NCBI RefSeq assembly: GCF_014850955.1
Contig: NZ_JACXSS010000001.1
Span: 1,426,001-1,490,000, forward strand
Direction of reading: 5' to 3'
Source of the DNA: Methylomonas albis
Lineage (GTDB): Bacteria > Pseudomonadota > Gammaproteobacteria > Methylococcales > Methylomonadaceae
DNA: 64,000 nucleotides
Below, piece after piece: positions 1-64,000 of the stretch (positions within the stretch are counted from its first letter, which is position 1; each line of letters begins with the position of its first letter). The position numbers were made by a program, and so were the translations under genes. The notes beneath the pieces are model-generated. The model was not told the DNA's origin and did not search any database. It saw only the letters and a list, made by a program, of their open reading frames with translations.

Positions 1-721
1 CGAAGCGTTTTCCACCGGTCAGTTCCGCAATCGGGCGTTGGAATTGATGGCGGAAATTACGGCGCGCGGCAAGCTGCCGTTGTTGGTGGGCGGCACCATG
101 CTGTATTTCAGCGCCTTGACGCAGGGCCTGGCGCAATTGCCGGAAGCCGATCCGGACATACGGCAACGACTGGACGATGAGTTACAGCAAATGGGCAAAG
201 AGGTTTTGCACGCCCGCTTGGCGCAAGTCGATCCTCTCGCCGCAGCGCGGATACATGTCAACGATCCGCAGCGCATTCAGCGGGCCCTGGAAGTGTATGA
301 AATCAGCGGTCGGCCGCTGTCGAGTTTTTTTGCAGCCGATCAGCAAACCGAACAGCCTTACCGATTCATTAAACTGATTATCGCGCCGGAGCAGCGCAAA
401 ACCCTGCACGACAAGATTGCTCAGCGTTTCGATCAGATGCTGGCGCAGGGTTTTCTCGACGAGGTCCAGGGGTTGTTGCAACGCGGCGATCTCGACGAAA
501 GCCTGCCGTCGATACGCTGCGTCGGCTATCGGCAAGCCTGGTCCTATCTGAACGGTGAATATGATTTGGAGACGATGCGCGAAAAAGCCATCATCGCCAC
601 CCGGCAACTGGCCAAGCGCCAATTTACCTGGTTGCGCAAGGAACAGGATGCCCGGTATTTAATCAGCGGCGCTGCCGATCTGCTTGAGCAGGCCTTGAGT
701 TATTGCCGCGAACATGGATAA
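1..721 (+). CDS. miaA: tRNA dimethylallyltransferase MiaA (5' end outside window)
   Basis: MiaA transfers a dimethylallyl group to N6 of A37 in tRNAs that read UNN codons, the first step of ms2i6A synthesis. The window opens inside the gene; the frame is open from base 2 and gives 239 residues, so by comparison with the usual length of about 310 some 75 residues, including the P-loop, lie upstream. Visible family motifs are LLVGGTMLYF near the new N-terminus, RIQRALEVYE in the middle, and GYRQAW plus RQLAKRQFTWLR near the end. The stop overlaps the next start by 8 bases, which suggests translational coupling. The usual neighbour hfq is about 7 kb downstream here. Confidence 0.95.
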   Translation, partial: EAFSTGQFRNRALELMAEITARGKLPLLVGGTMLYFSALTQGLAQLPEADPDIRQRLDDELQQMGKEVLHARLAQVDPLAAARIHVNDPQRIQRALEVYEISGRPLSSFFAADQQTEQPYRFIKLIIAPEQRKTLHDKIAQRFDQMLAQGFLDEVQGLLQRGDLDESLPSIRCVGYRQAWSYLNGEYDLETMREKAIIATRQLAKRQFTWLRKEQDARYLISGAADLLEQALSYCREHG

Positions 722-1313
722 AGCCCGGCAGCGCCAAATTGCCTATGCGGCTCGAAATGCGCAGTTGGATAAGGACGCCGTCAGCGCGGAAATCTGCCGG
801 CGCGTCGTCGAGCAACCCTGGTATCAAGGCGCGAGGACGGTAATGTGGTATCTGCATTGCCGCTCGGAAGTGCAGACACTGTCCACCGTAGCCACTGAAC
901 TGAGCACCGGCAAGCGCATTGTTGTGCCATATTGCACGGTCGATATCGAGGGTCAGAAGCAACTGGGTTTGTGGCATTTGCAGTCTATCGACGAGTTGCA
1001 GCCGGGCATGTGGAATATTCTTGAGCCGCCGCGCCAGCGCTGGCTTGAGCCTGCCAAGCAAATTCGCCCGGATGAACTGGACGCGATCATCGTGCCGGGC
1101 GTGGCGTTTGATACGCAAGGTGGGCGCTTGGGTAACGGCGCCGGCTATTATGACCGGCTGTTGCAAAAAGTGCGTGCCGATACGGTGTTGGCGGCGGTGT
1201 GCTACGAAGCGCAACTATTACCTGTGATAGCGATGGAGGCGAACGATGTGTTCATGGACTATGTGATCACCGAGCAAGCGATTTATTCAGGCAAGGGCCG
1301 TGCTTGCCGATGA
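714..1313 (+). CDS. 5-formyltetrahydrofolate cyclo-ligase
   Basis: This 199-residue protein belongs to the 5-FCL/YgfA (MTHFS) family, which uses ATP to convert 5-formyl-THF to 5,10-methenyl-THF and so returns a stored folate to one-carbon metabolism. The diagnostic nucleotide/folate-binding segment GGRLGNGAGYYDR is at about residues 136-148, preceded by IIVPGVAFD. Length is normal for the family. The ATG at 714 lies inside the end of miaA, and the TGA stop overlaps the ATG of the next gene (ATGA), so the three genes are very likely one transcript. The cytoplasmic location is inferred from the lack of a signal peptide. Confidence 0.93.
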   Translation: MDKARQRQIAYAARNAQLDKDAVSAEICRRVVEQPWYQGARTVMWYLHCRSEVQTLSTVATELSTGKRIVVPYCTVDIEGQKQLGLWHLQSIDELQPGMWNILEPPRQRWLEPAKQIRPDELDAIIVPGVAFDTQGGRLGNGAGYYDRLLQKVRADTVLAAVCYEAQLLPVIAMEANDVFMDYVITEQAIYSGKGRACR

Positions 1314-2449
1314 ATTGGACCGACCTAAAGCAACAAATTCAAACCAGCCCGGCCTTTGTGCTGGACGAAGACCAAGTACTTACTAACCTACAACCCTTGC
1401 TGGCTTTGCGGCGGGCGACGGGCTGCAAGCTGTTGTATGCGATGAAGGCTTTACCTTTGGCGTCTTTACTGGCGCTGATAAAAGATCAAGTCGACGGCAT
1501 GTCGGTTAGTTCCTTGTTTGAGGCGCGGCTGGCGAAAGAGGTTTTACAGGAAACGGCCGGTAGTCTACATCTGACGACGCCGGGCATCCGTCCCGACGAA
1601 TTTTCCGAACTTGGCAGACTTTGCAGTCATATCAGTTTCAATTCGCTGTCGCAGTATCAAGGGTTGCAGGCGCTGGCTGATGGCTATTCGACAGGTTTGC
1701 GCGTCAATCCCAAACTGTCATTTGCTAACGATCCGCGCTACGACCCGTGCCGGCCGCACTCCAAGTTGGGTGTCGATATTGCGCTTTTACAAGACGGTTT
1801 GGCGACAGGTATCGAGGGTTTGCATTTTCATACGGTGTTTGCTTGCCGGGACTTTATGCCCTTGCAACAAACCCTGGAAAAGCTGCGGCCGATTCTAAAA
1901 CGCAGCCCGCTTAAATGGCTGAATTTGGGTGGCGGCTATTTGTATAACGGTATTGCTAATCACGCGCCTATTGTCGACTTAATCAGTGGTCTGCGTGCCG
2001 AGTTTGACGTGGAGGTTTATCTGGAACCGGGTAAAGCCGTAGTTGGTAATGCCGGTTATTTATTGACCACCGTGTTGGATAGATTCGCCAGCGACGGCAA
2101 GCAGGTGTTGATTCTGGACACCTCGGTGAATCATCATCCGGAAGTGTTCGAATATCAGATGAAACCGCGTTTGCTGGAGGAAGATACTGCCGGCGAACAG
2201 TCGGCAATTCTGGCGGGTTCTACCTGCTTGGCCGGCGATGTGTTCGGCGAATATCGGTTTGGGCGGATTCCCGAGGTTGGCGAACGACTAGTGTTTGCCG
2301 ATGTCGGCGCGTATTCCCTGATCAAGGCCAACCGGTTTAACGGTTATAACCTGCCGGATGTTTATAGCGCCAATCCTGCCCGCTTGGTGCTGCAAAAGCG
2401 TTATAGTTATGCCGATTATCGCCGGCAATGGACGAATAGCGGCGACTAG
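1310..2449 (+). CDS. nspC: Carboxynorspermidine decarboxylase (NspC family)
   Basis: A 379-residue fold-type III PLP decarboxylase of the alanine racemase/ornithine decarboxylase group. NspC removes CO2 from carboxynorspermidine or carboxyspermidine to make norspermidine or spermidine. The PLP lysine is probably K46 in LLYAMKALPL. Other family marks are YDPCRPHSKLG, LNLGGGYLY, EPGKAVVGNAGYL and STCLAGDVFGEY, where the cysteine sits at the usual active-site position. The frame is open further upstream, but I chose the ATG at 1310 because it gives the ATGA overlap and the family length. The partner carboxynorspermidine dehydrogenase is not in the window. The exact polyamine product cannot be told from sequence. 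Confidence 0.88.
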   Translation: MNWTDLKQQIQTSPAFVLDEDQVLTNLQPLLALRRATGCKLLYAMKALPLASLLALIKDQVDGMSVSSLFEARLAKEVLQETAGSLHLTTPGIRPDEFSELGRLCSHISFNSLSQYQGLQALADGYSTGLRVNPKLSFANDPRYDPCRPHSKLGVDIALLQDGLATGIEGLHFHTVFACRDFMPLQQTLEKLRPILKRSPLKWLNLGGGYLYNGIANHAPIVDLISGLRAEFDVEVYLEPGKAVVGNAGYLLTTVLDRFASDGKQVLILDTSVNHHPEVFEYQMKPRLLEEDTAGEQSAILAGSTCLAGDVFGEYRFGRIPEVGERLVFADVGAYSLIKANRFNGYNLPDVYSANPARLVLQKRYSYADYRRQWTNSGD

Positions 2450-2471
2450 CGTTTAGTAGCCGGCTTTACGT

Positions 2472-2879
2472 TTAAGGGTGGGCGTGCGGCGGTGCTTGAT
2501 CTTGGTCCAGGCCGGCCATTAGCGCTTCCATCTTCTGAATGCTGGCATCGCAGCCTTCGATGCTGGCTTGCACTTTGGCTTTAAAACGCAGGCTCATGCT
2601 TTCGCCATCGCTTTCCCGTTCCGCATATTCGTTCAACAGCTGACAGGCGTCGTGCATGGCTTGTTCGGTCTTTTCGAAGGTCTCGTTATCCGGCAATTGC
2701 TCTGCTTCACTGAGCATCATGAGTCGACTTAATACCGTGCTCTGGTGACGGAATACCGATTCGGCATAGTCGGAAAAACTGTCGTGCTGGCTATTTGGCG
2801 GCACGCTGGCGCAACCGATTAAGCCGCTCAGCATCGTCAACAGGGTTAAAAATTTCAAACGGGGTAAAACCATCGGCAT
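2472..2879 (-). CDS. Small predicted lipoprotein, unknown function
   Basis: A 135-residue protein with a lipoprotein signal peptide: a basic start, a hydrophobic stretch FLTLLTMLSGLIG and a lipobox LIGC with the acylated cysteine at about residue 23. The rest is a charged, mostly helical 110-residue domain with two further cysteines and a His/Pro-rich end (PPHAHP). I do not recognise the family. It starts 4 bases after the methyltransferase gene, so it is the last gene of the tatD-tcdA operon. It converges on nspC with only 22 bases between the stops. Confidence 0.7.
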   Translation of the reverse strand: MPMVLPRLKFLTLLTMLSGLIGCASVPPNSQHDSFSDYAESVFRHQSTVLSRLMMLSEAEQLPDNETFEKTEQAMHDACQLLNEYAERESDGESMSLRFKAKVQASIEGCDASIQKMEALMAGLDQDQAPPHAHP

Positions 2880-2883
2880 CTTG

Positions 2884-3801
2884 CTAAGCCTTTTGCGCAG
2901 TAAAAATACAATATTCAGTCAGTTTTTCAGTGAATAACTGGTGTTGTGCCAGACCGACCAAATAGTTGGCGGTTTGAGCTTTGGAACGCAGCCCTAGCCA
3001 TTGGCTGATAGTTTGGACCGGTTTCAGGCGTTTGGCTACTTGGTACATATGCTCAACCGAGGCTTGGGTTTGGGCGGTGATGTCGTGGCAAACGATGGCT
3101 TGAAAACCTTGCTGCGCCAACAAGCCGGTAAATTCGTTTCGAGCGCAAAGATTCGGCACGGCCCAACCGTTTAAGCAGGTTACAACCGCTCGCCATTGCT
3201 GTTCGGTAAATTGCCGTTGCAACACAAAGCCATCGCAAACCACAATGCGGCCGCCGGGCTTTAACACCCGCCAGGCTTCGCGTAAAAAGTCAGCTTTGTT
3301 TAAGGCGTGGCAAGAGCTTTCCAAGGCCCAAACCACATCGAACGACGCATCCGGAAAGGGCGTGGCGCAAAAATCGGCCACTTCAAAATCAACCAATTCC
3401 GCTACGCCGTGGCGTTTGGCATGCTGACGGGCGTAGTCGGCTTGTTTGGCGCTGATGGTGATGCCGGTTACCCGGTTGCCATGCTGTTTGGCCATCCAGA
3501 TCGTGCTGCCGCCAATACCACAGCCGGCGTCCAGCACTTTATCGCCGGCCTGAATCCGGGCGGTGTCGTAAAGAATCTGGTTTTTGTTCAGTAGGGCTTG
3601 ATGTTGATCATAGGGCTTGGCCTCGTCCCAATAACCGTAATGTAAAGCCAGATTGTCGCGGTTACACCAGGCGACGAGATAGTCGTTATAGCAATCGTCG
3701 TAGTGTTTGGCGGCGTCGGCTTGCAGTTCGGTGCTGGATAATTCGGCGTTATCGCGCAGGCTTTGGTCGCGGTAATCTTGATTGGGTTCTAGGGTGTACA
3801 T
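2884..3801 (-). CDS. Class I SAM-dependent methyltransferase
   Basis: SAM-binding motif I VLDAGCGIGGS is at about residues 89-98, followed by ITIS and the motif II/III segments FDVVWALESSCH and LREAWRVLKPGGRIVVCDGF. The layout with a long C-terminal part resembles the gamma-tocopherol/sterol/UbiE-like small-molecule methyltransferases, so the substrate is probably a lipid, quinone or other small molecule rather than RNA. This is inference. The frame extends 14 codons upstream to a TTG at 3843, but neither start has a clear ribosome binding site; I prefer the ATG at 3801. It lies between an unknown gene and a lipoprotein gene in a five-gene operon. Confidence 0.82.
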   Translation of the reverse strand: MYTLEPNQDYRDQSLRDNAELSSTELQADAAKHYDDCYNDYLVAWCNRDNLALHYGYWDEAKPYDQHQALLNKNQILYDTARIQAGDKVLDAGCGIGGSTIWMAKQHGNRVTGITISAKQADYARQHAKRHGVAELVDFEVADFCATPFPDASFDVVWALESSCHALNKADFLREAWRVLKPGGRIVVCDGFVLQRQFTEQQWRAVVTCLNGWAVPNLCARNEFTGLLAQQGFQAIVCHDITAQTQASVEHMYQVAKRLKPVQTISQWLGLRSKAQTANYLVGLAQHQLFTEKLTEYCIFTAQKA

Positions 3802-3857
3802 CGTAGCGGAAATTGAGGAACGGGACGGCGGTGCAAAAGACAATGTAAACGGCCGGA

Positions 3858-4265
3858 TTAGTTTGCTTGGCGGCCATTATAATTCAGATCGGCTACTTGC
3901 TTCATGTTAGTGCAGTGATTATTAAATTGCGGGTGATTGATGTTCAGCAGTGCAAATATTTGTTTGATTGCTAAGGCTTTTATTTGATCCGGTTCCATAC
4001 CAAAACGAATCTTAAACAAGCGCCGCTGCTTGCCAACCGGTAGAGTGGCCAGAATTTGAGTTAAGCGTTCGTCGATCAGTTGCCTAGCCAGAAGCATTTC
4101 CGGGCTAAATCCTGTGTCCTTGGTTTGCAGCATTTTGTCGGCTGGCGCCACTGCTGGCGCTGGTTGGTTGGCCGCAGCGGCGCGTTGTCGCATCTCCTGC
4201 AAGCGCGTGCTTTTGCCGGGATTGACCAACAGGGTATCGGCTGGGCTGTCGGGTGATTTATCCAT
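3858..4265 (-). CDS. Hypothetical protein, 135 aa
   Basis: I do not recognise this protein. The N-terminal half is polar and Ala/Pro-rich (for example AAANQPAPAVAPA) and probably disordered. The C-terminal half looks like a compact helical domain (LLARQLIDERLTQILATL, then RRLFKIRFGM). There is no signal peptide or membrane segment. The ATG at 4265 was chosen because it overlaps the tcdA stop by 8 bases; the frame is open further upstream. The overlap suggests co-translation with tcdA. Confidence 0.6.
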   Translation of the reverse strand: MDKSPDSPADTLLVNPGKSTRLQEMRQRAAAANQPAPAVAPADKMLQTKDTGFSPEMLLARQLIDERLTQILATLPVGKQRRLFKIRFGMEPDQIKALAIKQIFALLNINHPQFNNHCTNMKQVADLNYNGRQAN

Positions 4266-5013
4266 GATGTTTATTGTGGGTTGAATGCGCGGGATCATGA
4301 ATCAAATGTCGGATTACTACCGAGGCACACACGCCGCCAAAAGCGGCAGGCAAATAGGAAATGGTGCCGTAAGCCGATTTCTTATAATTGCTGCCGTCGG
4401 TATACATCAAGGAATCCTTGTTGACCACTTCCGGTGAAAATACCACCTTCAAGCCACGGCTGATACCTTGTTTACGCAAACGAGTCCGAATGAACTGGGC
4501 GAACGGGCAGTTATAGGTTTTGGAGATGTCCACCACTTTTAAATGCGTGGGGTCCATCTTGCCGCCGGCACCCATGGAGCTGACGATTTTCATATTGTTG
4601 GTTTTGGCGGCACAGATTAGATGAATCTTTGGCGTCAGGCTGTCGATTGCGTCGACGACATAATCGTAATGTGTGCTCAGCAATTCGGCGGCGGTATCCG
4701 GGGTGATGAACTCGTGCCGGATATGCAGCTTTAAATCGGGATTGATAGCCAATAGACGCTCGCCCATGATGTCGGCTTTGGATAAGCCATGGGTGGTGGC
4801 CAGCGCCGGCAATTGCCGGTTGCGGTTGCTCGGGTCGACTACGTCGCCGTCAACGATAGTCATCTCGCCAACTCCGGCCCGGCAGATAAACTCGGCGGCA
4901 AACGAGCCCACACCGCCCATCCCCACCACCAGCACATGCGCTTGCTGTAGTTTGTCGAGTTTGGGCTTGCCGATCAGCAATTCGGTACGGGAAAGCCAGC
5001 TTAAATCAGTCAT
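4258..5013 (-). CDS. tcdA: tRNA threonylcarbamoyladenosine dehydratase TcdA
   Basis: A 251-residue ThiF/E1-like protein. TcdA (CsdL) uses ATP to dehydrate t6A37 to the cyclic form ct6A in ANN-decoding tRNAs. The nucleotide-binding loop GMGGVGS is at residues 31-37, followed by VDGDVVDPSNRNRQ with the Asn/Arg residues that contact ATP, and VVDAIDSLTPK. The family ending SYLPAAFGGVCASVVIRHL is present. The ATG at 5013 overlaps the tatD stop by 8 bases. Upstream in-frame codons back to 5109 run inside tatD and are not counted. Confidence 0.92.
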   Translation of the reverse strand: MTDLSWLSRTELLIGKPKLDKLQQAHVLVVGMGGVGSFAAEFICRAGVGEMTIVDGDVVDPSNRNRQLPALATTHGLSKADIMGERLLAINPDLKLHIRHEFITPDTAAELLSTHYDYVVDAIDSLTPKIHLICAAKTNNMKIVSSMGAGGKMDPTHLKVVDISKTYNCPFAQFIRTRLRKQGISRGLKVVFSPEVVNKDSLMYTDGSNYKKSAYGTISYLPAAFGGVCASVVIRHLIHDPAHSTHNKHHG

Positions 5014-5707
5014 GCGTGAATACTCTTTCAAAATTGGCAACGATCTGCCGTTGCAGGGTGGGGAGATCCAAACCGAGGATTTTAGCCGCTTGGCTATAGA
5101 TCGCGCCAATCGAAACCTCTTCGGCGGCGTCGGTTTCCAGGAATAGCCGGTGCAGCGCTATGTTGGGTAGCGTAACAGTTACCGGGTGCTTGGGTTTTAG
5201 CAAGGCTTTACCAAGCGACAGGTAGCAACCGTGTTCCAGCAATTGTGCCGCCAGCGCCGGTTTACCGGTGAAGCCGTGAATAATCCAGACTTGGCTGGGC
5301 TTTAGCGCTTTGCGCAATGCAAGCAGCTCGTTAAAGGCCCTGACACAATGGATGATCAGCGGTTTGCGGATTTGTTCGGCAAGCTCGATTTGTCGGCGGA
5401 ACACCGCAGTTTGCGTTTCCAGCGGTGTTTTTATGCACTTGTCCAGCCCGCATTCGCCAATGGCTAGCACATTAGTCAGCCGGCATACGTTTTCGAGCAA
5501 CTCAAAAGCGGCGTAAATATCCTGCTTGGCAATAAACCAGGGATGAATGCCGACACTGATAGGGTTAGGCGATGCCTCTGCGCCGCTCTGTTTGGCCAAG
5601 GCTAAATCCGAGGTGTCGAAACTTAAAATTTGCAAGGCTTCGTCGTTCCGGCGCTGGTGGCAGTGGATATCGATAGGGTAGGAATGCGTCAAAAGATGAT
5701 GAGACAT
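5006..5707 (-). CDS. TatD-family metal-dependent hydrolase
   Basis: This 233-residue TIM-barrel protein has the metal ligands of the TatD family: DIHCH at about residues 13-17, GECGLD, IIHCVRAFNE, IHGF and LETDAAEE. TatD proteins are divalent-metal nucleases and hydrolases (3'-5' exonuclease or D-aminoacyl-tRNA deacylase activity has been reported for members). It is somewhat shorter than the usual 260 residues. It opens the minus-strand operon with tcdA, an unknown gene, a methyltransferase and a lipoprotein gene. It shares a 250-base divergent intergenic region with ettA. Confidence 0.88.
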   Translation of the reverse strand: MSHHLLTHSYPIDIHCHQRRNDEALQILSFDTSDLALAKQSGAEASPNPISVGIHPWFIAKQDIYAAFELLENVCRLTNVLAIGECGLDKCIKTPLETQTAVFRRQIELAEQIRKPLIIHCVRAFNELLALRKALKPSQVWIIHGFTGKPALAAQLLEHGCYLSLGKALLKPKHPVTVTLPNIALHRLFLETDAAEEVSIGAIYSQAAKILGLDLPTLQRQIVANFERVFTHD

Positions 5708-5903
5708 ACATCATTCTAATCTGATAATTTGGTTCGGGAGCAAGCGGCATAATTAATAGCCGGTAGTCTGGATGAAGTGTGGCGAATTTCAGGGATTGAT
5801 AGTCTTCATTTCTCGGCTTTGATGTCCTTGCACAGGACTGCTCCGGCTCGGACTTATACACAGGATTGCTGACACGGGTGCTGCCGCCGGCAAATTTACA
5901 GCC

Positions 5904-5930
5904 TTGCATTTCGCCGGGTCACGGTATAAT
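5904..5930 (+). promoter_or_regulatory. Candidate sigma-70 promoter of ettA
   Basis: TATAAT is perfect at 5925-5930, and TTGCAT lies at 5904-5909 with a 15-base spacer, which is short. It sits 29 bases before the ettA start codon in the divergent tatD-ettA region. The -10 match is the main evidence. Confidence 0.4.
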
Positions 5931-5958
5931 GGCGTTTTCTTTTGTTTCCTAGAAAGCA

Positions 5959-7623
5959 ATGGCGCAATACATATTTTCGATGAACCGGGTTGGCAAGATC
6001 GTGCCGCCCAAAAAGCATATTCTTAAGGACATTTCCCTCTCGTTTTTTCCGGGCGCCAAAATCGGCGTACTGGGTCTGAACGGTTCCGGCAAATCCACTC
6101 TGTTGCGGATTATGGCCGGCATCGACAAGGAAATTGAAGGCGAGGCGATTCCGCTGAAAGGCACCAAGATCGGCTATCTGTCGCAAGAACCGCAACTGGA
6201 TCCGAATAAAACCGTGCGCGGCAATATCGAGGAAGCGGTTGCGGAAATAAAAGATGTGCTGGCCAGATTGGATGCAGTCTACGCGGCTTACGCCGATGCT
6301 GATGCTGATTTCGATGCGCTGGCCGTCGAGCAAGCCAAGTTGGAAGATATTATCAATGCCTGTGACGGGCATAATCTGGATCGCACACTGGAAGTCGCAG
6401 CCGACGCCTTACGTCTGCCGGATTGGGATGCCGATGTCACCAAATTGTCCGGTGGTGAAAAACGCCGTGTCGCCTTGTGTCGTTTGTTGCTGTCCAAGCC
6501 AGATATGCTCTTGCTGGACGAGCCTACCAACCATTTGGATGCCGAATCGGTGGCTTGGTTGGAGCGCTTTCTCCACGATTATCCCGGTACCGTGGTGGCG
6601 GTGACCCATGACAGGTACTTCCTCGACAATGTGGCCGGCTGGATTTTGGAGCTGGACCGAGGCATGGGCATTCCATGGGAAGGCAATTATTCGTCCTGGC
6701 TGGAGCAAAAAGAGAAGCGTTTGGAGCTGGAGGAGAAGCAGGAGTCGTCTCGGCAAAAAGCCATGAAAGCCGAACTGGAGTGGGTGCGCTCCAATCAGAA
6801 AGGTCGGCATGCGAAGAGCAAGGCGCGTCTGGCGCGTTTTGAAGAGTTGTCGTCGGTTGAAACCCAAAAACGTAACGAGACCCAGGAAATTTACATTCCA
6901 CCCGGTCCGCGTCTGGGCGATGTGGTGATCGAAGTCGACAATGTCAACAAAGGTTTTGGCGACAGATTGCTGATCAACAATCTTAGCTTCAAATTGCCGC
7001 CCGGCGGGATTGTCGGCATCATCGGTCCTAACGGCGCCGGTAAAACCACCTTGTTCCGGATGATGGCGGGATTTGAAAAACCGGATGCCGGCGACATCAA
7101 ATTCGGCCAAACCGTGCAGATGGCCTATGTCGATCAGATGCGCGACGACATGGACAACAACAAGACGGTTTGGGAAGAAATTTCCGATGGCTTGGACATG
7201 ATTACGGTCGGCAAATACGAAACGCCGTCGCGGGCGTATATTGGTCGTTTCAACTTCAAGGGCGGGGATCAGCAAAAACGCATCGGCGAATTGTCCGGCG
7301 GCGAGCGCAATCGCGTGCATTTGGCCAAGCTGCTGAAAAGCGGTGGTAACGTGTTGCTGCTCGACGAACCGACCAACGATTTGGACGTGGAAACCTTGCG
7401 GGCCCTGGAAGAAGCCTTGTTGGCTTTCCCCGGTTGCGCGGTGGTGATCTCGCATGATCGCTGGTTTCTGGATCGTATCGCCACGCACATGCTGGCATTC
7501 GAGGGTAATAGCGAAGTGCTCTGGTTTGAAGGTAACTATGCCGACTACGAAGCCGATAGGCATCGCCGCTTGGGAACCGATGCCGATAACCCACATCGTC
7601 TCAAATATAAAAAAATCGGCTAA
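5959..7623 (+). CDS. ettA: Energy-dependent translational throttle protein EttA (ABC-F)
   Basis: A 554-residue soluble ABC-F ATPase, almost the same length as E. coli EttA (555). EttA binds the ribosomal E site and gates the first elongation step according to the ATP/ADP ratio. Two ABC domains are visible. The first has GLNGSGKS at 39-46, LSGGEKRR near 164 and [11 protein letters not shown]. The charged P-site linker follows ([17 protein letters not shown]). The second has GPNGAGKTT near 355, LSGGERNR and [11 protein letters not shown]. There are no membrane segments, which separates it from transporters. It is transcribed towards hfq but separated by a likely terminator. Confidence 0.96.
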
Positions 7624-7636
7624 GCTGAACTTAAGC

Positions 7637-7661
7637 AGCCGTTGTTATTTTGGCAACGGCT
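7637..7661 (+). terminator. Candidate terminator after ettA
   Basis: An 8-base stem AGCCGTTG / CAACGGCT (7637-7644 and 7654-7661) closes a 9-base loop 14 bases after the ettA stop. Only a short T run follows, so termination may be partial. Confidence 0.45.
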
Positions 7662-7814
7662 TTGCGAATAAAGCTCTAATTGAACTTGAAATAGCGCAAG
7701 CCAGTCCCAAAGTTATCAACAGTTTTTTATTGATCCGTAGCCCGCGTGTTGAAATTGGCGGGTGTAGCGGGTAATGTATTAATAGCGCACCGAACAATAA
7801 TAAGGAGAAATAGG

Positions 7815-8057
7815 ATGTCGAAAGCACAAAACTTGCAGGACAACTTTTTGAATGCCCTCAGAAAAGAGCACACTCCCGTGTCGATTTTTTTGGTTAACGG
7901 TATCAAACTGCAAGGCCGCGTCGATTCTTTCGACCAATACGTGGTGATGCTGAAAAACACCGTGAATCAGATGGTTTACAAGCACGCCATATCCACTATC
8001 GTTCCTGGCAAAAATGTCACGATGCACCGTGAACCCGACGTTAGCGATGAAAGCTAA
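7815..8057 (+). CDS. hfq: RNA chaperone Hfq
   Basis: An 80-residue Hfq. It forms a hexameric ring that binds small RNAs and A-rich or U-rich mRNA segments and helps them pair. The Sm1 motif covers [22 protein letters not shown], and the Sm2 motif has the typical YKHAIST. The C-terminal tail is short, unlike the 102-residue E. coli protein. The ATG at 7815 follows a strong AAGGAG at 7802-7807; upstream in-frame codons are noncoding. hflX begins 11 bases after the stop. Confidence 0.97.
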
Positions 8058-8068
8058 GAGGTTATTTT

Positions 8069-9334
8069 TTGTTTGAACGTCCCGATGCGGGTGAACGAGC
8101 CATTCTCGTTCACCTCAATTTGCAAGTTGGTCAAGAAGACCTCGACGAGCTGAAAGAACTAACCAAATCCGCAGGTGCCCAACCCACACATGTAGTCACC
8201 GGAAGCCGTCATCGGCCTGATCCGAAATATTTCGTTGGCACGGGCAAGGTTGAAGAAATCAGGTCGGCGATCATAGAGCACGAAGCCAATATCGTTATCG
8301 TTAATCATCCGCTAACACCTAGCCAAGAGCGCAATCTGGAAAAAGCCCTGGAAGTCAGGGTGGTGGATCGTAATGGTCTGATCCTGGATATTTTTGCGCA
8401 GCGGGCGCAAACCTTCGAAGGTAAATTGCAGGTGGAACTGGCGCAGCTCAAGCATTTGTCTACCCGACTAATTCGCGGTTGGACGCACTTGGAGCGGCAA
8501 AAGGGCGGTATCGGTTTACGCGGTCCTGGCGAAACCCAGCTGGAGACCGACAGGCGCTTGTTGGCTGTGCGTATCAAGCAGATTCAACAGCGCTTGGGTA
8601 AGGTTGAGAAGCAGCGTCATCAAGGCCGAAGTAAACGGAAAAAGGCCGAAATCCCTGCTGTGTCCCTGGTTGGTTATACCAATGCCGGTAAGTCGACGCT
8701 CTTCAACACCTTAACCGGTGCCGGTATTTATGCCGCTGATCAGTTGTTTGCTACGTTGGATCCTACTTTGCGGCAATTGTCTCTCAGCAATGGCGGGGAG
8801 ATCATTTTGGCGGACACCGTTGGGTTTATCCGGCATTTGCCCCACGAATTGGTAGCGGCATTCCGTTCCACTTTGCAGGAAGCCAGCGAGGCGGATTTGC
8901 TGTTGCATGTGATCGATGCGGCCGCTGAAGATCGTGAAGATACGATTTATCAGGTAAACCAGGTCTTAAACGATATTGATGCCGCTAAAATCCCGCAGTT
9001 GATGGTTTTCAATAAAATCGACTTGCTCGAGGATGTTGCGCCGCATATCGACTACGATGCCGACGGCAAACCCGTCAGTGTCTGGATTTCCGCGCAAAAT
9101 GGGGTAGGCTGTGATTTGTTACAACAGGCCTTATCCGAGTTATTTGCGAGTAGCAAAGTCATTCGAAAATGCTATTTGCCAGCCAGTCAAGCCGGTTTAA
9201 AGGCGAAATTGTTTACTTTTGTAAAGATAATCAAGGAAGTAAATAACGATAACGGCGATTGCGAAATGACGATAGAAATCGACAGGAAGCATTTGGGCTT
9301 GTTGAAGGACATTGAGGTTTACGAGCAGGTTTAA
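8069..9334 (+). CDS. hflX: Ribosome-associated GTPase HflX
   Basis: A 421-residue HflX GTPase, which splits stalled or heat-damaged 70S ribosomes. The N-terminal HflX domain carries the glycine-rich GGIGLRGPGETQLE segment. The G domain shows GYTNAGKST (about 204-212), DTVGFIRHLP (G3) and NKID (G4). The start is the TTG at 8069, preceded by AAGAGG at suitable spacing; no ATG near the N-terminus fits the family better. The order hfq-hflX-hflK-hflC is the standard gammaproteobacterial one. Confidence 0.95.
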   Translation: MFERPDAGERAILVHLNLQVGQEDLDELKELTKSAGAQPTHVVTGSRHRPDPKYFVGTGKVEEIRSAIIEHEANIVIVNHPLTPSQERNLEKALEVRVVDRNGLILDIFAQRAQTFEGKLQVELAQLKHLSTRLIRGWTHLERQKGGIGLRGPGETQLETDRRLLAVRIKQIQQRLGKVEKQRHQGRSKRKKAEIPAVSLVGYTNAGKSTLFNTLTGAGIYAADQLFATLDPTLRQLSLSNGGEIILADTVGFIRHLPHELVAAFRSTLQEASEADLLLHVIDAAAEDREDTIYQVNQVLNDIDAAKIPQLMVFNKIDLLEDVAPHIDYDADGKPVSVWISAQNGVGCDLLQQALSELFASSKVIRKCYLPASQAGLKAKLFTFVKIIKEVNNDNGDCEMTIEIDRKHLGLLKDIEVYEQV

Positions 9335-9501
9335 TCGGTCAATCGCCGGAACAATCACCTAGTTATTTGCTCGGAAATGGCTAATTTACGATAGAATGGC
9401 GGTTTTTCGGATAGACAAGCCAAGGCTTCGAATTATCGAGTAGGCTGTCCGTACGAGATATAGCTTTAGAGTTTTCAAATCCAATTATTGGAGTGTTTGG
9501 T

Positions 9502-10695
9502 ATGTCTTGGAATGAACCCGGCGGTGGTAAAAAAGACCCCTGGAGTGGTCGTAATGATAAGAATGATCCACCCGATTTGGAGGAGGTGATTCGTTCGCTA
9601 CAGGACAAACTGGGCGGTATTTTTGGCGGCGGTTCCAAAGGAGGCCTCGGTAACGGGCCTTCGATGAAAGGTGTCGGTTTTCTCGCTGCTGGAGCAGTCA
9701 TTCTATGGGGCTTGAGCGGGTTTTATACCGTCGACGAGGGTACTCGTGGCGTGGTAACTCGTTTCGGCGCCTACGTAAACACCACCCAGCCGGGTCTGAA
9801 CTGGCATATTCCATCTCCTGTAGAGCAGGTGTCGGTTATTAATGTCGAGCAGCAACGCTTTATCGAAGTCGGTTATCGTTCCGGCGGCGGTCAGGGTATG
9901 GGCTCCGTGCCTAAGGAAGCCATGATGCTGACTAAAGACGAAAATATCGTCGATGTACGTTTGGCTGTCCAATACCAAGTCAAAGATGCCAAAGATTACG
10001 CATTTAATGTGCTGGATCCAGCCTCAACTTTAAAACAAGTTACCGAAAGTGTGCAGCGTGGCGTAATCGGCCGCAGCGATATGGATTTTGTGCTGACCGA
10101 AGGTCGTAGCGACATCGTTCTGGCGATTAAATCCGAAATTCAAGCGGTCATGGATGCTTACAAAACCGGTATTTTGATCACCAGCGTCAACTTGCAAGAT
10201 GCTCAGCCGCCCGAACAAGTGCAAGGTTCCTTCGAGGATGCCATCAAGGCGCGGGAGGACAAGCAGCGCCTGATTAACGAAGCAGAAGCTTATTCCAACG
10301 ATGTAGTGCCTAAAGCCCGCGGTGCGGCTTCGCGTATCGTGCAAGAATCCGAAGGTTATAAAGAGAAAGTGATTGCCCGTGCCAATGGTGATGTCAGCCG
10401 CTTCTCGCAATTGTTGACCGAATACAAAAAAGCGCCTGCGGTAACCAAGCAGCGTATGTACATCGAAGCGATGGAATTGGTTTTAGGTCGCTCCAACAAC
10501 GTATTAGTTGATGTTAAGGGCGGTAACAACATCATGTATCTGCCGCTGGAGAAGTTGGCTAACAAAACGGTCGAGGATGCCACGCCAGCGCCGGTAGCCA
10601 GTCATGAGCCGGTTTCTTTGACTTCCCCGCCGGTGAAAGACATTAAAACCGATGTGCGTGCGTCAAGCCGTGAACGCGATGTGAGAGGACGCTAA
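9502..10695 (+). CDS. hflK: FtsH protease modulator HflK
   Basis: A 397-residue SPFH/prohibitin-family membrane protein that, with HflC, forms a large periplasmic cage around FtsH and limits its access to membrane substrates. The N-terminus is Gly-rich and cytosolic (GGGKKDPW, GGIFGGGSKGG), then one membrane segment (GFLAAGAVILWGLSGFYTV), then the SPFH domain (GTRGVVTRFGAYV), then a helical region rich in Ala/Glu/Lys. The ATG at 9502 was chosen over the GTG at 9493 because GGAG lies at a good distance and the family starts with MxWNEPGG. The hflC start is 1 base after the stop. A weak promoter match (TTGCTC, 19 bases, TAGAAT, 9367-9397) lies in the hflX-hflK gap. Confidence 0.95.
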   Translation: MSWNEPGGGKKDPWSGRNDKNDPPDLEEVIRSLQDKLGGIFGGGSKGGLGNGPSMKGVGFLAAGAVILWGLSGFYTVDEGTRGVVTRFGAYVNTTQPGLNWHIPSPVEQVSVINVEQQRFIEVGYRSGGGQGMGSVPKEAMMLTKDENIVDVRLAVQYQVKDAKDYAFNVLDPASTLKQVTESVQRGVIGRSDMDFVLTEGRSDIVLAIKSEIQAVMDAYKTGILITSVNLQDAQPPEQVQGSFEDAIKAREDKQRLINEAEAYSNDVVPKARGAASRIVQESEGYKEKVIARANGDVSRFSQLLTEYKKAPAVTKQRMYIEAMELVLGRSNNVLVDVKGGNNIMYLPLEKLANKTVEDATPAPVASHEPVSLTSPPVKDIKTDVRASSRERDVRGR

Positions 10696-10696
10696 G

Positions 10697-11551
10697 ATGG
10701 GAAATAAGATTTTAGTCGCCATTGGCGCAGTAGTGGTCTTGCTCTCGATGTCGGTATTTACCGTGGCCGAAACCGAGCGGGTCATCAAATTTCAGTTGGG
10801 TGAGATTGTAGGGGCCGATTTTCAGCCCGGCATGCATCTTAAACTGCCTTTTATCAATAATGTCAAAAAGTTCGACGCGCGGATTCTGACCATGGATTCA
10901 ACGCCGGAGCGCTTTTTAACAGCGGAAAAGAAAAACGTTATCGTCGATTCTTTTGTGAAATGGCGGATTGGCGATGTTAAAACTTTTTACACCACCGTTG
11001 CCGGCGATGTGAATCAGGCTAATATTCGTCTCGATCAAATCATCAAAGATTCCGCGCGTAGCGAGTTCAGTAAACGCGAGATCAAACAATTGGTATCCAC
11101 TGATCGCAGCGCAATCCGTGATGCTTTGATTACCAATGTCTCGCCGCACGCGGCTAAGCTGGGTATCACTATTGTTGATGTGCAAGTAAAACGCATCGAT
11201 TTGCCTGCGGAAGTCAGTACCTCGGTATATCAACGGATGGAAGCTGAGCGGGCGCGAGTTGCTCGGGAGTTCCGTTCGCAAGGTTCTGAAGCGGCTGAGC
11301 GAATTCGCGCCGATGCCGATAAACAACGCGAGATCATTTTAGCGAATGCTTACCGTGATTCAGAAGTAATGCGAGGCGAAGGTGATGCTAAAGCTGCCGA
11401 TATATTCGCGAAAGCTTACAGCGAGGACAGCGATTTCTTTGCTTTCTACCGCAGTCTGATTGCTTATAAGGAAAGTTTGGGAAAATCCGGTAACATTATG
11501 GTGTTGGAACCGAATTCCGATTTCTTCAAATATTTCAAGAATCAGAAATAA
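10697..11551 (+). CDS. hflC: FtsH protease modulator HflC
   Basis: A 284-residue partner of HflK. It has an N-terminal membrane segment (ILVAIGAVVVLLSMSVFTV) followed by an SPFH domain (TERVIKFQLGEIV, PGMHLKLPF) and the coiled helical part with RMEAERARVAREFRSQGSEAAERI. The C-terminus ends with SDFFAFYRSLIAYKESL, typical of HflC. It is about 50 residues shorter than the E. coli protein, mainly because the insertion in the E. coli SPFH region is absent, so this is not a truncation. It follows hflK directly and is probably translationally coupled. Confidence 0.95.
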   Translation: MGNKILVAIGAVVVLLSMSVFTVAETERVIKFQLGEIVGADFQPGMHLKLPFINNVKKFDARILTMDSTPERFLTAEKKNVIVDSFVKWRIGDVKTFYTTVAGDVNQANIRLDQIIKDSARSEFSKREIKQLVSTDRSAIRDALITNVSPHAAKLGITIVDVQVKRIDLPAEVSTSVYQRMEAERARVAREFRSQGSEAAERIRADADKQREIILANAYRDSEVMRGEGDAKAADIFAKAYSEDSDFFAFYRSLIAYKESLGKSGNIMVLEPNSDFFKYFKNQK

Positions 11552-11574
11552 CCTCCATTTGAATTATAGATAGT

Positions 11575-11601
11575 CAAACGCCCCGCAATGCGGGGCGTTT
11601 G
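11575..11601 (+). terminator. Inverted repeat between hflC and hisZ
   Basis: A perfect 12-base stem CAAACGCCCCGC / GCGGGGCGTTTG with a 3-base AAT loop, 24 bases after hflC. There is no clean T tract after it, so it may terminate weakly or protect the hflC message, letting some transcription reach hisZ. Confidence 0.6.
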
Positions 11602-11621
11602 CTGTGTTTGAGATAGACAAA

Positions 11622-12818
11622 ATGCAAAGAAAAGACACCTGGCTATTACCGGAAGGTATTACCGAAGTATTGCCGGAACAGGCCGCACATCTCGAAACCT
11701 TGCGTAGAAAGCTGCTGGATACTTTTGCCTGCTGGGGTTACCAGTTGGTCATTCCGCCGTTTGTAGACTTTCTGCATTCATTGCTCATCGGCTCCGGGCA
11801 TGACCTGGACCTGCAGACTTTTAAGCTGACAGATCAGTTGAGCGGAGAAATGTTGGGCGTGCGCGCGGATATGACGCCGCAGGTTGCCAGAATCGACGCG
11901 CATCACTTTCAACACGAAGGCCCAACTCGCTTGTGCTATGCAGGGACTGTGCTGCATACCCTGGGCGATCCCTTGGAAAAAAGCCGCAGCCCTATGCAAA
12001 TTGGCGCTGAACTATACGGCCATGCCGGCCTGGAAAGCGATTACGAAGTCATCCAACTGATGCTGGAAATGTTGGCCATTAGCGGTTTGCAAAATGTGCA
12101 TCTGGATTTGGGGCACGTCGGTATTTATCGAGCCTTGGCCGAACATGCCGGTCTTAATCCGCAACAAGAGGCCGAATTGTTCGATGTTCTGCAACGCAAG
12201 GCCAGAACCGAACTGGCGGAATTGCTTGCAGAGTTTGAGATTGACGCGCGTTATAAAGACATATTCAATGCCTTACCGAAACTGAATGGCGGTCGGGACA
12301 TGCTCGATAAGGCCAAAGCATTGTTAACCGGTTTTGCCGGCGCCGATGAGATTGCCGGTGCCTTGGCCGATTTACACGGCATATCCGCTAAATTGCGTCG
12401 TGATTTTCCGGCATTGACCGTTAGTTTCGATTTGGCCGAGTTACGCGGTTATCACTACCATACTGGCATGGTATTCGCCGCTTTTGTGCCCAATCTGGGG
12501 AAAGAAATCGCCCGCGGCGGTCGCTACGATAATATCGGCGAAGTATTTGGCCGAGCTAGAGCCGCTACCGGTTTCAGTGCGGATTTAAAAGTACTGGCAG
12601 CCATGTTTAAAGCCGATGGCGAAGCGGCACAAATCGTGTCTGCACCCTTCGCGGAAGACGCCGATTTGCTGGGAGCTGTCAGAGATTTACGCGCACAAGG
12701 CGTGGTCGTAATTCAACATCTGCCGGAACAACAGGGCGGCCCTGAACAACAGGGCTGCAACGCTATTTTAGAAAAACACAATCAACAGTGGGTCGTTAGA
12801 TCAATAAGCTGTCGTTAA
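11622..12818 (+). CDS. hisZ: ATP phosphoribosyltransferase regulatory subunit HisZ
   Basis: A 398-residue paralogue of histidyl-tRNA synthetase that lacks the anticodon-binding domain. HisZ forms a complex with the short form of HisG and makes histidine feedback possible in the first step of histidine synthesis. Class II synthetase-like motifs are visible: GEMLGVRADMTPQVARI (motif 2 region) and RGGRYDNIGEVFGR near 308-321 (motif 3 region). The ATG at 11622 was taken instead of the GTG at 11604, which overlaps the end of the preceding hairpin. hisZ beside purA is a common gammaproteobacterial order. HisG itself is not in the window. Confidence 0.92.
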   Translation: MQRKDTWLLPEGITEVLPEQAAHLETLRRKLLDTFACWGYQLVIPPFVDFLHSLLIGSGHDLDLQTFKLTDQLSGEMLGVRADMTPQVARIDAHHFQHEGPTRLCYAGTVLHTLGDPLEKSRSPMQIGAELYGHAGLESDYEVIQLMLEMLAISGLQNVHLDLGHVGIYRALAEHAGLNPQQEAELFDVLQRKARTELAELLAEFEIDARYKDIFNALPKLNGGRDMLDKAKALLTGFAGADEIAGALADLHGISAKLRRDFPALTVSFDLAELRGYHYHTGMVFAAFVPNLGKEIARGGRYDNIGEVFGRARAATGFSADLKVLAAMFKADGEAAQIVSAPFAEDADLLGAVRDLRAQGVVVIQHLPEQQGGPEQQGCNAILEKHNQQWVVRSISCR

Positions 12819-14138
<1,320 letters not shown>

Positions 14139-14158
14139 GCTTTAAAGCTCTTTAAAAG

Positions 14159-14195
14159 CGCTGAATAGATTCATTGAATATATTCAGCGTTCTTT
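14159..14195 (+). terminator. Terminator after purA
   Basis: A 9-base stem CGCTGAATA / TATTCAGCG (14159-14167 and 14181-14189), followed by a T-rich tail TTCTTTC, 20 bases beyond the purA stop. The AT-rich stem can work in both directions. Confidence 0.6.
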
Positions 14196-14260
14196 CAAAG
14201 TCCTCGCTAGCATTTAGCTATCGGATTCTGGAGATGGCGCTTTGCTTGAGCATCAGGCAT

Positions 14261-15106
14261 TCAATCTGTTGCGACAGGCCGATTTCGGTTGCTTATCCAT
14301 TCGCTCCATGAGCCGGCGTAAAGCCTAGAACCGCTTAAACCTGCAATTTCCATTGCCAACAGGTTGTGGCAGGCCGTCACCCCGGAGCCGCACATATGAG
14401 CCACTTGCTCGGCACGGTAAGGTGCTATTAGCTTGCTAAATTGCTGGCGCAGTTGGTCGGCGGGTAAAAATAGTCCAGATTTATCCAGATTAGATTGCAA
14501 TGGCCTGTTTAAAGCTTTGGGCACATGGCCTGCGATAGGGTCTATCGGTTCTTGTCGGCCATGGAAACGCTCCGGCGTTCTGGCGTCTATCAGCGTGATT
14601 TTTCGTGCCGCCAAGCCATCAGCAACTTGCGCAGCATCCAGCCATTGTTGATTGTCTAGATAGGCGCGGAATTGGCTGGCGGCAATTTTCGGTAGCGTGG
14701 TAGTGACCGGCAAACCCTGTTTTCGCCAGTGTCCAAAACCGCCGTCCAATACAGCAATCTGAGTATGGCCCATTGTGCGTAATAACCACCACATTCGCCC
14801 GGCAAACGCGCCGCCGGCATCGTCGTACACCACGATTTGATTGCGATTGGTAACGCCCCACGCTCCCAACTTTTCGGCTAGTAATCTAAAGTCCGGCAAT
14901 GGATGGCGGCCGGTATAGGATTGTACTGGTGCAGACAAATCCTGGTTTAAATCGGCATAGCGAGCGCCAGGAATATGGCCTTGTCTATAGGATTGGTGCC
15001 CCGCTGTGACATCGGCGAGCGAGAAGCGGCAATCAAATATGCGCCAATCCGGGTTGTCGAGATTGGCGGCTAAAGTTCTTGCGGAAACCAGTGCGGTGTG
15101 GGACAT
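14261..15106 (-). CDS. sseA: Sulfurtransferase, two-domain rhodanese (SseA type)
   Basis: A 281-residue protein with two tandem rhodanese domains. The N-terminal domain is inactive in design, with no loop cysteine (YDDAGGAFAGRMWWLLR). The C-terminal domain holds the catalytic loop CGSGVTAC. The CG-S-G-V/T-A loop is typical of 3-mercaptopyruvate sulfurtransferases, while thiosulfate enzymes usually have CRKGVT, so the former substrate is favoured. It is cytoplasmic, as no signal peptide is seen. It follows the quinone oxidoreductase gene with 2 bases between them, so the two are co-transcribed. Confidence 0.9.
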   Translation of the reverse strand: MSHTALVSARTLAANLDNPDWRIFDCRFSLADVTAGHQSYRQGHIPGARYADLNQDLSAPVQSYTGRHPLPDFRLLAEKLGAWGVTNRNQIVVYDDAGGAFAGRMWWLLRTMGHTQIAVLDGGFGHWRKQGLPVTTTLPKIAASQFRAYLDNQQWLDAAQVADGLAARKITLIDARTPERFHGRQEPIDPIAGHVPKALNRPLQSNLDKSGLFLPADQLRQQFSKLIAPYRAEQVAHMCGSGVTACHNLLAMEIAGLSGSRLYAGSWSEWISNRNRPVATD

Positions 15107-15108
15107 GC

Positions 15109-16086
15109 TTATACCTCCAAAATAATTTTACCGATATGTTGGCTGCTTTCCATTCGTTCGTGGGCTTGAGCGGCCAGGGCTAGCGGAAAAACCGAATCGA
15201 TTATGGGTTCGAGTTGGCCGGATTCCAGTAGCGGCCAGACTTTTTCAAGAAGTTGCCCAGCTATTTTAGCCTTGAAATTGTCGTTGCGGGGACGCAAGGT
15301 CGTACCGGCAATGGTTAACCGTTTCATTAGTAACGCAGCCAGGTTGATTTCGCTCTTGCTGCCGTTTTGGATGGCTATCTGTTGTAGTCGGCCATCGATA
15401 GTGAGGCATTTCAAGTTGCGGGGTAAGTAGTCGCCACCGATTATGTCCAAAATTACATTCACGCCCTTGCCATCGGTATGATGCATCACCGCTTCGACAA
15501 AATCCTGCTGTCGATAATTTATGGCCAGATCAGCGCCCAGTTCGCGACAAAATTGGCATTTGTCATCGCTGCCGGCCGTCACTATTACCTGGCTGCCGAA
15601 GGCTTTGCCGAGTTGAATCGCGTTAGTGCCGATGCCGCTTGTGCCGCCATGCACCAATAATATTTCGCCAGCCTGCAGTTTCGCGAGGTCGAAAATATTG
15701 CTCCAGACAGTAAAAAAAGTTTCGGGTAACGCAGCGGCCTGGATGAAGCTCAAACTTTTGGGTATAGGCAGGCAGCAACAGGCGCTGGCCAGACAATATT
15801 CCGCATAACCGCCGCCAGTTAGTAGAGCGCAAACCGCGTCGCCAATTTTAAATTCAGTTACTTCGCTGCCGAGTGAGGCGATAGTGCCAGCCACTTCCAA
15901 GCCGAGAACTCTGGATGCGTCCGGTGGCGGCGGATACAAGCCTTTGCGTTGCATCAGGTCGGGTCGGTTTATCCCGGCAGCAAGAACTTTTATCAGCACT
16001 TGATGTGGGCCTGGTGTGGGTGGCAGCTGATCAGTAACAATTAAATCGGTGAGCTCGGCGGTGCGATAAATCTCAATGGCGCGCAT
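15109..16086 (-). CDS. NAD(P)H quinone oxidoreductase, PIG3/Qor family
   Basis: A 325-residue medium-chain dehydrogenase/reductase without the zinc ligands. The GroES-like N-terminal domain contains [20 protein letters not shown], a hallmark of the PIG3 (TP53I3) branch. The Rossmann domain has the NADPH-binding [18 protein letters not shown], then a typical GAD-x-AINY segment. Family members reduce quinones by one electron. It precedes sseA in a two-gene operon. The start is the ATG at 16086, and the divergent argC starts 78 bases away. Confidence 0.92.
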
Positions 16087-16164
16087 GATGTTAAGCTTTG
16101 CGGGGAGAGTGTCGTATTATATTCGCCGTATTTGACTAACAGTATTTTTTCAACGAGAGCATTC

Positions 16165-17193
16165 ATGATACGTGCAGGTATTGTCGGCGGCACCGGGTAC
16201 ACCGGCGTCGAATTGTTAAGAATTTTGGTATTGCATCCTCAGGTCGAAGTCAGCGTAGTGACTTCCCGGGCCGATGCCGGAGTGCGAGTGGATCAGTTGT
16301 ATCCAAATCTACGCGGCTACTGCGATGTGAAATTTAGCCTGCCGGAGTTGGATAATCTAAAAGATTGCGATGTGGTGTTTTTCGCAACGCCAAATGGTAC
16401 CGCCATGCTGATGGCTGAGGCACTGTTGGAACTTGGTATCAAAGTCATCGATTTGTCTGCCGATTTTCGGATTAAAGACCGGCAGGAATGGGAAAAGTGG
16501 TACGGCATGCAGCACGCCAGTCCCGATCTGATCTCGGAAGCGGTCTACGGTTTGCCGGAAGTCAATCGGGAGCAGATCAAGTTGGCACGTTTGATTGCGT
16601 GTCCTGGGTGTTACCCCACCGCGGTTCAGCTAGGTTTTTTGCCATTATTGGAAGCTGGCGCGATTGATGAGCAGCAGTTGATTGCCGATGTGAAGTCCGG
16701 CGTTAGCGGCGCGGGGCGTAAGGCGGAAATATCGTCGTTAATGAGCGAAGCGGGCGAGAGTTTTAAGGCTTATGCGGTCGCCGGGCACAGGCATTTGCCG
16801 GAAATCAGGCAGGGTTTGCAAAATGTCGCCAAGCAGGTGGTTGGTTTGACTTTCGTGCCGCATTTGACGCCGATGATCCGCGGTATTCACGCTACTCTGT
16901 ATGCGCGTTTAAATAGGAAGCTGGATTTGCAATTTGTGTTTGAACAGAGGTATAGCGAAGAGAGATTTGTCGATGTGTTACCGCCTGGTAGCCACGCCGA
17001 TACTCGCAATGTGCGCGGCAGCAATCGTTGTCAGATAGCGTTATATCAACCGCAAGGCGGTGATACGGTGGTGATTTTGTCGGTGATCGACAACTTGGTC
17101 AAAGGTGCTTCCGGGCAGGCGGTGCAGAATATGAATTTGATGTTCAGATTACCCGAGTCGCAAGGTTTGGAGGCAGTGGCTCTTTATCCTTAA
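16165..17193 (+). CDS. argC: N-acetyl-gamma-glutamyl-phosphate reductase ArgC
   Basis: A 342-residue NADPH enzyme for the third step of arginine synthesis. The nucleotide-binding segment [17 protein letters not shown] is at the N-terminus. The catalytic cysteine is about C149 in ACPGCYPTA. Other conserved parts are [12 protein letters not shown] and AGHRHLPEI. The ATG at 16165 is preferred because the fold begins directly there (MIRAGIVGG); the track frame is open for 11 more codons upstream. It stands alone, with a terminator 20 bases downstream. Confidence 0.96.
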
Positions 17194-17212
17194 ATTTATC
17201 AAAGTTTGGCGC

Positions 17213-17252
17213 AAAAAAAACCGCCTCCCTTCTTTTTCGAGAGGCGGTTTTT
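17213..17252. terminator. Bidirectional terminator between argC and the PEP-CTERM gene
   Basis: An A8 run, CCGCCTC, a 13-base loop, GAGGCGG and a T5 run: a 12-base stem if the A/T arms are counted. Both strands have a T tract after the hairpin, so it can serve argC from the left and the convergent PEP-CTERM gene from the right. Confidence 0.85.
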
Positions 17253-17275
17253 GCTGTGAGGACGTAAGCTTGATT

Positions 17276-18103
17276 TTAGGCTGCTAGGGCTTTATTTTTG
17301 CGATTCATTCTCCAGCCTAACATGCCGCTAGCCAATAACAACAAGCTGGTTGGCTCTGGAACGCTACCAGCACCACCGCCACCGCCACAAACGCCGCCAT
17401 TGGTAGTTGTGGCGCAAGCAGTTCCGGATATGCCAGACAATTTGAAGTAGTCATTCCCGAAGTCCAGGAGGCTTGAGTTATCGCCACCAGTACCTGCTAC
17501 GCTGGTGTAAGCGCTAATTAGCCAGTAGCTGGAATATACGTTGCCTGTATTGATGGTTTTGGCGGTATTCAGAGCCATGTTGTAACTGCCGATGAATGCC
17601 CAGCCTCTGCTAAGCAGGTCTGCAAAACTTTCGCCGGAAACATTTGCGTTAGTTGGCAGTGCAACGTTACTCGGAGACCCAATATACGCTAATACGGTAA
17701 TATCAGCGTCGCCAGATACATAGCCTACCGTAAGGCTATTGAGAGAGACTCCGGCGTTAAACTGGAAAAGGGCAGCATCGACAGCGCCATCTGGTCCAAA
17801 GTCTTGGTCGTAATTCACGCCGCTTGTGGTTCCCGTGCCCCCGCGACCGTCATTGTCGAATCCGTGATCGGGGGCTGCAAGAACGCCTGACGCATTTAAA
17901 TCGGCGGTGGAGTTTACACCCAACCCAGCAGAGCTATAGGTACCAATATTTGCTGAGCCGAATGCGGCGCCAGCAGCTTGACCTGTTGTGTAAGCAGTAG
18001 TGCTTGTGATCCCGCTTGTTGTGGAGCCTGATAAATATACAGTGGCGTGCGCCGATAGTGGCGCCAACAGCAGTGCTGAAATGGCTAGATAATGTTTGAT
18101 CAT
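17276..18103 (-). CDS. PEP-CTERM surface protein, exosortase substrate
   Basis: A 275-residue exported protein. It has a signal peptide (residues 1-20, cleavage after AHA), a Gly/Ser/Thr/Asn-rich body with few charged residues, a Gly-rich linker (CGGGGGAGS), and a C-terminal sorting signal VPEPTSLLLLASGMLGWRMNRK: PEP motif, hydrophobic segment and basic tail. Such proteins are cut and re-anchored or released by an exosortase (EpsH/Xrt), and many are linked to exopolysaccharide and biofilm. A pair of cysteines sits before the linker. The body matches no family I know. A sigma-54 promoter match lies about 110 bases upstream. The neighbour PrsT is also part of the PEP-CTERM system. Confidence 0.88.
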   Translation of the reverse strand: MIKHYLAISALLLAPLSAHATVYLSGSTTSGITSTTAYTTGQAAGAAFGSANIGTYSSAGLGVNSTADLNASGVLAAPDHGFDNDGRGGTGTTSGVNYDQDFGPDGAVDAALFQFNAGVSLNSLTVGYVSGDADITVLAYIGSPSNVALPTNANVSGESFADLLSRGWAFIGSYNMALNTAKTINTGNVYSSYWLISAYTSVAGTGGDNSSLLDFGNDYFKLSGISGTACATTTNGGVCGGGGGAGSVPEPTSLLLLASGMLGWRMNRKNKALAA

Positions 18104-18334
18104 TTTTATGTCCTCACTTTTTCGATTTTGCTTTTCGCTATTGTCGACGCTGGGTTGGTTAAAGTCATTGTACTTCCGGGCATCAAACTAATAACGCTCG
18201 CTCTTTTCATTCAGCAATATTGAGGCCAATTATGCTGTTGGTAATTTAATCATATAGATAAGGGATTAGGATGAGGTAAGAAAGACAGGTAAAAAAATAT
18301 AATGTAAAAAAAGTCGACATTTCTAAAAAATCGT
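18104..18334. other. Intergenic region upstream of the PEP-CTERM gene
   Basis: About 230 AT-rich bases between prsT and the PEP-CTERM gene, both on the minus strand. Apart from the sigma-54 match at 18213-18228, it holds TGTAAAAAAAGTCGACA near 18301-18318, which has partly symmetric ends and might be an activator site. I see no small ORF or RNA gene. Confidence 0.4.
18213..18228 (-). promoter_or_regulatory. Sigma-54 promoter candidate for the PEP-CTERM gene
   Basis: Read on the minus strand the element is TGGCCTCAATATTGCT, with GG and GC separated by exactly 10 bases. It agrees with the consensus TGGCAC-N5-TTGCW at all but two positions. The predicted start of transcription would give a leader of about 100 bases before the ATG at 18103. 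Confidence 0.65.
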
Positions 18335-21136
18335 CTAAGGCTTGAGTTTTTGTAACAGCGCTTTGGCTTGTTCTATGCCGTTAAAAGACTCGCCGGATTT
18401 TAAAATGCTTTCCAGTTCTTGTCTGGCTTCGTCCTTGCGTTGCAGTTGATGCAGGGCTACTGCTATGTGGTAGCGGATCTCGGGGTCTTGTGATAGTCGT
18501 GAATGGGCATTGCGTAAATAGTTTAATCCCTGCTCGGCTTGTCCCTGATTGACGAGAATCCAGCCTAAAGTATCGTTAGTAGACGCCTGGTCCGGAGCAA
18601 GTTTTTGGGCTTGTTCGGCATAGGACAAGGCTTTTTCATTGCCGGTAGTTAAAAATATATAAGCTAAGTTGTTGAGAAATTGCGGCTCTTGAGGAAATTG
18701 CTTTAACAATGTGTCGTAGTACTTCTCCGCTTCATTAAGTTTTCCGGCTTGCAATAGCTCGTCGGCGAGTGCAGCCATAGGCACGCTGTCCTTGGGGTGC
18801 TTTTTAACCCATTGATCCAGAAGATCAAAAGCTTTGTCGGCTTGAGAGGTTTTTTTCAGGATGTCATGCAATTGCATCAGAGCGCCGGCATTGGGTTCCA
18901 GATCGAAAGCGGCTTGATAATGAGTGTTCGCTAAACTGATGTTTTTTTCGTGAACGGCAATATCACCCAATAACCGATGTGGAAACGACCGTTTGGGGTA
19001 TTGTTTCAGCAGGTTTTCCGCCCGGCTCAACGCAAATACCGGTTTACCATAATTCAATTCCATTTCCACCAATGCTATTTGCGATGGAATATGGTTTTCG
19101 TCAGCTAAGACTGCTTTTTTTAAAGTTTTGATTGCTTCAAAGTTATCGCCGTTTTCTATTTGGTAGCGCGCTGCCTTGTAAAGTTGTTTGACATTAAAGC
19201 GTGCCTGTTCTGCCATTCGGATGAAAACACCCAATGCTTTTTCTCTGCTATTGGTAGCTAAATAGCTTTTTGCTAACGCATCCATCACTTCGATATTGTT
19301 TTTCTCGATCAATTCAGCGGCTTGAGCTATTGCTAATGCTTCGGAGGGTCTACCTATTTTTAGTTTTAGATTCACCAGTGACAGCAGGACTGGCAGAGAT
19401 TTTTGATCGAGTTTTCTGGCGTTTTCCAGCCAGGTGTTTGCGCTGTCGTAGTTACCGGCGGCTTGCTCGACAGTTGCCAGTTCCAGCAGTATTGGCACGT
19501 TGTTAGGTGTTTTTTGATTGAGAGCCGCAAGGCGTTTTCTGGCTTGATCTAGTTTCTTCTCGGCGACATCCAGTTTGCTGAGGTTTAGATGAGCGGTGAT
19601 GAAGTTGGGATCAAGTTCTACAGCATTTTCGAAGCTGCGTCGCGCCTGTTGTAATTGTTGGGCGCTAACTTGGGCAGTACCCAATAAATTAAGTAGTGTA
19701 AGATTTTTCGACGCTTTTTCATGCATGGCTTTAGCGACACGCAACGCCTTCTCGGATTCGCCGCGCGAGATGTAGAGAGCCACTAACGGGATGCCGGCTT
19801 GAGTATTGCCGGGGTTGTCTTTAAAGCCGGCCTCAAGTTCGTTAATAGCTGGCTGCTCCTGTCCCATAGAGAGGCGATTCAAGCCGATTTCCGAATGGAT
19901 GTTTTCCCCTTCGGTGTTCATTGCCGAGGCCTTGTCCAAAAGGCTATTGGCCATATCATGTTTTCCGACTTGCATATAAGCGCTTCCCAGCAGAAATAAC
20001 AAGCGGTGATCGTTGGGATTGCGCAGTTGCACCGGCCTCAGCAAATCTATGACCTGTTCCGGCTCGTGTTTGGATAACAATATCGCGGCGAGTAACTTGT
20101 AAGGGCCGGGTTGCTCCGGATATTGCTTGACGTATTGCCGCAAATAATCCGCCGCGATGTCCAGGCGTTGCAAGCCGTAATTGACGAGACCGGACAGCAT
20201 TAATGTGGGGCCGTGCGCGCCAAGATATTCCGGTTTGATGCCGGCTAAAATGTCGGCTGCCGCTTCCAATTCCTTAACCGATGCGTCGGTTTGGCCCATG
20301 CGTTGTAATAGCACGGAGTGCAGATAAGCTGCTTTGGGTTCGAATGGGTAGGTCTTACGTAAAAACTCAAGATCTTGCTCGGCGCGTTCGTCTTGTTTCA
20401 AATCCATCAAAATACCGGCGCGCGCGATTCTGGCATCGAGATGGTCAGGTAGCAGTTCCAACGCTTTGTCATAGTCTTTCAGCGCTTCTTCCATTGCAAA
20501 CTTGGCGTGTTTAATGGATGCTCTGGCGAACCAAGTGTCGGCATTTTCCGGCTGCATTTGCATAGCCTTTTCCGCTGCTTGGCTCGCGCCTTCCATATCG
20601 CCGCGCCGCAACAGCGTATTGGCTTTACCGATTATGGCGTCTATCTGATTTGCATCGATCTGAGCAGCCATCTCGTATTCGTTGAGCGCTTCACTGAGTA
20701 GATTGAGTTGCAAATACGCATGTCCGCGGAAGATATGCAGTTCCGGTCGCAACTCTCTGCCGTAGTTGCTAGGCTCGATTTCTTTTATCAGCTGGTTGTA
20801 TTTAATCTGATACAGATAGAGTTGGGCCAGGGGTTTGACTGTCAGAGAGCGGTCGGCACCCAGTTGATTCGCCAAATTGATTTGTACTTCGGCTTCGGAA
20901 AGCGATTTTTGTTTTAGATAAATTTCCCCCAACAGGATATGCGCGGCGACATAGTTTTGATTTTGTTGCAACGCATTCTTTAGCTGGATGATGGCTTCGG
21001 CGTTATTTTGGCTTCGGTAAGACTGTAACGCCTCCTCGTAAAACTTTCCGGCCTGGATATCATCGGCAAAGCTTATCTGGATTGGGTTGAGCGCCAGAAT
21101 CAGCAGCAGTTTATTTAACGGGAAATAGGATTTCAT
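18335..21136 (-). CDS. prsT: PEP-CTERM system TPR-repeat protein PrsT
   Basis: About 933 residues, made of a signal peptide (KLLLILALNPIQISFADD) followed by more than twenty tetratricopeptide repeats almost to the end. This matches PrsT, the very large TPR lipoprotein/periplasmic protein that accompanies exosortase and PEP-CTERM loci and is thought to help assembly or export of polysaccharide. The mature N-terminus lacks a clear lipobox cysteine, so it is probably soluble in the periplasm. ATGs at 21151 and 21136 are both possible; neither has a strong ribosome binding site. The exosortase and glycosyltransferase genes that usually stand with prsT are absent from the window. Direction and context suggest it is transcribed before the PEP-CTERM gene. 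Confidence 0.87.
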   Translation of the reverse strand: MKSYFPLNKLLLILALNPIQISFADDIQAGKFYEEALQSYRSQNNAEAIIQLKNALQQNQNYVAAHILLGEIYLKQKSLSEAEVQINLANQLGADRSLTVKPLAQLYLYQIKYNQLIKEIEPSNYGRELRPELHIFRGHAYLQLNLLSEALNEYEMAAQIDANQIDAIIGKANTLLRRGDMEGASQAAEKAMQMQPENADTWFARASIKHAKFAMEEALKDYDKALELLPDHLDARIARAGILMDLKQDERAEQDLEFLRKTYPFEPKAAYLHSVLLQRMGQTDASVKELEAAADILAGIKPEYLGAHGPTLMLSGLVNYGLQRLDIAADYLRQYVKQYPEQPGPYKLLAAILLSKHEPEQVIDLLRPVQLRNPNDHRLLFLLGSAYMQVGKHDMANSLLDKASAMNTEGENIHSEIGLNRLSMGQEQPAINELEAGFKDNPGNTQAGIPLVALYISRGESEKALRVAKAMHEKASKNLTLLNLLGTAQVSAQQLQQARRSFENAVELDPNFITAHLNLSKLDVAEKKLDQARKRLAALNQKTPNNVPILLELATVEQAAGNYDSANTWLENARKLDQKSLPVLLSLVNLKLKIGRPSEALAIAQAAELIEKNNIEVMDALAKSYLATNSREKALGVFIRMAEQARFNVKQLYKAARYQIENGDNFEAIKTLKKAVLADENHIPSQIALVEMELNYGKPVFALSRAENLLKQYPKRSFPHRLLGDIAVHEKNISLANTHYQAAFDLEPNAGALMQLHDILKKTSQADKAFDLLDQWVKKHPKDSVPMAALADELLQAGKLNEAEKYYDTLLKQFPQEPQFLNNLAYIFLTTGNEKALSYAEQAQKLAPDQASTNDTLGWILVNQGQAEQGLNYLRNAHSRLSQDPEIRYHIAVALHQLQRKDEARQELESILKSGESFNGIEQAKALLQKLKP

Positions 21137-21294
21137 CGGATTTTTGCGCATAACGGAAATGGGGTTGCTCAAGTTATGCACATAGCATAGTCGTAAAGCC
21201 AACTCGCCACCAGTTTGGAACTGATAGCCGGCTTCTTGTCGTCAAAAACTTGACTTGGCTTGTTTAAGTTGATGTTTAAAAACAAAAAATTAAA

Positions 21295-21310
21295 TGGTCT
21301 AAATTTTGCT
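21295..21310 (+). promoter_or_regulatory. Sigma-54 promoter candidate for flrBC
   Basis: TGGTCTAAATTTTGCT has GG-N10-GC spacing and an ideal TTGCT at -12. It lies 35 bases before the flrB ATG. In Vibrio and Pseudomonas the corresponding flrBC/fleSR promoter is sigma-54 dependent and activated by FlrA/FleQ, so the position is as expected. Confidence 0.65.
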
Positions 21311-21344
21311 GTTAGCGCTTAGACAATTAATTAGGCGACTAAAT

Positions 21345-22550
21345 ATGGGTGCTTTAGAGCTGCATCAACAACAAAAAACCGAGCGCTTAACCGACGCATT
21401 TCGGATTTTTAACGAACTTTCCGAAAATCTCGCTCATTCGTACCAAGGTTTGGAAGAGCAGGTAGCCAAGCTTAATCGCGAGTTGCAGGCAGCGCGTAGC
21501 GAGCGCTTGAACACGCTGATCGAGAAGGAAAAGCTTGCCAGCCGCTTGCAACAAATTTTGGCAGCCTTGCCGGCGGCGGTCATTGTGCTGAATGCGCAGG
21601 GTTCGATCATCGATTGCAATATCCATTCCGTGGATTTTTTGGGCGAACCTTTACTGGGTCAATTGTGGTCGAGTGTGGCAGCGCGCAGTCTGCAACCGGT
21701 CTTCGAATCGCCGCACGAGCGCCAGCTGCGAGACGGTCGTAAAGTCAATATCACCCACAATTCATTGGGTAATAGTGCCGAACAAATCATTCTGTTGTCG
21801 GACGTCAGTGAATTGCGTTCCTTGCAGGATACGCTGGCCCAGCATAAGCAGTTGAGCGCGATGGGGGAAATGGTGGCCGGTCTGGCGCATCAGGTCCGCA
21901 CGCCGCTGGCAACTGCGATTCTGTACGCTTCGCAAATGAGTAAGCCCACGGTAGCCGAGGAAAAACGCCAACAGTTCTCTGAGAAAATTTTAGAACGTCT
22001 GCATTACCTGGAGCGCCAAGTTAACGACATGCTGATTTTCGCCAAACAGGGCCGAATGGCGATGCAAAGTGTTTCGCTGCAACGGCTTCTGGCGCATCTT
22101 GCGGAAGCGGCAGACAGTTTTATCGGCGAATTTAGTATCCAAAACCGAATCAGTACCGATCAATTGTTGGGCAATGAAGACGCGCTGCGCGGGGCGTTGT
22201 TGAATTTAATTAATAACGCTGCCGAGGCTGGTGCCGGCAAAATTTCTTTAACTGTCCAACGTGGGGATTCGGGTGGTATCAACATCGTGGTTACCGATGA
22301 CGGCCCCGGTATAACTCAAGAACAACAGAGCAAATTATTCGAACCGTTCTACACCACCAAGTCCAATGGCACAGGTTTGGGGCTGGCGGTAGTCGACAGC
22401 GTGGCGCGTGCCCATGGCGGCGGCGTCAAGTGTCATTCGACGCCAGGACAAGGCACGAGGTTTACCCTGAGTTTGCCTTGTATCAGCCAATATACCCTGG
22501 GATTGTCCGCCGGTATTGCCAAAATGGAGCAAGATTATGAAACAGTATGA
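21345..22550 (+). CDS. flrB: Flagellar sensor histidine kinase FlrB/FleS
   Basis: A 401-residue cytoplasmic histidine kinase without membrane segments. A coiled-coil N-terminus is followed by a PAS domain (about residues 75-155), then the dimerisation/H-box GLAHQVRTPLA with the phospho-accepting His at about H182. The ATP-binding domain has NLINNAAEAG (N box), DDGPGI (G1) and GTGLGLAVV (G2). The family phosphorylates FlrC/FleR in the flagellar regulatory cascade. The ATG at 21345 follows the sigma-54 promoter candidate; upstream codons fall inside it. The end overlaps the start of flrC by 14 bases. Confidence 0.93.
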   Translation: MGALELHQQQKTERLTDAFRIFNELSENLAHSYQGLEEQVAKLNRELQAARSERLNTLIEKEKLASRLQQILAALPAAVIVLNAQGSIIDCNIHSVDFLGEPLLGQLWSSVAARSLQPVFESPHERQLRDGRKVNITHNSLGNSAEQIILLSDVSELRSLQDTLAQHKQLSAMGEMVAGLAHQVRTPLATAILYASQMSKPTVAEEKRQQFSEKILERLHYLERQVNDMLIFAKQGRMAMQSVSLQRLLAHLAEAADSFIGEFSIQNRISTDQLLGNEDALRGALLNLINNAAEAGAGKISLTVQRGDSGGINIVVTDDGPGITQEQQSKLFEPFYTTKSNGTGLGLAVVDSVARAHGGGVKCHSTPGQGTRFTLSLPCISQYTLGLSAGIAKMEQDYETV

Positions 22551-23919
22551 TGTGCTAATCGTCGAAGACGACATGGCTTTATGCGAAGCGCTATGCGATA
22601 CCCTGGAAATTGAAGGCTATCGGGTCGTCTCCGCTAAAAACGGTATAGAAGCGCTGAGTCAGTTGGCAAAATATCCCGTCAGGCTGGTGGTCAGTGATGT
22701 ACAAATGCCGGTGATGGATGGCTTTCAGCTGTTGAAGAATATTCAGCAAAAATTCGAGCAGTTGCCGGTGTTGCTGATGACGGCTTACGGCACAATCCCC
22801 AAAGCGGTGGAAGCCATGCAGTCCGGCGCGGCCGACTATCTGATTAAACCGTTTGAGGCGGTCATGTTAGTGGATAAGGTGGCGTCATTGATTCCGCGGC
22901 AACCGCCAGTCGTTAACGAGCGAGTAGTGGCTGACGAGCGGATGAAAAAACTGTACGCATTGGCCAGCAAAGTGGCCAAAACCGATGTAACCATGTTGCT
23001 GGAAGGCGAGAGCGGTACCGGTAAAGAAGTGCTGGCCCGTTATGTTCACCGGAACTCGCATTATCATGCGGGGCCGTTCGAGGCCATCAATTGCGCGGCG
23101 ATTCCGGAAAACATGCTGGAAGCAATGTTGTTCGGCTACGAGAAAGGCGCATTTACCGGCGCCATTCAATCGGCGCCCGGCAAATTCGAGCAGGCACAAG
23201 GCGGCACCTTATTGCTGGACGAGATTTCCGAGATGGATATATCGCTGCAAGCTAAACTGCTACGGGTGTTGCAGGAAAAAGAAGTCGAGCGCTTGGGTAG
23301 CCATCGCAAGATAGCGCTGAACGTCAGAATTTTGGCGACTACCAATCGTAAATTAAAAGAATATGTGCAGGATGGCCGGTTTCGCGAAGATCTGTATTTT
23401 CGATTAAGTGTATTTCCGCTCAGAATTCCGCCGCTTCGGGAGCGGGTCGGCGATATTTTGCCGTTAGCACTGGAATTATTGAACAAGCACAGCCCGGCCG
23501 GGAAAGCCGCTTGCAGCTTCGACGATGCGGCATTGGCCAAATTGTCTCAATACAGCTGGCCGGGTAATGTCAGAGAGTTGGAAAATGTGGTCCAGCGCGC
23601 GTTGATTCTGCAAAGTCGGGGTCAAATCGGTGCCGACGACCTGATATTTGAAGAAGATATGCTGGTTTTGCCGAGTTTGCCCATCGCTGTGCAAAGTCTT
23701 GCCGTAGAATCTTGGCAAGACTACAGCGACAGTAGCCGTGCCGAGCTCGCCAGCTTGGGTGATGGTGTGCGTTCCGCCGAAGAAAAAATTATATTGCAAA
23801 TGTTGCACGACGTTAGCGGCAGCCGGAAAACCACAGCCGCCAAGCTTGGCATCAGTCCGCGCACTTTGCGTTACAAAATCGCGCGGATGAAGGAAGCGGG
23901 TGTGAGGGTGCCAGGTTAA
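22537..23919 (+). CDS. flrC: Sigma-54 response regulator FlrC/FleR
   Basis: A 460-residue NtrC-class activator. The receiver domain has acidic E10/D11/D12 and the phosphorylated D54 in VVSDVQMPVMDG. The AAA+ domain has Walker A GESGTGKE, the sigma-54 contact loop GAFTGA, and GGTLLLDEISEM. A Fis-type helix-turn-helix ends the protein (TTAAKLGISPRTLRYKI). It should activate the class III flagellar genes, including the fliE operon directly downstream. The ATG at 22537 has GGAG 9 bases upstream. Confidence 0.95.
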   Translation: MKQYDVLIVEDDMALCEALCDTLEIEGYRVVSAKNGIEALSQLAKYPVRLVVSDVQMPVMDGFQLLKNIQQKFEQLPVLLMTAYGTIPKAVEAMQSGAADYLIKPFEAVMLVDKVASLIPRQPPVVNERVVADERMKKLYALASKVAKTDVTMLLEGESGTGKEVLARYVHRNSHYHAGPFEAINCAAIPENMLEAMLFGYEKGAFTGAIQSAPGKFEQAQGGTLLLDEISEMDISLQAKLLRVLQEKEVERLGSHRKIALNVRILATTNRKLKEYVQDGRFREDLYFRLSVFPLRIPPLRERVGDILPLALELLNKHSPAGKAACSFDDAALAKLSQYSWPGNVRELENVVQRALILQSRGQIGADDLIFEEDMLVLPSLPIAVQSLAVESWQDYSDSSRAELASLGDGVRSAEEKIILQMLHDVSGSRKTTAAKLGISPRTLRYKIARMKEAGVRVPG

Positions 23920-23924
23920 TATCT

Positions 23925-23940
23925 TGGCTTAAAAAGTGCT
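23925..23940 (+). promoter_or_regulatory. Sigma-54 promoter candidate for the fliE operon
   Basis: TGGCTTAAAAAGTGCT has GG-N10-GC spacing and lies 36 bases before the fliE ATG. The -12 half is GTGCT instead of TTGCT, so the match is a little weaker than the one before flrB. It fits the known FlrC/FleR control of fliE-type operons. Confidence 0.6.
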
Positions 23941-23975
23941 TGTTATAGGCAAGGCAACCGAAAAGAGTCATTATC

Positions 23976-24287
23976 ATGTCAGATATGAATGTTAACCAAG
24001 TGCTCGCGCAGATGCGAGCTATGTCCATAGAGGCTGGCGCGAAGCCGCAGCCTAGCGACACGTCGGGCGATTTCGCCGCCATGTTGAAACAATCCATCGA
24101 CGCAGTAAATAATACTCAGCAAAACGCCAGTGGGTTGGCTAAATCCTTTGAGATGGGTCAGGGTGACGTCAGTTTGGCGGAAGTAATGATTGCCTCGCAA
24201 AAAGCCAGCGTTTCCTTTCAGGCCATGCTCCAGGTGCGTAACAAACTGGTGGATGCATACAAGGACGTGATGGGCATGTCAATGTAG
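23976..24287 (+). CDS. fliE: Flagellar hook-basal body protein FliE
   Basis: A 103-residue FliE, the adaptor between the MS ring and the rod. The conserved C-terminal half is clear: GDVSLAEVMIASQKASVSFQAMLQVRNKLVDAY, ending KDVMGMSM. No signal peptide, as the protein leaves by the flagellar export apparatus. It is the first gene of fliEFGHIJK and starts 56 bases after flrC. Confidence 0.95.
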   Translation: MSDMNVNQVLAQMRAMSIEAGAKPQPSDTSGDFAAMLKQSIDAVNNTQQNASGLAKSFEMGQGDVSLAEVMIASQKASVSFQAMLQVRNKLVDAYKDVMGMSM

Positions 24288-24305
24288 GCTAGCGGAAGAT
24301 AAGCC

Positions 24306-26057
24306 ATGAGCGAACTAGACAGAAATCTACCGATGGAGGCCCAAAGCCAATTAAGTACGGCAAACGCCGACAAAATGCATCCAGCCCTGAAAAGCCTGAG
24401 CAAAATGCCGATGCTTCGTCAGCTTGTTCTAATGTTGGGCTTGGCATTCAGCGTTGCGATGGGCGTGGCCGTGGTGATGTGGTCGCAGGCCCCGTCTTAC
24501 GATTTGCTGTTTTCCGGCGTGGCGGAAAAAGATTCTGCGGAAATTCTCGACGCGTTGACCAAGTTAAATGTGGACTATAAGGTCGAAACCGGCTCAGGCG
24601 CAATAATGGTGCCGGCGGGTAATGTCCGGGAACTGAAGCTGCAATTGGCTGCGCAAGGTTTGCCGCGCAGTACCAGCCTGGGTTACGAGCTATTGGACAA
24701 AGACAACGGTTTCGGGGCCAGCAAGAATGTCGAGCAAATGCGTTTTCAACGAGCTTTAGAGGGTGAAATCGCGCTGACTATTCAAACCATTCAAAACGTC
24801 AAATCCGCGAAAGTACTGCTGGCCATTCCGGTTCAGTCGGTATTTGTCCGCGAACGCAAAAAGCCCAGTGCCTCGGTGGTGGTGGAGCTATATCAAGGTA
24901 GGACCCTCGAAAAAGAGCAAATCGAATCCATTATCCATTTGGTTGCCTCCAGCGTACCGCTGATGGAATCCGGTCAAGTGACGGTCGTGGATCAGAAAGG
25001 TCGCTTGTTGAACAGCAAGGAAAGCGGCGAAGATATGTCTTTGTCCAGCAAGCAGTTCGAATACAAGAAAAACATAGAAGAACACCTGCGTGAACGCATT
25101 GAAAATATCCTGACGCCATTGGTCGGCGGCGACGGTATGCGGGCGCAAATTTCCGCAGATCTTGACTTTACTGTTACCGAAAAAACTCAAGAAATGTTTA
25201 ACCCGGATTTGCCTGCCTTGCGCAGCGAACAAACCCAAGAAGAAAATAACTCGCTGTCCAAAGTGCAGGGCGTGCCCGGCGCCTTGTCCAACCAGCCGCC
25301 TCCAACCGGAACGGCGCCGGAAGTGGCCAGCGGCCAGGAAAAACAAGCTGCTGCGGAAGCAGGTGGCGGTGCGTCTAACAAAACCGCGACCCGCAATTAC
25401 GAACTTGATAAAACCATTACGCATACCCGACTGGCCACTGGTGCGCTACGGCGCTTATCGGTGGCTGTCGTAGTTGACGATAAAAAAGTGGTGCAAGCCG
25501 ATGGTAAAGCCACGCTGGTTGCTTACTCGCAAGAAGACCTCAATCAACTGCGCGATTTGGTCAAACAGGCGGTGGGTTATGATAATAGCCGGGGCGATCA
25601 AGTGACTGTTACCAACGTGGCATTCAGGTTGCCTGACGCAATGGAAGAAGTACCTGCCGAACCTTTCTGGCAACAACCTTGGTTCGCCGGGGCGTTGAAA
25701 CAATTGGCCGCAGTTGCCGTAGTCTTGCTGCTCATTATGGGCGTATTACGCCCAGGGCTGAGAACCTTGATTGCCAAGGAAGAACAGCTTGAAGCACTTG
25801 AGCAGGCTAAAGCGATCGCGGAAGCTACCGGTGGGATCGTGCGCTTCGATGAGAGCGGCAAGCCGGTCGCAGTAGCGGTATCGGTTGACGAGCAAACCGG
25901 CGAGGTTCGCACCATTACTGCGGGCGTGGAAGACTTGTTATTGCTCGAAGCCCCACAAAGCTATGAAAAACGTCTGGAATACATCCAAAAGCTGATAGAC
26001 GAAGATCCTAAACTGGTCGCGCAAGTGATTAAAACCTGGTTAAGAGACGATGGCTGA
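24306..26057 (+). CDS. fliF: Flagellar MS-ring protein FliF
   Basis: A 583-residue protein with two membrane segments, near residues 38-58 (QLVLMLGLAFSVAMGVAVVMW) and near 465-485 (ALKQLAAVAVVLLLIMGVL), which bracket a large periplasmic ring-building region (YscJ/FliF domain: LPRSTSLGYELLD, RAL-EGEIALTIQ). A low-complexity Pro/Ala/Gly stretch follows around residue 340. The cytosolic tail (EDPKLVAQVIKTWLRDD) is the FliG-binding end. It forms the base on which rotor and export gate assemble. Its stop overlaps fliG by 8 bases. Confidence 0.96.
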   Translation: MSELDRNLPMEAQSQLSTANADKMHPALKSLSKMPMLRQLVLMLGLAFSVAMGVAVVMWSQAPSYDLLFSGVAEKDSAEILDALTKLNVDYKVETGSGAIMVPAGNVRELKLQLAAQGLPRSTSLGYELLDKDNGFGASKNVEQMRFQRALEGEIALTIQTIQNVKSAKVLLAIPVQSVFVRERKKPSASVVVELYQGRTLEKEQIESIIHLVASSVPLMESGQVTVVDQKGRLLNSKESGEDMSLSSKQFEYKKNIEEHLRERIENILTPLVGGDGMRAQISADLDFTVTEKTQEMFNPDLPALRSEQTQEENNSLSKVQGVPGALSNQPPPTGTAPEVASGQEKQAAAEAGGGASNKTATRNYELDKTITHTRLATGALRRLSVAVVVDDKKVVQADGKATLVAYSQEDLNQLRDLVKQAVGYDNSRGDQVTVTNVAFRLPDAMEEVPAEPFWQQPWFAGALKQLAAVAVVLLLIMGVLRPGLRTLIAKEEQLEALEQAKAIAEATGGIVRFDESGKPVAVAVSVDEQTGEVRTITAGVEDLLLLEAPQSYEKRLEYIQKLIDEDPKLVAQVIKTWLRDDG

Positions 26058-27060
26058 TCAAGAGAAATTAAATCACGCGCAACGGGCTTCACTGTTGTTG
26101 CTGGCGGTCGGCCAGGATAGAGCCGCCTCTGTGTTGCGGCACATGGGGCCTAAGGAAGTGCAGTTGGTGGGCTCTAACATGGCGCAGCTCGGTCCGATCA
26201 CCTCCACCATGGTGGATGAAGTGTTGGAAGAATTCATCATCGAAATCAAAAACGAAACCGGTTTGGGTCTGGATTCCGACGAATACATTCGCAACATGCT
26301 GACCAACGCTCTAGGTGCCGACAAAGCCGGCAGCATCATCGACCGAATTCTGCTGGGTGCCAACAGCAAGGGTATTGAACAATTGAAGTGGATGGATACC
26401 CGCTCGATTGCCGATTTGATTCGCCTGGAACATCCGCAGATTATCTCCATTATCTTGTCGTTGTTGGACGCCGATCAGGCAGCCGATGTTTTGACGCTGT
26501 TGCCGCAAAATATGCGTTCCGATATTTTGATGCGTATCGCCACCCTGGAAGGGGTGCAGCCGGCCGCTTTGCGTGAGTTGGATGACATTATGGAGAAACA
26601 GTTGACTGGCAGCGACGGTGTCAAATCATCGCAAATCGGCGGTATTGATGCGGCAGCCAACATCCTCAACTTCATCGAAAGCGGCGTCAGCGATCCGATG
26701 ATGCAAGACATTAACGAAGCCAACGCCGATTTGGGTCAACGTATCCAGGACAAAATGTTCGTGTTCGGCGATTTGATCAACGTCGATGATCGCGGTATTC
26801 AAACGCTATTGCGCGAAGTATCCACCGACCAGTTGTTGTTGGCGCTGCGTGGTGTGGAAGCCGGATTACGGGATAAAGTCTTCGCCAATATGTCCAGACG
26901 TGCGGCGGAAATGTTGCGGGACGACTTGGACGCGGCGCCTCCTGCGCGCTTGAGCGAAGTGGAATCCGCGCAAAAAGATATTCTGGCGATAGCCAAACGC
27001 TTGTCCGATTCGGGTGAAATAGCCTTGGGCGGTGGTGGTGGTGGCGATGAGTTCGTCTAA
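26050..27060 (+). CDS. fliG: Flagellar motor switch protein FliG
   Basis: A 336-residue rotor protein that links FliF to FliM and carries the torque-generating charged ridge. Visible are the middle-domain EHPQ motif (LIRLEHPQIISIILSLL) and the C-terminal segment FGDLINVDDRGIQTLLREV with the conserved charges. The protein ends in an unusual GGGGGGDEF tail, encoded by a GGT repeat that also sits in the fliH ribosome-binding region. Length is typical. Confidence 0.96.
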   Translation: MADQEKLNHAQRASLLLLAVGQDRAASVLRHMGPKEVQLVGSNMAQLGPITSTMVDEVLEEFIIEIKNETGLGLDSDEYIRNMLTNALGADKAGSIIDRILLGANSKGIEQLKWMDTRSIADLIRLEHPQIISIILSLLDADQAADVLTLLPQNMRSDILMRIATLEGVQPAALRELDDIMEKQLTGSDGVKSSQIGGIDAAANILNFIESGVSDPMMQDINEANADLGQRIQDKMFVFGDLINVDDRGIQTLLREVSTDQLLLALRGVEAGLRDKVFANMSRRAAEMLRDDLDAAPPARLSEVESAQKDILAIAKRLSDSGEIALGGGGGGDEFV

Positions 27061-27751
27061 GAGCAATAAGTTTTCAGATTCGGAGTTGCAGGCTCTGGAT
27101 CGTTGGACCAATCTGCAGGATTTTAGCAACCCGCGTTCCGAAGCGGTCGAATTGGAGGACGTGACCGAAGTTCTGACTGCCGAGCAAATTGAAGACATTC
27201 AGAAACAGGCCTATGCCGAAGCTTTCGAACAAGGTAAGCAGCAAGGCTATGCGGAAGGACAAAAGGAAGGGCTCGAAACCGGACGCAAGCAGGGTTATGA
27301 AGAAAATCTGCATTTGTTGCAAAAGCAGGCGGCAGAGTTCGCCAGTTTGCTGGAGGCGCTTAGCGAACCGTTCAAGCAACTCGATGAATCGGTCGAGCAG
27401 GAGTTGGTGAGGTTGACCATCGCGATCGCCAGCCAATTAATCCGCCGGGAATTGAAATTGGAACCCGGCGAGATCGTTGGTGTGGTTAGAGAAGCGATCA
27501 ATGCCTTGCCGCTGGCGTCGCAGAAAGTCACCGTGAATTTACATCCTGAAGATGCGGCCTTGGTGCGCACCGCCTTAAAACTCGATGAAAACATGCCGGC
27601 CTGGCGCTTACAGGAAAATCCGTTGTTGAGCCGTGGCGGATGCACCGTCGAGACCGAAATTTCCAGAATCGATGCTAGTGTCGAAAGCCGTGTGGCCGCC
27701 GTTGTTGCCACGGTATTGGGCGGCGAGCGCCGCGAGGATATGGGGCGATGA
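27047..27751 (+). CDS. fliH: Flagellar export ATPase regulator FliH
   Basis: About 234 residues. FliH binds FliI and tethers it to the export gate. The central region has the repeated Gly-containing helix typical of FliH ([25 protein letters not shown]), and the C-terminal domain is the HrpE/YscL-like part ([22 protein letters not shown]). The ATG at 27047 lies within the end of fliG; in-frame GTGs just upstream in the GGT repeat are alternatives. It overlaps fliI by 4 bases. Confidence 0.9.
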
Positions 27752-29097
27752 TCCCTAGCGTCGATCGTTCTGATATATGGTTGGCGCGCTTGTTGCCTTA
27801 TCGGGAAAGACTGGTTGCCGATCCCCTGGAGTTGGTAGTCGAAGGTAAGTTATCGCGCATGGTGGGTTTGACCTTGGAGGCGGAAGGCTGCAGAGCCGCG
27901 ATTGGTTCGCTGTGCCAAGTGATTACCAAATCCGGCAAGATCATTACGGCTGAGGTCGTCGGTTTTGGCGGATCCCGTTTATTTTTGATGCCGACCGGCG
28001 ATACGCATGGTCTGGAACCCGGTTGCCGGGTGATTCCGATGGGTAAGAATAGCTTGGCCAACGTCGGTTTTGGTCTGTTGGGTAGGGTGCTCGACGGCGC
28101 GGGCAGACCCCTGGATAGCAAGGGTCCGCTGGATACCGATGCCAAGGTTTCCTTATCCGGCGCCACCATCAATCCGCTCAGCCGTAAACCGATCCGCGAG
28201 GCCTTGGATGTCGGGGTTCGGGCGATCAATTCCATTCTCAGCGTTGGTCGCGGTCAGCGTATGGGCTTGTTTGCCGGTACCGGCGTCGGCAAAAGCGTAT
28301 TGTTGGGGATGATGACTAAATTTACCAATGCCGATGTGGTGGTGGTGGGCCTGGTCGGCGAACGGGGCAGGGAGGTCAACGAATTTGTACTCAAGATCCT
28401 CGGTGAAGAAGGCTTGCGCAGAGCGGTAGTAATAGCCTCGCCGGCTGACGACTCGCCATTGATGCGGGTGCATGGTGCATTGCTGGCGACCAGTATCGCC
28501 GAGTATTTCCGCGATCAAGGCCTGGATGTGTTGCTGCTGATGGACTCCTTGACTCGTTACGCTCAGGCGTATCGAGAAATCGCCTTGGCGATAGACGAGC
28601 CGCCGGCCACCAAGGGTTATCCGCCGTCGGTATTTGCGAAATTGCCGCAACTGGTGGAGCGCGCCGGCAACGGCGATGAAGGTGGTGGTTCCATTACCGC
28701 GTTTTACACGGTTTTGACGGAAGGCGACGACACCAACGATCCGATTGCCGACGCCGCGCGAGGTGTTCTGGACGGCCATGTGGTGCTGTCGCGTTCCTTG
28801 GCCGAATCCGGTCATTATCCGGCCATCGATATTGAAGCGTCGATCAGCCGGGTGATGCCGGATATTATCGAGCCGGAACATCTGCAAATGGCCCGCGATT
28901 TACGGCGTTTGTATTCGATCTATCAACAGAATAAAGATTTGATCAGTGTCGGCGCTTATCGGCCGGGAGCCGATCCACGCATCGACAAGGCGATAGAAAA
29001 AAATCCGGCGATCATGGATTTTCTGCAACAAAGCATGGACGAGTCGGTGGATTTTAGCCGGAGTCTGAGCGAGTTAGCGCAATTATTGGCTAGTTGA
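27748..29097 (+). CDS. fliI: Flagellum-specific ATPase FliI
   Basis: A 449-residue F1-beta-like ATPase of the type III export apparatus. The Walker A motif [11 protein letters not shown] is at about 173-183, followed by [11 protein letters not shown] and the Walker B-like [18 protein letters not shown]. The N-terminal half matches the FliI barrel domain ([13 protein letters not shown]). It opens the substrate-chaperone complexes and feeds them to the gate. The stop and the fliJ start share a base (TGATG). Confidence 0.96.
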
Positions 29098-29549
29098 TGA
29101 AAAAGTCGCAGCGGCTAAAAGTCATTATCGATCTGCACGCGCGTCAGGAGCGTGACGCTTTGGAGGCGATGGGTGTCTGTCAGCAAAAGCTGCAAGAGCA
29201 GCAAGCTCAACTCGAAAGCTTACAAAGCTATCGCCTGGATTATTTAGCTAAATTTGCTGTCAGGCAGCAGGCTGGAATTAACATTGGCCAGTTGATGGAA
29301 TTCAGAGCCTTTGCCGATAAGCTCGATCAGGCTATCGAAAGTCAGCAGCAGACGGTAAACAACCATGAGCGTGAAGTGCAGCGGGCGCGTAAGCGCTGGG
29401 AAGATGCGCATCAGCGTACCAAAAGTCTGCAAAAAGTCAGCGATTTGGCGCTAGTCGAAGAAATGAAAGTTGAGCAAAAGCGTGAACAAGCCGAGCAAGA
29501 TGACCGGGCGGCACGATCAGGACGTAAGGATGGCACAGGAAGTGCTTGA
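29097..29549 (+). CDS. fliJ: Flagellar export protein FliJ
   Basis: A 150-residue, almost entirely helical coiled-coil protein rich in Gln, Glu, Lys and Arg, as expected for FliJ, the central stalk that fits into the FliI ring. The sequence similarity signal is weak, as usual for this family, so the call rests largely on position between fliI and fliK plus length and coiled-coil character. The ATG at 29097 overlaps the fliI stop. Confidence 0.85.
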   Translation: MKKSQRLKVIIDLHARQERDALEAMGVCQQKLQEQQAQLESLQSYRLDYLAKFAVRQQAGINIGQLMEFRAFADKLDQAIESQQQTVNNHEREVQRARKRWEDAHQRTKSLQKVSDLALVEEMKVEQKREQAEQDDRAARSGRKDGTGSA

Positions 29550-29576
29550 TCAAATATAAATGTCAGGAGAAATGCC

Positions 29577-30938
29577 ATGAATATCCAAGGTTTCAATCCG
29601 CTGTCTCTATTGTCTTCCGCCGATAGTGCCGGAGTGCCCTCCGCAGCTCTTTTGGGCGAAGGCGGCGGTGCAGGTATGTTTTCGGCGACCCTGCTTGAAC
29701 AACTGGCGCAATTGCAGAATAGTTTGTTGAGTAAAGGCGCGGCGAATAACGCCGGCTTAGCGAATTTGCAGCAGTTGGGCGGTTTGGGGGCGGACGCTTT
29801 GACTGGTCAAAGTATGCAGGACTTTACCGCATTGTTCGGCAAAAGTTTGCCGACGGCAACCAAGCTTGATCAGGATATTAATCTGGACGATACCCTACAA
29901 GCCTTGGCGGATGTTATGCAATATCTGCAAGGCTTGGAGTCTGCAGGTGTCGGACAACAAACTCCAGCGTTGCCGGCTGCGACCGCAAATCAAGATAATT
30001 CCGCCGATATAACGACGGAACATGCCGAGACGGCAAATGAGCAGGCAGCGAATGCAGCGGTAACGGCAGGGATGCAGACTCAGTCTTTGCCGATTGTGGA
30101 TAATAGCAATAGCGTCAACGAGGCGTTAAAGTCCGCGGTAGCAACCAGTGGGGCGATGGCAGCCATTAAAAACAGTCCGGAACTATTGGGTATGGATGCC
30201 AAAAAAGAGGCGCTGGCTGTATTGAATGGCGCGGATGACGGAAGGAATGGTTTGGCGGCAGAGGGTGGCTTTACCAAAGCTCTCGCCACCGAGAGCGGTG
30301 CGTCTCAGCAATTCGCGCAAGACAACGGTGCTAACGCTTTTCAAAATGAACCGGGCGATGTGGCGAAAAATCAAATTACCGGTAGCGACACTGACGCTGG
30401 TTTGTCGAGAATGACGGCTGACATCGCGCAGCTGAATAAATCGGTAGATAGTGCCGGGCAAACACCGGCGCCGGTGATCGAAAAACATTTAACGCATCCG
30501 GAATGGAACGCCGAGTTGGGTGAAAAGCTGCTGTGGATGCATAAGCAAGCGGTGCCTTCCGCCGAAATTCGGCTGAATCCGGAACATCTTGGCCCCATTT
30601 CGATCAAGATCGACGTCAGTCAGGATCAGGCCAGCGTGGTCTTTACCGCACAGCATGCGGCGGTCAGGGATGCAATAGAGGCGGCTATCCCCAAATTGCG
30701 GGAAATGTTGGGTGGGCAAAACTTGAATTTGGCGGATGTTAATGTTTCCCAGCAACAATCCGAACAAAGATCGGGGCGCGAGTCCTTCCAAATGGCGGGC
30801 GAGCAAAATCGCGGCGGCAATAGTCAAGGCCAAGGCCATGCCGATAGCGCGGCAACAGATACCTCCAACACTATTCTCGACGAAATTGAAGCAGGCCGTG
30901 CCATCGCCAGCAATGGTTTGTTGAGCCTGTTTGCCTAG
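29577..30938 (+). CDS. fliK: Flagellar hook-length control protein FliK
   Basis: A 453-residue protein with a long low-complexity N-terminal part rich in Ala, Asn, Gln and Ser, and a compact C-terminal Flg_hook domain starting near residue 305 (WNAELGEKLLWM, AEIRLNPEHLGPISIKIDV, AVRDAIEAAIPKLREML). The final 60 residues are again Gln/Ser/Gly-rich. FliK measures hook length and switches export specificity. It has a good CAGGAG ribosome binding site. It closes the fli run; fliLMNOPQR are not next to it, which is unusual compared with many gammaproteobacteria. Confidence 0.9.
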   Translation: MNIQGFNPLSLLSSADSAGVPSAALLGEGGGAGMFSATLLEQLAQLQNSLLSKGAANNAGLANLQQLGGLGADALTGQSMQDFTALFGKSLPTATKLDQDINLDDTLQALADVMQYLQGLESAGVGQQTPALPAATANQDNSADITTEHAETANEQAANAAVTAGMQTQSLPIVDNSNSVNEALKSAVATSGAMAAIKNSPELLGMDAKKEALAVLNGADDGRNGLAAEGGFTKALATESGASQQFAQDNGANAFQNEPGDVAKNQITGSDTDAGLSRMTADIAQLNKSVDSAGQTPAPVIEKHLTHPEWNAELGEKLLWMHKQAVPSAEIRLNPEHLGPISIKIDVSQDQASVVFTAQHAAVRDAIEAAIPKLREMLGGQNLNLADVNVSQQQSEQRSGRESFQMAGEQNRGGNSQGQGHADSAATDTSNTILDEIEAGRAIASNGLLSLFA

Positions 30939-30964
30939 CTTCCTCAGGTGCGTTGAAAAATTGC

Positions 30965-30993
30965 TTTGCAAAAACAGCGCCTGTTTCTATAAT
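30965..30993 (+). promoter_or_regulatory. Sigma-70 promoter of the rpsF operon
   Basis: A perfect TATAAT at 30988-30993 is 17 bases from TTTGCA (30965-30970, four of six). The predicted transcript has a leader of about 78 bases before rpsF. This restarts transcription after the flagellar operon. Confidence 0.6.
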
Positions 30994-30999
30994 GCCCAG

Positions 31000-31077
31000 C
31001 TTTTTGGGGAATTTATCCCCACCCCTTGCTTCACCGTCCAAGCGGATGGGAGGCTTTTAAACCCGTAAGGAGAAATC
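31000..31077 (+). promoter_or_regulatory. rpsF leader, possible S6:S18 autoregulatory RNA
   Basis: The leader is C-rich then G-rich (CCCCACCCC ... CACCGTCCAAGCGGATGGGAGG) and can fold into an imperfect hairpin that leaves a CCG segment facing purines. In many bacteria the S6:S18 complex binds a CCG-bulge hairpin in this position. The pairing was judged by eye only, so the assignment is weak. AAGGAG precedes the ATG. Confidence 0.3.
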
Positions 31078-31509
31078 ATGCGACATTATGAAATTGTCTT
31101 CTTAGTCCACCCTGACCAAAGTGCTCAGGTGCCGGCTATGATAGAACGTTATAAATCCACTGTTGAAGAAGCCGCTGGCAAAATTCATCGATTGGAAGAT
31201 TGGGGCCGTAGACATTTGGCCTACCCTATCAAAAAAATTCATAAAGCACATTACGTGTTGATGAACATTGAATGCGACCAAGCCACTCTTGAAGAACTGG
31301 AAAGCGGTTTTCGATTCAATGACGCTATCTTGCGCAGCCAGACCTTGGCGCAAAAAGCGGCCGTAACCGAGCCTTCCGCGATTGCTGTCAGCGGTAACGA
31401 CGGCCAAAAAGCCGGTAACCGCGTTAAGGAAGAAGTCGAAGAAGAAGTCGAAGAAGCTGAAGTAGAAGTCGTCGAAGAGGCTGCAGTAGTCGTAGCGGAT
31501 TCCGAATAA
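31078..31509 (+). CDS. rpsF: 30S ribosomal protein bS6
   Basis: A 143-residue bS6. The fold is clear from [40 protein letters not shown] and the RFNDAILR end. From about residue 115 there is a tail dominated by Glu and Val ([18 protein letters not shown]). E. coli S6 has a shorter acidic end that RimK lengthens with glutamates; here the acidic tail is longer in the gene itself. It pairs with bS18 on the 30S platform. Confidence 0.97.
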
Positions 31510-31534
31510 TCAACATTGAACCAAGAGAATTGTG

Positions 31535-31765
31535 ATGGCACGTAATAACATTAGACGCAAAAAGGGTTGCCGTTTTAGCGGTGACGACGCAATCGTAATC
31601 GATTATAAAGATCTGGATTTATTGGGCGAGTACGTCTCCGAAACCGGCAAAATCATTCCTAGCCGTATTACCGGTACCAGTGCGAAATATCAAAGACAGT
31701 TGACGTCAGCGATTAAACAAGCGCGGTTCCTGGCTTTGTTGCCGTTCTGCGACGCACACAAGTGA
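31535..31765 (+). CDS. rpsR: 30S ribosomal protein bS18
   Basis: A 76-residue bS18 with the conserved basic core [10 protein letters not shown] and [17 protein letters not shown], then [19 protein letters not shown] lies one codon upstream, but the ATG at 31535 gives the canonical [10 protein letters not shown] start. It follows rpsF by 25 bases; priB, which lies between these genes in enterics, is absent. Confidence 0.97.
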
Positions 31766-31786
31766 TTTAGCGGGAGGGCGTAGCGC

Positions 31787-32695
31787 GTGCAATTTTTGGC
31801 CACTTTCATTATGAAAGGACGGATGCAGGCCATGACGGTCGCATCCACTTTGGCCTTGCTGTCGCTGCTTTTTCCTCCTGTCAGTATTGTAAGTTCAGCT
31901 GCGGTCTCGTTGGTAACATTGAGGCGAGGGGCTGGTGAAGGCTTGTATGTGCTGATTTGCTCATGCCTGGCGGCTGCCGCGTTAAGTACCTTATTGATAG
32001 GTAATTACCAGTACGCATTGCTTTATGGTCTGGCTTTTTGGCTGCCGGTTTGGCTGATTTCGATAGTGCTGCGCGAGGGGCGTTATCTGACGCTGGCAAT
32101 TGAAATTGCCGTGTTGTTGGGCGTCGCGGTTGTGCTAGGTATTTATATGATTCAAGATCAGCCGGTTCAGCTTTGGCGCGAAGTGTTGAGCTTCATGCTA
32201 CAGCCTATGCTTGAAGGCAAAACCGACGTGCCATTGGATCAAATCAAGCAGTCCGCAGAACTCTTGGCGCATTTTATGACCGGAGTTGCCGCAGCCGGCA
32301 GTGTTTACGGCCTGTTGTTCGGTTTGTTTTTGGCCAGATGGTGGCAAGCGGCGTTATACAACCCAGGTGGCTTCAGAGCTGAGTTTTTGGGATTGAAAGG
32401 GCATGTGCATCTGACATTAATTACCTTGCTTGTGGCCGGGGTGGCGATGCTGACTTCCGGCAAGACTGCAGAGCTGAGCTGGAACGTATTGTTGGTGCTG
32501 TTGGTGACCTATACGATGATAGGCACCGCAGTATTGCACTCCGCGTTCTCGGTCATGAAGGGTAGCCGTTTCATGGTGCCTTTTTTATACGTCACATTGA
32601 TGTTGATCCCGCATGTGATGGTGGTGATTGTGTTATGCGGACTGACTGATACCTGGCTGGACTTACGAAATAAACTAAAACCAAAGGGAGCGTAA
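31787..32695 (+). CDS. DUF2232 integral membrane protein (YybS-like)
   Basis: A 302-residue protein with about eight hydrophobic membrane segments and short loops. The family (DUF2232, related to Bacillus YybS) has unknown function, but it often sits between rpsR and rplI in gammaproteobacteria, exactly as here, which supports the call. The GTG at 31787 follows GGGAGGG. A later ATG (31811) is also possible. Confidence 0.8.
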   Translation: MQFLATFIMKGRMQAMTVASTLALLSLLFPPVSIVSSAAVSLVTLRRGAGEGLYVLICSCLAAAALSTLLIGNYQYALLYGLAFWLPVWLISIVLREGRYLTLAIEIAVLLGVAVVLGIYMIQDQPVQLWREVLSFMLQPMLEGKTDVPLDQIKQSAELLAHFMTGVAAAGSVYGLLFGLFLARWWQAALYNPGGFRAEFLGLKGHVHLTLITLLVAGVAMLTSGKTAELSWNVLLVLLVTYTMIGTAVLHSAFSVMKGSRFMVPFLYVTLMLIPHVMVVIVLCGLTDTWLDLRNKLKPKGA

Positions 32696-32741
32696 GCCCC
32701 CGATTTTTCGACAATCAAGTCGATTTAAGAGGTAGAAAACG

Positions 32742-33188
32742 ATGGAAGTCATTCTTCTGGAAAAAACGGCGAACCTGGGTAACCTGGGCGACAAAGTAAC
32801 CATCAAAGCAGGTTACGGCAGAAACTATCTGATCCCGCAAGGCAAAGCAGTTCCTGCTACGCCCAAGAAAATCAGAGAGTTTGAAGAGCGTCGCGCCGAG
32901 CTGGAAAAACAAGCGGCTGAAAAACTGGCTGCCGCAACGGCTCGTGGCGAAGCGATCAGTAAATTGAACGTGTCGATTGCTCACAAAACCGGCGACGAAG
33001 GTCGTTTGTTTGGCTCGGTCGGTACACAAAACATTGCGGATGCAATTAGCGCTGCCGGCATTAAAGTCGAGAAACACGAAGTGCGTTTGCCAAATGGCGT
33101 AATCCGTAACATTGGCTCGTACGACATTGCTATCAATCTGCATACCGATATTGTTATCTCGCTGCCGGTTAAAGTAGTAGCCGAGTAA
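32742..33188 (+). CDS. rplI: 50S ribosomal protein bL9
   Basis: A 148-residue bL9. The N-terminal domain has [19 protein letters not shown] and [13 protein letters not shown], then the long connecting helix ([19 protein letters not shown]), then the C-terminal rRNA-binding domain ([27 protein letters not shown]). It stretches out from the L1 stalk base. hldD starts 4 bases after its stop, so the two are probably co-transcribed. Confidence 0.97.
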
Positions 33189-33192
33189 GTCC

Positions 33193-34134
33193 GTGATCAT
33201 CGTAACCGGTGGCGCCGGCTTCATCGGCAGCAATCTGGTTTTGGGCCTGAATGCGCGCGGTTATGATGATATTTTAGTCGTCGATCATTTAAGCAACGGT
33301 ATCAAATACCGCAACTTGGTCGACTGCAAGATAGCGGATTATCTGGATAGAAGCACCTTTTTGGAACGACTGCAACAAGGTGCTTTCCAAGCAGAAACGA
33401 TAGAAGCCATATTTCATCAGGGCGCCTGCTCCAGCACTACCGAGTGGGACGGCCGCTATATGATGGACAACAATTATGAATACAGCAAAACCCTGTTTCA
33501 TTATTGCCAAAGCCATAAAATCCCGTTTATTTACGCCTCCAGCGCCGCGACCTACGGTGCCGATTTAAGCTTTAAGGAAGAATTGGCTTATGAAGGCCCG
33601 CTGAATGTCTACGGTTATTCCAAGTTTCAGTTCGACCAATATTTGCGCAGGCACAGCAAACTGACCGCGCAAGTAGTGGGTCTGCGCTATTTCAATGTCT
33701 ACGGTCCGCGTGAAGCGCACAAAGGCAGTATGGCCAGCGTTGCGTTTCATCTCAACAACCAGATCAAGCAAGGCGACGAGTTAAAATTGTTCGAAGGTTG
33801 TGATGGCTATGGCAACGGTGAGCAACGCCGCGATTTCGTATATGTCGGCGATGTGGTCGATATTAATCTCTGGTTTCTGGATAACCCGCAAGTGTCCGGC
33901 ATCTACAACTGCGGCACGGGTCGCAGCCAAACCTTTAACGACGTAGCCAATGCGGTGATCAAGTTCCATCAGCGTGGCGAGATCAAGTACATCCCTTTCC
34001 CCGAGCAGCTTAAAGGTTGCTACCAAAGCTTCACCGAAGCCAATCTGGACAAATTACGCGCCACCGGCTGCAGCCATCACTTCAAAACAGTCGAGCAGGG
34101 CGTGCAACTTTATATGGAATGGCTTAACCGCTAA
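33193..34134 (+). CDS. hldD: ADP-glyceromanno-heptose 6-epimerase HldD
   Basis: A 313-residue short-chain dehydrogenase/reductase epimerase that makes ADP-L-glycero-D-manno-heptose for the lipopolysaccharide inner core. The nucleotide-binding GGAGFIGSN is at residues 6-14. [13 protein letters not shown] and the active-site [11 protein letters not shown] (Tyr, Lys) are diagnostic of HldD rather than of Gal[11 protein letters not shown] and EQRRDFVYV also fit. The start is a GTG at 33193. waaA, a further lipopolysaccharide core gene, is 12.6 kb away in the window. Confidence 0.95.
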
Positions 34135-34147
34135 ACTGCCAATCAGG

Positions 34148-34186
34148 GATATGCCGCAAAGCGCTGCGGCATATCACGTATTTTTT
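34148..34186 (+). terminator. Rho-independent terminator after hldD
   Basis: An 11-base perfect stem GATATGCCGCA / TGCGGCATATC (34148-34158, 34165-34175) with a 6-base loop, followed shortly by TTTTTT at 34181. It lies 14 bases after the hldD stop. Confidence 0.8.
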
Positions 34187-34304
34187 CCACCCGCCATTCC
34201 CGGTATGCGCCGGCGAAAAAGCTTAATCGCCTGATTTCTATTTGCTTGTGCGCTTGGGCGCGTATCGTGCTGGTAACATCCGGACAATAACGCAGCGATG
34301 GCAC

Positions 34305-34859
34305 ATGTCCGACCAAGTATTTTCCGCAAAATCTTCCGACAGCGGCGCGCAAGCCGAACCAAGCGCAGAACAAATTGCGGCATTCATCGATAAACATCGT
34401 GATGAACTTAGTCGTTTTATCGTGCGTAAACTGGGTTCGGAGGATATGTCCGCGGACATACTACAGGATGCTTATTTGCGACTGAGCCGCCAGCAAACCC
34501 AGGAAACCATCGATAATCCGCGGGCTTTCGTGTTTCGGGTTGTCGGCAATCTGGTGATCGACTACCAACGCCTTAGTGCCAATCGGCTCAAGCAGGATGT
34601 CGACGACGACACCTTCAACGCCGTTCCCGAACAGTCGCCCGGTCCCGAGCAGCGTTATCAGCAGAACCAGCGCTTGCAAGCCATTCATCAGGCCTTGGCG
34701 GAATTGCCCGAAGACTGCCGTCTGGCTTTTTATTGGAACCGGGTCGAAGGTCTTAGCCATACCGAAGTTGCGGCCCGCCTGCGCATTTCGGACAGCATGG
34801 TCGCCAAGCATTTGGCGCGGGCCATGCGGCATTGCCGGGACCGGCTCAAGCAACATTAA
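34305..34859 (+). CDS. ECF RNA polymerase sigma factor, FecI type
   Basis: A 184-residue group 4 sigma factor. Sigma region 2 covers IVRKLGSEDMSADILQDAYLRL and DNPRAFVFRVVGNLVIDYQR; region 4 covers LAELPEDCRLAFYWNRVEGLSHTEVAARLRISDSMVAKHL. The linear arrangement sigma factor - FecR - TonB receptor marks an iron-responsive cell-surface signalling system, so its target promoter is probably upstream of the receptor gene. The ATG at 34305 is the best start; the frame is open 21 codons upstream. Confidence 0.92.
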   Translation: MSDQVFSAKSSDSGAQAEPSAEQIAAFIDKHRDELSRFIVRKLGSEDMSADILQDAYLRLSRQQTQETIDNPRAFVFRVVGNLVIDYQRLSANRLKQDVDDDTFNAVPEQSPGPEQRYQQNQRLQAIHQALAELPEDCRLAFYWNRVEGLSHTEVAARLRISDSMVAKHLARAMRHCRDRLKQH

Positions 34860-34938
34860 GGCACATGCCGGCCGCCCGGAAAATATCAGCAAGAACCGCC
34901 GCGTCATCCGTCATAATAGTTTCAACCGTCCACACCTT

Positions 34939-35910
34939 ATGCCGATGAGTAACGCACCCGTTTCCGAAATCACCACCTTGTCCGATCAGGCCATTGATTG
35001 GGTGATACGGCTGCGCGCCGGAAACGCCGGCGCGCAGGAGCGGCGCGCGGCCGCCGAATGGCAAAATCGCAGCCCCTCGCACCGTCGCGCCTTTGCCGAG
35101 GCCGAACAACTATGGCTGGACATGGGCGAGGTCTGGTCGGTAACGGAGCTGCCGAGACCGACGCAAGCCATGGGCCGCCGATTTAGCCGGCCGGTCTGGC
35201 GCGGCTTGGCAGCGGCCGCTCTGGCTTTGGCTCTGGTTTTGCCGTTTTCCGGCCTTGGCGACCGCTGGTTCAGCGACTATTACACCGCTGTCGGCGAACA
35301 AAAAACCGTGACTTTGGCCGACGGCAGCCAAGTGCTGTTGAATACCGATACCGCATTGACGGTTGCCTATTCGGATACCGGCCGCAAACTGACATTGAAA
35401 CACGGCCAGGCCTTATTCAAGGTCGCCGCCGACCGCAACCGGCCGTTTGAGGTAGCCACCGATACCGCAGTGGTCAAAGCGTTGGGGACGGTCTTTGAAG
35501 TGCTGCAGCAAGACCACGCCGCCCGCATCACGGTGCAGGAACACGCGGTTGGCGTAAAAGGTCTGCACGCTCCGGATTACCCGCCCGACGCCCGCATTCA
35601 AGAAGGCCAACAAGCGGTTTACAGTGCCGCCAACGGCTTGCAAGCCGCAGTGGCCGCCGATCCGCAGCAAAGCGCCGCCTGGCAGCGCGGTAAACTGGTC
35701 TTTAAAAATCAAGCCCTGGCCGACGTGGTTGCGGAACTGGACCGCTATTTCCCCGGAAAGATCGTTATCAGCGACGCCAAGCTGGCGGCGCTAAGGGTCA
35801 GCGGCGTCTTCCCCCTGGCGGACCGCGCTGCCACACTGGCGATGCTGCAACAAATCCTCGCGGTAAAAATCAGTCAAATCACGCCGTGGTTGACCGTGTT
35901 GCACGGTTAG
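34939..35910 (+). CDS. FecR-type anti-sigma regulator
   Basis: A 323-residue membrane-anchored regulator. The N-terminal cytosolic domain carries the DUF4880 pattern (AIDWVIRLRAG ... FAEAEQLWLDMG); a membrane segment follows at about residues 85-105 (GLAAAALALALVLPFSGL). The periplasmic FecR domain has TVTLADGSQVLLNTDTALTV and ADRNRPFEVATDTAVVKALGTVFEV, and a secretin-like end contains FPLADRAATLAMLQQIL. It passes the receptor signal to the sigma factor. I start at the ATG at 34939; the open frame before it overlaps the sigma gene in another frame and is not coding. Confidence 0.9.
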   Translation: MPMSNAPVSEITTLSDQAIDWVIRLRAGNAGAQERRAAAEWQNRSPSHRRAFAEAEQLWLDMGEVWSVTELPRPTQAMGRRFSRPVWRGLAAAALALALVLPFSGLGDRWFSDYYTAVGEQKTVTLADGSQVLLNTDTALTVAYSDTGRKLTLKHGQALFKVAADRNRPFEVATDTAVVKALGTVFEVLQQDHAARITVQEHAVGVKGLHAPDYPPDARIQEGQQAVYSAANGLQAAVAADPQQSAAWQRGKLVFKNQALADVVAELDRYFPGKIVISDAKLAALRVSGVFPLADRAATLAMLQQILAVKISQITPWLTVLHG

Positions 35911-36005
35911 CGCAAAAAAAAGTCCACCGCCATTACAAGATTTTTCCAGCCGTCCGTCTTAACCGGTACGCGGCAATGGTGCCGCCGCCACGTTAAGGAC
36001 TACAG

Positions 36006-38420
36006 ATGAAAAAATCACTCGATACCGGCAGCGTCCATCCCGGCCGGGCCCGTATGTTTAAACCCAAGCCTATTGCCGCATTATTACCGCTCGGCACTAT
36101 CAGCCTGACCGCGATGGCCGGCGATGCTGCGCAAGCCTTTAACATCCCGGCGCAAGCCCTGGACAGCGCCCTCACCGAACTCGCCTACCAGACCAACCTG
36201 CGCCTGCTCTATCCGGCGGAACTGGTCGGCAAACTCCACTCCAGCCCGGTGTCCGGCCAATACACCCCGGAGCAGGCCATGCAGCGGATGTTGCAGGATT
36301 CCGGCTTGACTGTGCGAAAAACGGCGGATGGTACGTTTACGGTGGAACCAGCAGCGAATGCCGAGCCGCGCGCGGCGGCAACGATGCCGGCGGTGACGGT
36401 GATGGGGAAGGCTGTTTATGATTCGACTGATCCTTATAATCAAGATTACAACTTGACCAACACTAAAACTGCAACCAAAACGGATACCCCTATTATGGAG
36501 ACGCCGTTTTCGGTGCAAGTGGTTTCCAAACAGGTCATCGAAGATCAGCAAGTAATACGTTTGAAAGACGCGCTGAGAAATATCAGTGGTGTAGTACAAG
36601 GTGGAGATGCGACGGGTTCCGACCATTTTAATATCCGTGGTTTCGATACGACGATGGTTTATCGGGACGGATCGCCCTTTCCGATCGCAGCAGGCATACC
36701 AACCAACCGCCGTGAAACCGCCAATATTGAGAGCATAGACGTGTTAAAAGGGCCGGCTTCACTGTTGTATGGGCGCACCGAACCGGGTGGCATAGTCAAC
36801 GTCACGACGAAGCAGCCATTGTCCCATGCCTATTACTTGTTGCAGCAGCAATTCGGTTCTTACGACTTATACCGCACCACCGTAGACGCCACAGGGCCGA
36901 TAACATCGGATAACTCACTACTCTATCGATTCAATTTGGCTTACCAAGACAACAATAGTTTTCGAGACTATGTCGGTAATGAACGTGTGTTTGTAGCGCC
37001 TGTTCTAACTTGGAATATCGATGCCAAAACCAAAGCAACATTTGAATTGGAATATCTTCATGACGAAAGCATCAACGATCCAGGTGTTCCGGGATTAGGT
37101 AATCGTCCAGCACCGGCGCCCCGAAATTCGTTTTTGAGCGAACCCAATGCCAAGATCACTACGGATAAGGTACTGGTCGGATTAAACTGGTCTCACCAGT
37201 TCAATGACGATTGGGAAATCTCACAGAGGTTTAATGCGGAATTCACCCAATACGACCAAATAGGCAGCTTTTTTTTCGGTCAGGCGTCTACGTCTGGAAA
37301 TGTTGACAGAGGCTTTTTTAAAACCGAATCTCCCTGGGAAAAATACTACACCAATGTCAATTTGACCGGTAAATTCAATACCGGCGTGGTAAAACACAAA
37401 TTATTAATGGGCGGCGATTACTTTCGAGAGGATCTTAATGTTAAGGAAGGTTGCTGCCCAAGTCCCAGCACACCTATCAACGTTTTCAATCCGATCCCCA
37501 CCGGCTTGCCGAATTTCGACGTGGCACTGGTTGTAAAAACCAGTTCGGATTGGTTCGGCCTATACCTGCAGGATCAGTTGGAGTTACCGCATAATTTCTT
37601 TGCGCTTGGCGGCATGCGTTACGACAATGCCCAGGGTAATGACGAATTAAACGCCGGGGCCGTCACTATTGACGAGGATAGAGTTAGCCCGAGAGGCGGA
37701 CTATTGTGGCGGCCGATTCCGGAGTTATCGCTCTATGGCAGTTACACAGAGAATTTCGGCGCGAATAACGGAGCGAACCGAAACGGGCAATTACTAAAAC
37801 CCGAAACCGCCCAGCAATGGGAGACCGGTGTAAAAACCGAATGGTGGGATGGCCGTTTTTCCGCTTCCTTGGCCTATTTTGAACTAACTAAACAAAATAT
37901 TCGAGTGACCGATCCAACTAATTTCACCTTGTCGAAATCAATAGGCGAAGCCAAGAGCCAAGGTATTGAAATAGACGCAAAAGGCGAAGTTATTCCTGGA
38001 TGGAATATTATCGGCTCTTATGCGCATATTCCGGTGGCCAATATCACTAAGGATTTTGACTCCAGCGGCGGAAACGGTAACCAAGGGAATAGGCTATACA
38101 ACTCGGCACGTAATTCAGGCAGTCTTTGGAATGTTTACGAATTCCAGGATGGCGATATGCAAGGCTTAAAGTTTGGTGCCGGAGCGGTAGTCGTTGGCAA
38201 GCGGCAAGCGGATAACGAAAATCTTGTGCAAATGCCAGGTTACGTTACGCTGAATCTAATGACGAGTTATCAACAGAGAATAGGGAATTCAAAGTTTACC
38301 GTCCAATTCAACGTCGATAATTTGTTGGATAAATCCTATTTCGCGTCGGCCAATGGTTTTAACCAACATTTCTTTGGTACGCCTAGAACCTTTTTGGGTT
38401 CGGTTCGGTTGGAGTATTAA
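36006..38420 (+). CDS. TonB-dependent siderophore receptor with signalling (STN) domain
   Basis: An 804-residue outer-membrane transducer. A signal peptide (residues about 20-45) precedes an STN domain (FNIPAQALDSALTELAYQTNLRLLYPAELV ... VRKTADGTFTVEP), which is the part that talks to FecR. Next come the plug (PAVTVMGK TonB-box area, SVQVVSKQVIEDQQ, NISGVVQGG, FNIRGFDT, VLKGPASLLYGRTEPGGIVNVTTKQP) and the beta-barrel. The final residues SVRLEY end in an aromatic residue, as needed for barrel insertion. The closest known types are ferric siderophore receptors such as FpvA/FhuE. Which siderophore is bound cannot be told. It is the third gene of the sigma-FecR-receptor set, about 95 bases after fecR. 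Confidence 0.93.
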   Translation: MKKSLDTGSVHPGRARMFKPKPIAALLPLGTISLTAMAGDAAQAFNIPAQALDSALTELAYQTNLRLLYPAELVGKLHSSPVSGQYTPEQAMQRMLQDSGLTVRKTADGTFTVEPAANAEPRAAATMPAVTVMGKAVYDSTDPYNQDYNLTNTKTATKTDTPIMETPFSVQVVSKQVIEDQQVIRLKDALRNISGVVQGGDATGSDHFNIRGFDTTMVYRDGSPFPIAAGIPTNRRETANIESIDVLKGPASLLYGRTEPGGIVNVTTKQPLSHAYYLLQQQFGSYDLYRTTVDATGPITSDNSLLYRFNLAYQDNNSFRDYVGNERVFVAPVLTWNIDAKTKATFELEYLHDESINDPGVPGLGNRPAPAPRNSFLSEPNAKITTDKVLVGLNWSHQFNDDWEISQRFNAEFTQYDQIGSFFFGQASTSGNVDRGFFKTESPWEKYYTNVNLTGKFNTGVVKHKLLMGGDYFREDLNVKEGCCPSPSTPINVFNPIPTGLPNFDVALVVKTSSDWFGLYLQDQLELPHNFFALGGMRYDNAQGNDELNAGAVTIDEDRVSPRGGLLWRPIPELSLYGSYTENFGANNGANRNGQLLKPETAQQWETGVKTEWWDGRFSASLAYFELTKQNIRVTDPTNFTLSKSIGEAKSQGIEIDAKGEVIPGWNIIGSYAHIPVANITKDFDSSGGNGNQGNRLYNSARNSGSLWNVYEFQDGDMQGLKFGAGAVVVGKRQADNENLVQMPGYVTLNLMTSYQQRIGNSKFTVQFNVDNLLDKSYFASANGFNQHFFGTPRTFLGSVRLEY

Positions 38421-38437
38421 ATCGCGTACATTACTCG

Positions 38438-38458
38438 TTCCCACGCGCTGCGCGGGAA
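38438..38458. repeat. REP-like palindrome
   Basis: TTCCCACGC-GCT-GCGCGGGAA-type imperfect palindrome inside CTCGTTCCCACGCGCTGCGC. The CGTTCCCACGC...GGGAA core resembles the dispersed intergenic palindromes of many gammaproteobacteria. Only one copy is in this window. Confidence 0.5.
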
Positions 38459-38566
38459 TTCTAAACTCCGCCGCGCTACGGCACGAAATTACCGTGCCCG
38501 CACGATTGGTTTTAGTCCCTAAGCGCAACGGATTGGCTACCGGCCTGATGGTTTAAAACCCGTTGC

Positions 38567-38598
38567 AAACCCCGCCCGAAACCTTACGGGCGGGGTTT
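38567..38598 (+). terminator. Hairpin terminator after the TonB receptor
   Basis: A perfect 12-base stem AAACCCCGCCCG / CGGGCGGGGTTT with an 8-base loop. The T tract is only TTT, but the A/T arm ends give it a terminator shape. Confidence 0.65.
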
Positions 38599-38780
38599 AG
38601 GCCAGTGAGATTGATGCTTGGCTCATACTGTCCGGAACCGGCTTGGGGTAGCTATGTGTGCAACAGCCAAGCAGGTTTTGAATTGATTAAACTCAACAGA
38701 CTGGAGCCCATGCATTCTGCTTGCCTGATGTGCAAAATATCTGTATAAAAAACACATCATTTAACCAAGAGGAGCTGCTC

Positions 38781-38990
38781 ATGTCCGTACGTTTCAATGT
38801 TGTGTTGTCCGATGACCTGAATCGGGAACTGGATAAGGCCGCGGAGGAAGGCGAAACCAATAAAAGCGAAATTTTGCGTAAAGCGATCACCCTGTATCTG
38901 GCGGCCAAGGATGGACGTCGGCGCGGGCTGAAAATCGGTTTGGTCGAACCTGAAACCCAAAAGCTGGAAACCGAAATTATCGGCTTATGA
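38781..38990 (+). CDS. Ribbon-helix-helix (CopG-like) protein
   Basis: A 69-residue protein. Residues 3-45 fit the ribbon-helix-helix fold: a beta strand VRFNVVLS, helix DDLNRELDKAAEEG and helix NKSEILRKAITLYLAAK. The basic GRRRG segment and a short acidic end follow. Such proteins are DNA-binding repressors or antitoxins. The ATG at 38781 has AGAGGAG upstream. The stop overlaps the next start (ATGA), so the pair is translated together. The target is unknown. Confidence 0.78.
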   Translation: MSVRFNVVLSDDLNRELDKAAEEGETNKSEILRKAITLYLAAKDGRRRGLKIGLVEPETQKLETEIIGL

Positions 38991-39253
38991 GCCATATCGA
39001 TCTCAATAATCCGCCGCCCAATCATACATTCAGCGTTTCGGTTGACCGGCAGGAAACCGACGCCGAACGGAATGTCCGCTTATTCAAGGATTTAGCGCTC
39101 TTCATTGTTGCACTCGGTTTTGTGGTTTTAATCGTCTGGTTGTGCTACGCCACCTTGGTGGCAACTACCACCAGCGCGGAAGAGAAAAAGTGGGCGATGT
39201 CGGTCTTATCCGCGGCGACAGGCGGGATAATCGGTTATCTGTTGCGTAAATAA
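38987..39253 (+). CDS. Small two-span membrane protein, unknown function
   Basis: An 88-residue protein. The N-terminal 30 residues are polar and cytosolic-looking (NNPPPNHTFSVSVDRQETDAERN). One membrane segment lies at about 36-57 (LALFIVALGFVVLIVWLCYATL) and a second, weaker one at 69-86 (WAMSVLSAATGGIIGYLL), ending in RK. I do not recognise the family. It is coupled by a 4-base overlap to the ribbon-helix-helix gene, so the latter may control it, or the pair may act together. Confidence 0.6.
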   Translation: MSHIDLNNPPPNHTFSVSVDRQETDAERNVRLFKDLALFIVALGFVVLIVWLCYATLVATTTSAEEKKWAMSVLSAATGGIIGYLLRK

Positions 39254-39395
39254 TTCACCGTTTCTTGGCGGGGCAGGGAGTTAACCCCGACCTTAACAAT
39301 TAACCCGCTTTAAAATTCCGCTAAAGCCTTGTGTGCCGGGATTACACCCGCCCCAGGTGACAGTTCCAGACCCTTGCCGATTACCGCCAACGGCG

Positions 39396-39417
39396 TATGC
39401 TTATAAGGATAAGCATA
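39396..39417. promoter_or_regulatory. Perfect inverted repeat before ppsA
   Basis: TATGCTTAT-AAGG-ATAAGCATA, two 9-base arms around 4 bases, ends 21 bases before the ppsA ATG and just before its AAGGAG ribosome binding site. It could be an operator or an mRNA hairpin that limits translation. No T tract follows, so it is not a terminator. Confidence 0.5.
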
Positions 39418-39438
39418 ACTACAGCCAAGGAGCGCAAC

Positions 39439-41832
39439 ATGTCCACGCACAATCAATACATCCGCTGGTTTGCAGAACTTACCATCCACGATATTCCGCT
39501 GGTCGGCGGTAAAAATGCCTCGCTCGGCGAGATGTATCGCGAGTTGGCCTCGGAGGGCGTGATTGTCCCCAATGGTTTTGCGATTACCGCCGAAGCTTAT
39601 CGTTATATGCTGGATCAGGCCAATGCTTGGCCTCGTTTGCATGCCTTACTCGACGACGTCGATGCCGACGATGTTGCAGACTTGGCGCGCCGTGCGCAAC
39701 AGGTGCGTGATTTGGTATATGCGGCGCCGTTGCCGGCCGATTTGCAGCAACAAATTCTGGATGCTTTTCATGAATTACAGCAGCAGTATCCAGAAGACTT
39801 AACCGTCGCGGTGCGCAGCTCCGCCACCGCCGAGGATTTGCCCACCGCTAGCTTTGCCGGTCAGCAAGATACGTATCTGAATATTCGCGGCGGCCAAGCT
39901 TTGCTGGATGCCTGCAAGCGTTGTTTTGCCAGTCTGTTTACCGACCGGGCGATTCATTATCGGCTGGATCAAGGCTTCGATCATTTCAAAATCGGTTTGT
40001 CGATTGGCGTGATGAAAATGGTGCGTTCCGACTTGGCGGCCAGCGGCGTGATGTTTTCGCTGGATACCGAGTCGGGCTTCAGCGATGCCGTGTTTATCAC
40101 CGGGGCTTATGGCTTGGGTGAAAACGTCGTACAAGGCGCGGTCGATCCGGACGAGTTTTACGTGCATAAACCCACATTCACACAAGGCTATCGGGCGGTA
40201 TTGCGACGCACGCTGGGTGCCAAAAAAATCAAGATGATCTATAGCGATGGCCGCACCCGCGAACCGATTCGCAACGTCGCCACCTCAAATCAGGAGCGTC
40301 GGCAGTTTTGTATCGACGATGCGGAAGTGCTGCAATTGGCCGATTACGCGCTGAAAATTGAACGCCACTACGGCCGGTCTATGGACATGGAATGGGCCAA
40401 GGACGGTTTGGACGGGAAGCTATATATCGTGCAGGCCCGCCCGGAAACCGTGGCTTCCCAAAAGTTGGGTAACGTGTTGGAACAATACCAGCTCAAACAA
40501 GCAGGCGACGCCATCGTCAAAGGTCATGCCGTAGGCAGTAAGATCGCGGTGGGTCAGGCGCGGGTGATAGACAACGTCGCTAAACTGGGTAGTTTCAAAC
40601 CGGGCGAAGTCTTGGTGGCCGATATGACCACGCCGGATTGGGAGCCGGTGATGAAAACCGCCGCCGCCATCGTCACCAACCGCGGCGGGCGTACTTGCCA
40701 CGCAGCGATCATTGCCCGCGAGTTGGGCGTGCCGGCCGTAATCGGTTGCGAGAACGCGACGGCCGCGATAGCGAGCGGCAGCCTGGTCACGGTGTCGTGC
40801 GCGGAAGGCGATGTCGGCAAAGTCTATGCCGGCCGGCTGGATTTTGACGTGACGCAGACGGATTTGTCGCAACTGCAGCGGCCAAAAACCAAGATCATGC
40901 TCAATCTGGGTAATCCGGAGTTGGCGTTTAAACTTAGCTTTCTGCCCAATGACGGCGTCGGCCTGGCGCGGATGGAGTTCATCATCACCGAATATATCAA
41001 GGCCCATCCGATGGCTTTGATTCACCCGGAAAAAGTCGCAGACGCCGGCGAACTGGAGCAACTAAAGCAGTTGACCGAAGGCTATACCCTGCCGGAAGAG
41101 TTCTTTATTCAACGTTTGGCGGAAGGTGTTGGTACCATCGGCGCGGCGTTTTATCCGAAGCCGGTGGTGGTGCGGATGTCGGACTTTAAAACCAACGAAT
41201 ACGCCACCTTGCTGGGCGGGCGTTGGTTCGAGCGCGATGAAGCCAATCCGATGATCGGGTTTCGCGGTGCCTCCCGCTATGTACATCCGGCCTATGCCGA
41301 AGGTTTTGCCTTGGAATGCGCGGCAATGAAGCGCGTGCGCGAGCAAATGGGGCTGAAGAATGTGGTGTTGATGATCCCTTTTTGCCGGCGAATAGACGAA
41401 GCCGAGCGGGTATTAGCTTACATGGCGGAGCTGGGTTTAAAACGTGGCGATGACGGCCTGGACATTTACGTAATGTGCGAGATACCGAATAACGTCATTC
41501 TGATCGACGAGTTCGCCAAGCTGTTCGACGGTTTTTCGATTGGCTCCAACGACTTGACCCAATTGACCCTGGGTGTAGACCGGGATTCGGAAATCGTCGC
41601 CAACGACTTTGACGAGCGCGATGCCGGCGTGAAGACCATGATCAAATGGGCTGTGGAAGGTGCGCGCCGCAATGGTCGGCATTCCGGTTTGTGTGGTCAA
41701 GCGCCATCCGATTACCCGGAAATGGCCGAATATCTGGTAGAAATCGGCATCGATTCGATGAGTTTGAATCCGGATACCGTGTTGCAGACCACTCAACTCG
41801 TACTGGCGCTGGAAAAAAGACTAGGTCGTTGA
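39439..41832 (+). CDS. ppsA: Phosphoenolpyruvate synthase PpsA
   Basis: A 797-residue enzyme that converts pyruvate, ATP and water to PEP, AMP and phosphate. The N-terminal ATP-binding domain includes GGKNASLGEM and VRSSATAEDLPTASFAGQQ. The phosphohistidine domain has the catalytic His in GGRTCHAAIIARELG. The C-terminal TIM barrel has GLARMEFI, GFRGASRY and SIGSNDLTQLTLGVDRD, and ends near GICGQAPS-type GLCGQAPSD. Length matches E. coli PpsA (792). The ATG at 39439 follows AAGGAG. In methanotrophs using the ribulose monophosphate pathway the enzyme would act in carbon recycling from pyruvate; that role is inferred. Confidence 0.96.
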   Translation: MSTHNQYIRWFAELTIHDIPLVGGKNASLGEMYRELASEGVIVPNGFAITAEAYRYMLDQANAWPRLHALLDDVDADDVADLARRAQQVRDLVYAAPLPADLQQQILDAFHELQQQYPEDLTVAVRSSATAEDLPTASFAGQQDTYLNIRGGQALLDACKRCFASLFTDRAIHYRLDQGFDHFKIGLSIGVMKMVRSDLAASGVMFSLDTESGFSDAVFITGAYGLGENVVQGAVDPDEFYVHKPTFTQGYRAVLRRTLGAKKIKMIYSDGRTREPIRNVATSNQERRQFCIDDAEVLQLADYALKIERHYGRSMDMEWAKDGLDGKLYIVQARPETVASQKLGNVLEQYQLKQAGDAIVKGHAVGSKIAVGQARVIDNVAKLGSFKPGEVLVADMTTPDWEPVMKTAAAIVTNRGGRTCHAAIIARELGVPAVIGCENATAAIASGSLVTVSCAEGDVGKVYAGRLDFDVTQTDLSQLQRPKTKIMLNLGNPELAFKLSFLPNDGVGLARMEFIITEYIKAHPMALIHPEKVADAGELEQLKQLTEGYTLPEEFFIQRLAEGVGTIGAAFYPKPVVVRMSDFKTNEYATLLGGRWFERDEANPMIGFRGASRYVHPAYAEGFALECAAMKRVREQMGLKNVVLMIPFCRRIDEAERVLAYMAELGLKRGDDGLDIYVMCEIPNNVILIDEFAKLFDGFSIGSNDLTQLTLGVDRDSEIVANDFDERDAGVKTMIKWAVEGARRNGRHSGLCGQAPSDYPEMAEYLVEIGIDSMSLNPDTVLQTTQLVLALEKRLGR

Positions 41833-42076
41833 ATTTGTGGATGTTAACGCCCACTTAGAGAAGGAGTTGGTGGGACTCCGCCAATTTTACCTCGCTTCTA
41901 AGTAGCTGAGATCAGACTGCTTGGTTCTGCGACAAAATGTATGAGCGGATTTATTCGTTAGTATTCGGCGAAGACATTGGCTGAATAATTTGAGCTTGGC
42001 TAACAAGCTTTTGAATAAGCTGTGAGAAATAGGCGATCCCCCGTTGGTGGGTGAGGCATATAACCTGTTTTATCTG

Positions 42077-42091
42077 TAAAGTTAAACTTTA
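42077..42091. promoter_or_regulatory. Palindrome TAAAGTTAAACTTTA, possible activator site
   Basis: A perfect 15-base palindrome centred about 57 bases upstream of the -12 GC of the sigma-54 promoter candidate. A related sequence, TAAGTAAACTCTA, stands at 43521-43533 and 45321-45333 before the two downstream paralogues at a similar distance. This makes it a candidate binding site for an enhancer-binding protein. Confidence 0.4.
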
Positions 42092-42127
42092 TCTTCTTAA
42101 CTATTTGAATATATTGAATTATAAATG

Positions 42128-42143
42128 CGGCATTAATGTTGCT
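42128..42143 (+). promoter_or_regulatory. Sigma-54 promoter candidate for the first VPLPA-type gene
   Basis: CGGCATTAATGTTGCT: GG-N10-GC spacing with TTGCT at -12 and GGCA at -24; only the first T of the consensus is lost. The predicted leader is about 85 bases. Confidence 0.65.
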
Positions 42144-42237
42144 TATCATTGGTTGCAGCTATGAGGTGGCGCTTGCAATATGGCACTTCAATCCAATGCT
42201 GTGTATCTGTAACACTATATTCAATCAGGAAGGAACA

Positions 42238-43017
42238 ATGACGCAATTTAAAAAACTGGCTATCGCAGGCGCTATCTCAGCGGCAATGATGGGCGCGCCT
42301 TCAGCGGAAGCTTCAGTGGTTTACAACCTCAACACTGGTCTCGCCAACGGCGATGCGGTAGGTCCATGGTCCGATGGCACAAACACCAGTCCAACGGGTT
42401 ATACCGGCCATTTGCCAGCAACTTGGCTGGATAATATCCAAACCAACAATCAAACGGACACTGTTTCCACTGCTGGTCTGCTAGCCGCAGCTCCCTCCAC
42501 CACTCTCAAGGTTGAGTCTCTGTCCAACCGATGGAATCCTGCCAATAGCTGGGGTAATGCGCTGGATTTTGGCCTAATCACCTTAAGCTCCGTAAGTAAT
42601 TTAACCATTACGGTTGCGGCTGATGCGTCCCTTAGCTCAAATTTTAAACCAGGTTTTACCTTGTTTAGCGGCTGGGATACGTCTGCTACTAGCAATAAGC
42701 ATGGCTCATGGAACGTAGCCTTACCCGCAGTGCCGGTTAATCCTAGAGGCACAACCGGTTTAACTTATCTAGGCCAAGCATCCTCTGCTGTAGGTGGCGG
42801 CACAGCTACCTATACTTTTACCAATCTGGCAGCAGGCAATTACAGCTTGTGGATTGGTGGTGCAGGCCTAGGTACTTCAACCACTGGTGGTCAAACCTAT
42901 GTCGCCACTCTTAGTACTTCGCCGGTGCCCGTTCCCGGTGCGGTTTGGCTATTCGGTAGTGCTATGGCTGGCCTGATCGGCTTCGGTGGTCGTCGTAAAG
43001 CGGCGGTCACTGCTTAA
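42238..43017 (+). CDS. VPLPA-CTERM-like surface protein 1 (exosortase substrate)
   Basis: A 259-residue exported protein. The signal peptide spans about residues 1-26 (cleavage after AEA). The body is rich in Thr, Ser, Asn and Gly with very few charges, and contains a GFTLFSGWD...HGSWN motif shared with the two paralogues downstream. The C-terminal sorting signal is VPVPGAVWLFGSAMAGLIGF followed by GGRRKA: a VPxP motif, a hydrophobic helix and a basic tail, as in VPLPA-CTERM proteins cut by a dedicated exosortase. The ATG at 42238 has AGGAAGGA. No exosortase gene is nearby. The body function is unknown. Confidence 0.87.
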   Translation: MTQFKKLAIAGAISAAMMGAPSAEASVVYNLNTGLANGDAVGPWSDGTNTSPTGYTGHLPATWLDNIQTNNQTDTVSTAGLLAAAPSTTLKVESLSNRWNPANSWGNALDFGLITLSSVSNLTITVAADASLSSNFKPGFTLFSGWDTSATSNKHGSWNVALPAVPVNPRGTTGLTYLGQASSAVGGGTATYTFTNLAAGNYSLWIGGAGLGTSTTGGQTYVATLSTSPVPVPGAVWLFGSAMAGLIGFGGRRKAAVTA

Positions 43018-43018
43018 G

Positions 43019-43140
43019 GTCGGAAATGCCGCTGCAAGTCTGAATGTTTGTAGCGCAAGGAATTGTAGTATCAGGATTAATCAGGAAGATTCGCCACGGA
43101 TGGCGTATTTGTAGATTGGTCTGCTAAGGACTTGGCGGGC
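43019..43140 (+). repeat. Post-gene conserved block, copy 1 of 3
   Basis: The block runs through TTTGTAGCGCAAGGAAT and CAGGAAGATTCGCCACGGATGGCG and recurs after each of the three VPLPA-type genes (also 44776-44890 and 46416-46540). The central 24 bases are identical in copies 1 and 2 and differ by one base in copy 3. It may be a processing or termination element, or simply duplicated DNA. Confidence 0.7.
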
Positions 43141-43420
43141 GTACCCCCCCCAAGGCTTTAGCCGAATTCGGTTGGATTAACATCGTATTGGGTAATCTCG
43201 AGACCCGCTTCGGCGGCGCTTGCCGTGCCTTCGACTGTGCCAAGTATGGCATTCGCTACTTCGCGGCATTTGTGTATCGCTTTGACCGTGTTTTCACCTG
43301 GACGCTTTAGCCTTGCGTTTACACGTTACCGCAGTCAATATCGCCCCGCCAAATCGGCTGCCCGTCAAGCTGAAGGAGCTTTCTAACCGGAAGGTAGGTT
43401 TATGAAGGGCATCAGTCTGC
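43141..43420 (+). pseudogene. Decayed IS1595-type transposase C-terminus, copy 1
   Basis: From about 43152 the frame reads KALAEFGWINIVLGNLETRF, then AFDCAKYGIRYFAAFVYRFD, before a stop at about 43310. The pattern [P/A]EFxWINTVLGNLKT ... KYxxRYLAEFxYRFNRRF is the C-terminal end of ISXO2/IS1595-family transposases. The upstream part is missing, a C7 run breaks the frame at 43144-43151, and the final RRFDL... segment has decayed. It is not functional. Confidence 0.72.
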
Positions 43421-43520
43421 CAGTTGAGCACGGGTGAACAGGTGGTCAGGGGAATCAAAATTATGTTATTTCACTTATTTTTTCTAAGCTGAATCACGAG
43501 TTTTTCCTGAGAGTCAAGAA

Positions 43521-43533
43521 TAAGTAAACTCTA
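43521..43533. promoter_or_regulatory. Possible activator element before VPLPA-type gene 2
   Basis: TAAGTAAACTCTA lies about 47 bases upstream of the -12 GC and resembles the palindrome at 42077-42091 (TAAAGTTAAACTTTA), with two single-base deletions and one change. Confidence 0.3.
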
Positions 43534-43561
43534 ATTGCTTGTAATTAATACGTTTTATAGA

Positions 43562-43577
43562 TGGCATAAGGATTGCA
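43562..43577 (+). promoter_or_regulatory. Sigma-54 promoter candidate for VPLPA-type gene 2
   Basis: TGGCATAAGGATTGCA is nearly the full consensus TGGCAC-N5-TTGCW: a single mismatch at the sixth base. It is the best sigma-54 match in the window, with a predicted leader of about 90 bases. Confidence 0.75.
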
Positions 43578-43677
43578 TTTTGCAGGCAAGCGCCTGTCAG
43601 TGATTGCTTACAAGATTGTTGTTGAGTCCTGGGTCTAAGGCGCTTTCTCCCCTAATTTAAGACGTAAGGTAAAACGT

Positions 43678-44775
43678 ATGATCAAAACAAAACTAGCAAA
43701 AGCGATTTCGCTGGCGGTTGCAGGTATGGCTCTATCAGCTACTGCGTCGGCGACCGTCACAACCATGTACAACGCGACGACTGGTGTCGACGGATCTGTC
43801 GCTGCCGGCACGACGAATCCGAATGCGTATCAGTCGGTTGATGCAAATAACAATCCGATTACGATTCGGGACCCCTCATATCTCGGCCAGACGGATGGTT
43901 GGAGCAACGGTGCCGGTGAGCAGACATTAGGGGGCGCTACGACGCCAGCGGTATCCGGCTGGACCAATCCGACCACAGGCGTCACCTATGCCGCCGGAGC
44001 ACGAGTACCGGTTGGTTACTATGCTACTCAAAATTGGGTGGGAACCGGTAGTCCAAGTACGGCAGCGTTTGGTTATGACGGTGCGCACATGAACTGGGGT
44101 ATCAACATAACCGGCGGTAACGGCGGTACCGGTACCATTTCGGCGGCGGATTCCTTTGCAAACTACGGCATTTATGCGGATCTCGATACCGCTAAAGGTG
44201 CTTGGGCAGCTACCAATACGGGCGGTGCGCAAGCTGGTTGGCGCCACGACCTAGACGTCGGATTGTTCAAGTCCGATACTTCCGGTACTGTGACTCTTAC
44301 TGCGCAAGGCATTCTGAATCCTAATGCCCAATTTGGCTTCACTGTATTTCATGGCATGGATCACACCACCGGCTATATGCACCACGTTTCCTGGAATGCC
44401 AACAACAATACCACTGGCATAACTGATCTCTCCAATCCTTACATCGGCGGTACAAACCCGCTTAACAATGGCACAAACTCCGGAACCGGCTTAACAACGG
44501 CCGAAATTGTTGCTGCCAGCGTTGGGGTTCTGAGTACGACAGACCCTTTCACCGGCACTACCAACATGAACACCATTACGTTTAATGCTGTCGCCGGCGA
44601 ATATTACACCATCTTCCTGGGTGGCTATATGGGCGGAGCTTGGCAAACAACGACTGACGGCTATTCTTTGACTGTCTCTCAAGTGCCAGTCCCTGGCGCA
44701 GTCTGGCTGTTCGGCAGTGCAATGGCTGGCCTGATCGGTTTTGGCGGTCGTCGTAAAGCTGCAGTAGCTGTCTAA
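43678..44775 (+). CDS. VPLPA-CTERM-like surface protein 2 (exosortase substrate)
   Basis: A 365-residue exported protein. The signal peptide spans about residues 1-25 (AVAGMALSATASA). The body is Thr/Gly/Asn-rich. Segments shared with protein 3 include FGYDGAHMNWGI, YGIYADLDTAKGAW, GWRHDLDVGLFKSD, and FGFTVFHGMD ... HHVSWN. The sorting signal VPVPGAVWLFGSAMAGLIGF and GGRRKA is the same as in proteins 1 and 3. Compared with protein 3 it has extra Gly/Thr-rich material near the N-terminus (about residues 40-115). The start is the ATG at 43678 after TAAGGT. Domain function is unknown. Confidence 0.87.
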   Translation: MIKTKLAKAISLAVAGMALSATASATVTTMYNATTGVDGSVAAGTTNPNAYQSVDANNNPITIRDPSYLGQTDGWSNGAGEQTLGGATTPAVSGWTNPTTGVTYAAGARVPVGYYATQNWVGTGSPSTAAFGYDGAHMNWGINITGGNGGTGTISAADSFANYGIYADLDTAKGAWAATNTGGAQAGWRHDLDVGLFKSDTSGTVTLTAQGILNPNAQFGFTVFHGMDHTTGYMHHVSWNANNNTTGITDLSNPYIGGTNPLNNGTNSGTGLTTAEIVAASVGVLSTTDPFTGTTNMNTITFNAVAGEYYTIFLGGYMGGAWQTTTDGYSLTVSQVPVPGAVWLFGSAMAGLIGFGGRRKAAVAV

Positions 44776-44890
44776 AGAAGGCTGTTAGTTGTAAAACTGA
44801 TGGTTTGTAGCGCAAGGAATATAGTTTTAGGATTAGTCAGGAAGATTCGCCACGGATGGCGTTTTATTGATAAGTCTGCTCAAGACTAGG
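44776..44890 (+). repeat. Post-gene conserved block, copy 2 of 3
   Basis: Contains GCGCAAGGAAT and the shared CAGGAAGATTCGCCACGGAT segment; the first 35 bases have drifted from copies 1 and 3. Confidence 0.68.
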
Positions 44891-44929
44891 CGTAGCTAGA
44901 GCATGCAATCAGCGCCAACAGCGGCGGGG

Positions 44930-45220
44930 TGTCACTGTCAGTCTATCGTCGTTGGCGGGCGCACACCCAAGGCTTTAGCCGAATTCGGTTGGATCAACAC
45001 CGCTTCGGATAATCTCAAAACCAGCTTCGACTTTGTCAAGTACGACATTCGCTACTTGGCTGCATTTGTGTATCGGTTTAACCGGGCTTCCACTTGGCAG
45101 CTTGACCTATGCGTTTATTCCTTACCACCGTCAATATCGGGCCCCGCCAATTGAGCTGGCTTCGTGAAGTTGAAGGAGCATTCAAATCAGGGTGTGGGCC
45201 TATGCAGGGCATCAGCCTGC
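44930..45220 (+). pseudogene. Decayed IS1595-type transposase C-terminus, copy 2
   Basis: Reads VVGGRTPKALAEFGWINTAS, then LKTSFDFVKYDIRYLAAFVY and RFNRASTWQLDL. The transposase continues in another frame from about 45109 as FLTTVNIGPRQLSWLREVEGA, so a frameshift lies in between. It matches the IS1595-family ending (GGRKPKxLPEFxWINTxLGNLKT ... YRFNRRFDL ... RLLVAAVNxxPRPxRWLxxAE). Compared with copy 1 it lacks 21 bases (7 codons, FGGACRA in copy 1). No terminal inverted repeats or target duplication were found. Confidence 0.75.
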
Positions 45221-45320
45221 CAGCAGAGTACGGGTCGACAGATGGTCAGGGGAATCGTAATTATGTTATTTCACTTATTTTTTCTGAGCTAAATCACCGG
45301 TTTTTACTGGGTGCCTAGAA

Positions 45321-45333
45321 TAAGTAAACTCTA
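45321..45333. promoter_or_regulatory. Possible activator element before VPLPA-type gene 3
   Basis: TAAGTAAACTCTA, identical to the element at 43521-43533 and at the same distance from the sigma-54 promoter candidate. Confidence 0.3.
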
Positions 45334-45361
45334 ATTGTTTGTAATTTATACGTTTTATAAG

Positions 45362-45377
45362 TGGCATAAGGATTGCC
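45362..45377 (+). promoter_or_regulatory. Sigma-54 promoter candidate for VPLPA-type gene 3
   Basis: TGGCATAAGGATTGCC, the same core as before gene 2 with the last base changed. The predicted leader is about 92 bases. Confidence 0.72.
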
Positions 45378-45479
45378 TTATCGAGACAGGCGTCTGTCGG
45401 TTATGGCTTACAGGTTTGTTTGCCGTGTATGTAGCCTAAGGTGCTTTCTCCCCTAACTTTAGATGTAAGGTAAAAACGT

Positions 45480-46415
45480 ATGATCAACACAAAATTGGCT
45501 AAGGCTGTTTCTTTAGCTGTTGCCGGCGTGGCGCTGTCAGCGGGTTCGACCAGCGCATTGGCGTCAACCACGATGTATAACACTTTCAATGCATTTGGCT
45601 CTGCTCAAGCAACCGATGCTAATTCGACTGGCACACAACCCACTACAGATGGTTGGACACATTTATATGATGGGGCTGATGTTAATACTGTAGCCACTGG
45701 TGTGGAAAGTAAAGGGCATTTGGGTACGGTTGTGCCTTGGGTAGGCACTACAGGCGGCGCTCAACCATTTGGGTACACTGGGTCTGCTCCTCTAAACTGG
45801 GCAATTCAACTGGGCTCTGCTTCCGATAGCGGCGTAATTTCCCAGGCTGATTCGACCAAGTACGGCATCTTTGCGGATATTGATACTGCCAAGGGTGCAT
45901 GGAGCGACGCTTCTCTCAGCGGCGCTTCCGGTTGGAGGCATAATATCGATATCGGTTTGTTCAAGGCGGATGTTGCTACCGACGTGAAATTAAGCGCTGC
46001 TGGTTTGACCCAAGCAGGCACCAACTTCGGTTTTACCATTTTTAAAGGATTGGATACCTTGCAGGGCGATTATGGGCATCATGGGAGTTGGAACAACGGT
46101 AACAATTCAGCAGGTGTAACGTCTACCTCATTGTTTTCTGCTGCGACTTCGTTTACCACTGCGGATATCGTTGCCTACAGTGTGGGTGGAGCAACGCCTA
46201 GCAATATCAACGATATTATCTTCCATGCGGATGCCGGCCAAGTTTATACCATCGTTTTGGGTGGCTATCGCAATGGCGCCTGGGGTAATACTGGTGACGG
46301 CTATGTCTTAAACGTTCAAGCGGTTCCAGTGCCCGGCGCTGTTTGGTTGTTCGGTAGTGCAATGGCTGGCCTGATCGGCTTTGGCGGTCGTCGTAAAGCG
46401 GCGGTAACCGCTTAA
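45480..46415 (+). CDS. VPLPA-CTERM-like surface protein 3 (exosortase substrate)
   Basis: A 311-residue exported protein and the closest relative of protein 2. The signal peptide spans about residues 1-29 (cleavage near ALA-STT). It shares LNWAIQ, YGIFADIDTAKGAW, GWRHNIDIGLFKAD, and FGFTIFKGLD ... HHGSWNN with protein 2 and ends in VPVPGAVWLFGSAMAGLIGF plus GGRRKAAVTA. The C-terminus is nearly identical to that of protein 1 at the DNA level as well, which hints at recent conversion or strong constraint. Very few cysteines and charges, in line with a surface-displayed, possibly glycosylated protein. Confidence 0.87.
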   Translation: MINTKLAKAVSLAVAGVALSAGSTSALASTTMYNTFNAFGSAQATDANSTGTQPTTDGWTHLYDGADVNTVATGVESKGHLGTVVPWVGTTGGAQPFGYTGSAPLNWAIQLGSASDSGVISQADSTKYGIFADIDTAKGAWSDASLSGASGWRHNIDIGLFKADVATDVKLSAAGLTQAGTNFGFTIFKGLDTLQGDYGHHGSWNNGNNSAGVTSTSLFSAATSFTTADIVAYSVGGATPSNINDIIFHADAGQVYTIVLGGYRNGAWGNTGDGYVLNVQAVPVPGAVWLFGSAMAGLIGFGGRRKAAVTA

Positions 46416-46540
46416 AGTCGGAAAGGTTGCTGCAAATCTGAGGTTTTGTAGTGTAAGGGATTGTAGGTTCAGGATTAATCAGGAAGATTCGCCACGGACG
46501 GCGTCTTTGTAGATAGGTCTGCCAAGGACTTGGTGGACCT
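46416..46540 (+). repeat. Post-gene conserved block, copy 3 of 3
   Basis: Close to copy 1 throughout (AAGTCGGAAA, GGATTAATCAGGAAGATTCG, GTAGATAGGTCTGC). It marks the right end of the duplicated array. Confidence 0.7.
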
Positions 46541-46721
46541 ATTTCATTCAGTAGGCTTGACACCACCATGTCTCGGGCTACTGCTGTAATAGCCATTAAA
46601 TTCTAAGCATACCCTTTTGCTATACTCTCATTATTTTTGAGGGGGGATGTTCGTGCTCAATGTCGCAATGATGGTTGCAAAACGCTCTGTGTTCTTGCTG
46701 CCCGACTGGTTTTAAAAGCAG
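46416..46721. other. 306-base region between VPLPA-type gene 3 and waaA
   Basis: The first 125 bases are copy 3 of the post-gene block; after AAGGACTTGGTGGACC the similarity to the other copies ends. A TATACT box with a weak -35 lies near 46621 and could drive waaA. No transposase remains are seen here. Confidence 0.6.
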
Positions 46722-47981
46722 ATGCGTCAGCTCTATACCCTGGTCTTCGGTCTGATTTTACCTGTCGTATTGCTTCGGCTTTACCGGCGTGGACGCAAAG
46801 CACCCGCCTATCGGCAGCGCTGGCGTGAGCGCTTGGGTATCTATTCCACTAAGTCCAAGCGCAATGTCATCTGGTTGCACGCTGTTTCGGTGGGGGAAGC
46901 GGAAGCGGCTTTTCCATTGATTAAGCTGTTGCAGGCTAAATATCCGGATATGCCGATATTGGTTACCACCACCACGCCCACCGGTTCGGCACGAGTGCAA
47001 GCAGTGCTGGCCGACCAAGTCGAACATGTCTATCTGCCTTATGATTTACCATTTATAGTCGAGCGCTTTCTTAAGCATTTTCGGCCAAGGCTGGCGGTAA
47101 TCATGGAAAAGGAGATCTGGCCGAATTTGTTTGCCGCTTGCGCGGCGCATGCGATTCCACTGTTTGTGATCAATGCGCGATTGTCCGAGCGATCAGCCCG
47201 TTCTTATCGAAAAATCCCGCTGTTGGTAAAACCCGCTTTGGCTTGCGTGAACACGATTGCCGTGCAAACCGGGGAAGATCGCTTGCGGTTTATCGGAATC
47301 GGTGCTGAATCCGCGCAAGTGCAGGTGTTGGGGAATATCAAGTTTGACGTGACTATAGATGCCGATACGATCAATGCAGGGCTGGCACTGAAGCAACAGT
47401 TATTTGCCCAACGTTGGGTTTTGATTATCGCCAGCACCCATCAAGGCGAAGAGGAGGTTTTTTTTGATCTCTACCCAGCTCTGAAGGCTAGCATACCTGA
47501 GTTGTTACTGTTGATCGTGCCGCGTCATCCCGAACGTTTTCAATCGGTGAAAAAGCTTTGTGAACAGCGCGAGTTGGCTGTGCTGATGCGTAGTGAGCAG
47601 CGGGCCTGCCACGATCAAACCGATGTCTATATCGGCGATAGTATGGGCGAGTTAAAAATGTTGTATGCCGTCGCCGATCTTGCTTTCGTGGGCGGCAGTT
47701 TGGTCGCGGTGGGTGGACACAATGTGCTGGAGCCGGCAGCGATTGGTGTGCCGGTATTATTTGGCCCTGAGATGTTTAATTTTCAGGAAATTGCCGAGCG
47801 AATTTTAGCCGCTGAAGGCGCTATACAGTGCACCGACAGCTCGTCCCTGATGGCTACGGTCATGCATTTGTATCGGGATGAGCCGTTTAGAAGTAGCCTG
47901 GCCGGCAATGGCAGGCTGTTTGTGCAGAATAATCAAGGGGCAACGGCTAAGGTAGCGGCTTTGCTCGAACAGAACTTGTAA
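46722..47981 (+). CDS. waaA: 3-deoxy-D-manno-octulosonic acid transferase WaaA
   Basis: A 419-residue GT30 glycosyltransferase that adds Kdo to lipid A precursor at the inner face of the cytoplasmic membrane. An N-terminal membrane anchor ([15 protein letters not shown]) is followed by [16 protein letters not shown], which holds the catalytic glutamate, then [21 protein letters not shown] and [12 protein letters not shown]. The C-terminal half contains [27 protein letters not shown] and [11 protein letters not shown]. Length and motifs are typical. The start ATG at 46722 follows AAAGCAG only, a weak ribosome binding site. Confidence 0.95.
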
Positions 47982-48079
47982 GTTTTGCCGAAAGAGGCGG
48001 GTGGTTTGCAGGGAACTGCGTGGTTTTTTCCGTTATAATTCGCCTGTTTTTTAATTTGTATAAAGGTGTGAAGCGCGTT

Positions 48080-49291
48080 ATGTCCGATATTAAAAAAGTG
48101 GTGTTGGCCTATTCCGGTGGATTGGATACCTCGGTTATTTTGAAGTGGCTGCAAGATGTCTATCAATGCGAAGTGGTGACATTTACCGCCGACATCGGCC
48201 AAGGCGAGGAGTTGGAGCCGGCCCGAGCCAAGGCGACCGCCGCAGGCATCAAGGAAATTTATATCGACGATTTACGCGAAGAGTTTGCCCGTGATTTCGT
48301 GTTTCCCATGTTCCGCGCCAATACTGTTTACGAAGGCGAGTATCTGCTCGGTACGTCGATTGCGCGGCCGCTAATTGCTAAGCGTTTGATCGAAATTGCC
48401 AACGAAACCGGTGCCGAGGCGGTTTCGCACGGGGCGACCGGTAAAGGTAACGACCAAGTGCGCTTTGAATTGGGCGCTTATGCCTTGCGTCCGGATATTA
48501 AAATCATTGCACCATGGCGCGAATGGGATTTGAACTCCCGGCAGAAACTGCTGGACTATGCCGAACAGCATGGCATTTCCGTAGAAATGAAAAAGGGTAA
48601 AACCTCGCCTTATTCCATGGATGCCAACTCGCTGCATATTTCTTACGAAGGCCGGATTCTGGAAAATCCCTGGACGGAGCCCGAAGAAGATATGTGGCGC
48701 TGGACCGTATCCCCGGAAAATGCGCCTGACAAAGCCACTTATATCGAGCTGACGTACCAAAACGGTGACATCGTTGCCATTGACGATGTGCCGCATACGC
48801 CGCATCAAGTAATGGAGAAACTGAACAAAATCGCCGGTGCCAACGGCGTGGGTCGTTTGGACATCGTCGAGAACCGTTATGTCGGCATGAAGTCCAGAGG
48901 CTGCTACGAAACGCCGGCCGGCACCGTGATGTTGAGAGCGCATCGAGCAATCGAATCGCTGACGCTGGACCGCGAAGTGGCACATTTGAAAGACGAGTTG
49001 ATGCCGCGCTATGCCTCCTTGATTTATAACGGTTACTGGTGGAGTCCGGAACGGGCAATGCTGCAAACCATGATCGACGCTTCGCAGGTCAACGTTAACG
49101 GTAAGGTCCGGGTGAAATTGTATAAAGGCAATGTGATTGTGGTTGGTCGGGCTTCGGAAACCAATAGTTTGTTCGATGAAAATATCGCCACTTTTGAAGA
49201 AGATGGCGGCGCTTACAACCAAAAAGATGCCGAAGGCTTTATCAAACTGAACGCTTTGAGAATGCGGATTGCTGCTAAAAAAGGTCGCTGA
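48080..49291 (+). CDS. argG: Argininosuccinate synthase ArgG
   Basis: A 403-residue enzyme joining citrulline and aspartate with ATP. The N-terminal P-loop-like [10 protein letters not shown] is at about residues 10-19, followed by [15 protein letters not shown], the ATP/citrulline segments, [14 protein letters not shown] and [10 protein letters not shown]. The ATG at 48080 is chosen by family length; the frame is open 20 codons upstream. A perfect TATAAT lies at 48034-48039, with no clear -35. The gene stands alone, separate from the other arg genes. Confidence 0.96.
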
Positions 49292-49435
49292 TTGCGGTTT
49301 GTATAAAACAGGACATTTTTGATTTAGCTTGTATAATGCGCCGATGTATTTCCGTTGTGCATGTGGTTCCATTTAGGCGCCACATGCTCTGGTTAATATC
49401 AATAGAGCTTCCCGATTAGCAACACTAAAAGAATA

Positions 49436-50050
49436 ATGAGCGATATGCCTGAGATTAATCTGGATGATGTCAATACCGATAAGCATGAGATAGTCTATCT
49501 GCGCGCCCATCAGCATCAGGCGCTGATGAAGGCTAATCGCTTTTTGTTGATGCTGGTGTTGGCCTTGATGGCAGCGGTTTTTTTGTTGGGTTTTGTCTTA
49601 TTACCTAAGCAAAACCTGTTGACCGAAATGCAAAAAAATCAGGCTATCTCGACGGCTTATGCTACCCAGAATCCGGCGCTATCCGCCGAAATCAGCGCGT
49701 TGAAAGGCCAGTTGTTCGGTTTGTTAAGCGGTTCTATTGACAGCAAATTAAGATCTCTGGAAGAAAATATCAAAAAAGGTAGCGTCGCCGATTCCTTGGA
49801 TACCATTCAGGATTTGAAAGGCGATGTGAAAATACTGACCACTTATTCTGTCGATCCGCCGGCTAAGGTTGAAGGCGCGACTGTCAATCAGGCTCTGATC
49901 AAAGAATTGAATGACATTAAGGATTTGGTATATCTGACTTTTGTCTCTTGCGGGCTGATGATCGCGGCGTTTGCCGGGGTTTGGTTGCGCAGCCGCTATC
50001 GCTTAACCCAGCAACGTAGCCCGCAGGCTTATCTCGGTCGTCAAGACTAG
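49436..50050 (+). CDS. Hypothetical protein with two membrane segments
   Basis: A 204-residue protein I do not recognise. A short cytosolic N-terminus is followed by a first membrane segment at about 36-57 (FLLMLVLALMAAVFLLGFVLL), then a roughly 100-residue region with helical heptad-like stretches (LSAEISALKGQLFGLLSGSIDSKLRSLEENIKKG), and a second membrane segment at about 164-185 (YLTFVSCGLMIAAFAGVWL), ending with a basic tail. This topology leaves a mid-size periplasmic coiled domain. A TATAAT at 49332-49337 may be its promoter. A bidirectional terminator follows. Confidence 0.65.
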   Translation: MSDMPEINLDDVNTDKHEIVYLRAHQHQALMKANRFLLMLVLALMAAVFLLGFVLLPKQNLLTEMQKNQAISTAYATQNPALSAEISALKGQLFGLLSGSIDSKLRSLEENIKKGSVADSLDTIQDLKGDVKILTTYSVDPPAKVEGATVNQALIKELNDIKDLVYLTFVSCGLMIAAFAGVWLRSRYRLTQQRSPQAYLGRQD

Positions 50051-50071
50051 CCGGCTTTTACAGTTACCATA

Positions 50072-50107
50072 AAAAAGCCGCTGTCCCGTGAGGGGCAGCG
50101 GCTTTTT
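50072..50107. terminator. Bidirectional terminator between the membrane protein and cytochrome c genes
   Basis: A 16-base stem, AAAAAGCCGCTGTCCC / GGGGCAGCGGCTTTTT, with one G-T wobble and a 4-base loop, and A5/T5 ends. It serves both converging genes. Confidence 0.88.
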
Positions 50108-50127
50108 GTTTGCCTGGAAGGCTACGA

Positions 50128-50463
50128 TTATTTTTTCAGATATTCGTAAACTGCATCGATCGCTTGGTCTTCGGTGTAACCTGATTTTTTCACAGGACCG
50201 ATTTCCATGATGGCTGCAACAGCTTTAGGCATACCATTTTTGCCTTCTTTTAAAACTTTGGCGAATTGGTCTTTAGGCAGTTTGCCGGCGCCGATCAAAG
50301 CCGATAATTGTGGGTTGGAAGCGATGTCATGGCAAGCGCCGCAACCACGACCGAAAGCACGCTCATAAATTTTTGCGCCGATTTCTTCCGCTTCGTTAGC
50401 TGCAACTTGACCGCTGATAGCGATTAAGGTCGCGCCTACTAATAAACCGAATGACTTTTTCAT
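50128..50463 (-). CDS. Small periplasmic c-type cytochrome
   Basis: A 111-residue class I cytochrome c. The signal peptide spans residues 1-22 (cleavage after VAA). The haem site is C41-x-x-C44-H45 (CGACH), and the likely sixth ligand is M78 in NGMPKAV. It is a soluble electron carrier of the periplasm. The family is broad, so the redox partners (for example a methanol dehydrogenase chain or a terminal oxidase) cannot be named. It is monocistronic. Confidence 0.87.
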   Translation of the reverse strand: MKKSFGLLVGATLIAISGQVAANEAEEIGAKIYERAFGRGCGACHDIASNPQLSALIGAGKLPKDQFAKVLKEGKNGMPKAVAAIMEIGPVKKSGYTEDQAIDAVYEYLKK

Positions 50464-50671
50464 ATGATTCTCTCGTTGTGTTAAAAAAAAAGAACTGCAT
50501 ATTGTTATTTGAATAAGCAGTTGATTGGGAAATTAAGCGGGTAAAGGATAGGGAACTTTAGCGAAAAATTCAATCGATTTTCTCTTTTGCTTCAGTCTTT
50601 ACCGGGCTTGCGGACTGATTTTTCCAGGTAAAACTTAATATTGCCTGAATTAGGGAAAAATTCATGTAGGT

Positions 50672-52063
50672 CTAGTTGGGATTGGGTTGAAACCATTCTA
50701 ACTGTTTGCGCAGACGCACTACCGTGCCGACGATAATCAAGGTTGGCGGTTTGATGTCGGCGTTTTCAACGCGTTTGGGCATATCGCCCAAAGTGCCGGT
50801 AATTACCCGTTGATGACGGGTAGTGCCTTGCTGAATCAGCGCAATCGGCTGTTCGGCCGGGCAGCCGTGCTCGATCAACGATTGGCAGATAGTCTCCAGG
50901 CCGACTAGACCCATATAAATCACAATGGTCTGATTCGGCGCAGCTAACTGGCTCCAATTTAGATTGATATTGCCGTCTTTCAAATGTCCGGTCACGAAGG
51001 TACAAGACTGGGCATGATCGCGGTGGGTTAACGGAATTCCGGCGTAACTGGCGCAACCGGCTGCGGCGGTAATGCCGGGCACGACCTGAAATTGAATGCC
51101 TTGTTGCATTAGTGTTTCGATTTCCTCGCCGCCACGGCCGAAAATAAACGGATCGCCGCCTTTCAAACGTGCGACGCGTTTGCCCGACAGGGCCAGATTC
51201 GCCAGCAGCTCGTTAATCGATTCTTGCGGTAAGCTGTGATTGCTGCGTTGTTTGCCCACGTAGATTTTTTCGGCGTCACGGCGAGCCATTTCCAATATCT
51301 CCTGGGACACCAGCCTATCGTAGACAATCACATCCGCTTGCTGCATTAATCTCAGGGCTCGGAATGTCAGCAAATCAGGATCTCCGGGACCGGCGCCGAT
51401 CAGATACACCTCGCCGCGATGCTGTGTCTGCTCCGCGGCATCGAGTTTGGCTTGCAATTCTGTTGCAGCTTGTTCGCGATGGCCGGAGAACACTAATTCG
51501 GCGATATGTCCCTGCAATGCGTCCTCCCAAAAGACCCGGCGGCGGTTGGGCTCTTTTAGTCTATCCTTGACCAATGCTCGAAAATCCTCGGCAAACTGCG
51601 CTAGCAGCCCGAACGCGGCAGGAATGGCGCTTTCTACCTTGGAGCGTAGCAAGCGCGCCAGCACCGGCGACACGCCGCCAGACGACACGGCGACGATTAG
51701 TGGTGAGCGATCAACAATCGCTGGAAAGATAAAACTGCACAAATCGGGATTGTCGACGACATTCACCGGAATATTCTGAGATGTGGCGGCCTGAGCAACT
51801 GCTTCGTTGATCGTGCGCCGGTCGGTGGCAGATATGACTACGCGCATGCCGTTCACATCGTCTGCTGCAAAGGCTTTTTCTTGGATAACTAAGCGATTAT
51901 CTCGGCCCATCTCTGCGACGCTGGTGCCAATATCCAGAGCCACCACCGTAATCCTCGCCCCGGCCTTTGCTAAGAGCTCGATTTTACGCGAGGCGATTTC
52001 GCCGGCCCCTACTACTAGGCATGGCTGGTCTTTTAGTTTTAAGAAAAGCGGGAAGTAATCCAT
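50672..52063 (-). CDS. cysG: Siroheme synthase CysG (trifunctional)
   Basis: A 463-residue fusion of the precorrin-2 dehydrogenase/ferrochelatase domain and the uroporphyrinogen III methyltransferase domain. The N-terminal half has the Rossmann VVGAGEIASRKIELLAKAGA, ISATDRR and NVVDNPDLCSFIFPAIVDRSPL. The C-terminal half starts near residue 217 with VYLIGAGPGDPDLLTFRALR, followed by VYDRLVS, VARLKGGDPFIFGRGGEE and VPGITAAAGCASYAGIPLTHR. It makes siroheme for sulfite or nitrite reductase. It is divergent from tusA, a sulfur carrier, which suggests a small sulfur-assimilation neighbourhood. Confidence 0.95.
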   Translation of the reverse strand: MDYFPLFLKLKDQPCLVVGAGEIASRKIELLAKAGARITVVALDIGTSVAEMGRDNRLVIQEKAFAADDVNGMRVVISATDRRTINEAVAQAATSQNIPVNVVDNPDLCSFIFPAIVDRSPLIVAVSSGGVSPVLARLLRSKVESAIPAAFGLLAQFAEDFRALVKDRLKEPNRRRVFWEDALQGHIAELVFSGHREQAATELQAKLDAAEQTQHRGEVYLIGAGPGDPDLLTFRALRLMQQADVIVYDRLVSQEILEMARRDAEKIYVGKQRSNHSLPQESINELLANLALSGKRVARLKGGDPFIFGRGGEEIETLMQQGIQFQVVPGITAAAGCASYAGIPLTHRDHAQSCTFVTGHLKDGNINLNWSQLAAPNQTIVIYMGLVGLETICQSLIEHGCPAEQPIALIQQGTTRHQRVITGTLGDMPKRVENADIKPPTLIIVGTVVRLRKQLEWFQPNPN

Positions 52064-52125
52064 GGTGCTTGATTTTCGTGGTCTGGGGTTGGTGTTATTA
52101 TAAGCGTTGTCTAAGGAACAGTTGA

Positions 52126-52368
52126 GTGAGCATTAAAATGATCGAGTTTGATTTGGAAGTCGATGCCAGCGGATTGCAATGTCCGTTACCGTTACTGCGT
52201 TTGAAGAAGGCGATTATGGAAGTTGAAAGTGGCAGAGTAGTCAAAGTGATTGCCACCGATCCAGCCGCTCATCTGGATTTTGGTGTCTATATAGATCAGG
52301 CGGGGCATATTCCGCTGAGAATATTCAAGGAAGCCGACAAGCAAGTTTTCTTTATACAGAAAAAATAG
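52126..52368 (+). CDS. tusA: TusA-family sulfur carrier protein
   Basis: An 80-residue protein with the TusA signature: the sulfur-carrying cysteine at C19 in SGLQCPLPLLRLKKAI. TusA proteins accept persulfide sulfur and relay it, in E. coli towards 2-thiouridine in tRNA, and elsewhere towards sulfur oxidation or molybdenum cofactor synthesis. The start may be the GTG at 52126 (AAGGA 9 bases upstream) or the ATG at 52138. The predicted fold strand-helix-strand is as expected. Confidence 0.85.
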   Translation: MSIKMIEFDLEVDASGLQCPLPLLRLKKAIMEVESGRVVKVIATDPAAHLDFGVYIDQAGHIPLRIFKEADKQVFFIQKK

Positions 52369-52436
52369 AAGCGATTCAATATTGTCAGGGTTCAAGGTTC
52401 AAAATAGTGCGCTCTCTTGAATCGTAATCCCTGAGC

Positions 52437-53093
52437 CTATTGCCTCAAACTGATAATCGGCCAATTCGCCTGTTTGGCGGCTGCCAGTAGTTTTTCATCG
52501 GGATCGACCGCGACAGGTTGATCGACCAAGCTTAATAGCGGCAAATCGTTATGGGAATCGCTGTAGAACCAGCTGCCTGCCAGAGTTTCCGTGGAATTGG
52601 CTAACCAATCTTGCAGCAATTCTACTTTTCCTTGCTGAAAGCAGGGCGTGCCGTTGAATTTGCCGGTGTAGCGACCATCGACAAATTCCGGTGTGGTCGC
52701 CAACAGGTTTTCAATGCCGTAAAGTTTCACAATGGGTTCGGTGACGAAGCGATTCGTGGCGGTAATCACCAGCAAGGTATCGCCGGCCGAACGATGCTTT
52801 TCCACTAAAGCCTGCGCGGCATCCAGCATGATGGGCTTAATCAGTGTTTCGACGAATTCCGCGCGCCAGCGATACAGTTGTTCGGCGTCGTGTTGCGCCA
52901 GCGGCGCTAGCGAGAAATGCAAAAATTCGACGATATCCAGCGAGCCTTGTTTGTAATCCTCGTAGAATTTTTTATTGGCCTGTTCGTACTTGTCCTTGTC
53001 GACGATACCTCGGTCGACCAGAAATTGCCCCCATAAAAAATCGCTGTCATCGGCGATCAGCGTGTTATCCAGATCAAAAATCGCTAAGCTCAC
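52437..53093 (-). CDS. HAD-superfamily phosphatase, subclass IB (SerB-like)
   Basis: A 218-residue HAD hydrolase. The nucleophile/acid pair is D7 and D9 in FDLDNTL; motif II is ITATNRF, motif III the Lys in QQGKVELL, and motif IV is SDSHNDLPLL. A helical cap lies between the first two motifs (about 20-90). Members act on phosphoserine, histidinol phosphate and other small phosphates, so the substrate is unknown. It is divergent from rppH, an arrangement also seen in pseudomonads. Confidence 0.87.
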   Translation of the reverse strand: MSLAIFDLDNTLIADDSDFLWGQFLVDRGIVDKDKYEQANKKFYEDYKQGSLDIVEFLHFSLAPLAQHDAEQLYRWRAEFVETLIKPIMLDAAQALVEKHRSAGDTLLVITATNRFVTEPIVKLYGIENLLATTPEFVDGRYTGKFNGTPCFQQGKVELLQDWLANSTETLAGSWFYSDSHNDLPLLSLVDQPVAVDPDEKLLAAAKQANWPIISLRQ

Positions 53094-53246
53094 GGCAAAT
53101 CCGTCGTCATAAAGAAAAAAGTAGCGGCCTGTGGCGTCCGCCGGTTATTTGTGGAACAATTGCGCCATTCATTTTAATGGCCGTGCCGTTGTTAATTTTA
53201 ACATCCAGGCATTAGCAACAGGGCGGCAAATAATACAGGTTTTTAC

Positions 53247-53774
53247 ATGATAGACTCGAAAGGATACCGGCCTAATGTCGGCATTATCCTTTGCAATGAC
53301 GAGGGTCGTGTGTTTTGGGCCAAGCGCAAGGGCGCTAATTCGTGGCAGTTTCCGCAGGGCGGAATTGACGGCGATGAGGATCCGGAAACCGCGATGTATC
53401 GGGAGTTGTGGGAGGAAACCGGCTTGTGTGCAGAGCACGTGCAGTTGCTGGGGCGCACCCGTTATTGGTTGCGCTATAAATTGCCGGATCGCTATATCCG
53501 CAAAAATTCCACGCCGTTGTGCATAGGCCAAAAGCAGATTTGGTTTATTTTGCGGTTGATGACCGATGAGTCCAATGTCAGGTTCGATTGTGGCCATAAG
53601 CAAGAGTTCGACAATTGGAAGTGGGTAGAGTACTGGTACCCGCTAAAAGACGTGGTCTACTTCAAGCGGCGGGTTTACCGTAAAGCAATGGATGAACTTG
53701 GGGCCTTGCTGATTGCCAACGATGTGGGTGTCAATACTGAAAGTTATTTGTCCGGACGGCTGGCATTCGGCTAA
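53247..53774 (+). CDS. rppH: RNA pyrophosphohydrolase RppH
   Basis: A 175-residue Nudix hydrolase that removes pyrophosphate from the 5' end of mRNAs and so opens them to RNase E. The Nudix box, residues 38-60, is [20 protein letters not shown] plus TGL. The N-terminus [11 protein letters not shown] and the segment [11 protein letters not shown] are specific for RppH. Length matches the E. coli protein (176). It converges on cpdA, with the two stops overlapping by 4 bases. Confidence 0.96.
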
Positions 53775-54559
53775 TAGCTGTGCGACTTGGTTTGTAAGTC
53801 GCGCATACCGATTGGCAGATAGTGGCAACTGGATTGCAAAGCCCCCTTATCTAATAATTCAAAGACCCTGTAGCCGGGCGGTAAGGTATCCAACTCAAAC
53901 TCTGTCGCTAAGGGTTTGAACTGAAAGCAGCTGGCCGGCGTTGCGAATATCGCTATTTGTTTATGTCTCGTTTGCATTTCCTGATGCAAATGCCCGCAAG
54001 TGATGGCTTTAACCTGCGGAAACTGTTCCGCTATTGCCAGCAATGCCTCGCCGTTCTCAATTTGCATCGTATCCATCCAACTGCTCCCGCTGGCAACACA
54101 ATGATGGTGCACCGCCAGCAGGGCAGGCATGTCATGTGCGCTTAGCGTTTGCTCTAAAAATGTCAGTTCTGCCGGAGATAAAAACCCAGCGGGGCTGCCG
54201 GGTTTTTGGCTGTTTAAGGCAAGAATCTGCCAATTCTTCAGCAGCAAATGTTTACGACAACTGACGAGACCTTCATTCAGCTCGATTGCCATCAGTTCCT
54301 GGTCGTCATGATTGCCCGGCAAACACAGGCAAGGTGTTTGATAAGTTTGCAGATGCCGGCAAATTCGCCGGTAGCTGTCAGCGCTGGGGTCTTGGCCCAA
54401 ATCGCCGGTCAACAATATCAGATCGAATGGGCCGTGAGTGGCATGCGCGTGGGCTAAGGTTTGCTGGAAATACTGTTCGGTATCGATACCAAGCATACTG
54501 TCGCCGGCATGCGGCAATATATGCTGGTCGGTTAGCTGCAAGACTTTTAAAGCGGGCAT
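53771..54559 (-). CDS. cpdA: 3',5'-cyclic AMP phosphodiesterase CpdA-like
   Basis: A 262-residue calcineurin-like metallophosphoesterase. The five metal-binding blocks are TDQH (residues 10-13), TGDLGQD (51-57), GNHD (82-85), VHHHC and GHLH. The order and length match class III cAMP phosphodiesterases such as CpdA. Related phosphodiesterases with other substrates exist, so the substrate is likely but not proven. It follows the Nudix gene by 3 bases in an argA - Nudix - cpdA operon. Confidence 0.88.
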
Positions 54560-54562
54560 GGT

Positions 54563-55015
54563 TCAGCGCAGATAGGGGTAGTAGGCTTGGCTGTTAGGGT
54601 GAACCTCGCTCAAATCTCCGTTTTTACCAATCCAGCGGTAATCAGAGTGCTGTTGTGCCGGTAGCTGATTAATATCCAGATCCAGCTGCAATTGATAGCC
54701 TAAAACCACGTAATGGGTAGTTACACCCGGTTGTTTGGCAAAATTAGTCTCATACAGATGGGTGAAAGCACCGAGTAAATCAGCGCTGTCGATGCTATAG
54801 GCCGTGCCTAGTTCGGTTTCGGTGATTCTTTGAAAAGCATTTTCCAGCGTTTCTGATTTATAAATTCTGCCGCCCGGCACGAACCAATAGTCGGCGGCCG
54901 GTTCATTTACGCGCAAACCCATCAATAGTTCATCTCTGCTGGAACGCACAATCAAATCGATAGAGACTAAGGGGGTGTTTTTTACGACTGTAAGAAAATC
55001 CTGTTTATCTAGCAT
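54563..55015 (-). CDS. GDP-mannose mannosyl hydrolase-type Nudix protein
   Basis: A 150-residue Nudix protein. Features such as PLVSIDLIVRSSRDELLMG and ADYWFVPGGRIYKSETLENA fit the GDP-mannose mannosyl hydrolase (Gmm/NudD) branch. That branch has an altered Nudix box lacking the last glutamates; here residues 48-70 read GGRIYKSETLENAF and QRITETELG, so the canonical REUXEE is also missing. The expected reaction is GDP-mannose to GDP plus mannose by C-O bond cleavage. Why it stands between argA and cpdA is unclear. Confidence 0.82.
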   Translation of the reverse strand: MLDKQDFLTVVKNTPLVSIDLIVRSSRDELLMGLRVNEPAADYWFVPGGRIYKSETLENAFQRITETELGTAYSIDSADLLGAFTHLYETNFAKQPGVTTHYVVLGYQLQLDLDINQLPAQQHSDYRWIGKNGDLSEVHPNSQAYYPYLR

Positions 55016-55051
55016 CCTAAATCCTGAAGGCTGAGTATATGGAGGGTGGGA

Positions 55052-56365
55052 TTAGACGTCTTTATACAATACCTTGGCATTGCGCTGATAGTTGTAAGCG
55101 CTTTTCATAGGTTCGGGCAAATCGTCGATTTCGCACGGTGCAAAACCGCGCTCGACAAACCAATGCACGGTCTGTGTGGAACGTACGAACAAGCGGCGAA
55201 TAGTTTCGGATTTGGCTTTGTTGCTTAGATAGTCCAATAAGCTGTTGCCGCGCGCGCCTTTTTGATAATCGGCATGCACTGCAAGACAAGCAATTTCCGC
55301 GCTGTTGTCGTCGGCCATCACATGAAACGCCGTGCAACCGATGATCAAGCCATCACGTTCGATGACGATATAGTCGCCAATTTCCATTTCCAGCTTTTCC
55401 CGCGAACGCTTGACCAGGATGCCTTGCTGCTCCAAAGGTTTGATCAGCTCCATAATGCCGCCGATGTCGTCTAATGTCGCCGCCCGTATGGTTTCGAAGG
55501 CGTTAGAGCTGACCAGCGTACCGATACCGTCGCGAGTAAACAGTTCTAGTAGCAGAGCGCCATCAACATGCCTATTGATCAGGTGCGCACGCTGAACGCC
55601 TTTTTCGCAGCTTTGCATCGCGGCGCGTAATGAACGGGCGACTTCATCCGGGACTGTCGGCGCCTCTTGCAATAGTGCTGAAACTTGAGCCGTGGTGAGC
55701 TGTTGGATGGGCTGATTACCGTCAGGCGATACGCAATTTTGTTCGGTCAACAAAATCAACTTTTCGGCTTGCAAGGCGATGGCTACTTCGGTTGCCACTT
55801 CCTCGGCCGACAGATTGAAGATTTCGCCGCTGGGCGAATAACCGATAGGTGAAATCAAAACCAGGTTGTTTTGGTCGAGCTGCTGGTGAATGGCTTGTGC
55901 ATCGATACGCCGGACCTTGCCGGTGTGGCAATAGTCGATGCCATCCAGTACGCCCAGGGGTTTGGCGGTGACGAAATTGCCGGACGCCACGCGAATCTTC
56001 GCGCCGGCCATAGGCGAGCCGGACACGCCCATCGACAACAAGGCTTCGATTTCAACCCTTACTAGACCTGCCGCTTGTTTGACGTATTGCAGCGTGGTGG
56101 CGTCGGTGATGCGTAAATGCCGGTGAAATTGCGGCGTGTTGCCATGCCCGGTCACCTGCTCGTCGATCTGGGCGCGGATGCCGTGCACCAGCAGGAGTCT
56201 GACGCCCAGGCTTTTAAGCAATGCAAAATCATGAATCAGATTGTCGAAATCCGGCTCGCTGACCGCATTACCCCCGAAAAAAATCACGAAGGTGCGATTG
56301 CGATGAGCGTGAATGTAGGGGGAGGAGTTTCTGAACCAGTTGACGAAGGTTGATTGATATTCCAT
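55052..56365 (-). CDS. argA: N-acetylglutamate synthase ArgA
   Basis: A 437-residue enzyme for the first step of arginine synthesis. The N-terminal amino-acid-kinase domain (about 1-290) binds arginine for feedback control: FVIFFGGNAVSEPDFDNLIHDF is characteristic. The C-terminal GNAT domain acetylates glutamate (IVIERDGLIIGCTAFHV, IACLAVHADYQKGARGNSLL). Length is close to E. coli ArgA (443). The ATG at 56365 is selected; the longer frame upstream runs into the neighbouring gene. It is followed by the Nudix gene 36 bases later. Confidence 0.94.
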   Translation of the reverse strand: MEYQSTFVNWFRNSSPYIHAHRNRTFVIFFGGNAVSEPDFDNLIHDFALLKSLGVRLLLVHGIRAQIDEQVTGHGNTPQFHRHLRITDATTLQYVKQAAGLVRVEIEALLSMGVSGSPMAGAKIRVASGNFVTAKPLGVLDGIDYCHTGKVRRIDAQAIHQQLDQNNLVLISPIGYSPSGEIFNLSAEEVATEVAIALQAEKLILLTEQNCVSPDGNQPIQQLTTAQVSALLQEAPTVPDEVARSLRAAMQSCEKGVQRAHLINRHVDGALLLELFTRDGIGTLVSSNAFETIRAATLDDIGGIMELIKPLEQQGILVKRSREKLEMEIGDYIVIERDGLIIGCTAFHVMADDNSAEIACLAVHADYQKGARGNSLLDYLSNKAKSETIRRLFVRSTQTVHWFVERGFAPCEIDDLPEPMKSAYNYQRNAKVLYKDV

Positions 56366-56445
56366 GGTGTATTTACAAATGGGTTGCGGCGTCGCTAACT
56401 GATTAAGTTTAACCTTGCCGGCGTTAAAACCCAATCGGCGACCGA

Positions 56446-57273
56446 TTACTTGGCATTTTTCCAACGACTGCCGACATAGTCCAATGCTTCTTGAATGTTA
56501 AGGTCTCGTGTGCCGCCGCCGGTTCGCACGAAGAATTTGGGTGTGTTGCTTTGGGTCAAAAACACGGGGCGACGTGACGGTAAAACAATCACGCGACACA
56601 CATCTTTATCGCCAATTTTATGAAACAGCACATGCACTAGCGAACACAGGTCTGCGCCGAGATTAGTGGAAATACTTGTGATCAGGGTTTGCTCGAAGCC
56701 GTCCTGGTCGGGTTTTTTTAGGGTTTGAAAATCGGACTCCAGGCCGAGGATTTCGCCGTTGTCGGCCACGCCGATCAGCAAGGTACCGCCGACCGAGCTG
56801 TTAAAGAATCCGGCCAGGGTTTTCAAAATCACGCCTTCCAGTGTTTTATTCACGCGCTGCTCCTGAATGTCCCAGCGTAGCGATGATTTAAACTCCAGCA
56901 GCGGCCCCTCACCCTGACGGATGATGGTTGGTAAATCCTTTTCCAGTTCGGCTTTCAGCGCGTCCAGGTCAACCAGCCGTCTATGCAATATCTGATAAAA
57001 ACCCAAGGATAGCAGGCCCAATATAGCGCCGATTTCGGCATAAAACAGGATCAAATTGTTTTGGTTGATCTGGCCGGACATTACCTCGGTGAATTGGCCT
57101 AGCACGAATTCGAGCGATGAAATTGGGTCGGCGTTGCGCTCGCGCGAACTGATGTAATCGTAACTGGGCGCTAATAAAAATATCCCCATGCCGGCGCCTA
57201 CCCAGCCGGCCAGGACATAGATTTTTAGTTTTTGTTTCCAGATGTGCAGAAGTTGAAGCAGGAAGCGTTTCAT
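56446..57273 (-). CDS. Membrane-anchored AlbA_2/Schlafen-like DNA-binding-domain protein
   Basis: A 275-residue protein with two N-terminal membrane segments (about 20-38, AGWVGAGMGIFLLAP, and 75-95, LFYAEIGAILGLLSLGFYQIL) and a cytosolic AlbA_2 (Schlafen-type, formerly AAA_4) domain from about residue 125: EFKSSLRWD, LEGVILKTLAGFFNSSVGGTLLIGV, DNGEILGLESDF. AlbA_2 domains are usually in transcriptional regulators or defence-related proteins, and membrane anchoring is less common. The role is unknown. The ATG at 57273 is preferred to the TTG at 57279. It lies 80 bases upstream of argA and may be co-transcribed with it. Confidence 0.75.
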   Translation of the reverse strand: MKRFLLQLLHIWKQKLKIYVLAGWVGAGMGIFLLAPSYDYISSRERNADPISSLEFVLGQFTEVMSGQINQNNLILFYAEIGAILGLLSLGFYQILHRRLVDLDALKAELEKDLPTIIRQGEGPLLEFKSSLRWDIQEQRVNKTLEGVILKTLAGFFNSSVGGTLLIGVADNGEILGLESDFQTLKKPDQDGFEQTLITSISTNLGADLCSLVHVLFHKIGDKDVCRVIVLPSRRPVFLTQSNTPKFFVRTGGGTRDLNIQEALDYVGSRWKNAK

Positions 57274-57442
57274 CGGCAAGGTGGATTTAGGCGAGGTAAG
57301 GGTAGAATGACATCAAGGAACTGCTCGATTGGACTGCCTGATTCAGCCGGGCAGAGAGTTAAGCCGGTTTTGAGCGCTCGCGCTGTGCTCAATCCGAATT
57401 ATCTGTCACTGTATCTCAGCCATCTTTCGACACTTCGCCGGC

Positions 57443-59293
57443 TTAGTGGTCTTCGAGCCGTGACAAATCCCGCACCGCGCCTTTGTCGGCGGACGTGGCA
57501 AAATGGGCATAGGCTTTGAGCGCCACCGAAACTTTGCGCGCACGTGGCTTGGCGGGTTTCCAGCCTAGTTGGTTCTGTTCGGTGCGGCGTTGGTCCAGTT
57601 CTTCGTCGCTGAGCAATACATTGATGGTGCGGTTAGGAATGTCGATGCGGATACGGTCGCCATTTTTCACCAAGCCGATGGCGCCGCCTGCTGCCGCTTC
57701 CGGTGAACAGTGACCAATTGATAAGCCGGAGGTGCCGCCGGAAAAACGTCCGTCGGTCAATAGCGCGCAAGCTTTGCCTAAACCTTTGGATTTGATATAG
57801 CTGGTTGGATAGAGCATTTCCTGCATCCCAGGTCCGCCTTTCGGGCCTTCGTAGCGCACGACTACCACATCACCTGCTTTAACTTTGTCACTGAGGATAT
57901 TCTCCACGGCTTCATCCTGCGACTCGACCACATGGGCGTTGCCTTCAAATACCAGCAGGCTGTCATCGACGCCGGCTGTTTTGATCACGCAGCCATCCAC
58001 GGCGATATTGCCATGCAATACCGCTAACCCGCCTTCTTGGCTGAAGGCATGGTCAATGGAGCGGATACAGCCTTCGGCACGATCAGTGTCCAGGCTGGGC
58101 CAGCGCGTGTTCTGACTAAAAGCCACCTGAGACGGAATGCCGGCAGGCCCGGCCATATAAAAGTTTTTTACCGCTTCGCTCGGGTTAGCGGCAATGTCCC
58201 ATTCCGTCAGGGCATCGCCCAGAGTTTTGGCGTGTACGGTCGGTACATCGGTATGCAAGCGGCCAGCCCGGTTCAGCTCCGCCAGAATCGCCATGATGCC
58301 GCCGGCGCGGTGCACGTCTTCGATGTGGTATTTGTTGGTGTTGGGTGCCACCTTGCACAACTGCGGCACCACTTTTGACATGCGATCAATATCCGCCAGT
58401 GTGAAATCGATACCGCCTTCTTGGGCCACGGCCAGCAAATGCAGAATGGTGTTGGTCGAACCGCCCATCGCAATGTCCAGTGCGATGGCGTTTTCGAAGG
58501 CTTTGAAGCCAACCGCGCGGGGCAGTACCGATGCGTCATTTTGCTCGTAATATTGTTTGGCTAGTTCGACGATACGACGACCGGCCTGTTTGAACAATTG
58601 TTCACGGTCGGCATGGGTGGCTAACACGGTGCCGTTGCCAGGCAGCGACAGGCCGAGGGCTTCGGTCAGACAGTTCATCGAATTGGCGGTGAACATGCCT
58701 GAGCAGGAGCCGCAGGTGGGGCAGGCCGAGCGTTCGACAGCTGCTAGATCGGTGTCCGACACTTTGCTGTCTGCCGCCATGACCATCGCGTCGACCAAGT
58801 CCAGCCTCTTGATGTCAGCGCTTTCGGCCAACCGTACTTTACCGGCTTCCATGGGGCCGCCGGAGACAAAGATCACCGGAATATTGATGCGCATAGCCGC
58901 CATCAACATGCCGGGGGTGATTTTATCGCAGTTGGAAATACACACCAGCGCATCGGCACAGTGGGCATTGACCATATACTCGACGCTGTCGGCGATCAGA
59001 TCGCGACTGGGCAAGCTGTACAGCATGCCGTCGTGGCCCATGGCAATACCGTCGTCGACAGCAATGGTGTTGAATTCTTTAGCCACGCCGCCGGCTTTTT
59101 CGATCTCGCGCGCCACCAGTTGTCCCAGGTCTTTTAAATGCACATGGCCGGGCACGAATTGAGTAAACGAGTTTGCGACCGCAATAATCGGCTTATTGAA
59201 GTCGCCGTCTTTCATGCCGGTGGCGCGCCACAACGCGCGTGCGCCCGCCATGTTACGGCCTTGAGTGGTGGTGTGAGAACGATATGCAGGCAT
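57443..59293 (-). CDS. ilvD: Dihydroxy-acid dehydratase IlvD
   Basis: A 616-residue iron-sulfur dehydratase for valine, leucine and isoleucine synthesis. The cluster ligand regions [13 protein letters not shown] and [20 protein letters not shown] are present. So are the N-terminal [18 protein letters not shown] and the C-terminal [17 protein letters not shown]. Length matches the 4Fe-4S type (E. coli 616). The ATG at 59293 was chosen over a TTG 7 codons upstream. It is transcribed after the SH3 gene, 98 bases downstream of it. Confidence 0.96.
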
Positions 59294-59391
59294 GATGATT
59301 CCTACTGAAAGCAAAGAGCGGCACGTAAACTGCCGCAGTGGAAAGGGTTTGATTAACCTCGGCGCAAACCCGCGGTTAAATCAGTTAAAAA

Positions 59392-60030
59392 TTAAAAACT
59401 GTCCCAGCCGCTGGAGCGACGGCGCCAGCTGAGTTTGGGCAGAATAAAGCCCAGCAAAACGCCGAATAAAGCCAAGCCGCCACCGTATAAAAACCAATCC
59501 TGGTTACTGCTGTCGGTCAGCGCCTGATTTTCGCGCTTGAGTTGTTGCGATTCGCGTTCGACGGCAATCACGCGCTCCTGCAATTGGTCGCGCTGTTGTT
59601 TAAGTTGTATCGCATTGGCAGCGGTTTGCTGTAATTCGCTGAGTTCGGTGTTGAGGCGGTCACGCTCTTTGCCGGCTTCCTGGCCGGTGGCTTGCGCGGT
59701 TTTCAACAGTTTGTTTTCTTCTTGTAGTGTTTCCAGTTTTTTTGTGATCGCGTCAAGTTGGGTGCGGGCGCTGGGCTCGCCGGTCAAGTAGCGACTTAGA
59801 ATGAAGCCTTCCGCGCCGTTATTGGTTTGGATGTAGGTGTAGCCGTTTTCGGTACTTTCCTGCAACACGCTGACCGGAATGCCGTTTTCCAACATTTTCA
59901 CAATCTTGGTGCGTTCGCTTTCGCCGCTGCGTAGTGGTACCTCGACTTTGTCGGTAACGTACGCGGTTCTTGCCATGGCAAGCGGGCTAATCAGCAGACA
60001 GGCAAAAATGTAGGCAAAAGTTTTTTTCAC
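59392..60030 (-). CDS. SH3-domain membrane protein (YgiM/TIGR04211-like)
   Basis: A 212-residue protein: a signal peptide (KKTFAYIFACLLISPLAMA), a bacterial SH3 domain (about 25-88: VTDKVEVPLRSG, SVLQESTENGYTYIQTNNGAEGFILSRYL), a long coiled coil rich in Gln/Glu/Leu (about 95-170) and a C-terminal membrane segment (WFLYGGGLALFGVLLGFIL). This order matches the TIGR04211/YgiM family, of unknown function. The start is the GTG at 60030 with AAGAG upstream; the frame upstream overlaps argF and is not coding. Confidence 0.85.
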   Translation of the reverse strand: MKKTFAYIFACLLISPLAMARTAYVTDKVEVPLRSGESERTKIVKMLENGIPVSVLQESTENGYTYIQTNNGAEGFILSRYLTGEPSARTQLDAITKKLETLQEENKLLKTAQATGQEAGKERDRLNTELSELQQTAANAIQLKQQRDQLQERVIAVERESQQLKRENQALTDSSNQDWFLYGGGLALFGVLLGFILPKLSWRRRSSGWDSF

Positions 60031-60077
60031 AGTATCACTCTTCGTTCGGCTTAAATAAAGCGGCGATTCTAGCGAAA

Positions 60078-60977
60078 TTATCGGCAGATGAGAAATTCCA
60101 GTAGCGCTTTCTGAGCGTGCAGGCGATTCTCGGCTTCCGGGAATATCACGCTTTGTGGGCCGTCGATAACCTCGGCGGTCACTTCTTCGCCGCGATGTGC
60201 CGGCAGGCAATGCATGAACAGCGCATCGGATTTGGCGGCAGCCATGGTTTTGGCGTTGACCTGAAAATCCTTAAATACGAATTCGCGTTTTTTCTGTTCG
60301 TCTTCCTGGCCCATGCTGGCCCACACATCGGTCACCACTAAATCGGCTTGCTGCGCGGCTTGTTCCGGCGTATTGAAAAACGCCACTCTGTGCCCGGCGG
60401 CATCGACAATATTTTGTAGAGGCCGGTAATCGACAGGGCAGGCGATGTTCAATTTAAAATCGAACTGGCGCGCTGCATTGATATAGGAATGGCACATATT
60501 GTTACCATCGCCGACCCAGGTCACGGTTTTGCCGACGATGTCACCACGTAGTTCAAAATAGGTCTGCATGTCTGCCAGCAATTGACACGGATGCAATAAA
60601 TCGGTCAGGCCATTGATAACCGGCACTCTCGAGTGCTTGGCAAACGTGGTTACTGTCTCGTGATCGTTGGTACGCAGCATGATGCAATCCACCATGCTGG
60701 AGATTACTTTGGCACTATCTTCCAAAGGTTCGCCGCGACCGAGTTGCGTGTCTCGCGGCGACAAGAACAGAGCGCTGCCGCCGAATTGGGCCATGCCGGA
60801 TTCGAAGGAGATGCGGGTACGGGTCGAGGATTTTTCGAAAATCATCGCCAGTACTTTGCCTTTAAAAGGCTGATAGTTCGGGTCGCGATGCGTTTTGAGT
60901 TGAATCGCCCGCTGGATCAGGGTGTGTAATTCGGCGCTGGACAAATCCAGCAGACTGATGAAGTGTCTGGGTTGCAT
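60078..60977 (-). CDS. argF: Ornithine carbamoyltransferase ArgF
   Basis: A 299-residue enzyme joining ornithine and carbamoyl phosphate to make citrulline. The carbamoyl-phosphate site STRTR is at residues 51-55 ([11 protein letters not shown]), [13 protein letters not shown] follows in the middle, and the ornithine-binding [12 protein letters not shown] is near the C-terminus. It follows argD with a 2-base gap, so argD-argF are translationally linked. The length is typical for the anabolic form. Confidence 0.96.
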
Positions 60978-60979
60978 GG

Positions 60980-62155
60980 TTATTGTCTGCTAAATTCCTG
61001 AATGAGCGCTAACAGGGTTTCGGTCAGCGTTAGTATTTGCGCGTCGTCGATAATCAACGGCGGCAATAAACGGATAGTGCAATCGGCGGTGACGTTGATC
61101 AACAAACCTTGTGCCAAGGCTTTGCCAACCAGTTCGCCGCAAGGCCGGTCTAGTTCAATGCCTATCATCAAGCCTTTATGGCGAATATCGACGATATGCG
61201 GGTTGTCAGCCAGTGCGTCTGTGAAGAGTTGGCAAATTCGCTTGCCCTTGGTTTGCACATCGGCGATCAGTGTGCCGGATGTTAACGTTTCCAGCACAGC
61301 CAAAGCCGCACTACAGGCGAGCGGATTGCCGCCAAAGGTCGAGCCGTGATTGCCGGCCTGTAATACGTCTGCAGCTTTGCCTCTGGCCAGGCAGGCGCCA
61401 ATCGGCACACCGTTGCCCAAGGCTTTGGCCATCGTGCAAACATCCGGCAGGATGCTGTTATGTTGATACGCCAGAAAAAGTCCGGTACGGCCGGCACCGG
61501 TTTGAATTTCGTCCAGCATCATCAGCAAATTATGCCGGTCGCATAGATCGCGAATTTGATTCAAATAATCCGCTGCCGGAATATTCACGCCACCTTCGCC
61601 TTGCACTGGTTCGACCAGGATTGCGACGATGTTTTTATCGGCGGCGATGGCGGTTTCGATAGCCGCAATGTCGTTGTAAGGTACATGAATAAACCCGGCC
61701 AGCAAGGGCTCGAAACCTTGTTTGATCTTGGTGTTGCCCGTGGCACTCAGGGTGCCCATGGTCCGGCCGTGGAAGCTTTTTTCCATGGTCAAAACCACGG
61801 GATTGTCGATGCCTTGTTGATGACCGTATTTGCGGGCGATTTTGATCGCCGCTTCGTTGGCTTCCGCGCCGGAGTTGCTGAAAAACACATTATCCATGCC
61901 GCTCAGCTCGATTAATTTATCCGCGAGTTGCGACTGTAGCGCCACGCCGTAAAGATTAGAGGTATGCAGCAAGGTTTTGCTTTGCCGGCAGAGCGCTTCA
62001 TACACGGCCGGATGGGCGTGGCCCAGGTTGCACACTGCAATGCCGGCGACTGAGTCGAGATAGCGACGTCCATCGGTATCCCACAGCCACGCGCCTTCGC
62101 CGCGTGCAAAAGTGACCGACTGGCGGGCATAAGTAGGCATGATGTGACTGGTCAT
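60980..62155 (-). CDS. argD: Acetylornithine aminotransferase ArgD
   Basis: A 391-residue fold-type I PLP aminotransferase of the arginine pathway; the family may also serve succinyldiaminopimelate in lysine synthesis. Visible are [74 protein letters not shown] and the PLP lysine in [13 protein letters not shown]. It begins the argD-argF-SH3-ilvD operon. Confidence 0.95.
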
Positions 62156-62430
62156 TTTGCTAAGACTCTGAAAGTGTTTTGAAAAAACGCTATTCGCTCG
62201 AAAAAAGCGCGCGATTATATTTTTTTAATCCGACATAAGCAATAAATAGTTTTTCCTGGAAAGCCGGTAGTTTCGTATCTGTGTAAAGCATTATCGGCGA
62301 GGCTGGGAGGAAATTTTCGAGCGTCGGGGAGTTTGTTATAAATCTGTAACATTAATGCTTTAGATTTGTGCAAATTAAGCTGTTTCGATCGGTTTGAGTT
62401 TGCCGGCGATATACTCACAAAGGACTTGCG
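62156..62430. other. Divergent region between argD and an unknown gene
   Basis: 275 AT-rich bases that should hold promoters for both divergent genes. I saw no clear ArgR box (two 18-base palindromes) or other operator by eye, and no RNA gene. Confidence 0.4.
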
Positions 62431-62943
62431 TTGAACGAAAACGAACATCTTTTAGACGATAAAAAGCACATCGTTTCGATCCGGTTGAACAACTCCGACC
62501 GGATTGCCGTGCGTTCCATGGCTGCTCGGCTGTTTGTGCGCGAGTCCGAATTGTACCGGTTTGCGGTCTATCATTTGCTAAATCGTTTACACAAGCTGCA
62601 TGAAGACACCTGTGTCGGCAGCGATTTGTTGCCCTTATTTATCGAGTTTAAGGACGAGCTCAATACCCATTTGGGCTTAAAAAAACATCAGCTTTTCAAG
62701 ATTTTTAACGGTAAGAACCCTGATCCGGAAAAATTCGTGTCGATGGCGGATATAGAGCTATTGTTGCTGCCGCAGCACGCCGTACGGCAGCGTTTGCAGC
62801 AAATGAACGAAGCTGCCGGGCAACGCCGAGCCGATACCAATGCCTGGTTATTGGAATACTTGAAGGAAAAATACCATTTCAGCGTGTATGACGCGGATGC
62901 TGAGTTGCCGTTGTTGGATGCGCTGGCTCTGGAAAATAGATAA
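62431..62943 (+). CDS. Hypothetical protein, 170 aa
   Basis: I do not recognise this protein. It has no signal peptide or membrane segment. The N-terminal 50 residues (HIVSIRLNNSDRIAVRSMAARLFVRESELYRFAVYHLL) have a beta strand followed by two helices, which recalls a ribbon-helix-helix DNA-binding domain. The rest is helical. The start is a TTG at 62431 preceded by AAGGA, a good match. It is divergent from argD, and a role in DNA binding is only suggested. Confidence 0.6.
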   Translation: MNENEHLLDDKKHIVSIRLNNSDRIAVRSMAARLFVRESELYRFAVYHLLNRLHKLHEDTCVGSDLLPLFIEFKDELNTHLGLKKHQLFKIFNGKNPDPEKFVSMADIELLLLPQHAVRQRLQQMNEAAGQRRADTNAWLLEYLKEKYHFSVYDADAELPLLDALALENR

Positions 62944-63066
62944 ATCTGAGGCTATTTCACTCATCCCCTGAGCGTTTCGGGCTCACTGGCGCCCGCCACA
63001 TCATTGCAGTAGTAGTGGGTTTTAGCTATGCTGATCAGCTAGATTGTTTTGTTGCGCGGAGGCTGC

Positions 63067-63705
63067 ATGTCATTGACCCCATCATTGTTTCCGGAATTGA
63101 TTCAAGCGCTTATCGACGATATTGCGGCGCATGCCGAGGAAGTAACCGAGCTGGATCAGGCAATAGGCGACGGCGACCACGTATTTAATTTACAGCGTGG
63201 TTTGCAGGCCTTGCATGAGCATGCGAGTGAGATCGCGCCGCTCGACTGGGTTGCCGCGTGGCAGAAAATCGGCATGACGGTGATGGCTGCTGTGGGAGGT
63301 GCTTCCGGCTCCTTGTATGCGACTTTGTTTATCGCGTTGGCCAAGAGCGGTCGAGATAAAGTCATCGATATTTCCGGATTTTCTGACGCATTTCTACAGG
63401 CTGTCGAGGCTGTGAAGCTACGCGGCAAGGCCGAGGTTGGCGAAAAGACCATGCTGGACGTGTTGGTGCCGGTGGCTTTGGCCTTACGAGATGAGGCTGC
63501 TGCCGGTAAATCGCTAGCGGAGATTCTGGATCGGCTTTGCCAAGTGGCGGCAGATGGCGTGGAAGCTACTCGGGATATGCTGGCCACCAAGGGTCGCGCT
63601 TCGTTTCTGGGTGAGCGCAGTAAAGGCCATATCGATGCCGGCGCCAAGACTGCGCAGTTAATGATTACGGCTATAGCCGCGGTGTTGAAAAAATCCTGCG
63701 ATTAG
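63067..63705 (+). CDS. dhaL: Dihydroxyacetone kinase subunit DhaL
   Basis: A 212-residue ADP/ATP-binding subunit. The metal-binding motif IGDGDHVFN is at residues 33-41 (D35, D37, H38), then GGASGSLYATLF at about 77-88 and DMLATKGRASFLGERSKGHIDAGA near the end. With DhaK it phosphorylates dihydroxyacetone, here either with ATP or in a PTS-linked manner, depending on whether DhaM is present. The ATG at 63067 follows GGAGG; the frame extends 6 codons upstream. DhaK is on the opposite strand, which is unusual. Confidence 0.93.
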   Translation: MSLTPSLFPELIQALIDDIAAHAEEVTELDQAIGDGDHVFNLQRGLQALHEHASEIAPLDWVAAWQKIGMTVMAAVGGASGSLYATLFIALAKSGRDKVIDISGFSDAFLQAVEAVKLRGKAEVGEKTMLDVLVPVALALRDEAAAGKSLAEILDRLCQVAADGVEATRDMLATKGRASFLGERSKGHIDAGAKTAQLMITAIAAVLKKSCD

Positions 63706-63709
63706 GGGG

Positions 63710-63734
63710 CGGGAGTGGTCGTCGCTCCCGTTTT
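63710..63734. terminator. Terminator between dhaL and dhaK
   Basis: CGGGAG / CTCCCG stem (63710-63715 and 63725-63730) with a 9-base loop, followed by TTTT, just after the dhaL stop. It separates the converging genes. Confidence 0.65.
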
Positions 63735-63771
63735 GCTGTTCGGTCCAATGGCTTTTGCGCTTTGGGTCCTA

Positions 63772-64000
63772 TTAACAGCCCCAACGCAGTGCAGCAGTAT
63801 TCACTGGTGCATCCCATAAACCCTGCATGTCTTCATCCAGCAGCGTTAGAGTTAGCGAGCAGCCGGCCATATCCAGCGAGGTGGTGAAATTGCCGACTAA
63901 GGAGCGCTGGATGATCAGGCCGCGTTTGCTGAAATATTGCCAGGCCAGTTCGTAAATCAAATGTAGTTCGATTAGCGGTGTGGCGCCGAAGCCGTTCACG
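63772..64000 (-). CDS. dhaK: Dihydroxyacetone kinase subunit DhaK, C-terminus (continues beyond window)
   Basis: The last 75 residues of DhaK, ending LWDAPVNTAALRWGC. The segments GFGATPLIELHLIYELAW and SLVGNFTTSLDMAGCSLTLTL match the C-terminal part of E. coli DhaK (family form NSLGGTPxSELYxxY ... ERNLIGAYCTSLDMTGFSITL, ending WDAPVHTPALNWG). The start and the dihydroxyacetone-binding histidine lie outside the window to the right. It converges on dhaL instead of preceding it. Confidence 0.9.
   Translation of the reverse strand, partial: VNGFGATPLIELHLIYELAWQYFSKRGLIIQRSLVGNFTTSLDMAGCSLTLTLLDEDMQGLWDAPVNTAALRWGC

Follow-up and report, generated by a model that had tools for sequence, protein, structure and literature searches.

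Three genes for surface proteins follow one another in the window, as the whole analysed stretch of 64,000 nucleotides from Methylomonas albis is termed here (Table 1). Their starts were picked by a script and by eye for signal-peptide-like N-termini, and for gene 1 position 42238 was taken instead of 42136, the ATG of the longest open reading frame. A first-pass annotation had called the genes 'VPLPA-type', and the likeness is there as their tails do resemble VPLPA/PEP-CTERM tails, though they are below the curated cut-offs: with TIGR03370 those of genes 2 and 3 score 10.4-10.6 bits (cut-off 25.35) and that of gene 1 is absent from the matches, and with PF07589 the tails score 15.3-16 bits (cut-off 20.7). 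The exosortase system that was expected to go with them is present in the genome, XrtD being encoded outside the window (TIGR04152, 594.5 bits; cut-off 400), and XrtD may handle the tails of genes 1-3. The idea of a decayed transposase between the genes found no support in the ORF at 44903-45154, which is without a Pfam match. Around the leaders nothing in Rfam, riboswitch or other known RNA, came near its gathering score (best E 0.89).

Table 1. Features of the window that bear on the control of the three surface-protein genes
Feature	Position	Strand	Remarks
Putative enhancer dyads, two, TGYGKCATATGMCRCA motif	34143..34180	.	12.9 + 20.1 bits; upstream of the window's FecI-type ECF sigma gene
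FecI-type ECF sigma factor gene	34305..34859	+	Pfam Sigma70_r2/r4_2
ORF holding FecR	34576..35910	+	DUF4880 from residue 137, FecR from 234; true start further in
TonB-dependent receptor, STN domain	36006..38420	+	Pfam
Putative enhancer dyad, gene 1, TGAGGCATATAACCTG	42052..42067	.	12.1 bits; centre 68 bp before -24
Sigma-54 -24/-12 site, gene 1, CGGCATTAATGTTGC	42128..42142	+	weaker than the other two
Gene 1, 259-aa surface protein, VPVPGAVWLFGS tail	42238..43017	+	start after AGGAAGG
Duplicated 258-nt block with gene 2 promoter and putative enhancer	43363..43620; other copy 45163-45420		82% identical
Putative enhancer dyad, gene 2, TATGTTATTTCACTTA	43462..43477	.	12.0 bits; centre 92 bp before -24
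Degenerate second dyad, gene 2, TAAGCTGAATCACGAG	43485..43500	.	by eye; centre ~69 bp before -24
Sigma-54 site, gene 2, TGGCATAAGGATTGC	43562..43576	+	conserved in place in orthologs
Gene 2, surface protein of 365 aa, VPVPGAVWLFGS tail as gene 1	43678..44775	+	
Putative enhancer dyad, gene 3, TATGTTATTTCACTTA	45262..45277	.	12.0 bits; centre 92 bp before -24
Degenerate second dyad, gene 3, TGAGCTAAATCACCGG	45285..45300	.	by eye
Sigma-54 site, gene 3, TGGCATAAGGATTGC, identical to gene 2 site	45362..45376	+	conserved in place in orthologs
Gene 3, surface protein of 311 aa, gene 2 paralogue	45480..46415	+	

Direct reading of the sequence agrees with the first-pass annotation that a GG-N10-GC element precedes each of the three genes, and with +1 set 12 nt past the C of GC the leaders come to 84, 90 and 92 nt for genes 1, 2 and 3, where about 85-92 had been claimed. 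How much does such a match mean? By itself it carries no weight, since TGGCAC-N5-TTGC with up to two mismatches is found 87 times in the window and shuffling leads one to expect 85. In the gene 1 site the first base departs from consensus, and the sites of genes 2 and 3, both being inside the duplicated block, are one observation and not two. The case rests instead on position, strand and conservation. At 68 homologous gene starts drawn from 22 other genomes of the genus, a good sigma-54 site is present at 38 in the sense direction and at none on the opposite strand. On scanning of this genome for such elements before VPxP genes, a check that the first-pass annotation had suggested, sites scoring 5-6 of 6 lie at most 300 bp upstream of VPxP-tail matches in 9/68 cases sense and 2/68 antisense (one-sided Fisher p 0.03), i.e., only 9 of the 68 own VPxP genes have a sigma-54 promoter. 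RpoN is encoded outside the window (484.5 bits in a single TIGR02395 match; cut-off 277.35) and, with the conservation of the -24/-12 elements in orthologs, supports the predicted sigma-54 control of genes 1-3.

Further upstream is an element that these genes share with the FecI-type ECF sigma operons. A palindromic motif search with the 21 FecI upstreams of the genome as input yielded de novo a 16-bp dyad, TGYGKCATATGMCRCA, on which the nine top of 40 random-seed runs converge (the best 12 of the 40 being listed); two of three hand-set seeds ended at a lower-scoring motif, gTGtGaTATAtCaCAc. The dyad is found in 20 of the 21 upstreams, which are also its training data. Before genes 1-3 its scores (Table 1) are to be read against shuffles, 99% of which are below 8.9 bits, and of the six places in the window with a dyad of at least 12 bits, five are upstream of FecI and genes 1-3. 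The second dyads of genes 2 and 3 are under the score threshold and line up with GTGAGCTAAATCAC, which is conserved among orthologs. Dyads are often paired, and the spacing is then mostly 19-23 or 29-32 bp, i.e., two or three helical turns. A sigma-54 score of at least 5 is reached upstream of FecI genes in 11/23 cases sense and 1/23 antisense; among true FecI upstreams only 11/21 have a good site. The FecI gene of the window is not among these, its best GG-N10-GC near the promoter, at 34256-34270, scoring 3 of 6, so that a sigma-54 promoter there is doubtful.

How closely are dyad and sigma-54 site tied to each other? With the FecI-trained matrix, for which no VPLPA gene was used, a dyad of at least 9 bits is present in 30 of the 38 genus homologs that have a sigma-54 site, as against 3.2% of shuffles and 0/38 reversed. 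Among homologs without a good sigma-54 site 15/30 still have the dyad, and after de-duplication the figures with and without the site are 22/28 and 12/24 (one-sided p 0.03), so that the association is modest and the link less than strict. Within the genome itself 59 VPxP genes lack a good sigma-54 site and four of these have the dyad, while five of the nine that do have such a site are without the dyad. A composite pattern of half-dyad and sigma-54 site is matched 31 times, with 24 of 37 genomes having at least one match, and the reversed pattern is matched three times. These 31 precede 17 VP-tail genes, three TonB receptor-like ORFs (one of the three checked by Pfam), two ECF sigma genes and nine others or nothing clear. 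A scan of all genomes with a composite pattern found 52 stretches which, with 14 of the 52 examined, are by their titles mostly scattered and chance-like. Of 18 loci from the two scans that were scored, 14 have two dyads, one has one and three have none.

The dyad might be the site of something other than a sigma-54 activator, such as a CRP/FNR-like activator or repressor or a metal-responsive repressor, overlaid on sigma-54 promoters that another activator drives. Its outer TGYG and CRCA halves do resemble a CRP-family site, and the dyads at genes without a good sigma-54 site would be natural for such a regulator. However, the distances to -24 and the pairs two or three turns apart fit an enhancer better, as does the joint conservation of dyad and -24/-12 elements in orthologs, and of the two classes searched for there, the TGYGKCATATGMCRCA dyad and the PrsR-type box, no other enhancer-like dyad scores. 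Non-sigma-54 regulation through the dyad is accordingly judged unlikely, though it is the most serious of the alternatives.

It had been proposed that genes 1-3 are targets of PrsR, i.e., that phosphorylated PrsR binds upstream of them and activates sigma-54 RNA polymerase. That PrsK and PrsR are absent from the window was correctly noted; both are encoded elsewhere in the genome, PrsR at G000:C1:3988164 (TIGR02915, 700 bits; cut-off 502.6) preceded by PrsK (TIGR02916, 639.4 bits; cut-off 300), and the presence of the pair favours the proposal. So does the dependence on RpoN shown for an Aquincola PEP-CTERM gene, in the part of that report drawn on here (PMC9850573). The PrsR-type box, as the consulted portion of Haft 2006 (PMC1569441) has it, is a motif 1 of 17 nt with TTTACA at its end, which stands 32-92 nt (62.8 on average) ahead of motif 2. 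Boxes of this type precede other PEP-CTERM genes of the genome, and in the genus the box with a sigma-54 site stands before PEP/VPLP-tail genes at 14 of the 16 loci examined among 23 matches. At genes 1, 2 and 3, however, the box scores 7.8, 6.3 and 8.0 bits with a matrix from only seven distinct genus sites, which is background (95% of shuffles are below 9.5), even if the best, sub-threshold box of gene 1, at 45 bp, includes a TGTAAA half-site. The different dyad scores 12.0-12.1 bits there, and its architecture also occurs in genomes without a PrsR match, seven of 11 of which have composites with scoring dyads. Three of these seven are at least 90% complete (G032, G004 and G018); in G032, listed as 100% complete, dyad and sigma-54 site precede a VPLP-tail gene and no PrsR match was found among the 33 of 76 candidates scored. 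On the evidence of the sites PrsR was set aside as the activator of genes 1-3, and their membership of its regulon is improbable. That the GG-N10-GC matches are accidental and the genes use sigma-70 promoters is scarcely credible given the strand asymmetry among homologs and the conservation in place, even with a pattern frequency in the window equal to that of shuffles.

Which activator, then, might bind the dyad? G004 has one promoter of the dyad and sigma-54 architecture and five sigma-54-activator-type proteins, and through their orthologs the likely candidates would be NtrC (C1:1254173), C1:1215659 (two-component), C1:2597909 and C1:3772178. To the fifth corresponds, as its ortholog, C1:1183859, which is NtrX-like and, being by eye without the GAFTGA motif, an unlikely activator. 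No dyad autoregulation is seen, since the only two hits of at least 11 bits in the genome's own activator loci are both inside ORFs. The window has an activator gene of its own, at 22516-23919, directly upstream of fliF and probably flagellar; for that reason it was set aside as regulator of genes 1-3.

The explanation preferred here, enhancer-driven sigma-54 transcription, is that genes 1-3 would have a sigma-54 promoter apiece and that an NtrC-family enhancer-binding protein would turn each of these on from one or two TGYGKCATATGMCRCA dyads upstream of -24; this protein would not be PrsR and would also be used on the FecI-type ECF sigma operons of the cell. With one activator on both classes of gene, XrtD-sorted surface proteins and TonB-linked uptake systems would be made under the same condition. 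On comparative sequence grounds we hold it rather probable that surface proteins and TonB/FecI systems together form such a second sigma-54 regulon, under an activator other than PrsR. More tentative, and somewhat short of an even chance, is the wider notion that one enhancer-binding protein commands some 20 FecI-type operons and the exosortase-sorted surface proteins in the genus, with a sigma-54 to ECF cascade remodelling the outer surface when some nutrient, possibly a metal, runs short. The site evidence divides the predicted sigma-54 control of surface proteins of the exosortase type into two site classes within one genus, one of them tied to TonB/FecI uptake systems. If the preferred explanation is right, there would be a layer of control above many ECF sigma factors, and deletion of one activator gene would reveal the purpose of these surface proteins. 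Among the matches listed in open-access literature, where subscription papers are mostly outside, titles and opening abstract lines include no report of a joint dyad regulon.

The likeness to PrsK/PrsR-RpoN systems, as portrayed in the parts of two reports drawn on here (Haft 2006, PMC1569441; Xia 2023, PMC9850573), is that PEP-CTERM-type genes have sigma-54 promoters with a further element upstream, and that the genome encodes an exosortase and PrsKR, but the element in the window is TGYGKCATATGMCRCA and not the 17-nt box ending TTTACA (by the same portion of PMC1569441). In further contrast to those systems, TGYGKCATATGMCRCA is common to FecI operons and is found where PrsR had no match. With the FecI-FecR-TonB signalling operons the shared feature is the upstream dyad, though they encode sigma, anti-sigma and receptor and genes 1-3 encode surface proteins. 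FecI genes are usually described as Fur-controlled, unlike which those of this genome have good sigma-54 sites at about half of their upstreams. NtrC-type tandem enhancers are dyads of 16-17 bp, often paired and tens of bases upstream of -24, and though TGYGKCATATGMCRCA differs in sequence from the NtrC site, TGCAC-N7-GTGCA, its dyads are like them in length, in pairing two or three turns apart and in their place before -24.

Each of the three tandem VPLPA-like surface-protein genes (genes 1, 2 and 3) had been assigned a sigma-54 promoter by the first-pass annotation, and when the sequence is read directly all three GG-N10-GC elements are where it placed them. Could they be there by chance? 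By match count alone they are not beyond it (with at most two mismatches, the sigma-54 pattern has 87 matches in the window vs 85 expected); by position and strand they are. A search with gene 3 in 61 genomes gave homologs in 24 (82 rows, 76 from other genomes), and 38 of the 68 used, from 22 genomes, have a good sigma-54 site in the sense direction as against none of 68 in antisense, the eight omitted being short tail-only matches and one gene's second piece. A scan upstream of the VPxP-tail genes of the same genome, as had been proposed, bore this out, with sites scoring 5-6 of 6 at 9 of 68 sense vs 2 of 68 antisense, though some of these 68 tail matches are weak because E was allowed up to 10. 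The upstream region is duplicated between genes 2 and 3, and an alignment of both window copies with eight close orthologs puts the element 115-118 bp ahead of the start and among the best-kept stretches of the ten. An AT-rich block there, possibly a bending-protein site, is conserved to a degree close to that of the promoter. The tails of the three products, VPVPGAVWLFGSAMAGLIGFGGRRK, are almost identical, and do not reach the curated thresholds set for the VPLPA-CTERM and PEP-CTERM models. The repeated noncoding stretches after the genes are apparently decayed.

Alignment of orthologous upstreams also revealed conservation in a block that lies 60-100 bp ahead of the -24 element. Scanned across the 5.4 Mb genome, it gave 17 matches vs 6 reversed and pointed to FecI-type ECF sigma genes, one at 34.1 kb in the window; upstream of the FecR loci of this genome sigma-54 scores of at least 5 occur at 11 of 23 sense vs 1 of 23 antisense. 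Of the 23, L282 and L283 were left out as not being FecI operons, and a palindromic motif search in the other 21 upstreams yielded the dyad TGYGKCATATGMCRCA (16 bits), on which the 9 top-scoring of 40 runs from random seeds converge (12 runs reported); two of three hand-set seeds finish at a motif with a lower score. At 9 bits or more it is in 20 of these 21 upstreams, its training data. As for test data, among the VPLPA homologs of the genus 30 of the 38 that have a sigma-54 site also carry the dyad (vs 3.2% of shuffles), as do 15 of the 30 that have none; in the own genome it is present at 4 of 9 VPxP genes with a site and 4 of 59 without. When both sets are de-duplicated, co-occurrence is 25/36 vs 16/83 (p 2e-7); when only the homologs are considered, the two are modestly associated (p 0.03). 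The dyads of genes 1, 2 and 3 score 12.1, 12.0 and 12.0 bits, where 99% of shuffles are below 8.9. Six dyads of at least 12 bits occur in the window vs one to three in five shuffles, and one in 82 kb of the genome's activator and exosortase loci; five of the six stand upstream of the FecI gene and of genes 1-3, the sixth is within a coding sequence, and four more matches, of 9-12 bits, lie at other places.

From dyad centre to -24 is mostly 57-115 bp in VPLPA upstreams and 63-184 bp in FecI upstreams, and most pairs are spaced by 19-23 or 29-32 bp (one at 14 and three >150 depart from this), counts that related sequences inflate. Selection by a composite pattern, half-dyad plus sigma-54 site, itself restricts the distance of one dyad; of 18 such loci scored, 14 have two dyads, one has one and three have none, and paired dyads of composites elsewhere stand at 92/69, 105/82, 107/85, 95/74, 79/57, 93/71 and 92/72 bp. 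Among secreted-looking proteins from Methylococcaceae MAGs with such a paired dyad, a GHGC motif following an AHT start is reminiscent of copper-binding proteins.

Features of genes 1-3 and of loci with dyads or sigma-54 sites (window positions unless prefixed; G000, own genome; other G numbers, other genomes; L numbers, DNA stretches examined)
Feature	Position	Strand	Remarks
Gene 1	42238..43017	+	259 residues
Gene 2	43678..44775	+	365 residues
Gene 3	45480..46415	+	311 residues
-24/-12 sites, genes 1-3	42128-42142, 43562-43576, 45362-45376	
AT-rich block	43518-43561, 45318-45361		GAATAAGTAAACTCTAATTG(T/C)TTGTAATT(A/T)ATACGTTTTATA; between enhancer and promoter
Noncoding repeats 3' of genes 1-3	43017-43360, 44775-45160, 46415-46541		families D2, D4, D5, D7, D8
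ORF between genes 2 and 3	44903-45154		Pfam search, no match
FecI-FecR-TonB receptor operon	34143-38420		strong paired dyad upstream; best sigma-54 site 3/6, unconvincing
Dyad in dihydroxy-acid dehydratase gene	57459		at least 12 bits
Divergent FecI and TonB receptor-like ORF (by eye)	L248/L249 (G000:C1:107176-107224)		common intergenic region; dyad-like sites point both ways
193-aa secreted-looking protein, unrecognised kind	L234:2237-2818 (G000:C1:2785736-2786317)	-	
Half-dyad + consensus sigma-54 composite	G000:C1:2786480-2786576		precedes 193-aa protein gene
Secreted-looking Methylococcaceae MAG proteins	L341:7-939; L320:5869-6726	-; +	paired dyad, consensus sigma-54 site; Pfam search, no match
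Consensus sigma-54 site	L304:3148-3162		~100 bp upstream of 75-aa TatA-looking ORF (by eye), near orphan sigma-54 activator
VPLP-tail gene	G032		composite upstream
TonB receptor	G004		composite upstream; similar ORFs in G010, G033
ECF sigma genes	G016, G036, Candidatus Methylobacter oryzae		composite upstream

Which activator would be involved? One RpoN and the exosortases XrtD and XrtA are encoded in the genome, and 19 of its proteins (the first 19 matches) match through the sigma-54 activator core, C1:1183859 among them seeming by eye to be without GAFTGA. One protein is over the cut-off for PrsR, its gene preceded by that for PrsK; the window's own sigma-54 activator, whose gene lies together with that of a kinase on the upstream side of fliF, is far under it. 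PrsR is present in 26 of 37 genomes; at E 1e-150 the other 11 yield none (33 candidates scored in the larger genomes), and five of the 11 are at least 90% complete. Composites with scoring dyads occur in seven of these 11, those at least 90% complete being G032, G004 and G018. G004 has five activator-type proteins, orthologs of C1:1254173 (called NtrC by TIGR01818), C1:1215659, C1:2597909, C1:3772178 and C1:1183859, the last 92% identical; the best model for C1:1183859 itself is NtrX (481.5 of 600 bits). The C1:1215659 ortholog comes after a cation-efflux gene, a thin hint of metals. No candidate is singled out.

What the DNA shows is a putative promoter and a dyad, with their sequence, strand, spacing and conservation, the sharing with FecI operons, and no scoring PrsR box. 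An activator may bind the dyad, and a single one could serve both surface-protein and FecI gene classes; XrtD would sort these proteins to the surface, and a nutrient may be the signal. Sections of PMC5874918 and PMC11072679 treat exosortase-system genes in Methylomonas LW13, and in those sections promoter data for them do not appear.

According to Haft 2006, the motif for PrsR spans 17 nt with TTTACA at its end, and the sigma-54 element follows at a mean distance of 62.8 nt. Within the genus, TTTACA combined with a sigma-54 site is matched 23 times, in 16 of the 37 genomes, vs once for the reversed pattern, and 14 of the 16 loci examined precede PEP/VPLP-tail genes, one of the 14, in G018, fitting the dyad class too. 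Scored with a consensus from 7 distinct sites, TGTCGGTAAnnTTTACA, the best boxes of genes 1-3 reach 7.8, 6.3 and 8.0 bits, where 95% of shuffles are below 9.5, and the earlier suggestion that these genes are PrsR targets is not upheld. Six PrsR-type promoters scored for the dyad give 2.1 bits or less. The conserved block upstream of genes 1-3 is a dyad distinct from the PrsR-type box.
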